Virus record (IMG/VR): IMGVR_UViG_3300024344_000085
Span: 1 to 30,235 of that record
DNA length: 30,235 bases
Source: a virus
Strand: one strand, 5' to 3'
Both the position numbers and the translations under genes were made by a program. The notes under the pieces were generated by a model that worked only from the letters and a program-made list of their open reading frames with translations, was not told the DNA's origin and searched no databases. Below are positions 1 through 30,235 of the stretch, one piece after another (within the stretch, counting starts at the first letter, position 1; the number at the start of each line of letters is the position of its first letter).

Positions 1-1095
1 GATGTAGACTTTGTACTTACCTTGTAATGTACCAGCGAATGTGTTGCCAGCATCATCAACATTAAGGTTAGCATTAAGAGCAGGTGTGTAGTCAAGTACA
101 CCAGCCATTGTTAGAGCAGAAGCAACGTCTGCAGAGCAGAGGATTACGTTACCCTTTCCACGACGAGTTCTTTGTGCAATAGCGTTTGCATCTCTCTCGA
201 TCTGGAATAGTAGACCTTTGAACTTCTCAACTGACCATCTACCGTTTGAGTCAATGTCTAAGTCGAATTGACCTGCGGTTGCGACGTTCTGAACAGCACC
301 CTGTTCTGCAGTCTTGTAGATAGTACGAATAACTTCTCTATTGATTTCAGCAAGGATTTCAGTAGAAAGAATGTTGGCAAGTTCTGCCTCTGCATTCAAT
401 CCATGAATTGCTTTCAAGTCTTGAGCAAGTTCTAGTGAGTACTCAGCTTTCAACGCACGAGATTTCGCAGTAACTGTTACTTTCTCGATGGAGAATGCCA
501 TCTGGTTGAAGGCAAAATCGCCTTGACCATCTAGACCTTCTGCCTCGTTGGTTGTCATACCTTGACCAACGTTGTAGTCTAGGTTAGAACCACCAGCACC
601 AACTGGGTTAAGAACAGCAGGGTTAGTACCTGACTGTGCAGTTGTACCCATACCAGCTGAGATATCAGTGTATCCAGCAGTATTGTCAAATGCTGCATCC
701 TGTCCAGAGAATGCTGAATCTGCTTCGTCGTAGAATGCTTCGTTGCCAGTCTGAGTAGAGTAGCGTGAACGCATTGCGAAGATAAGTCCAGTAGGACCAC
801 TCATTGGTTGAACACCAGCAAGGTCATATGCGACCAAGTTTGGCATTGCACGTCTAATTAGAGAAATTAGAACGGGATCGAAGTTAGCAACTGCAGCACC
901 TGTGCTGTTAGTTGGAGTTTCTTCTGTTAGGAAAGAACCAGACTCGCTAAATGCGTTTGATTCTTGTTGAAATTTTTCTTGGTTTTCGAGCAGGACTGCA
1001 GTGACGGCCTTACGATGGTTATCTTTGATAGCATCGGCTCCTTCTGCATTTAGAAGGGGAGCCCACTTTTCCTGCAACTGTTCTGAATTGAACAT
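1..1095 (-). CDS. 23: Major capsid protein gp23 (3' end beyond the window)
   Basis: This is the N-terminal 365 codons of the T4-type major head protein, which builds the hexamers of the prohead shell. I translated it by hand because it runs off the left edge. It starts at an ATG at 1095 (MFNSEQLQEKWAPLL) and stays open to base 1. The segment FDPVLISLIRRAMPNLVAYD near residue 72, followed by GVQPMSGPTGLIFAMRSRY, is the conserved start of the gp23 core. A gp21-type cleavage motif, Leu-Thr-Glu at residues 56-58, sits where T4 gp23 loses its N-terminal propeptide (after Glu65 in T4). T4 gp23 has 521 residues, so roughly 100-150 are probably missing here. It follows gp22 after 44 bases, as in T4. 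No clear Shine-Dalgarno sequence precedes the start. Family identity is secure; the cleavage site is inferred. Confidence 0.96.
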   Translation of the reverse strand, partial: MFNSEQLQEKWAPLLNAEGADAIKDNHRKAVTAVLLENQEKFQQESNAFSESGSFLTEETPTNSTGAAVANFDPVLISLIRRAMPNLVAYDLAGVQPMSGPTGLIFAMRSRYSTQTGNEAFYDEADSAFSGQDAAFDNTAGYTDISAGMGTTAQSGTNPAVLNPVGAGGSNLDYNVGQGMTTNEAEGLDGQGDFAFNQMAFSIEKVTVTAKSRALKAEYSLELAQDLKAIHGLNAEAELANILSTEILAEINREVIRTIYKTAEQGAVQNVATAGQFDLDIDSNGRWSVEKFKGLLFQIERDANAIAQRTRRGKGNVILCSADVASALTMAGVLDYTPALNANLNVDDAGNTFAGTLQGKYKVYI

Positions 1096-1139
1096 TGCTT
1101 AAAAAATAGTGTTTACGTTTGATTTAATTTTAAAATCAG

Positions 1140-2306
1140 TTACTTGTTAAATTGACTGAGGGTTTTTAGATATTTTGCCATTGTCCCTGAAGCAATTTCA
1201 GGAGAACTATCGACACCTTCTGATAAACTCTCTGATTTAACTGCTGGATTTACCTTTGTAGGGAAATAAGATTCCTTTAAAGTCTCCAACTTTTCACGAT
1301 AAGTTTGCTCACTTTCAAACTCCACACTTTCGGAAAGTGAGGCAAGCTTTTCTCTCTGAGTGTCAGCAAGACCTTCAGAAACATCGGCAAGAATTACATC
1401 TGAAGCAGACTCAGAAAGTCTTTGATTCAAACTTACATTCTTCTCGATTTGCTCATTGAGTTTGGACTCCATATCATCTAGTTTTTCTACCATACTCTGT
1501 AGTACATCATATTTTTCTTCAGGGATAGTTACATAATGTTCTTCAAAAAGACTCTTAAGACCAGTCATAAAGGACTCAGTGAGTTCTTCCTTAAGACCGC
1601 CTTGTACTGCAAGTTGGTTCTCAGTGAACCACTCGTCAGAAACATATTCTAGGTAGGAATCAACACGCTCATTAAGAGCACCTTTGATTTCCTCAACTTC
1701 TTCGAGAAGTTTTGCATCGTATTCAGCAGTAAGTACTTCTTTAATTTGTACTACTTTGCCTTTTACTGCAGCTTCAAGGATTGTTTTTGCTTTTTCCTTG
1801 AACTCCTCAGAAAGTTCTTCACCTTCTACAAGAGCTTTAACATCTTCATCGATGCTTATCTCTGTATAGTCAGGTGCTTCTGCAACAACTTCTTCTTCTG
1901 ATACTACTTCTTCAGTTGTTGACTCTTCTTCTGCTACCACTTCGTTGGTAACTTCTTCTTCAGAAACTACCTCGTCGGTAACTTCAACTTCTTCCATTTT
2001 AACAGGAGTAGCACTTGTTCCAGCCTCACTGTCACCAGCAGTGGCGTTTTTGTTAACTACGTCACGAACTTGCTTTAAAGTTCCACCAGCAGGTTTCAGC
2101 TTTGCTGAATCGTTGGTTGGACTATAGTTGTCTGGAGTAGGTCCGCCTAGATCTTCTACCTGTGCCGAATTGCCTGGTGTAGTTACCCCAGAAGCATTAC
2201 TTCCTGCTTTAGGTAGTGGATTTCCTGGAGCCGCATTTGCGTTGGCAGCAGTTTTAGAGGGAGTTGTGCCTACTTCCATTTCTTGTAAATTTTTGCCACT
2301 AGACAT
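1140..2306 (-). CDS. 22: Prohead core scaffold protein gp22
   Basis: This is the main internal scaffold of the prohead, degraded by gp21 during maturation in T4. The protein has 388 residues, longer than T4 gp22 (269). Residues 1-100 are polar and probably disordered. Residues 104-142 form a very acidic run built on repeats of EEVVSEEEV type. Residues 150-345 are mostly helical, with a conserved-looking scaffold stretch DEWFTENQLAVQGGLKEEL from about residue 224. Many L-x-E motifs (LQE 7-9, LVE 159-161, LSE 165-167, LTE 242-244, LSE 298-300, LSE 324-326, LKE 343-345, LSE 361-363) suit digestion by the neighbouring protease. A strong GGAGAG ribosome site lies 8 bases before the ATG, and an exact TATAAATA box lies 45 bases upstream. 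Its position between gp21 and gp23 supports the call. Confidence 0.92.
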   Translation of the reverse strand: MSSGKNLQEMEVGTTPSKTAANANAAPGNPLPKAGSNASGVTTPGNSAQVEDLGGPTPDNYSPTNDSAKLKPAGGTLKQVRDVVNKNATAGDSEAGTSATPVKMEEVEVTDEVVSEEEVTNEVVAEEESTTEEVVSEEEVVAEAPDYTEISIDEDVKALVEGEELSEEFKEKAKTILEAAVKGKVVQIKEVLTAEYDAKLLEEVEEIKGALNERVDSYLEYVSDEWFTENQLAVQGGLKEELTESFMTGLKSLFEEHYVTIPEEKYDVLQSMVEKLDDMESKLNEQIEKNVSLNQRLSESASDVILADVSEGLADTQREKLASLSESVEFESEQTYREKLETLKESYFPTKVNPAVKSESLSEGVDSSPEIASGTMAKYLKTLSQFNK

Positions 2307-2351
2307 TTGTGTTTCTCTCCGATTTCCTGTATAAAAGTTAAAATCTATATT

Positions 2352-2359
2352 TATTTATA
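2352..2359 (-). promoter_or_regulatory. T4-type late promoter box before gp22
   Basis: An exact TATAAATA on the minus strand, the T4 late promoter consensus read by gp55-directed polymerase. It lies in the 63-base gp21-gp22 gap, 45 bases before the gp22 ATG. The sequence match is direct; promoter function is inferred. Confidence 0.7.
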
Positions 2360-2369
2360 AAGATAATGT

Positions 2370-3020
2370 TTACAATGAGCGAATAAACTCATTGAAAAGA
2401 TTAATTTTATGTTCTTCGAGTGCTTTCTGGGTAACAAGAGACTCGATCTTGTTTTTTGTATCGTTAGCGAGTTGTTCTCGAAGAGTTGTTCCCTCCCAAA
2501 TCCACTCTTTTCCTTCCATAATTCCCTCAACAAATGCGTCGGGTGCAGAAGGGTCGGATACGATATCTGCTGCTGTTGCTAACATAAAGTCATCACCAAC
2601 AACATTAAATCCTTCCTTAGTTGGTTTCAATGAACCAATACCTCTTGAAGATACACCAAGTTTTACACCTTCTCCTATAAGAGACTTTGCAATTTGACCC
2701 ATTGGTGTGTCAAGGATTTTTGCTCTACCTATAAAGTTAGAACCAGATTCTCTCAAAGAAGTTATCTTATGAGAAACTCTGTCAAGGTTAACAGTTGGAC
2801 CATCAGGATGACCTAATTCTCCAAGTGCTCTACCACTTTGAACGTGTGCTTCATTATAACGATTCACTTCTTTTTGAAGTGTTTCCATTGGATACATCCG
2901 ACCATTTCTGTTCTTGATGTTTCCTTGTAGAAAAATTCCCTCAATATAGAGAGACTTCTTACCATTTTTTTCCTCTGTAATAAATTCTACAGATTCAATT
3001 TCTTCTCTAATCAGTTTCAT
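2370..3020 (-). CDS. 21: Prohead maturation protease gp21
   Basis: A serine protease of the T4 prohead that cleaves capsid and core proteins after L/I-x-E and then itself. At 216 residues it matches T4 gp21 (212). The N-terminal domain shows YIEGIFLQGNIKNRNGRMYP (residues 25-44), typical of the family. The likely catalytic His is in GELGHPDGPTVNLDRVSH (His71) and the likely nucleophile in GVSSRG (Ser124 or Ser125); I assign these by family pattern only. The start ATG shares its A with the TAA stop of the upstream gene (TAATG), so the two are probably translationally coupled. An AGGAG site precedes the start by 7 bases. Gene order 21-22-23 is as in T4. Confidence 0.95.
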   Translation of the reverse strand: MKLIREEIESVEFITEEKNGKKSLYIEGIFLQGNIKNRNGRMYPMETLQKEVNRYNEAHVQSGRALGELGHPDGPTVNLDRVSHKITSLRESGSNFIGRAKILDTPMGQIAKSLIGEGVKLGVSSRGIGSLKPTKEGFNVVGDDFMLATAADIVSDPSAPDAFVEGIMEGKEWIWEGTTLREQLANDTKNKIESLVTQKALEEHKINLFNEFIRSL

Positions 3021-3580
3021 TAGGAATCTCCTACTACTTGAACTTGTTGAATTTTCACAGTACCTGCACCACCTGCTTGTAGTACAGCAACTTTAAATGA
3101 TTCTCTTAAATCTGAACCCAATTTTGATTCATCCCATGTACCACTAGCTCCAGATGAATTATAATCAACTGTAATTCGTGTTCCAAAGAATCCGTCAAAA
3201 TTTGCAGTGTCATTAACCGCAGTTACTTCTTGATGAGAAAACTCAAAACTTGTTTGTCCTGGTGCAGTCAATGAAACATAATCACCTACCACAAACTGAG
3301 AACCAGTTCCTGATTGGAAATCTATTATGGTAGTAGCACCTTTAGTAACTTTTTGAACAGGTTGAGATCTAACTTGACCTGTGCTTATTACTTCAGGAAC
3401 ATTTGCCACCAAATAAAAACTACCAGTAGTTGCAGTTGGTTCGCCACCTATTTCAAGATATGCGTCATTAGATTTAGCGACAACACGTAAATATTTTGTC
3501 TTATGTGCTTGTGCTGCTGATTTTGCAGAAGAACCACTAGTCGTTATACTTACTTGAGCACCAATTGGATTAAGAGCCAT
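3020..3580 (-). CDS. Beta-rich virion or prohead protein of unknown role
   Basis: I cannot name this 186-residue protein. It lies between the gp67-like gene and gp21, the slot of gp68 in T4, but its sequence does not look like a helical core protein. It is rich in Gly, Thr, Ser and Val with short beta-type stretches such as YLRVVAKSNDAYLEIGGE (from about residue 30) and VISTGQVRSQPVQKVTKGA. It has no membrane segment, signal peptide or cysteine. An exact TATAAATA box lies 25 bases before the ATG, and AAGGA is very close to the start. Its stop overlaps the gp21 start. A capsid-associated or decoration role would fit the location, but that is inference; it may be a gp68 replacement. Confidence 0.85.
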   Translation of the reverse strand: MALNPIGAQVSITTSGSSAKSAAQAHKTKYLRVVAKSNDAYLEIGGEPTATTGSFYLVANVPEVISTGQVRSQPVQKVTKGATTIIDFQSGTGSQFVVGDYVSLTAPGQTSFEFSHQEVTAVNDTANFDGFFGTRITVDYNSSGASGTWDESKLGSDLRESFKVAVLQAGGAGTVKIQQVQVVGDS

Positions 3581-3605
3581 TATCCTTAAAGTTCCATGTA
3601 ATAGT

Positions 3606-3613
3606 TATTTATA
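3606..3613 (-). promoter_or_regulatory. T4-type late promoter box before the 186-residue gene
   Basis: An exact TATAAATA on the minus strand in the 34-base gap after the gp67-like gene, 25 bases before the next ATG. It would give a leader of under 20 bases. Function is inferred from the T4 consensus. Confidence 0.7.
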
Positions 3614-3614
3614 A

Positions 3615-3830
3615 TTACTCTTCACCTGTTGATACTTCATCAGTATCAATAGTTTCATCGTCACCAAAAGTATGATTGGCAACTTCAGGTTTAAAAGAAT
3701 CTATTTTTTCTGCAGACTTTGCAAAAAGCATATCTTTTATTCTGTCACTAATAGTGGATGGAGACTCATCAGCGATGATCATATCCATCAATTCACTTTG
3801 TACGTTATTCATATCAGGGGTATCAGTCAT
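3615..3830 (-). CDS. 67: Prohead core protein, gp67-like
   Basis: A small acidic protein of 71 residues (T4 gp67 has 80), placed directly after the portal gene exactly as gene 67 is in T4. In T4, gp67 is an abundant prohead core protein cut into internal peptides. The sequence has a short helical first half (SELMDMIIADESPSTISDRI from residue 13) and an acidic tail ending DTDEVSTGEE. The name rests on position, size, charge and general resemblance to marine T4-like counterparts; primary sequence similarity to T4 gp67 is weak. No Shine-Dalgarno sequence is evident; an exact late promoter box lies 33 bases upstream. Confidence 0.75.
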   Translation of the reverse strand: MTDTPDMNNVQSELMDMIIADESPSTISDRIKDMLFAKSAEKIDSFKPEVANHTFGDDETIDTDEVSTGEE

Positions 3831-3863
3831 GTTAAAATGTCAAATATGTGAGTAATCTTTTAA

Positions 3864-3871
3864 TATTTATA
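3864..3871 (-). promoter_or_regulatory. T4-type late promoter box overlapping the gp20 stop codon
   Basis: An exact TATAAATA on the minus strand. Its central TAA (3869-3867) is the stop codon of gp20. The gp67-like ATG lies 33 bases downstream. Confidence 0.7.
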
Positions 3872-5549
3872 TCTCTCCACCTTTGGGTTTTGTGATACTT
3901 GCATCAAGTGCAGCAGTATCTGCAGTAGCAGCTTGAGATGCCGCCTCTAAATCTGGTTCCATTATAGGTGCTCCAAGGTCTGCCATAGGTGCTCCAGTTT
4001 CAGGATCAACTGGTGTCATTGGGTCAATAACTATACCATCAGCAATTTCTTTCTTCATAATCTTATCTTGTTCGATAATCTCTACATCAGTTTGACGTAA
4101 AAGATGTCTTCTTACATAATCTTGTGAGAAATACTTACCAATATAAGGTTCTGCAGTTGTTGCTGCTGCTAATCTTTCATTAAATAACTCAGTTTCTTTG
4201 AGTTCTGTAAAATGATTATCATATAAGAAGTCATATTGTATGTGCTCACTCATTACCTCCCAGTCTTCTGGAGTGATAACATTCTTAAGAAGTAACTGAG
4301 TTTTAAGCATATCATTGAACATTCTTGAGAATCTCTTTCTCAAACGTCCAACAAACTTACTAAATTTAACCTCATCACGAAGTATCTCAGAAGATCTTCC
4401 AAGGTTAAATCCACCATCTCCTTCTATTCTAGAGATAGGAACATTCAGTGATTTGTATAATTTCTTTTTGAAGTACTCGATGTCCGTGATCTCACCCAGG
4501 TTTTGACCTCCAGGAAGAGTAGAAATCTCAGTACCACGTCCTCCTTCTCGTCTAGGTAGCCAGAAATCTTCCAGCATCGCCATGTACTTTTTGTCATCAC
4601 GGACTTCTCCTGTGTTAGCATCGTAGACTAGTTTGTTACGATATCTCATCATCACATCTCGGAGATATTGCTCTGCCTTTACTTTAGGTAGATTTCCAAC
4701 ATCAATATAGAAAATTCTTCTTTCTGGTGCTCTGGATAGTCTGTATATTACTAAAGAATCCTCAATCATTCTTAATTGATTGAGTGATTTGATTGCTTTG
4801 TGCAAATAAGATAGGGTATTTCCTTTATTTCTATCTACCAAACCTGATGTACAGTACGTTATTGCATCTTTTGCTATCTTAATTCCAGCACTTGCACCTG
4901 TTGCATTTATGTTTCCTGTTGGGTATTGTGACTTTGGATTGTATATAAAGTACTCTTCTAACTCTGGCCACGCATAATCCATTGGATTAGCATTAGCCTG
5001 TACAACTGGACTTGTAGGATTTCTATTAGGATCTTGCTTCTTTTCTTGCCTAATATAACGCATTTTCATTGCGTCAATATAACGCAATTCCTTTATTCCT
5101 TCATGTGGATTCTTTAAATCAATTATTTTATGGTAGTAGATTCTTCCGTCTACATACCAGTTTCTATAAATTTCGTGTGCTTTCTTGTCAAAATCTAATA
5201 AATCAAGGATAAACTTAAACTCATCTCTAATCTTTTTCTTAATTCCATCACTTGCATTAAGATTCGACAATTCAACTTGAACAGGTTGGTCATTTGTATC
5301 TGATACAATTGCCTCATGAATAATGTCTTCAATAGCACTATCGCATTCTGGCTGAAGTGCCATTTCACGATAACGCTTAATTAATTCAAATTCTGTTCTA
5401 TATACTCCTTCTAAGTCAACATATGATCCAAAAAAACCACTACTCGCATAATGGTCAACCCCGTCCTCGTCATTTTGAGGAACGGGGGATACCGCCGTAG
5501 GAGATAGTGGTTCAGTGTCCTCAATAGAGAACCCAAATAACTTCGACAT
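3867..5549 (-). CDS. 20: Portal vertex protein gp20
   Basis: This is the dodecameric portal through which DNA is packaged by gp17; it also nucleates prohead assembly. It has 560 residues against 524 in T4. Clear family blocks are LRYIDAMKMRYIRQ (155-168), RRIFYIDVGNLPKVKAEQYL (277-296), YRNKLVYDANTGEVRDDKKY (303-322), EDFWLPRREGGRGTEISTLPG (from 327) and the GDGGFNLGRSSEILRDEVKF stretch (377-396). The last 50 or so residues are Pro, Ala and Asp rich and probably flexible. An exact TATAAATA box lies 23 bases before the ATG, and only a weak AAAGA could serve as ribosome site. It follows gp19 and precedes the prohead core genes in T4 order. No key block is missing. Confidence 0.97.
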   Translation of the reverse strand: MSKLFGFSIEDTEPLSPTAVSPVPQNDEDGVDHYASSGFFGSYVDLEGVYRTEFELIKRYREMALQPECDSAIEDIIHEAIVSDTNDQPVQVELSNLNASDGIKKKIRDEFKFILDLLDFDKKAHEIYRNWYVDGRIYYHKIIDLKNPHEGIKELRYIDAMKMRYIRQEKKQDPNRNPTSPVVQANANPMDYAWPELEEYFIYNPKSQYPTGNINATGASAGIKIAKDAITYCTSGLVDRNKGNTLSYLHKAIKSLNQLRMIEDSLVIYRLSRAPERRIFYIDVGNLPKVKAEQYLRDVMMRYRNKLVYDANTGEVRDDKKYMAMLEDFWLPRREGGRGTEISTLPGGQNLGEITDIEYFKKKLYKSLNVPISRIEGDGGFNLGRSSEILRDEVKFSKFVGRLRKRFSRMFNDMLKTQLLLKNVITPEDWEVMSEHIQYDFLYDNHFTELKETELFNERLAAATTAEPYIGKYFSQDYVRRHLLRQTDVEIIEQDKIMKKEIADGIVIDPMTPVDPETGAPMADLGAPIMEPDLEAASQAATADTAALDASITKPKGGEI

Positions 5550-5572
5550 GATTTATTGAATCTTTACTCTTA

Positions 5573-5580
5573 TATTTATA
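5573..5580 (-). promoter_or_regulatory. T4-type late promoter box before gp20
   Basis: An exact TATAAATA on the minus strand, abutting the gp19 stop codon (5583-5581) and 23 bases before the gp20 ATG. Function is inferred from the T4 late consensus. Confidence 0.72.
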
Positions 5581-6168
5581 TTAGTTTGGCTGACCTGATC
5601 CTGTGACGCTGATTGATTGAACTTGGAATTCAACAGTGAATTCTTCGATTGTATCACCAGTATCATAAGAAAGATCAATAGCAGAAACGTTAGTTGGGAA
5701 AATATCAATGAATTCGTACTCTTTTAATACGACATTCTCTGTTCCTTCACTAGTTGAACTTGACTTTGTTGCACCTCTACCAAGTTGGAAAACTTTAGCG
5801 TTAACCATATACTCAGCTGGGTCAGTTGCACCAAGGTTGGTGTCAAGTTTTGCTATTTGCTCTGTCCACTCTTCAAATGCATTCCTTAATGTAAATCCTT
5901 CATCGTTGATGACGGTTACAGTCCAAGTGTCGATAGTTCTGTCTCCAGCAACTTTAAAAATACGACCTCTGAATGGAATGTCAATTGCTGCAATGTTTTG
6001 AGCAGGTAATGCTGCTGCTTTACACATATACCTGAAGTTATCTGCACTCCAAGTAATTCCTGCTGGTAGTGTGGTCAGTTCCACCTCAAAGAGATTAGGT
6101 CTTGCACCGCCACCGACGAGTGCAGACTTAAACATTGAGATGGTTTTATTTTCTCTACTTGTTGCCAT
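5581..6168 (-). CDS. 19: Tail tube protein gp19
   Basis: This is the subunit of the inner tail tube, which stacks as hexamers inside the gp18 sheath and conducts DNA. It has 195 residues (T4 gp19: 163). The N-terminal pattern SMFKSALVGGGARPNLFEVEL, followed by DNFRYMCKAAALPAQNIAAI and IPFRGRIFKVAGDRTIDTWT, is typical of phage tail tube proteins. The C-terminal half carries EYEFIDIFPTNVSAIDLSYD and a strand-rich end (EFTVEFQVQSISV). A strong AGGAGG ribosome site precedes the ATG by about 10 bases, fitting a protein needed in many copies. It lies 38 bases after gp18, with a TCTAAATA box in the gap. Confidence 0.96.
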   Translation of the reverse strand: MATSRENKTISMFKSALVGGGARPNLFEVELTTLPAGITWSADNFRYMCKAAALPAQNIAAIDIPFRGRIFKVAGDRTIDTWTVTVINDEGFTLRNAFEEWTEQIAKLDTNLGATDPAEYMVNAKVFQLGRGATKSSSTSEGTENVVLKEYEFIDIFPTNVSAIDLSYDTGDTIEEFTVEFQVQSISVTGSGQPN

Positions 6169-6190
6169 GATTGGGGTTCCTCCTGTTTGT

Positions 6191-6198
6191 TATTTAGA
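6191..6198 (-). promoter_or_regulatory. Variant late promoter box before gp19
   Basis: TCTAAATA on the minus strand, one base from TATAAATA, 22 bases before the gp19 ATG in the gp18-gp19 gap. It is supported by similar boxes at like spacing before other genes here; weaker than the exact copies. Confidence 0.4.
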
Positions 6199-6206
6199 TT
6201 ATAAAG

Positions 6207-8411
6207 TTACGCTCTACCGACCACTTCCTCGAACGAGACACCAGTTCTCGTTGCAACGAAGGTTAGAGTTACGTAGTTGATTGACTTCGATGGCTTCAGG
6301 AAGATATCTGCCCTGAATTCATTATTATCGATAACATCAGGAGTGTTGTTTGTTGTGTCGCAAACAACTAGGAATCCGTAGAGTCCTCTCTTCGCCTGAA
6401 CATCACGTAGATATGGTTCAACGATATTACGGAAGTTTGCCCGTGTTAATTCATCGTTGAGTTCAAAGAGTTGTGCTTCTGCTGCTTTAGATAATGCTTG
6501 CTCGACTGTTAAGAACAATCTTCTAACATTAATTCTATCAAATGCAGATGCAAATCCAAGACCTGTCTTGTCTCCGAATAACAGAGTACCAATTCCAGGT
6601 TGAGTTATGATTGAGTTAACTCTTGCAGGATAAAGTTTGTCTCTTTGTGCCTTTGTTGGGTTGTATGCTAGTTTAATTGCATTATTCAAGATACCACGTT
6701 GCTGTCCAGCAGGTGAGAACCAAGGATAAGAATTAACTGATGTGCGAGCCATTAGACCAGCAACATCTCCGTTTGTTGGAACCCAACGGAATTTATTATT
6801 GAATCTATCGTATGTGTACTTATATCCACTATCAAATACTGCATAAGAAGAAGATGATAATGTACTAAAGTAACTAATCAAGTTATTAGTTTGAGTATCA
6901 CTGTTAGTAACACCTACAACACTTGCTCTATGAGGACCAACTGTTGACATACAATCTTTTCTTGCATTAGAAAGAGAGATTACATAATTTGCTTTTGCTT
7001 GCGAATCATACTCTTCATCACATCCTGGACCCATAATAACATAATCTACTTCTATTTCATCTTCATTAGCGAACTTACCGTATCCAGTGATTAAGTCTGC
7101 TAGTGATGCCTTCATTCCCGTACCACTACCAAGCGTTCCTGAATAATCAGTTCCGTTAACCAGTATATACGTTGTAGCACCCGTAGCACTAAATGTAATT
7201 CCTTGAGCATCCTGTCCCCAAAGACCATCTGCAGTAGAAATTGGTGAGTATGAAGTAGCAGTACCATTAGATAATGTAAATCCAGTAGCAGCAGGAGTTG
7301 TACCCCAGTAACTATCAGCAGCACTTGATGGGTTACCACCAGCGTAAACATATTCTGAATAATCTGCAATAAACTGTTCGTACCAGATCTTCTGAGGAGA
7401 ATTGACTGCAGAAACTGCGTCAAGTGCCTTAGAAAGATTTAGATGCTTCTCAAGAATATTACCTTGAATACCTGTGATAGTTCCGTCATCATCAACGACA
7501 ACAACGTGGATACCATCTCCTTTACCTTGTCTATCAAGAGCGTACTTGTTAGTAACTGGTCTTGGAGCAATTGACTTCCAGAAAGTTGTTGCGTTAGTTA
7601 AACCAAGTGTTTGCTGGTCATACCAGTCAACAGCAGTACTAACTGTATGAGATGCACCAACTTTTACACCACTACCATTCAAGAATGTAACTGAATCAGC
7701 AGCACTGAAAGATGCATATCCTGCACCCTCTTCATAATCAATCTTTGTTTCTACCCCTGCAGTTGTTACTCTTGATACAACTTTAACGTCTGCTACGTTA
7801 GTTGCTGTATTGATACCAGTAACAATACCTTTAATATATCCAGAGAATAGTGATGTTGAACCTGCACCAGGAACAACTAAATCTGTCTTAGAAACTGAAA
7901 CACCTTGTCCAACTACTGCAGCATCAGGAACTTCTGTAAAAGAAAGTGTTTGATCTGCAAAGTCGTCAATAACACAAACTTTTAATCCATTTGCCCAAGT
8001 ACCTGGGTTCTTAGAAGCGTAGTTAAAGTTTGATGCTTCACTATGGTTAGCAATATAGTCGTCGTAGTTGTCAATTCTACCTGCACCAGTCATTGCAACT
8101 GATGAAACACCAACGGCAGCGTTAGCATTACTTAAAGTTGTTCCTGCTGCTCTTACTACTTTAAGTACTCCACCATACGAAAGGTATGATGATGCACTCA
8201 TCCAATAGGAATATTGATTATCGGTAGACTTTGGTTTACCGAATACGTTTATAAGATCTTGCTCAGTAGCAATATCTGTTGCCTCGTTAACAGGTCCAAT
8301 TGGAAACGGTCCTGCAATAGCACCAATGTTATCCAATACATTATCAGCTCTTCCTACTGTTAAGTCAACCTCCCTTACCAGTACCCCAGGAGATAATTGA
8401 GGAGTCGCCAT
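6207..8411 (-). CDS. 18: Tail sheath protein gp18
   Basis: This is the contractile sheath subunit of a myovirus tail. It has 734 residues (T4 gp18: 659). The N terminus MATPQLSPGVLVREVDLT with IGAIAGPFPIGPVNEA (residues 29-44) is the classic sheath start, and SSYLSYGGVLKVVRA (73-87) follows. The variable outward-facing middle is Gly, Ser and Thr rich. The C-terminal assembly domain is well kept: NPTKAQRDKLYPARVNSI, TGLGFASAFDRINVRRLFL, and the end SINYVTLTFVATRTGVSFEEV. A GGAGA ribosome site sits 8 bases before the ATG. It is followed by tube gene gp19 and preceded by gp17, as in T4. Confidence 0.97.
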   Translation of the reverse strand: MATPQLSPGVLVREVDLTVGRADNVLDNIGAIAGPFPIGPVNEATDIATEQDLINVFGKPKSTDNQYSYWMSASSYLSYGGVLKVVRAAGTTLSNANAAVGVSSVAMTGAGRIDNYDDYIANHSEASNFNYASKNPGTWANGLKVCVIDDFADQTLSFTEVPDAAVVGQGVSVSKTDLVVPGAGSTSLFSGYIKGIVTGINTATNVADVKVVSRVTTAGVETKIDYEEGAGYASFSAADSVTFLNGSGVKVGASHTVSTAVDWYDQQTLGLTNATTFWKSIAPRPVTNKYALDRQGKGDGIHVVVVDDDGTITGIQGNILEKHLNLSKALDAVSAVNSPQKIWYEQFIADYSEYVYAGGNPSSAADSYWGTTPAATGFTLSNGTATSYSPISTADGLWGQDAQGITFSATGATTYILVNGTDYSGTLGSGTGMKASLADLITGYGKFANEDEIEVDYVIMGPGCDEEYDSQAKANYVISLSNARKDCMSTVGPHRASVVGVTNSDTQTNNLISYFSTLSSSSYAVFDSGYKYTYDRFNNKFRWVPTNGDVAGLMARTSVNSYPWFSPAGQQRGILNNAIKLAYNPTKAQRDKLYPARVNSIITQPGIGTLLFGDKTGLGFASAFDRINVRRLFLTVEQALSKAAEAQLFELNDELTRANFRNIVEPYLRDVQAKRGLYGFLVVCDTTNNTPDVIDNNEFRADIFLKPSKSINYVTLTFVATRTGVSFEEVVGRA

Positions 8412-8447
8412 GTTTTCTTTCTCCGAATCTCAGAATTAATCTGAAAT

Positions 8448-8455
8448 TATTTATT
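8448..8455 (-). promoter_or_regulatory. Variant late promoter box before gp18
   Basis: AATAAATA on the minus strand, one base from TATAAATA, in the 93-base gp17-gp18 gap and 36 bases before the gp18 ATG. The only other structure I see in this gap is a weak four-base-pair hairpin near 8474-8486. Confidence 0.4.
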
Positions 8456-8504
8456 AAAAGGTAACTTTACGAAAGCAAAAAATGCTATGAACAGTGCGTG
8501 AACA

Positions 8505-10157
8505 TTATGAAAGATAGTCCCACATATATGATCTGTCTCCGTACTCATCTGCGGCAAACCATTTATCTCCATCAGCATCTATAACTGAACCACTATCCAA
8601 CCCATCATCCATAAAACCAAATGGAGCCATATCCTGTTCTATTTGATTCTTTTGCTCATCATACAATCTTTTTCTTACATCTTGGTCAGTTAATTCTTTA
8701 AAGTAATCGCACTGAACTAACCACGCATATATTACCAAACACATTGCAAGGTCATCATTACAACCCTCTTCTGCCATAAATGAATTACTTTTGGAAATAA
8801 AAGTAGTTAACTCACTCATGATATCATAATCACAAGAAAGTAATTTATCTTCTTCGATTAATGTTTTTAAGTTAAGAGCACCAACCTTTTTAACAGTCTT
8901 GGACATCTTGACTCCTAACTGAGTCTTTTTACCAGAGAATCCTTGACCTACAACTTGTCCTGCTCTACCTCTCATAGAACACATAAGAAGGTTTTTATAC
9001 TCTAAATCGTAATTTAATATAGATGCTACTTGGTCACCTATATCATTTACTTCACATAAAACAAATGCATCATTATATTTTCTTCCTACAGATTCTACAA
9101 TATTTGGAAAAAGCATAGGTTTAATTTCATTATTTCTATACTTTGCTACTACAGCATGAGGGAACTCTGTTATATCAATTACAACAAAAGCAGAGAAATC
9201 TTTTCCAACTCCTCTTGCAACGTCTACTGTAATAACATAATCATGCCCTTTTTGCGGATCAACATACACATCAAATCCAGCACTTCTTGTTTCAGGAGTC
9301 TGATAAACCATACTCCTTAACTTACTAGGAGCAATCAAAGTATCAACAGAACCTAAAAACTCACATTCAAACTCAACTCTAAACTGTTGGTCTGATGTGT
9401 TTGCAATAGTTTGTTCTTTCCATACCTCATCCCTACCTGGTACTTCTGACCAATGAACATCAGTTGGTACATATTCATTCTTACTTCTTTCTGCATCGTG
9501 CCACATACGGTAGAAGTGATTCATACCGTGTGGTGTAGAAACTATAATTACTTTTGTATTTTTACCAGAAGTAATAGTAGGATAAACACTAGCAAAGAAA
9601 GAATCAGCGATGTGATTGGGAACAAAAGCAAATTCATCCAAGAAGAGGATGTTAAAAGACATACCCCGAACAGCACTAGCAGAGGTAGACGCAGCCAAGA
9701 TTTTACTACCATTTTCTAACTCCAGAGAACCTCTATTCCATGATAAGACACCTTGCTGCATCCACTTAGGAACATTTTCATATGCCGTTTGTAAACGACC
9801 TAATAGTTCTCTAGCAGTTGCTGCCTTGTTAGCAAGAATACCAATGTTGACACTATCATTAAAAAGAAGATAATGTAGCAAATATGATATAACAGTTGTG
9901 GACTTACCTGTCTGACGAGGCATCTTACAAATGTTAAATCTATTATCGTGGAAATTATTAATTAACTTCTGCTGAAAATCATAAGGTTCAAAGGGCATTA
10001 AACCTTCATCAAGAGTAACAATCTTTACGTGTTTTTGGGCAAAGTAAACAGGATCTTGCTTACACGCCATAAACTCAAGAATCTGTTCTTGAGTAAATTC
10101 AATTTTGGTATTTGCCCGTTTTAGATTGGGGTTACCTAAATAAATGTCTTCAGTCAT
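8505..10157 (-). CDS. 17: Terminase large subunit gp17 (ATPase and nuclease)
   Basis: This is the motor of DNA packaging: it docks on the portal, pumps DNA using ATP and cuts the concatemer. It has 550 residues (T4 gp17: 610). The ATPase domain has Walker A PRQTGKST (80-87), Walker B ILFLDEFA (170-177, catalytic Glu175) and coupling motif STPHG (207-211). The RNase H-like nuclease domain has VDVARG (Asp312), CEVND (Glu369) and CNDDLAMC (Asp468/Asp469), so all expected acidic residues are present. The start is set by an AGGA site 7 bases before the ATG, which itself overlaps the end of the small upstream ORF. Unlike T4, where genes 16 and 17 are adjacent, it is separated from gp16 by about 5 kb of fibre-type genes. 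Confidence 0.98.
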   Translation of the reverse strand: MTEDIYLGNPNLKRANTKIEFTQEQILEFMACKQDPVYFAQKHVKIVTLDEGLMPFEPYDFQQKLINNFHDNRFNICKMPRQTGKSTTVISYLLHYLLFNDSVNIGILANKAATARELLGRLQTAYENVPKWMQQGVLSWNRGSLELENGSKILAASTSASAVRGMSFNILFLDEFAFVPNHIADSFFASVYPTITSGKNTKVIIVSTPHGMNHFYRMWHDAERSKNEYVPTDVHWSEVPGRDEVWKEQTIANTSDQQFRVEFECEFLGSVDTLIAPSKLRSMVYQTPETRSAGFDVYVDPQKGHDYVITVDVARGVGKDFSAFVVIDITEFPHAVVAKYRNNEIKPMLFPNIVESVGRKYNDAFVLCEVNDIGDQVASILNYDLEYKNLLMCSMRGRAGQVVGQGFSGKKTQLGVKMSKTVKKVGALNLKTLIEEDKLLSCDYDIMSELTTFISKSNSFMAEEGCNDDLAMCLVIYAWLVQCDYFKELTDQDVRKRLYDEQKNQIEQDMAPFGFMDDGLDSGSVIDADGDKWFAADEYGDRSYMWDYLS

Positions 10158-10165
10158 AATAAGTC

Positions 10166-10312
10166 CTACATCATTTCATAGTGTCCAAATTTTTTATCGT
10201 GTTCTATAGTTCTCCTTTGCAGTTCTAGTATCTTCTCTAAATTTTTTACTTTCTTTTCTAACTCTTCTGTTTTATTTTCCCCCTGTTTGGAGGAGTGGTT
10301 CTCCTGGGTCAT
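10166..10312 (-). CDS. Small coiled-coil ORF overlapping the upstream gene
   Basis: I found this 48-codon ORF by reading the short interval before gp17. It starts at an ATG at 10312, inside the 3' end of the Cys-rich gene in another frame, and stops with TAG 8 bases before the gp17 ATG. The product begins MTQENHSSKQGENK and continues with a charged heptad-like helix (EELEKKVKNLEKILELQRRT), ending in FGHYEMM. Leu, Val and Ile fall at coiled-coil positions, which is unlikely for a random frame. It has no strong ribosome site, so it may be coupled to translation of the overlapping gene. Function is unknown. A role in packaging or tail assembly would only be a guess from position. Confidence 0.6.
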   Translation of the reverse strand: MTQENHSSKQGENKTEELEKKVKNLEKILELQRRTIEHDKKFGHYEMM

Positions 10313-10865
10313 ATTCTGATACTTGGTAGTTCCAGAGTTTAGCATTAGGATACACTTTTCTCACTTGATCCTGTACTTCTCTGCGTGATGGAAGTTTGAC
10401 TTGGGGGAAGAACATTTGTAACATATAGTTCTTTCCTCGCCACGCCAAATAGACATGTATTAATTTTCCAGTCTTCTTTGAAACATAAGTTGTTTTTTCT
10501 GGTATTGTATATTGAATATTATTTTTGGGTGATACCATCGGTTCTGGTTTAATTATATCAATCACAGTAGTGCTACTGCCATCAATATGTTCTATTTTTA
10601 CATCTTCTAAAAATTGTGTGAATGTTTTAGATTCACCCATTCCTCCACCACCATTACCGCCGCCATTACCTCCACCGTTTCCATTACCATTTGAATGACC
10701 GTTGCCATTACCGTTGCCATTACCATTACCATTACCATTCTTTTTGCCGTTGTTGTCAGAATCCTGTTCTAACCAACCTCCACGACCTACATGGTATCCC
10801 ATAGGAATCTTCCGACACTTCTTTTTTTGAGTGCAGTAATATTGTCCTGAAGGGCAACTTTTCAT
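10272..10865 (-). CDS. Cys-rich, Gly/Asn-repeat protein of unknown function
   Basis: This is a 197-residue protein in two parts. Residues 1-35 form a small module with three Cys (4, 11, 17) in CPSGQYYCTQKKKC and the phrase IPMGYHVGRGGWL. Residues 43-75 are an almost pure Asn-Gly/Gly linker. From Met76, MGESKTFTQFLEDVKIEHID resembles the start of many marine T4-like virion proteins, followed by a compact domain with YVSKKTGKLIHVYLAWRGKN and a YPNAKLWNYQVSEYDPGEPL end. It may be a fusion of two units. I chose the ATG at 10865; a TTG one codon earlier (10868) has better spacing to AGG and cannot be excluded. A CATAAATA box lies 23 bases upstream. A virion role is inferred from its place among fibre genes. 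Confidence 0.85.
   Translation of the reverse strand: MKSCPSGQYYCTQKKKCRKIPMGYHVGRGGWLEQDSDNNGKKNGNGNGNGNGNGNGHSNGNGNGGGNGGGNGGGGMGESKTFTQFLEDVKIEHIDGSSTTVIDIIKPEPMVSPKNNIQYTIPEKTTYVSKKTGKLIHVYLAWRGKNYMLQMFFPQVKLPSRREVQDQVRKVYPNAKLWNYQVSEYDPGEPLLQTGGK
10641..10739 (-). repeat. Hexanucleotide-type tandem repeat coding for Asn-Gly
   Basis: This in-frame array encodes seven Asn-Gly units as AATGGT/AATGGC/AACGGT hexamers. After a His-Ser break come three more Asn-Gly units and GGGN-type units. The hexamers differ only at third codon positions, and such arrays can gain or lose units by slippage without a frameshift. It forms the linker between the Cys-rich N-terminal module and the C-terminal domain. 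Confidence 0.85.
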
Positions 10866-10888
10866 CAATTAAATCAATACCTACGTTA

Positions 10889-10896
10889 TATTTATG
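10889..10896 (-). promoter_or_regulatory. Variant late promoter box before the Cys-rich gene
   Basis: CATAAATA on the minus strand, one base from TATAAATA, in the short gap after the 123-residue gene and 23 bases before the ATG at 10865. The spacing matches that of the exact boxes. Confidence 0.45.
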
Positions 10897-10901
10897 GTTT
10901 A

Positions 10902-11273
10902 TTATGTTTCTAATGCAGTAAAGATTACTTTAAAGGTAGTCGAATTAGCAGATGCAGGAAACCCTAAAAGTCTTAAATTACCAGAATCAATATCTACAGA
11001 AAATGTTGCTATCCCTACAGGTTGATTGATTGTTCCAAATTCTGATAGGTATGCATTAGTATTATCGTGAACTACGTTAATTGTTGTTTTATTAAAATTA
11101 TTTCCTTCTACTGCTTGGATTTGATAATTAACTGATCTGAATTTTGAAGACTCTACAGATACTAAGGTTGATATACCAGTTGCTGTGGTAGTAAGTATAC
11201 CTGATTGAATTACCCCTGCACTAGTGTCTAGTGTTTGAAATATTGGTGGTTTAACTCCGACGATATATGGCAT
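10902..11273 (-). CDS. Small beta-rich protein, probable virion component
   Basis: I cannot assign a function to this 123-residue protein. It opens with MPYIVGVKPPIFQTLDTSAG, and the rest alternates hydrophobic and polar residues in the manner of beta strands (SVNYQIQAVEGNNFNKTTI from residue 48, then FSVDIDSGNLRLLGF), ending in STTFKVIFTALET. The end resembles that of the upstream 110-residue protein (LKIILSLLETAN), so the two may be related folds. It starts 4 bases after that gene stops, with no Shine-Dalgarno sequence, suggesting coupled translation. Location in the fibre block suggests a tail or fibre accessory part. Confidence 0.85.
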   Translation of the reverse strand: MPYIVGVKPPIFQTLDTSAGVIQSGILTTTATGISTLVSVESSKFRSVNYQIQAVEGNNFNKTTINVVHDNTNAYLSEFGTINQPVGIATFSVDIDSGNLRLLGFPASANSTTFKVIFTALET

Positions 11274-11277
11274 GATA

Positions 11278-11610
11278 TTAATTAGCGGTTTCTAAAAGAC
11301 TGAGTATTATCTTAAGAGTACTATCTGCACTTGCTTCAATGGTTACGGAATCATTTGTTTCCAAAACTAATTTACCACTCATAGGGACAAATGCATCATT
11401 AGTAGGAACATTAGCACCTTTAATAATTTCTGTTTCAGTGCTAGATCTTTTATGCGTCATAGTTACTGTTGAGTTAGTATCACCATAATTTGTAATATGG
11501 GCATATAGCACAATAGCGGTATAACCAGTAGGAGCAGTGTAAATTGTCTGCTGACTGGTTGTAACTTCGTGTGTAACCGTTTGAAATCTATTGAGTGCTA
11601 ACTGAGCCAT
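11278..11610 (-). CDS. Small beta-sandwich-like protein, probable virion component
   Basis: A 110-residue protein of unknown function with a strand-rich pattern: TVTHEVTTSQQTIYTAPTGY (from about residue 11), AIVLYAHITNYGDTNSTVTM, a KLVLETNDSVTIEASADSTL stretch and the end LKIILSLLETAN. The layout is that of a small jelly-roll or Ig-like domain, seen in many phage accessory virion proteins; this is an impression, not a family match. The ATG at 11610 lies 1 base after the stop of the 1156-residue gene, so it is probably co-translated with it. No signal peptide or membrane segment is present. Confidence 0.85.
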   Translation of the reverse strand: MAQLALNRFQTVTHEVTTSQQTIYTAPTGYTAIVLYAHITNYGDTNSTVTMTHKRSSTETEIIKGANVPTNDAFVPMSGKLVLETNDSVTIEASADSTLKIILSLLETAN

Positions 11611-11611
11611 A

Positions 11612-14600
11612 TTAACTTAATGCTAGGATAAATGGAGTCATTTCTGAGAATAGACTCTTACTAAAAGACCGACCACTGATAGTACCAGTTTCTTGGTTGA
11701 TTTGCAAATCATCTCCAATTCTAAAGTTACCTGCTTGATCCGTACTGGTATAAAGAACCTTTCCACCATCTAAAGTGATGACTTCATTTTCTTGATTAGT
11801 AACACCACCTCGTTTAGGTGTAGCAGTTACAATCTGATTACCAGAACCAACATACTCGAAAGTATGAGAACTTGCAACAATTCTACTGCCTTGTGAGAAG
11901 AATGTTGTTGAACCAACTCCCACGCTATTCAGCAAATTAGTCGCCAAACTTAACGTAGTAATTCCAGCAGTAACTGGCGTGGAACTATTTATCGTATAAT
12001 AAAGATCCTCCATATTGGCAGTACCAGTTGCTGTATTACTACCTACTTCTGGTGCTGAAATCGTGATAGATGGAGTAGTTTCATATTGTGACCCACTACT
12101 AATGACAGTAATAGATGCAACACTATCTCCTTCTAAAGTAGCAAATGCAGTTGCAGTCTCTCCATTTGGTCCTGCTGGTGCATCTACAATTATACTTGGA
12201 GTTGCTGTATAACCTGTTCCTCCTGAACCTACCGCAATAGTATTAACTGCTTTATATAATTTATCAAAGAATACTAGTTGACCATCATAAGGACGGTCTA
12301 CATCAATCTTTGCTGTACCACCAGAAACATAAGTATGAACTATTGTAGATATACCTACATTCACTACAAAAGAGGTAGTTGAAGGAATTGAATCTACATC
12401 AAAAACAAATGGTTTCTTTTCTGGATAGGTTTTCTGTCCTGATGGACAAGATAGCAAAATACTAGAAAGAGTAACTCCCATTCCTACTTGGAATCCATGA
12501 GCAGCACTTGTGGTTACTGTCGCAATTCCTGATAGATTGTCATATACAAAGTTGTTTATATTTAAAGTTGGTGTGCTTACATTTACTGCTACCTCTGCTG
12601 TAGAAACTGCAGCAGTTGTAGTAACAAAACCAGTATATTGTAAATCACTTACTCCTCTAGAAACCAAACCAAAACTACCAAAACTACAATTACTATTTGC
12701 TATGTCGGCTTGACCACCTTTATCACAAGTAACTGCTTCATTAGTACAAATAGTAAACAGTGAAACTAATTGAGCAAATCCGCTATTAGTAATAGCAACA
12801 CCAACACCGCCTTGATTATATTGTGTATACGAGTCTACGTTCATAGAACTCAAAGATCTTGCTTGGTCACCATCAACATATAATCCTGTTCCTGTTGTAG
12901 TATCACTTGTACAGTTTTGAATATATGGTCCTTTCCACTTACCACCACCTACATTTTCTGCTATCTCTGTAGTTGGAAAAGCAACTGCAGCAGAAGGTGC
13001 TAAGTGACCTGTAAAAGTCATATTTGCTAACTTAGTTGCCTTTCTTACATGAAAGATATCGCTTGTATCATTAATTGGAGTAACGGTAACTGCTCTTTGA
13101 TCATCACCTACGATAGAAACAAAAGCAGGAACTTCTATTGGATTTGATTCTTGATATCTACCAGAAAGAACTTTAACTGTTGTTCCTGATTGAGCAATAC
13201 CAACTGCTGCTTTAATTGTTAGTTTAGCATTATCAATAGATGTGCCGTTATTATCATCATCACCATCCTTTGCAACATATAAAACATTAGGTGCAGAGTT
13301 AATACCTGAAGCAATAGCATTAATTCTTACATTTTCACCAATATTTACTGTGGTATTTGAAATAGTAACAATACCAACATTAATTATATTAGAGTTACCA
13401 TCTAAAGTAATAGATGATCTACCAACAGTAAGTACACCAACAACTCTTGCATCACCGTCCACATATAGGGCGGTATTCCCTAATCCAACGTGTACGGTTC
13501 CTATCCCATTGGCAGAACCTAGTGTGGTTAACCCTACAACTGATAGGTTTTGACCGACCCTTACGTCTTGACGGGCGGTTATTACACCAATAGAATCTAC
13601 GTTCTTTACATCTTCATAAGTAAGAGTTCCACCAACCGATACATTACCAGTAAACTCTGCATCACCAGATACATATAATCTTTTTCCTGCAACTGCATCT
13701 GCACCAACACCAATATTTGATGTGGTATTGATACCAACAGAATCAGACTGCCAAAGTCCAGCACCACCGCCACCAGCACTACTACTTAAAACCCACTTAT
13801 AGTTCTTACGAACATATGCTTGTCCATCATAAGGGGCATCACCTATACCACCGCCACCAAATGATGCTAGTTGTTGCTGAACTCTATTTACAAATAATCT
13901 ATAATTTTCTTGAAGTTTTTCAAAGGTTACATACTTTTGATCTAAAGGTGTTAGTGGGTCAGAATTATCTTCATCAGGTGGTATACTTAAAGTATTTTCA
14001 GTAAGAACTTCTTCATTAAACTTTTCTTCAAGTTTTTCTATTTTATTTTGAAGACTTTGATTCTTCTTTTCAAATGAAGAATATAAATTCTTTGCTTCTA
14101 ATATATACTGTTCTTGGTCAGGAATTTTTATTGATGTGTACTTCTTATAAAGACCTCTAATTTCTTTGTTTATACCTTTAATATCTTCATCATAATATTT
14201 TACTTCAGGTACTGTTGGAATAGAACCCTCTACTGAAGAAATTTGTTCTTTTAAATCTTTTATATCTTCATCATAATATTTTATTTCAGGAACTTCTGGT
14301 ACTTCAGGTATTTCTGAACGAACTTCTTTTACAGATTCTAAAATTTCTTTAATCTGTTTGTCATAATATTTTACTTTTGGTAACTTAGATATTGATTTCT
14401 CAATTAACTTTATACCTTTCTCAATACCAGAAATTTGATCATCATAGTACTTTATTTCTGGTATTACAGGTATCTCTTCACGAACTTCTTCAATAGAATC
14501 GATTATTAAATTAAGTTCTTTCTCATAGTATCTAACTTCAGGAACTTCTGGAATACTATTCCTAACTTCTTCTACTAATTCAGTAATCTTATTTAATTCA

Positions 14601-15082
14601 TCATCATAAAGAATAGGTTCAGGAATAATAGGTATTTCTGAACGAACTCTTTCGATATTCTCTTTAAGAGATGATAGATTATTGTATAAATCAGTTGGGT
14701 CAAATTGTTCAGGTATACTCTCTTCTACTTCTGTTATTTCAGCACGTAAAACATTAATATGCCCTTCATAACTAACTTGACCAGGTATATTATCAATCCT
14801 TTCTTTTAACTCTTCAATCCTACCAAAGACTTCTGAAAGGTCTGTTTTCTCAGGAATTGATTTAGATAATTTTTTTAGATCTTCTCTTATCTTTGTAAGA
14901 GGATTTGGTTTTGCTTTAGGTTTTACTTCTTCAACTATTTCTACTACTTCTTCCTCACCAAAAAATTCCTTTGGTGCAGAAACTTTTTTATTTGCTAATT
15001 CCTGTTCTTCTTTTAATTTTTTGCGAGCTAATTCTTCGTCTTTTTTTCGCTCAAAAAAATCTGATGGTTTATTTAGAGACAC
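11612..15082 (-). CDS. Long tail-fibre-like protein (coiled coil, then beta-rich)
   Basis: A 1156-residue probable fibre protein. Residues 1-60 are charged. Residues 100-310 carry repeats of about 27 residues with the core IPEVPEVKYYDEDI. Residues 325-360 are a further coiled coil. IGDAPYDGQAYVRKNYKWVL (413-432) and units such as LYVSGDAEFTGNVSVGGTL are typical of marine phage fibre shafts. From about residue 597, YVAKDGDDDNNGTSIDNA followed by ITVKVLSGRYQ-type turns suggests a right-handed beta-helix. Two GxGY modules follow (about 956 and 1001), and the end YTSTDQAGNFRIGDDLQINQ is also common in these phages. The start is GTG at 15082, the first possible start after an in-frame stop; an AATAAATA box lies 23 bases upstream. 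The host-receptor role is inferred. Confidence 0.88.
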   Translation of the reverse strand: MSLNKPSDFFERKKDEELARKKLKEEQELANKKVSAPKEFFGEEEVVEIVEEVKPKAKPNPLTKIREDLKKLSKSIPEKTDLSEVFGRIEELKERIDNIPGQVSYEGHINVLRAEITEVEESIPEQFDPTDLYNNLSSLKENIERVRSEIPIIPEPILYDDELNKITELVEEVRNSIPEVPEVRYYEKELNLIIDSIEEVREEIPVIPEIKYYDDQISGIEKGIKLIEKSISKLPKVKYYDKQIKEILESVKEVRSEIPEVPEVPEIKYYDEDIKDLKEQISSVEGSIPTVPEVKYYDEDIKGINKEIRGLYKKYTSIKIPDQEQYILEAKNLYSSFEKKNQSLQNKIEKLEEKFNEEVLTENTLSIPPDEDNSDPLTPLDQKYVTFEKLQENYRLFVNRVQQQLASFGGGGIGDAPYDGQAYVRKNYKWVLSSSAGGGGAGLWQSDSVGINTTSNIGVGADAVAGKRLYVSGDAEFTGNVSVGGTLTYEDVKNVDSIGVITARQDVRVGQNLSVVGLTTLGSANGIGTVHVGLGNTALYVDGDARVVGVLTVGRSSITLDGNSNIINVGIVTISNTTVNIGENVRINAIASGINSAPNVLYVAKDGDDDNNGTSIDNAKLTIKAAVGIAQSGTTVKVLSGRYQESNPIEVPAFVSIVGDDQRAVTVTPINDTSDIFHVRKATKLANMTFTGHLAPSAAVAFPTTEIAENVGGGKWKGPYIQNCTSDTTTGTGLYVDGDQARSLSSMNVDSYTQYNQGGVGVAITNSGFAQLVSLFTICTNEAVTCDKGGQADIANSNCSFGSFGLVSRGVSDLQYTGFVTTTAAVSTAEVAVNVSTPTLNINNFVYDNLSGIATVTTSAAHGFQVGMGVTLSSILLSCPSGQKTYPEKKPFVFDVDSIPSTTSFVVNVGISTIVHTYVSGGTAKIDVDRPYDGQLVFFDKLYKAVNTIAVGSGGTGYTATPSIIVDAPAGPNGETATAFATLEGDSVASITVISSGSQYETTPSITISAPEVGSNTATGTANMEDLYYTINSSTPVTAGITTLSLATNLLNSVGVGSTTFFSQGSRIVASSHTFEYVGSGNQIVTATPKRGGVTNQENEVITLDGGKVLYTSTDQAGNFRIGDDLQINQETGTISGRSFSKSLFSEMTPFILALS
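14153..14785 (-). repeat. Protein-level 27-residue tandem repeat in the fibre gene
   Basis: Residues 100-310 of the fibre protein hold about seven to eight units of the form Tyr-x3-(Ile/Leu)-x2-Ile... ending IPEVPEV(K/R)YY. The aligned Tyr residues fall at 159, 186, 213, 240, 270 and 297: exactly 27 apart, except for one 30-residue step caused by an extra VPE. Older, less regular copies contain Tyr105 and Tyr133. The DNA copies have diverged, so this is an old duplication. Confidence 0.85.
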
Positions 15083-15105
15083 AGAATATTACTCATCTAT
15101 TTTAA

Positions 15106-15113
15106 TATTTATT
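15106..15113 (-). promoter_or_regulatory. Variant late promoter box before the 1156-residue fibre gene
   Basis: AATAAATA on the minus strand in the 42-base gap after gp16, 23 bases before the GTG start. It is one base from the exact consensus. Confidence 0.42.
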
Positions 15114-15124
15114 TTAGAAAAAAA

Positions 15125-15541
15125 TTACTCTTTTTCAGAATTCTGCTGTTTGATTAGTTTTGCTAAATCAGCAGTAGAACCAACGAATAATGCATTAGTT
15201 ACATTAGTTGGAGATTTTTTATCCTCGGTATTAACATCTTTCAGTTTTTTCTGAAGGTCTATTAATTTATCAGTAGCATCAGAGACACTTTTGATTAACT
15301 GACCAGCAACTTCATATGCTCTAGGCATTTCACTTTCTTGAGCAATTTCAAGAATACCATCAATTGCTTCCTGTCCTTTTTCTATTATACTATAAAGATT
15401 ACCTCTTGTATACTCATAGTCTCTTGTAATATCATCTTTAGTTAATCTATCAGGAGGTGGAGTAGATCTTTCAATCGATTTCTTTTCTTCTACCACTTCT
15501 GGAGTGATATTAAAAGTTTTATCCAAATTGTCTTTTGTCAT
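15125..15541 (-). CDS. 16: Terminase small subunit gp16
   Basis: This is the small terminase, which in T4 recognises DNA and stimulates the gp17 ATPase. It has 138 residues (T4 gp16: 164). After a charged N terminus with TPPPDRLTKDDI (about 27-38), the sequence DYEYTRGNLYSIIEKGQEAI leads into a central helical region (DGILEIAQESEMPRAYEVAG, SVSDATDKLIDLQKKLKDV) that corresponds to the oligomerising coiled coil of the family. The acidic/Gln-rich tail ends QQNSEKE. It starts 3 bases after gp15 stops, so the two are probably coupled. The order gp13-gp14-gp15-gp16 is conserved; the break comes after gp16, where gp17 would be expected. Confidence 0.92.
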   Translation of the reverse strand: MTKDNLDKTFNITPEVVEEKKSIERSTPPPDRLTKDDITRDYEYTRGNLYSIIEKGQEAIDGILEIAQESEMPRAYEVAGQLIKSVSDATDKLIDLQKKLKDVNTEDKKSPTNVTNALFVGSTADLAKLIKQQNSEKE

Positions 15542-15544
15542 AAT

Positions 15545-16549
15545 TTATAACCAACTCTCAGTAGTGCCATCAAATCCAAAGTCATCACCTACCTCAATAG
15601 ATGCATTATCCGCAGTTGTAATGGATTTAACTGCAGTTCCCTTAATATGAGATACTGCTGTAGTAGAATCTTGTCCTCTCTTTATTATTAACTGATTGCC
15701 CTCTTTTGAAACAACTAGAACTTCTTCTCCACCAATATCGAGATATAAGTTCTCAGTAGATGATACTGCAGGTATCTTAGAACCATCATCCACTGTAATA
15801 TCAGTGTCACCTAATGTGATGTTCTCTGATAGGTTGGTAAGAACAATACCAGTGTAGTTCTTGATTGCTCTTGGAGTAACAGAGTATGTGATATCTCTAG
15901 CAGCAGATTTAGCACCACCAGCAATATATGTAACAGAAGACTTCTTGATGATATCCTTTGTAGCATCGGCAACTGGTCCGAATAGATATGTCTTTGCGGT
16001 AAATCTTAGTGTATAAAGAAGAACTCTTCTCTTATCAAAGTCTCCTTCATAATCATCTTGCATTGTAATATTTTCCAATACAATCGGTATATCTCTCTTT
16101 TCTTTTATAGTTTCAACTAATTCTACAGTTACATTATATGCAGGTTGGAAGTATGGAAGAATCTGCTCTGTAATTTGAAGTGCATCATCATTCACCTTAC
16201 ACATAATACTCAATTCAAATTGCATATTATATGGGACTGGCATATATGACTTTTTAACATCACTTCCGTCAGTAGGATCTTTAACAATAAATTGCTGAGT
16301 AGTAGTTACCTTTCTTGATGGATCATAAGTAAGACCAGTAAACTCAAAAGACATCCTCGGTAGAGTAATGGCAGTAGACTTATTCAAGTCAGGTGATTGC
16401 TCTAATCTTGCTAAGAACTTCTGAGTAGGACCATATGCCAAAGGAACCCTTATCGTCGAATCGGTTTGCTTAACAGTAATGCCGTTAAACAAAGTACCAA
16501 ACGCAATAATGGTTCTTCTCAGAATTTCGTTATAAAAATATTCAAACAT
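15545..16549 (-). CDS. 15: Tail sheath stabiliser / completion protein gp15
   Basis: gp15 caps the top of the finished tail as a hexamer, stabilises the sheath and joins the tail to the gp13/gp14 neck. It has 334 residues (T4 gp15: 272). The start MFEYFYNEILRRTIIAFGTLFNGI is characteristic, and YMPVPYNMQFELSIMCKVND (around residue 102) with QITEQILPYFQPAYNVTVEL is the best-kept core. The region RRVLLYTLRFTAKTYLFGPV is also typical. The extra length is a C-terminal extension with GGEEVLVVSKEGNQLIIKRG, a strand-rich unit not needed in T4. An AGGAC site 7 bases before the ATG and a CCTAAATA box 19 bases before it support the start. Confidence 0.94.
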   Translation of the reverse strand: MFEYFYNEILRRTIIAFGTLFNGITVKQTDSTIRVPLAYGPTQKFLARLEQSPDLNKSTAITLPRMSFEFTGLTYDPSRKVTTTQQFIVKDPTDGSDVKKSYMPVPYNMQFELSIMCKVNDDALQITEQILPYFQPAYNVTVELVETIKEKRDIPIVLENITMQDDYEGDFDKRRVLLYTLRFTAKTYLFGPVADATKDIIKKSSVTYIAGGAKSAARDITYSVTPRAIKNYTGIVLTNLSENITLGDTDITVDDGSKIPAVSSTENLYLDIGGEEVLVVSKEGNQLIIKRGQDSTTAVSHIKGTAVKSITTADNASIEVGDDFGFDGTTESWL

Positions 16550-16568
16550 TGTTATAGTCCTGGTATAT

Positions 16569-16576
16569 TATTTAGG
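16569..16576 (-). promoter_or_regulatory. Variant late promoter box overlapping the gp14 stop codon
   Basis: CCTAAATA on the minus strand. Its TAA (16574-16572) is the stop codon of gp14, and the gp15 ATG lies 19 bases downstream. It differs from TATAAATA at two positions. Confidence 0.35.
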
Positions 16577-18005
16577 GAGTACCAAATGGGTTCTGTTCAG
16601 TAAAGTCTAATATCTTATCTGCTTCTAATTCTATATTAGTATTGTCAGCAAATCCATCATCAGTAGGTTCTTCATCTACAATGCGTAATGCGTGTGATGC
16701 CTTAGATACAGATCCAACTATATTTTCTCCGATACTAAATGCACCAGAGATTGAAGATACTTCTAAAATATTTGTTATAGAATCCCAAGTTCTAACTCTT
16801 CCTGTAGCACCACTTACTGAACCTGTTACGGTTTCATTGAATATGTAATTACCTGAAGAATCTAATGAAGGATCTGATATACTTATATTTGGTATCTGAG
16901 TATAACCAGCACCAGCATTGGTGATATTAATAGCAGTAATACTACCTCCAGAACTTAAAACTGCATGTGCTGTAGCAGTGGTTCCAACTCCTGTTGGACC
17001 TGATATTGTAACAGTTGGTGAGGTTGTAAATCCACCACCACTTGATGTTACAGTGATAACTCCCACTAATCCATTACCAATATAGGCAGTTGCTGCTGCA
17101 CCTGCTCCACCACCTCCAGTAACTTGTACAAGAGGTGCGACAGTATATCCAGAACCTGGATTAACTAAATCTATGTTTTGAATAGATTTAGCATTTGCAT
17201 TTACATTTAAATTGCATACTTGAATACCACCAATCATCCTTGTAGTGGCAATACCAGTTACTCCACCTGAAGGTGCTGATGAGAATCCTATAGTAGGACT
17301 GTGGAGGTATCCACCGCCCCTGTCAGTGATTTGTACGAATCTTATACCACCAGTAGATATAATACTTGTTTCTGCTGCTGCAGTCGATCCTGTGCCGACT
17401 AGAGTGAATGTTTGAGTTGGTCCTAAGATAGTTGGAATACCATCCTCTGTAATCCCATCAGCATTATCTCCAGTTAACTCATCATCAATCTCAGCAATAC
17501 CAGTATCAATAACTTCATCTCCATAACGGAAGAGTTCACATCTCAATTCATAAACATAGGTTTTTTGAAGTTGATAGAAAGGTTTTTCATGTTCAACAAA
17601 CTTAATTTCAAATAGTCTATCACCCAATGGGAAATAGATTAAATCACCTTCTTTTGGTCTAGTGGATAATTTTACATCTGCCTCATTCTTCATCAAAGGT
17701 GAGATATAATCTTCAAATCTTTCCTTAGAAATAGTAAGAGTTATTTCGTTTGTTGCTTCAATACCAAACTTGGTTAGAAGAACTGGATTCTCTCCATATC
17801 CATCAAAAGTATCTACATATGCCTCTAAAGGATATGCGTCATCAAATTTAGATTGTACTACTTCCCTTATTATTTTATTTTCTTCAACATATTTTCTGGG
17901 CATATAATGTACTTCAACACCATACATCCTCAACTGTTCGTTGATTAAATCCTGAACTAAATTCTGTTCAGATCTTGCTCCTTGTTGAAAAAAGGGATTG
18001 AGCAC
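16572..18005 (-). CDS. 14: Neck protein gp14 with inserted repeat modules
   Basis: gp14 forms the head-closing neck with gp13 and binds the tail cap. At 477 residues it is much longer than T4 gp14 (256). Residues 1-175 are the conserved core: MLNPFFQQGARSEQNLVQDL, MYGVEVHYMPRKYVEENKI, DGYGENPVLLTKFGI, FPLGDRLFEIKFVEHEKPFY, TYVYELRCELFRYGDEVI. Residues 215-385 are a Gly-rich insertion with four GxGY-type units (230, 284, 323, 365), and 393-440 form an SGATG-type unit. The tail ADKILDFTEQNPFGTP returns to core type. The start is GTG at 18005, with AGG 8 bases before it, inside the end of gp13. The insertion probably projects from the neck, perhaps as collar or whisker-like decoration; that is inference. 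Confidence 0.93.
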   Translation of the reverse strand: MLNPFFQQGARSEQNLVQDLINEQLRMYGVEVHYMPRKYVEENKIIREVVQSKFDDAYPLEAYVDTFDGYGENPVLLTKFGIEATNEITLTISKERFEDYISPLMKNEADVKLSTRPKEGDLIYFPLGDRLFEIKFVEHEKPFYQLQKTYVYELRCELFRYGDEVIDTGIAEIDDELTGDNADGITEDGIPTILGPTQTFTLVGTGSTAAAETSIISTGGIRFVQITDRGGGYLHSPTIGFSSAPSGGVTGIATTRMIGGIQVCNLNVNANAKSIQNIDLVNPGSGYTVAPLVQVTGGGGAGAAATAYIGNGLVGVITVTSSGGGFTTSPTVTISGPTGVGTTATAHAVLSSGGSITAINITNAGAGYTQIPNISISDPSLDSSGNYIFNETVTGSVSGATGRVRTWDSITNILEVSSISGAFSIGENIVGSVSKASHALRIVDEEPTDDGFADNTNIELEADKILDFTEQNPFGTP

Positions 18006-18009
18006 TATA

Positions 18010-18852
18010 TTAACCTATCATATCTAGAGGTGGAATTTCATAAGTATTGGACATCATTTCTCTGATGACTTCTAAGTCTTTTTCACCATCATCGTAAATT
18101 TGTCTTCCATTTAATTCAATACCACCTGGTAATTTAACTCCTTGGAATTTAAGTAAATTTTGACCCCACTGTCTCTTCATTAATGCAGTTGCATATTTCT
18201 TTAAGAAAGAATCATTCCAAACTCTTGTATAATCATTTGGATTTAATGCTCTAAAACAATCCATTATTAGGTAATCGCCTGGATTTAATGTTGCCCAATC
18301 AAAGTCAAGGTATAGTCTATCCATCCTCTGATTGAACCTTATTTGCTTCTCTGTGGTCAATAGAAAGTCAATGTCAGACAAATAGGTCTTTGTCATTGCA
18401 TACGTTAATAATTCAGTTGCACCCCAATAATAAATGTCATTTAAGAACATTTGATATTTAACACTGAACATATTATTTGTTACAGTATTAGAACCATCAA
18501 AGTGAAATACTTTAGTTACTCCAATAACAGAAGGAGGAACTTGTAAATAATTTTGATTTTCTTGATATTTAAATTCAGTGGTTAATCCAACATTCTTATC
18601 TACAATGGTAGTTGTTATTCCTGTATTACCTGCTTGTCCTGGTCCCTTTCCTCTATCAATATCATCTTGGGTTACTTTATATTTTAAATATACCTGTGCG
18701 ACACCATCAAAATGCCTTTCATTAAAATACTGAATTGCATCATCAATGATGTCTTCTACTTGCTCATCGGCAACATTAATTTCAAGCACTGGAGCTCCCA
18801 GTTGCCTTTTGCAATAATCAGTAAATTCTTGTCTACTTGCTGGTTGTGCCAT
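18010..18852 (-). CDS. 13: Neck protein gp13
   Basis: gp13 closes the filled head with gp14 so that the tail can attach. It has 280 residues (T4 gp13: 309). The start MAQPASRQEFTDYCKRQLGA with INVADEQVEDIIDDAIQYFN (about 25-44) is characteristic. Later blocks are FSVKYQMFLNDIYYWGATEL, RLYLDFDWATLNPGDYLIMD and WNDSFLKKYATALMKRQWGQ, followed by LPGGIELNGRQIYDDGEKD. It is followed 4 bases later by gp14. AAAGGT lies 11 bases before the ATG, and a CCTAAATA box lies 21 bases before it. There is no sign of truncation. Confidence 0.94.
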   Translation of the reverse strand: MAQPASRQEFTDYCKRQLGAPVLEINVADEQVEDIIDDAIQYFNERHFDGVAQVYLKYKVTQDDIDRGKGPGQAGNTGITTTIVDKNVGLTTEFKYQENQNYLQVPPSVIGVTKVFHFDGSNTVTNNMFSVKYQMFLNDIYYWGATELLTYAMTKTYLSDIDFLLTTEKQIRFNQRMDRLYLDFDWATLNPGDYLIMDCFRALNPNDYTRVWNDSFLKKYATALMKRQWGQNLLKFQGVKLPGGIELNGRQIYDDGEKDLEVIREMMSNTYEIPPLDMIG

Positions 18853-18873
18853 TTATACACTATACCTTTCTAT

Positions 18874-18881
18874 TATTTAGG
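18874..18881 (-). promoter_or_regulatory. Variant late promoter box overlapping the stop codon before gp13
   Basis: CCTAAATA on the minus strand, with the stop codon of the 128-residue gene (18879-18877) as its TAA. The gp13 ATG is 21 bases downstream. It is identical to the box before gp15. Confidence 0.35.
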
Positions 18882-19263
18882 GAGCAGAAGAAATACCTGG
18901 ATAAACCAAGATATTTCCATTTACTATATTATAAATTGTAGAACCTGAACTAACTAAAACGTTATAAACATATCTTCCTTCTACCAGTGTTCTAGTATCT
19001 GTGGAACCCACTGATACTTCAAAAACACCTCCTGCTGCACTTGTAAATCCAACATTAAAGGTGGTAGCAGGAACGGTGGTTGCACCTATACCTGCACTTT
19101 TTTGCATCTGAGATGATGCAGTATATCCTGTAAAATTATATGGAGAATTGGAGGTATCAACAACATTAAATTTTGCTGTAAAATCTGCACCAGAATAAAG
19201 AGTCAAATTAGCAGCATAAGGAACTCCTGCTGTAGGATCAAATGTTAAATTCTTACTTGACAT
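18877..19263 (-). CDS. Small Ig-like virion protein, possibly BppU-N-like
   Basis: A 128-residue protein. The run ADFTAKFNVVDTSNSPYNFT followed by GYTASSQMQK, and then EGRYVYNVLVSSGSTIYNIV, follows the pattern of the Ig-like N-terminal domain of baseplate protein BppU (a strand, 'D/N-L-T-G-Y', a strand, then 'G-x-Y-x-Y-x-V'). In BppU this domain attaches receptor-binding proteins to a baseplate. I call this only a fold-level resemblance. The ATG overlaps the end of the 73-residue gene by 11 bases and has AAGGAG 10 bases before it. It sits between the giant baseplate gene and gp13, near the wac position of T4. Confidence 0.8.
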   Translation of the reverse strand: MSSKNLTFDPTAGVPYAANLTLYSGADFTAKFNVVDTSNSPYNFTGYTASSQMQKSAGIGATTVPATTFNVGFTSAAGGVFEVSVGSTDTRTLVEGRYVYNVLVSSGSTIYNIVNGNILVYPGISSAP

Positions 19264-19474
19264 TGTAGACTAACTCCTTAAGTAAAGATTTGATTTCGTT
19301 CATTTCATTTTTTAAATTAGCGAGATCCTCTTCCATATTTGTTACTTTATCGTTTTCTTTTGCTTTTACTTTACGACGTGTCACATATCTTTCATAATCT
19401 GAAGCATTAGTGTTAATAATAGCATTTGATTTGGGATCTCGTTTGAGATCCGCATTACCTTCTACGTTAATCAT
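19253..19474 (-). CDS. Small coiled-coil protein of the tail region
   Basis: A 73-residue charged protein. It starts MINVEGNADLKRDPKSNAII (1-20) and ends in a predicted coiled coil, NMEEDLANLKNEMNEIKSLL, with hydrophobic residues in heptad register. The gene overlaps the stop of the 2470-residue gene by an ATGA (19471-19474) and the next gene by 11 bases, so all three are probably translated together. It resembles short proteins found at this place in marine T4-like phages, from memory rather than from a search. The helix may bring together copies of a baseplate or fibre part. The function is not known. Confidence 0.82.
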   Translation of the reverse strand: MINVEGNADLKRDPKSNAIINTNASDYERYVTRRKVKAKENDKVTNMEEDLANLKNEMNEIKSLLKELVYNVK

Positions 19475-22400
19475 GCTAATGCCATCACTCTCAATCTTCT
19501 TGCACGAGGTACATGTACCTGTGATGTTGAAGTCATTACAAGTTTAATTCTGTAATACCTATATGAAGGCAATTCATCTGCAGTAAATGTATATTCAACA
19601 TAATCAAGATCTTTAGCATCTTGTCCATAACCATTTGATTTTGTAATAAAATCGTCTGTCGAACCATCATTATTTGCAGAGTCAATAACTTCTCCATTCT
19701 TGTTCAAGTTTGCATATCCAGGGAATGGAACAAACACAGGATCAATTCCTGGTTGAGCATTGACTGCATAGAATGCTCTAATGTCTGTATTAACATTAAT
19801 ATGAGCATCTAATATTATCTTCAAGGAAGATGCAGAATTTTCCAATTCCATTTCTTTGGAGATGTATTGACACGCATTAGGATCATTATCAATAGTCTTT
19901 ACTTGTGCGTTAGTAGCGTAACTTGTTACTGGATTATTAATTCTATTAGAAGTTAATATTGCACTAATCCTTTGACCATCAATTACAGGACTCACCCAAC
20001 TGTTAGTTGTATTGAGTGTAAACTTCATATTCAAAGACTTATTACCAGGAAGAGTTGTTAACTTATTGTCTGCATTTACTTTTGAAGCAATCAATCTTGG
20101 TGTATTTAAGTAATTGCTTTCATTCGGAACTACAGCATCAAAACCAGTATCAAGGAATGATATTTCATTACCACCCAAACTAGTTCCTGTAACAGTTCTT
20201 ACATTAGCAGTAATGCTTGTCTGTGGAAGAGTTACATTAGATACTAGAGGTGTAATAATTTCAAAAGGAACATTTTGAGTTGCAGTTATCTTAGAACCAC
20301 CAGCAGATTTTGAATTGTTAAAGAATAGTTGTGGGAATCCAACATCATTACTTCTGTCATCATTTGTATCCTTATATTTCTTGGACATATCCAATTTAAC
20401 ATTGTAGGAATCAAATTTAATCTCATCAACTACATCATGCGTAGTATTAAGTCTCCATAAACCAACTCCATCCAATTCATACTTATAAACTGGAGTTCCA
20501 ACTGGATAATCAACTGAAGTTGAACCTCTTACAATATTTCCACCAATTGTATTACCTGAAGTATTTGTATACTCGATAATTTCATCACCTATTCTTAGAA
20601 GTCCAACGTTAGTAGTTCCTACACCTACATTCTCATAGTTGGTAAAGATACCAGCATTTTCAACTGATATTGCTGCTGTAGATCCTACAGGATAAGCAGT
20701 AGCAAGTTTTGTAGGAATAGAATCTGATTCTATCTTTGCTAATGTTACTTTATTGTCAGTAGAATACATTCCATGATTCTTATGATTGACATTGATGGTT
20801 AATCCATCATTTACAGAAACAATAGAACCTATCTGAACATCTCCTCCGTTTGCATTATTCAATACTGTAGTAATACCAGCATTGTTAATGAAACTCAAAG
20901 TATTTGCTGAACCTACAACAAAGTTGCCTTCAACATTGTCGAGAATTAATTCAGAAGTGCTTCCAATAGATGTAACAGTCATCTTAGCATTTCTTCCTAT
21001 AGAATTAGCACCAATAGTTGCTATTCCTACAACATCACCTATTTGATATCCAGTACCACCGTTAGAGATAGTTGCACCAGATGCAACGATTGATCCTCCA
21101 TTGATAGTAATGTTTGCAGTTGCATTTCTACCATTACCAGTAAGAGTTACTAAGTTGACTCCAGTAAAGGTTAATTGACCAGATGCTGGAGTATAACCTA
21201 AACCTGCATTGGTTATATTAAGACCACCTGCAGTTCCAGCAGAACCAACATAATCACCAGTTGCCTGAGTTCCACCTTGAACAACAGTATTGCCTAATAA
21301 GAAGTCTGTGTCACCAACTGTTGTACCAAGACCAACTCTGACTTGTCTAGAATTGATTTCTAGAGAATCTGGCATTAGTTGAGCAATTTGTCCGTTTCCT
21401 ATATCTAATTGTGGGTTATAAGTATCAAATGAACCACTTTCTATGAAGTCTGCTCTATAGAGAGTAAACTTAAGATCTTCCCACTGACTAGGTTCCCATG
21501 TAGAAGCATTTTGAGACTTAAATAAACTTCCAAGTATTGGTTGATTAGAAACAAAGGTTTGATTGGTTACATCATTTTCACCAACTCTAGAAATATAAAC
21601 ACTATATTTTGCGGAATTGGATAACATTACCATTGCATATTCCCTACCTGCTTCAAGATAAACAGGTGCATCAAATTGGAAAGTAGTAGACTGAGTAGCA
21701 TCAGTAGATAATACCACTTCATCAGGATCTAACGATACCTGTGATAATGGAACTATAGTTTGTGTAGGTACTCCATTCTCCATAGTTCTGATAGAGAACT
21801 GAACAGGAACACCCATGTCATCTTTTGTTCTAAAGAAAACATCACATCTAGTTAAGAATACTCCTTCAGGATTATCTATTATAAAGGATTGTGCTAATGG
21901 GTCACCATTTCTTTGCCATTGAGCAGTCAATTCATCTCTAGTTGTAACACCTAGATTTGCAGTTATGCTGTCTTCTGCTGTTACTTCATTAATAGTGACT
22001 GTAGCATTTCTAGTCGAAATAATATCTTCTCTTACTGTATTAAGAGTTCCTGTTGCTGTATAATCTTGTTCTGCACTTGTAGTAGCATCTTGAGCATTGC
22101 CAGCATCACTTGACAATCTAAACAAGGACTTACCCGTTTCAAAACTAGGGAAAGTATTGTTATTTGGATTAGGAATAAAGAAAGAACCTAATAAAGAACC
22201 TGATAATGAAGAAATCAAACGTACACTACTAATACTTGCTTGAGCACCACTAGTTTGACCTGTAAGGAGCATTCCAGAAGCAACCCATCCATAGAAGTCA
22301 GTTTGACTTATATCTGCTAATCCAGCGACATCTATGTTCAATAAAGTTGATGAAGATGTATATGTTGTAGGGATTGAACCTGATGTATATGGATCTTCTG

Positions 22401-25400
22401 CATAGGTTCTTGAAGGAACATTAAATGAACCACTTCTATGATTAGGATTTGCAACCCTAAATTGAATATAAGCAGAAGAACTATTTCTATTTGAACCAGA
22501 GTTCATTCTTCCAATTACAGTTTCTCCAACTTGGAATGCTCCTGATGACATGCTTATTTGCAATAACTTAGGAACACAGAAACGTGATACTTCTCTACCA
22601 GCAAAGAAAGCATATACTCTAGTTAATGGTTTAACACCTTGAGCAGTAAACTGAACATTTCTTGACCTTACAAAAGTAATAAGTTCTCTATTTATTATTC
22701 TATCACCTAAAGAAACATCATTTCTGGTTTCTGTTACTAAAACTTCTCTACCAGATCTTTGTCTACGCTGATCTTGTAAAGTTGCTGTGGATTCCCTTCT
22801 AAATCTTTGCTCTGTCCTACCTAGAGATCTACCCCAGTTACTAACAGATGTTGCTTGTCTAGTATCTCCAGCCCATGTTACTCTCCAAGAATCCCACGCA
22901 GTATTAACAAATCCAATCTGAGGGTCTCTTCCTAAAATTTGACGTGCTCTTGCTACTTGTGATGAGAAATTACCTTCTACAACTGTTCTTGCTTGTATTC
23001 TGACCGTATCTGTCCAAGTATCTGATTGTGGTGTTAGTGCTAAAATACCATTCCAGAAAGGAACAATAAATGGTGTTACACTAACTGACCTAGTTGCAAA
23101 TGCTTGTTTAAACCATTCAACTTCAGCATAATCTAAAGTTACGATACCATTATTACGTCTAACATTAACCCCTTCAATTTGAGCAGTAGTAGGATCTTGT
23201 GTTGCATCTACATTGACCACAGGACCAAACATAAGGTCAACTGAAGTTGTATAATGGCTTGGTCTCAATTCCTTGTTCTTTGTATCAATACTATTTTTGA
23301 TAAAACGCTCATCTTGAGACAAGAAGTTCTCAAAATTATCCACAAAGAATCCAGACTTAAATCTGTTCAATCCATTTGCATCAGAAACAAAGAAGTTTTG
23401 AGTATTTGTTTCTAATAATGAAAGTGCAGTATAATATTCTAAATTACTAATTCTTTGCTCTAGTCTTCTAATATCACCCATTGTATAACGAATGTATTCA
23501 AGAGAAGTAACTGAAACATCCTGATCAATATTGCAAAGATATGGTGCATGACTGATAGTAGCAATTTCTATAGAATCATCAACTTTTGCTGGTTTTTGTG
23601 GTTGTTGTGAAGATAATCCTGTTACTAATTGTATTTTTCCACTCTTAGTCAAACAAACAACATCTGTTCTACCAACATAATGAGAGAATGTAGTTAAAAT
23701 ATTCTCATCAGATGCTAAAATACTATTTGAAGAATTGCCAGAAGAATCAAAATTCCTTCCTTTGAATTCTAATGGAGATCTAGAACCTTCAGTAACAGTA
23801 TATTCATTAACTCTTGGTCTAATATCAATTACATCACTATTTTTGATATTTTCATAATATGGTATTTCGCTGCAATAATCAAAGGACTCATAAGAATCTG
23901 AAGTTGTTATATCACCAGTATCATTTGCATCATAATATGCACTCAAGAAATAAATCTTAATTTGATTAGAAGGTACTTTTACATCACTGTTTTTAGTAAT
24001 AAATCCCTGATTATATTGAGTAGTTTCTTGTCCTGTAGAGAAAGTATAATTATCTGTTATATCAAAACTAGATTCAATTACGGTTGTTACTATTGCCGAC
24101 ACATTTGATTCTGAGGAAGCAATAGTCTCACCTTCCACAAACTGACCATCATTTTTATAGATAAACTCAATTTGAGATGGTGTAACAATACTTGCTACAA
24201 TAGCAACTGCACCACTGGTCTGTCCCGTAATTTTTTCACCTACAACATATTCTGCAGTAGTATTTGATGGACTCGTAATAGTGTTAAGAGTTGCTTTTGG
24301 TGCTGCTGGTGTATTAGTATCCCCAGACTCAAATACAGCATGTAGATCAATTACATCAGGAGTGTTGAGAGAAATAACCTCATCTTCTACTCTTGTACCA
24401 AAAGGATAATTACCATGAGTTAGACCATTATTTAATGTTGTTGTTCCTATACCAGAACCAACAAGAATAGACTTATCAACAACAATAGAATTAACTCTAT
24501 TTCTTATTTTAGTTTTTGATGTTGGTTTTACTTTTGTTAATGTGGTTATAAGAGTTGCATTAGTTGTATCAGAACCCAAATTACCAATTTGTAAGGTTTT
24601 GCCACCATTAGTAAAGATAAACTTATCTGCACTTAATGTTTCAGTTGCCCCATCCGTTCTCTGTAAGGAATATCTTTCTTCATCGAATGGTAAGTATGAC
24701 TCATTATCACCAGCATTTACTAAACTAGTTTTATTACCTGATATACTAACATTATATGTTTTTCTAATTGTAATCGATGCATTTGTTAAATCAACATCTG
24801 ATATGTACTGATTAGGAAGTTCAGTAAACAAACTATTGTCAGATGAACTTTGCAACTCTGTAGTTAAGACTTTAAAGTCAGTTACCTCTCTAACAGAAGT
24901 TGGCAAACTTCCATTTACTATACCATCAACATCAGCAACGTTTGTGATTGTTATAGTGTTTGTACCAATTGCAGTAACCTTACCATAAGTAGGATCATTT
25001 GATTTAGCAGAATTGCTAAATTGAACGAGATTATTTACTTTTACTAAAGTACCAGGAAATCTTTCATTAGGACTTGTAACTGTACTGAATCCACCAGAGG
25101 AAGCACTAATAGTAGCAATACCAATATTAGATGAAGTTGATTGAATTACATCAGCATTAAAGATAGATGATAATCCAACAGTACCTGAATATGGTGTAGC
25201 ACCAACATCTCTGGTACTAAATATGGATTTTACGTCTTCAATACCATGAGCAGTTACTGCTATTGCAATCTTCCCACTTAAGATACCATTGACAATTATT
25301 GGTTCATTTTTAATGAAATCACCCGAAGTTTCATATACTTCTAAACTAGCATTATCTGTGATAGGATTAAATAAGAATCCTGTTGCACCACTATTAGCAC

Positions 25401-26883
25401 CTTTTATGTGAGTTGGTGTAGTAAGTGTGCTTTGTTGGTTTAGAGTAATCTGAGTAGTTGTTTGTACATCATATAGAGAAATATCCCACTCATTCAATAC
25501 TGAATTATTATTATAGGTTCCACCTTCTAATGCAAAATCATATATTCTAGCAACACCTATCTCATTACCACCAGCAGTAGTATTTCCTGCACCGATTCTA
25601 CTATCTCTCAAACTAACAATAGTATTATTTGCTGTACTTATTCCTGGTGAACCAAAAACTCTATTTAATTTTAATGTTGGGCCAGTATTATAAATTATAG
25701 ACTCATCTTCTATAGTAAAAGAAGTGCGTGGTTTAGGTGCATCAACAAGAGTAGGACGTACTTTTCTAACCTCATATCCCTTTACAAATGCTGCTCCCTC
25801 CGAAACTTTATAAACAATTTTATCTTCTGCTGGAATATCTCCACCTGCAGTAAACTCTTCAATGTCATATAAACCATTATTGCCTTCATTATCATTTAAT
25901 GAATTAATAACAGAAACATCAAATGCACCTAATGTATAGTTTCCTGATTCCGCAAATGTTCTTTTTGCTAAAGCCTCTGTTAATTCTTTTTGAAATGGAC
26001 TTCCTGCAACTTTACCAGGTATTCTTAATACACCATTTTCAACAGTTCCTAATTCTACAAAATTAGAATCTTCAAAATCATCTAATGATTTCTTAAATAA
26101 AGATGCTGTAATCTTTAATCTATCTGCTCCTGGTGCAGCAAAGTTATTATATCCCTGTGAATTATCATTTAAAGTTTCATCTAAATCAGATGTAATTATT
26201 TCTTCATTTACATTTAAACCAATTCTGTAGTTTGGAGTATTAGAATATTGATCTAATATTAATGTCTCATCATCAACATTAACAAAATTCCCATGAATGA
26301 AATATACACCATTCTGAATAGAGAATGATGATCCTACAATAGCAGACCCTGATTGTAGTGTAGACGCAAATGGAGTATTAGCAGCAATCGAACTATTACC
26401 AAGTAAACCAGAAGTAATATCGGTATTACAAACTAATTCTTCACCATCACTAAAAGATTCAGTTGAATTATTAACTGTACTTGAACTCAAATAATTTACA
26501 TAAAGAGTTAAATTGCCATTATCGGAATTTGTAGGTAACAATACTTCAGTAACATATGCAGTTACTCCAGAAGTTTGTCCCGTAATTTTTGTACCAACTA
26601 ATTGATCCGCATATGCAGATACAGGAACACCTTGATAAGTATTACTTAATTGCAATCCTGTATATTGCCTTTGATAGGTTGTATTACCAGGAATTACTTT
26701 AGCACCATCTTTAAAAAAGTGCTGACCAAACTTTTCAATCTGGTTTTGTAATATTGATTGAAGTCCTGTTAACTCTCTTGCTTGGACTGGAAATCCAGGC
26801 TTAAACAGCACCTTATGAAAATCATCAGAAGGATCAAAGTCGTCGAAATACGGAGCAACGTTTAGATTAGTTTGTTGTGGCAT
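19471..26883 (-). CDS. Giant DUF4815-type baseplate/tail-fibre protein
   Basis: At 2470 residues this is the largest gene here. The N terminus (MPQQTNLNVAPYFDDFDPSD, VLFKPGFPVQARELTGLQSI) matches the DUF4815 family of marine T4-like virion proteins as I remember it. SGATG-type units occur near residues 96-165, 490-540, 875-945 and 1535-1560, and GxGY units near 1893 and 1945. A central part has SVTPFIVPFWNGILALTPQS, followed by an Arg-rich stretch, then GVKPLTRVYAFFAGREVSRF and the lectin-like DPLAQSFIIDNPEGVFLTRC. The C terminus (LPSYRYYRIKLVMTSTSQVH) is strand-rich. It lies between gp8 and gp13, where T4 has gp9-gp12 and wac, so it may replace some of them. AAGGA is 3 bases before the ATG. 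Confidence 0.9.
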   Translation of the reverse strand: MPQQTNLNVAPYFDDFDPSDDFHKVLFKPGFPVQARELTGLQSILQNQIEKFGQHFFKDGAKVIPGNTTYQRQYTGLQLSNTYQGVPVSAYADQLVGTKITGQTSGVTAYVTEVLLPTNSDNGNLTLYVNYLSSSTVNNSTESFSDGEELVCNTDITSGLLGNSSIAANTPFASTLQSGSAIVGSSFSIQNGVYFIHGNFVNVDDETLILDQYSNTPNYRIGLNVNEEIITSDLDETLNDNSQGYNNFAAPGADRLKITASLFKKSLDDFEDSNFVELGTVENGVLRIPGKVAGSPFQKELTEALAKRTFAESGNYTLGAFDVSVINSLNDNEGNNGLYDIEEFTAGGDIPAEDKIVYKVSEGAAFVKGYEVRKVRPTLVDAPKPRTSFTIEDESIIYNTGPTLKLNRVFGSPGISTANNTIVSLRDSRIGAGNTTAGGNEIGVARIYDFALEGGTYNNNSVLNEWDISLYDVQTTTQITLNQQSTLTTPTHIKGANSGATGFLFNPITDNASLEVYETSGDFIKNEPIIVNGILSGKIAIAVTAHGIEDVKSIFSTRDVGATPYSGTVGLSSIFNADVIQSTSSNIGIATISASSGGFSTVTSPNERFPGTLVKVNNLVQFSNSAKSNDPTYGKVTAIGTNTITITNVADVDGIVNGSLPTSVREVTDFKVLTTELQSSSDNSLFTELPNQYISDVDLTNASITIRKTYNVSISGNKTSLVNAGDNESYLPFDEERYSLQRTDGATETLSADKFIFTNGGKTLQIGNLGSDTTNATLITTLTKVKPTSKTKIRNRVNSIVVDKSILVGSGIGTTTLNNGLTHGNYPFGTRVEDEVISLNTPDVIDLHAVFESGDTNTPAAPKATLNTITSPSNTTAEYVVGEKITGQTSGAVAIVASIVTPSQIEFIYKNDGQFVEGETIASSESNVSAIVTTVIESSFDITDNYTFSTGQETTQYNQGFITKNSDVKVPSNQIKIYFLSAYYDANDTGDITTSDSYESFDYCSEIPYYENIKNSDVIDIRPRVNEYTVTEGSRSPLEFKGRNFDSSGNSSNSILASDENILTTFSHYVGRTDVVCLTKSGKIQLVTGLSSQQPQKPAKVDDSIEIATISHAPYLCNIDQDVSVTSLEYIRYTMGDIRRLEQRISNLEYYTALSLLETNTQNFFVSDANGLNRFKSGFFVDNFENFLSQDERFIKNSIDTKNKELRPSHYTTSVDLMFGPVVNVDATQDPTTAQIEGVNVRRNNGIVTLDYAEVEWFKQAFATRSVSVTPFIVPFWNGILALTPQSDTWTDTVRIQARTVVEGNFSSQVARARQILGRDPQIGFVNTAWDSWRVTWAGDTRQATSVSNWGRSLGRTEQRFRRESTATLQDQRRQRSGREVLVTETRNDVSLGDRIINRELITFVRSRNVQFTAQGVKPLTRVYAFFAGREVSRFCVPKLLQISMSSGAFQVGETVIGRMNSGSNRNSSSAYIQFRVANPNHRSGSFNVPSRTYAEDPYTSGSIPTTYTSSSTLLNIDVAGLADISQTDFYGWVASGMLLTGQTSGAQASISSVRLISSLSGSLLGSFFIPNPNNNTFPSFETGKSLFRLSSDAGNAQDATTSAEQDYTATGTLNTVREDIISTRNATVTINEVTAEDSITANLGVTTRDELTAQWQRNGDPLAQSFIIDNPEGVFLTRCDVFFRTKDDMGVPVQFSIRTMENGVPTQTIVPLSQVSLDPDEVVLSTDATQSTTFQFDAPVYLEAGREYAMVMLSNSAKYSVYISRVGENDVTNQTFVSNQPILGSLFKSQNASTWEPSQWEDLKFTLYRADFIESGSFDTYNPQLDIGNGQIAQLMPDSLEINSRQVRVGLGTTVGDTDFLLGNTVVQGGTQATGDYVGSAGTAGGLNITNAGLGYTPASGQLTFTGVNLVTLTGNGRNATANITINGGSIVASGATISNGGTGYQIGDVVGIATIGANSIGRNAKMTVTSIGSTSELILDNVEGNFVVGSANTLSFINNAGITTVLNNANGGDVQIGSIVSVNDGLTINVNHKNHGMYSTDNKVTLAKIESDSIPTKLATAYPVGSTAAISVENAGIFTNYENVGVGTTNVGLLRIGDEIIEYTNTSGNTIGGNIVRGSTSVDYPVGTPVYKYELDGVGLWRLNTTHDVVDEIKFDSYNVKLDMSKKYKDTNDDRSNDVGFPQLFFNNSKSAGGSKITATQNVPFEIITPLVSNVTLPQTSITANVRTVTGTSLGGNEISFLDTGFDAVVPNESNYLNTPRLIASKVNADNKLTTLPGNKSLNMKFTLNTTNSWVSPVIDGQRISAILTSNRINNPVTSYATNAQVKTIDNDPNACQYISKEMELENSASSLKIILDAHINVNTDIRAFYAVNAQPGIDPVFVPFPGYANLNKNGEVIDSANNDGSTDDFITKSNGYGQDAKDLDYVEYTFTADELPSYRYYRIKLVMTSTSQVHVPRARRLRVMALA

Positions 26884-26899
26884 AATTCCTTATTATTCC

Positions 26900-28450
26900 T
26901 TAGAATTGCAAAATGACTTTAATGTCTTCTTTTTGGTTGGATGATCTAGTAATAGAAGGTCTATTATCAACATATATTATGTTTCCTGTGTATTTTTCAA
27001 CTTCAGGACTGCCAATACCATTCGTGAAAGTTTGACCCAAGTAATATGTTTTATTATTTATTACGGTACTGATACCGCTAAATGATGAATCTATGCTTAG
27101 ATTAGACACTGATGCATGACTAATATCTAAACTTCCAGGTGCTGTTGGATTGCTTGAGAATTGAACTAATTCATATCCGTATGTTGGGTCAGTTTGTGCT
27201 GTTCCAACTGTATTGAATCCTGCAAGAGTTCTATCTTGCCAGAACTTTAACACTCCAGTAGTCTGGTCATAACTAACCACTCTACCCACTGCAGTAGATC
27301 CTGCAGCAACTGTTTGTGTAAATTCACCATCCATAGTAAATACTGCACTACTATAACCAACACCAGTTATTTTTAATGCAGACAAAGCACTTGCTTTATC
27401 AGCAACTAGTAGTGAAGATGGTGTTGCTTTTGGATTTTCTACAATTCCAATCCTAGCAAACTCATTTCCTGTTACAAAATCAGGATTCTCTGTATCATTT
27501 TCAATTCTAGAATATAAAAGAACATTGTATGCACCAAGTTCTCTATAGATATCAGCACCATGTCCTCCTTCAGGAGAAATGACAACATCAAGACTTGGTG
27601 AAGTAGTTCCAGCAGGAACTCCACCAGCATCTAAATCAACATTGGCATAAGTGTATCCTGAACCTTGACTAGAAACAACTACAGAATCAACTGTTTGGTC
27701 GTTGTTGATAACCACTGTGCATTCAGCACCAGTGCCATTACCTCTGATAGGAACTCTAGTATAAGTTCTATTTGCAGTACCAATACCAACTCCACGGTTA
27801 TTAATGGTTACAATTTTAACTGAACCATCAACAGCATTATTACGAACAGGTGCATTATCCGAAGAAGTTGCCCAATCTGTAGGTACAGGAATAAAATTAG
27901 TCGAATCAAACTTTATAATGTCACTTGGTTTAATCGTATACAAATACTTCCAGATATATCCATCACCACTTGTTCCTGCTGACCTTGGTTCTAAATCAAT
28001 AAATGTAGGTTCATCTAAAGAAGATTTACCATTTGGCGTTTCTGGTGTTGTACCATTTTGAAGGCACTCATAAACTCTGTATTCTGAATTAAGAACATAA
28101 TATGTGGCATTATATAAATTAGTCGCACCTGAAACTTTAGCAGTGTTTGTTCTGCTATAGTCAGCACGGTACATATCATAAACTGTACCTGATGTCCATT
28201 GGCGTTTTGGAATTACTTGTCTAGTATCCGACGCAGTAATCTTTTTCAACGCAATCATATCATCCCAATATTTGTTCTCCTCATTAAAACTATCTTTAGG
28301 TGCAGGAGGATTTTTCTCCCAATCAGATTGGTAATCAGTTGGATTAGGCAATCCAATGAATGAATAATAAGAATTTGCACTTGAAGATACTCCAGCAACG
28401 AAGTTCTTTGCGTTTAATATTCTAATCTGATCAGTTATAATCGCAGACAT
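26900..28450 (-). CDS. 8: Baseplate wedge protein gp8 (enlarged)
   Basis: gp8 is a structural dimer of the baseplate wedge. Resemblance to T4 gp8 is visible without alignment. VIPKRQWTSGTVYD (79-92) matches the T4 IPRRDW region, and GDGYIWKYLYTIKPSD (162-177) matches T4 GDGYVWEYLFEIPPD. The C-terminal IIYVDNRPSITRSSNQKEDI with final KVILQF matches T4 MIYMENRPPI...EEINILFTF. At 516 residues it exceeds T4 gp8 (334). The extra length includes a GxGY-type unit near 210-295 (GSGY at 263-266) and a unit with VAAGSTAVGRVVSYDQTTGV near 381. No Shine-Dalgarno sequence precedes the ATG, but AATAAATA boxes lie 14 and 18 bases before it. Confidence 0.92.
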   Translation of the reverse strand: MSAIITDQIRILNAKNFVAGVSSSANSYYSFIGLPNPTDYQSDWEKNPPAPKDSFNEENKYWDDMIALKKITASDTRQVIPKRQWTSGTVYDMYRADYSRTNTAKVSGATNLYNATYYVLNSEYRVYECLQNGTTPETPNGKSSLDEPTFIDLEPRSAGTSGDGYIWKYLYTIKPSDIIKFDSTNFIPVPTDWATSSDNAPVRNNAVDGSVKIVTINNRGVGIGTANRTYTRVPIRGNGTGAECTVVINNDQTVDSVVVSSQGSGYTYANVDLDAGGVPAGTTSPSLDVVISPEGGHGADIYRELGAYNVLLYSRIENDTENPDFVTGNEFARIGIVENPKATPSSLLVADKASALSALKITGVGYSSAVFTMDGEFTQTVAAGSTAVGRVVSYDQTTGVLKFWQDRTLAGFNTVGTAQTDPTYGYELVQFSSNPTAPGSLDISHASVSNLSIDSSFSGISTVINNKTYYLGQTFTNGIGSPEVEKYTGNIIYVDNRPSITRSSNQKEDIKVILQF

Positions 28451-28464
28451 TTGACAGAAGTTTT

Positions 28465-28476
28465 TATTTATTTATT
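28465..28476 (-). promoter_or_regulatory. Two overlapping variant late promoter boxes before gp8
   Basis: AATAAATAAATA on the minus strand, that is two overlapping AATAAATA boxes, 14 and 18 bases before the gp8 ATG. Each differs from TATAAATA at one base. Initiation here would leave an extremely short leader. Confidence 0.35.
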
Positions 28477-28481
28477 AAAGA

Positions 28482-29669
28482 TTATATAGATGGGTATATT
28501 GTCAATGTTCCATTCATTGCTGAGTGGTTTTGACAAACATAATAAAGAGTGTTTGGTGCATCAAAAGGAATCTGGAATTTTATTGTTCCAACAGCAGCAC
28601 CAGGATTGGTAACGCCAGTTTCATATTGAGTTCCAGCATCATAAGCACCAGAAGTAGTTTGTATTCTAAATGGGTGACCACTTGCATTGACAGCAAACTC
28701 ATAAGTTTGTCCTCTTGCAAGATAAATTGTGGGATCCTCTGCAGCACTCAAATTACCTGGACCAGTAAAGGTATAGTGACTAGAACCACTATTAGCAACT
28801 GCCCACTGTGATGTCACAATTGATGAACCATCACCATAAAATGTTGTAGTAGTTACAGAACTAATTCCTGTTATATTTGTTGAGTTATCACCTATAATAT
28901 TTCCATTCGTTTTAATATCACCCGCAAACGTGGAAATACCAGCAACAGTTAAAGAAGCCGTATCTACAAATGCAGTGCTACCACCACCAACTCCAGTTAA
29001 GTTTGATCCATCACCAAAGAGAGTAGCAGCAGTTACTGAACCAGCAGTAGAAACATTAGAAGCAGTTAATATTCCAGTTACAACTGCATTAGTTCTTATA
29101 TCTACTCCATTATTGCTATTAAGGTAGACCTTATCATTAGAATCTGTTCCACTAGCGGTAATATTAGTTCTAGCACCACTATCAAGATTCATACCATAAA
29201 CGGAGTAGATAGCTGCTGTTGAACCATATGAACCCCAACCAAAACCAATTCTCAAATTATCTGCTGCACTTCCCCATCTAATTACATCACCATTACCTGC
29301 ACCATTAACAAAGTGAATTGTATTCTCATCTATTAAACTTATCGTTTTACCAGTATAAACAACTACGTCATCTGTGATAGTTGTTATTCCAAGAGTAGAA
29401 ATACCAGAAACATTTAAAGAACCAGTATTTACATGAGATGTACCTGCTGAACCCGTAATTGTTACTTGTCCACTTCCACCAGAAACACTTATATTATCTC
29501 CAGCAACAATAGAAGTAACAATACCAGGTGCCAGGTTGGTAGTCGAACCTGCACCTAATAAGGTGTAAAGTTCATCAAAATTACTATTGACTCTAGCAGC
29601 ACCAACTAACAGACTACTACCTGTGCCGTCGTCTGGTGCTGCCCCCGTTGATATTCCTAACTTTGCCAT
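28482..29669 (-). CDS. Fibre-like virion protein with C-terminal cupredoxin-like domain
   Basis: A 395-residue protein. The N terminus (DDGTGSSLLVGAARVNSNFD, residues 13-32, then ELYTLLG) is a common virion-attachment start in marine T4-like fibre proteins. The middle is a Gly/Ser/Thr-rich shaft with the units LFGDGSNLTGV (217-227) and FYGDGSSIVTS (277-287). Residues 288-395 look like a cupredoxin: ARGQTYEFAVNASGHPFRIQ contains His332, and YYVCQNHSAM gives Cys379, His382 and Met385. The C-x2-H-x2-M spacing is that of amicyanin, so all four type 1 copper ligands appear present. Copper binding is not shown. The gene lies upstream of gp8, and a TCTAAATA box is 23 bases before the ATG; no Shine-Dalgarno sequence is visible. 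Confidence 0.87.
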   Translation of the reverse strand: MAKLGISTGAAPDDGTGSSLLVGAARVNSNFDELYTLLGAGSTTNLAPGIVTSIVAGDNISVSGGSGQVTITGSAGTSHVNTGSLNVSGISTLGITTITDDVVVYTGKTISLIDENTIHFVNGAGNGDVIRWGSAADNLRIGFGWGSYGSTAAIYSVYGMNLDSGARTNITASGTDSNDKVYLNSNNGVDIRTNAVVTGILTASNVSTAGSVTAATLFGDGSNLTGVGGGSTAFVDTASLTVAGISTFAGDIKTNGNIIGDNSTNITGISSVTTTTFYGDGSSIVTSQWAVANSGSSHYTFTGPGNLSAAEDPTIYLARGQTYEFAVNASGHPFRIQTTSGAYDAGTQYETGVTNPGAAVGTIKFQIPFDAPNTLYYVCQNHSAMNGTLTIYPSI

Positions 29670-29692
29670 TTATAGAGCACTAGATTTAAAAG

Positions 29693-29700
29693 TATTTAGA
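29693..29700 (-). promoter_or_regulatory. Variant late promoter box overlapping a stop codon
   Basis: TCTAAATA on the minus strand; its TAA (29698-29696) is the stop codon of the upstream partial gene. The cupredoxin-gene ATG lies 23 bases downstream. Confidence 0.38.
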
Positions 29701-30235
29701 TAATATAATTAGAGGACTTCAAAGGAATTGTCCGTTGTACTAATGGCCAAGTAGAGATTCCACTTATACCATCATTTGGATAAACCTCAAACTGATTAGT
29801 TTCAGATCTGCCTGTAAGAGTAATCTTACCCCAACTATAATTACCAAAGTAATTAGAAGCAGTTATGATTCCTGCAAATCCACTTCCTGTTCCTTCACCA
29901 TCATCATCAAAAGTATAGAACTCAGAAGAGAAGTCAATACCAGTGGTTCCAAAGGTAACCGTTGAAAGACCACTTATATTTGCATAAACTCTTCTTACAA
30001 CAGTCATTCCCACACCAACTACATTTCTAGTAACATTACTTACTGCACTTACTTGGTATATGTTATCAATAAATTGAGTTCCTACACCAATTATATTATT
30101 ATCAACATCTTTAGAAGTTATAGATGTTGTAGCACTTCCTGCATTAGATGCAAAGACCATAAAGTAATCTTGAAGATCAAGAGAACTAATAGTAATCGCA
30201 GTTCCAACTAATTTTGTTTCTCTTAAATCAGAATA
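29696..30235 (-). CDS. C-terminal end of a large virion protein (5' end beyond the window)
   Basis: The frame is open to the right edge (YSDLRETKLVGTAITISSLD at the edge), so the Met at 30160 is probably internal and the gene starts outside the window. The visible 179 residues are strand-rich, with IGVGTQFIDNIYQVSAVSNV and VVGVGMTVVRRVYANI-type units, then EFYTFDDDGEGTGSGFAGII, and an end with NYFGNYSWGKITLTGRSETN. Similar C termini occur in long structural proteins of marine T4-like phages, as far as I recall. It precedes the cupredoxin gene and gp8, the position of gp7 or other wedge proteins in T4. I do not assign it a name. Confidence 0.8.
   Translation of the reverse strand, partial: YSDLRETKLVGTAITISSLDLQDYFMVFASNAGSATTSITSKDVDNNIIGVGTQFIDNIYQVSAVSNVTRNVVGVGMTVVRRVYANISGLSTVTFGTTGIDFSSEFYTFDDDGEGTGSGFAGIITASNYFGNYSWGKITLTGRSETNQFEVYPNDGISGISTWPLVQRTIPLKSSNYII

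Follow-up and report, generated by a model that had tools for sequence, protein, structure and literature searches.

The window analyzed here, a virus record of 30,235 bases, is a structural module of a T4-like phage in which all genes lie on the minus strand. It encodes the scaffold, protease, portal, tail tube, sheath, terminase subunits, sheath stabiliser and neck proteins, together with a 2,470-aa protein, gp8, a gene bearing a cupredoxin domain, and the end of a gp7-like gene (Table 1). Two other virion proteins of the window deserve mention in their own right. The 2,470-aa protein, directly after gp8 (19471-26883), contains a DUF4815 region (phrog_358, a family without assigned function) and is a large conserved structural protein. 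The neck protein (head closure Hc2; 16572-18005) has an extra C-terminal stretch, at about residues 200-440, that matches fibre and virion structural families and that we read as a fused decoration domain.

The cupredoxin-bearing gene sits between the gp7-like and gp8 genes, and its product matches phrog_677, the PHROG family 'baseplate wedge tail fiber protein connector' (gp9), across the protein. The domain-bearing gene of the Prochlorococcus phage P-TIM68 and of the Synechococcus phage RB11-B likewise lies between a 'baseplate wedge initiator' gene and a gp8-type gene. Because of the phrog_677 membership, the gp7/gp9/gp8 gene order and the reuse of the domain in fibre and baseplate proteins described below, we read the protein as a baseplate fibre. 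The initial annotation of this DNA had described an anonymous fibre-like protein; the fibre stands, but the protein can be named as a gp9-type baseplate connector.

Table 1. Position of the connector gene, its parts, its putative copper ligands and its neighbours in the window.
Feature	Position	Strand	Basis
gp9-type baseplate wedge tail fibre connector, 395 aa, one Cys	28482..29669	-	phrog_677, E 9.1e-51
T4 gp9/gp10-like N-terminal baseplate anchor, residues 1 to ~60	29490..29669	-	PF07880, phrog_6942, T4 gp10 chains
Low-complexity shaft, relatives differ in length	28818..29489	-	Alignment; low confidence as single chain
Cupredoxin domain, residues 285-395	28485..28817	-	AlphaFold2 pLDDT 94.3, pTM 0.86; PDB fold matches
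His332, putative copper ligand 1 (in SGHPF)	28674..28676	-	Position, conservation
Cys379, putative copper ligand 2	28533..28535	-	Position, conservation
His382, putative copper ligand 3	28524..28526	-	Position, conservation
Met385, putative copper ligand 4	28515..28517	-	Position, conservation
gp8 baseplate wedge subunit, neighbour	26900..28450	-	phrog_438, E 1.5e-165; PF09215
gp7-like baseplate wedge gene, end only (window edge)	29696..30235	-	phrog_2885, E 7.5e-14, profile columns 4074-4178/4179

The connector consists of three parts. At the N-terminus, residues 1-60 match phrog_6942 (E = 6e-10), residues 4-77 match the T4 gp10 chains 2fl8/5hx2 (E = 2.5e-4), and a match to PF07880 (E = 3.5e-4) falls under the cut-off of that family. 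The relatives range from 388 to 793 aa overall, and their alignment shows a shaft of variable length between two conserved ends. When the full-length protein was modelled as a single chain, a confident fold was obtained only for residues ~285-395, with low confidence for the shaft. These results refine the earlier picture of a terminal domain at residues 288-395 on an otherwise low-complexity protein: the end of the domain is unchanged, whereas its start moves to about residue 285, where the confidently folded region begins, and the low-complexity shaft is confined to the middle of the protein, given that the first ~60 residues are T4 gp9/gp10-like.

The fold of the C-terminal domain was predicted with AlphaFold2 from an alignment of 37 domain sequences and with high confidence (Table 1). 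In a comparison with PDB folds, the leading matches of the model were cupredoxins (Foldseek probability 1.00), with rusticyanin (E = 6.5e-6) and the type 1 domain of a three-domain nitrite reductase (E = 4.5e-5) at the top, and with two-domain laccase, plastocyanin, AcoP and auracyanin among the further matches. The TM-scores against these solved cupredoxins are moderate, about 0.45-0.62. A comparison with predicted viral proteins (BFVD) brought up mostly fibre and connector proteins of cyanophages, with TM-scores up to 0.97. Judging from the model, residues 285-395 almost certainly adopt the cupredoxin fold that had been proposed from the sequence. The BFVD matches also include, at a TM-score of ~0.7, small 'beta-sandwich proteins' from giant-virus metagenome assemblies (Pithovirus LCPAC302, Marseillevirus LCMAC201/202).

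The reading frame and the codons of H332, C379, H382 and M385 had been assigned correctly in the initial annotation, and in the predicted structure these four residues are placed where type 1 copper ligands belong. The first His is located in the turn between two strands, the Cys ends the penultimate strand, and the Met just precedes the last strand. The ligand loop, CQNHSAM (residues 379-385), conforms to the pattern C-x2-H-x2-M, which occurs in 6e-5 of shuffles of the connector protein. Across every stop-to-stop frame of 60 or more residues in the window, 14,205 residues in total, the pattern appears a single time. Cys379 is the sole cysteine of the 395-aa protein. A CuA centre, as in cytochrome oxidase, involves two Cys ligands and is therefore ruled out.

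All four ligands were invariant in our first alignments, but these sequences had been found in part through CQNHSAM, in a scan that is biased to the ligand loop and was left out of the conservation figure. The search was therefore repeated with a query restricted to the stretch of the domain N-terminal to the first ligand, yielding 46 non-redundant domains (45 recovered plus that of the window). In this set, His, Cys, His and Met are all present in 45 of the 46 domains, in agreement with the conservation expected from the initial annotation, and the Met is invariant, whereas the loop positions neighbouring the ligands vary. The four residues are retained as well in the distant relatives of S-TIM5, P-HM2 gp7, S-H9-2 and S-BM3.

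The sole exception represents a clade of gp9 proteins (alignment labels L169-L173 and L183) in which Ala (or a similar residue), Ala and Phe align to His, Cys and His, respectively, with the Met and the rest of the domain retained. Going by the alignment, this clade could serve as a natural metal-free control. Some remoter fibre copies, in S-RIM2 and PSS2, also lack some or all ligands. In a second group (L136, L137, L140, L142-L145 and L175), the loop is longer by one residue, Cys-x3-His-x2-Met, and HGF replaces HPF; this longer loop may tune the site differently. These sequences form one clade in the domain tree, which has too few columns to resolve deep branching and serves here only to group ligand states. 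Joint retention and joint loss are both predicted by a single metal site. The losses in the gp9 clade and in the remote copies indicate that the metal is not essential everywhere and that a fibre can be maintained in its absence. At the sequence level, then, the ligand pattern points to one metal site that is dispensable in some lineages.

The domain is common among ocean phages. At least 355 public phage records match it at E <= 1e-5, almost all from Synechococcus and Prochlorococcus phages, and a more divergent subfamily is matched in 269 records, among them those of Pelagibacter and Methylophilales phages. The recurrence in other marine phages that had been suggested initially is thus borne out. 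Counted independently of the 355 domain records, relatives of the adjacent gp8 are represented in about 458 cyanophage-named records. The carriers are mostly myoviruses and include the Autographiviridae podoviruses P-GSP1 and P-SCSP2, with the domain reused among fibre and baseplate proteins of both groups. Placement at the tip, as suggested initially, holds for the C-terminus of the connector and of most gp9 relatives but is not general, because the domain stands at the N-terminus of the podovirus proteins, and in larger proteins it lies internally or occurs more than once. It is present too in proteins of S-BM3 (L107) and S-H9-1 (L200) whose annotation is peptidase S8 or subtilisin-like protease, and is therefore found also on putative virion proteases.

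A genome-collection scan with the profile of the close relatives yielded no confirmed relatives. With the profile of another subgroup, seven bacterial contigs with relatives were detected (L110-L116). These include a single-domain, lipoprotein-like protein of 144 aa from a Flavobacteriaceae genome (L112; match at 8001-8312), a collagen-like protein of an Ilumatobacteraceae genome that ends in the domain, and a copy in which Asn replaces the first His (L110). Most of the bacterial relatives come from metagenome assemblies, in which stray viral sequence could be included; they are a possible cellular source of the module.

Taken together, these results confirm the initial observation and support its structural reading, with a predicted cupredoxin domain at the end of the connector. 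We interpret the four residues as a type 1 site because of the confident model and its cupredoxin-led PDB matches, the canonical ligand placement, the conservation in 45 of 46 domains, the joint loss, and the alignment of the nitrite reductase segment YICTLHPWMKGTI to the Tyr-Cys-x2-His-x2-Met loop of the domain. A functional type 1-like metal site formed by H332/C379/H382/M385 is, in our assessment, highly probable.

We prefer the reading in which the domain is a contact module and its metal plays a chiefly structural part, and we give this reading about an even chance of being right. By similarity to T4 gp9/gp10, the N-terminus of the connector would be anchored to the baseplate wedge, followed by a shaft of lineage-specific length and then by the C-terminal cupredoxin, presumably exposed at the outer end. 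From their position, conservation and joint loss, the four residues would bind a copper ion in a type 1 site, acquired either during assembly or out of sea water. Most likely, the metal would then hold together the loops that close one end of the beta-sandwich, thereby setting the face with which the domain touches either the surface of the host cell or an adjacent fibre. If T4 gp9 is taken as a guide, each baseplate would have several copies, with one site each. Redox chemistry at the putative site is possible but is not required by the evidence. Against this reading we count the weak copper-protein profiles, all below their cut-offs, the moderate TM-scores, the copies that lack ligands, and the Pro that follows the first His in the phage connector domain; in plastocyanin and amicyanin, this residue is usually Asn.

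The complete and conserved ligand set, which includes an axial Met as in typical redox cupredoxins, is also what would be seen if the domain were an electron-transfer module, that is, a working blue copper centre that passes electrons to and from host-surface partners or sea-water copper and thus triggers or senses infection. However, neither a partner nor an electron path is known, the domains occur anywhere along fibres, including internal and tandem positions, and one lineage lost the ligands yet kept the fibre; we consider such a role unlikely. The identity of the metal raises a separate question. Cupredoxin sites can take up zinc when expressed in bacteria, and neither cells nor sea water contain much free copper, so that the virion site might hold zinc or another metal in a purely structural capacity. 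A Cys/His/His/Met set with a retained Met is nonetheless typical of copper sites, and the invariance of the Met in the unbiased set makes replacement of copper by another metal improbable.

A further alternative is a copper counterpart of the iron Trojan Horse, in which the loaded domain would act as bait recognised by host proteins for copper uptake or surface copper handling. It would have a precedent in the fibre metal and the Trojan Horse hypothesis already proposed for iron (PMC11705849), and there are secreted-type proteins among the bacterial relatives. Evidence for a receptor is absent, though, type 1 sites hold their copper buried, and the ligand-less gp9 clade exists, all of which renders a bait function quite unlikely. 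Still less credence can be given to a metal-free, cupredoxin-like scaffold in which the four residues are kept for packing only. Such a scaffold would fit the ligand-less copies in which the rest of the domain is conserved, as well as the failure of every profile to reach a curated copper-protein cut-off, but near-perfect joint conservation at the canonical sites, and loss that is joint rather than piecemeal, would not be expected from packing alone. Finally, although the shaft is of low complexity, a chance motif can be rejected with near certainty given its rarity in shuffles of a protein with one Cys in 395 residues, its conservation in hundreds of phage records and the confident cupredoxin fold.

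In the open literature that we searched, we found no description of a cupredoxin or blue copper domain on a phage virion, tail or fibre, a result that leaves absence elsewhere unproven. As a type, the domain is familiar; its location on the virion and how common it is among ocean phages appear to be undescribed in the literature searched. In the most far-reaching version, many marine T4-like cyanophages and some podoviruses would display copper-loaded, redox-capable cupredoxins on the virion exterior for contact with the host, and copper status or a redox signal at the cell surface would influence infection. We regard this version as rather improbable; if true, phage adsorption would include a hitherto unknown step that depends on a metal, and virions would be a widespread copper ligand in particulate form in sea water. 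Marine cyanophages are abundant and their adsorption is poorly known, and the conserved copper-type site on a baseplate fibre provides a concrete, testable handle. Such a site would place copper next to iron in the list of trace metals for which carriage by virions has been proposed, and would suggest a link between sea-water copper chemistry and infection. There is also a gain in annotation, namely, a fold and a likely cofactor for proteins whose present label is hypothetical protein, tail fiber or, in some cases, peptidase.

By sequence profile, the window domain remains under every curated copper-protein cut-off. Pfam Copper-bind (PF00127) gives E = 0.016 and 16.0 bits against a cut-off of 21.2 bits, with a best E of 0.0012 among the relatives; for amicyanin the best E is 0.0077, and the halocyanin profile is far under its cut-off. 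For the profile of the A2 domain alignment, the best match among solved sequences is nitrite reductase (E = 0.015). Searches of PDB sequences with the domain or with a small profile put designed 'Bagel' proteins and a repeat protein on top; we discarded these short repeat matches as meaningless.

Among the known systems, the closest are the gp9 connectors of cyanophages such as P-TIM68, syn9 and S-SSM5, which share with the window protein the family (phrog_677), the gene order and the C-terminal ligand-bearing domain but differ in the length and sequence of the shaft; phrog_677 is annotated as a connector, and the copper-type domain is not mentioned. T4 gp9 and gp10 resemble the N-terminal anchor region of the connector, and the T4 protein matches do not include the C-terminal cupredoxin. 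The nearest solved folds, rusticyanin and the type 1 domain of nitrite reductase, likewise present a His followed by Cys, His and Met in this order. They are, however, periplasmic redox proteins, whereas the phage domain is one domain of a virion fibre and only weakly similar to them in sequence. The amicyanin type proposed initially holds for the length of the C-x2-H-x2-M loop but not for the identity of the domain; the nearest folds are those of rusticyanin, the nitrite reductase type 1 domain and plastocyanin. Weak amicyanin profile matches were obtained for 10 of the 37 relatives, the score is 13.5 bits against the cut-off of 110.2 bits for the amicyanin equivalog TIGR02657 (NCBIfam), and the methylamine dehydrogenase context of amicyanin is absent.

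Plastocyanin, including that encoded by phage petE, has the cupredoxin fold and the ligand types in common with the phage domain. Phage petE is a separate gene, with matches in 400 phage records, and PetE has a C-x2-H-x4-M loop and HN after the first His, as opposed to C-x2-H-x2-M and HP. An origin of the domain from phage petE is not supported; the profile comparison covers only 28 columns, with a probability of 2.2%. Iron is bound by HxH motifs in the gp37 fibre of T4, for which a Trojan Horse use has been proposed (PMC11705849). There, too, metal resides on an exposed phage fibre, but as iron held by His pairs in the shaft, unlike the folded, copper-type domain of the phage cupredoxin.
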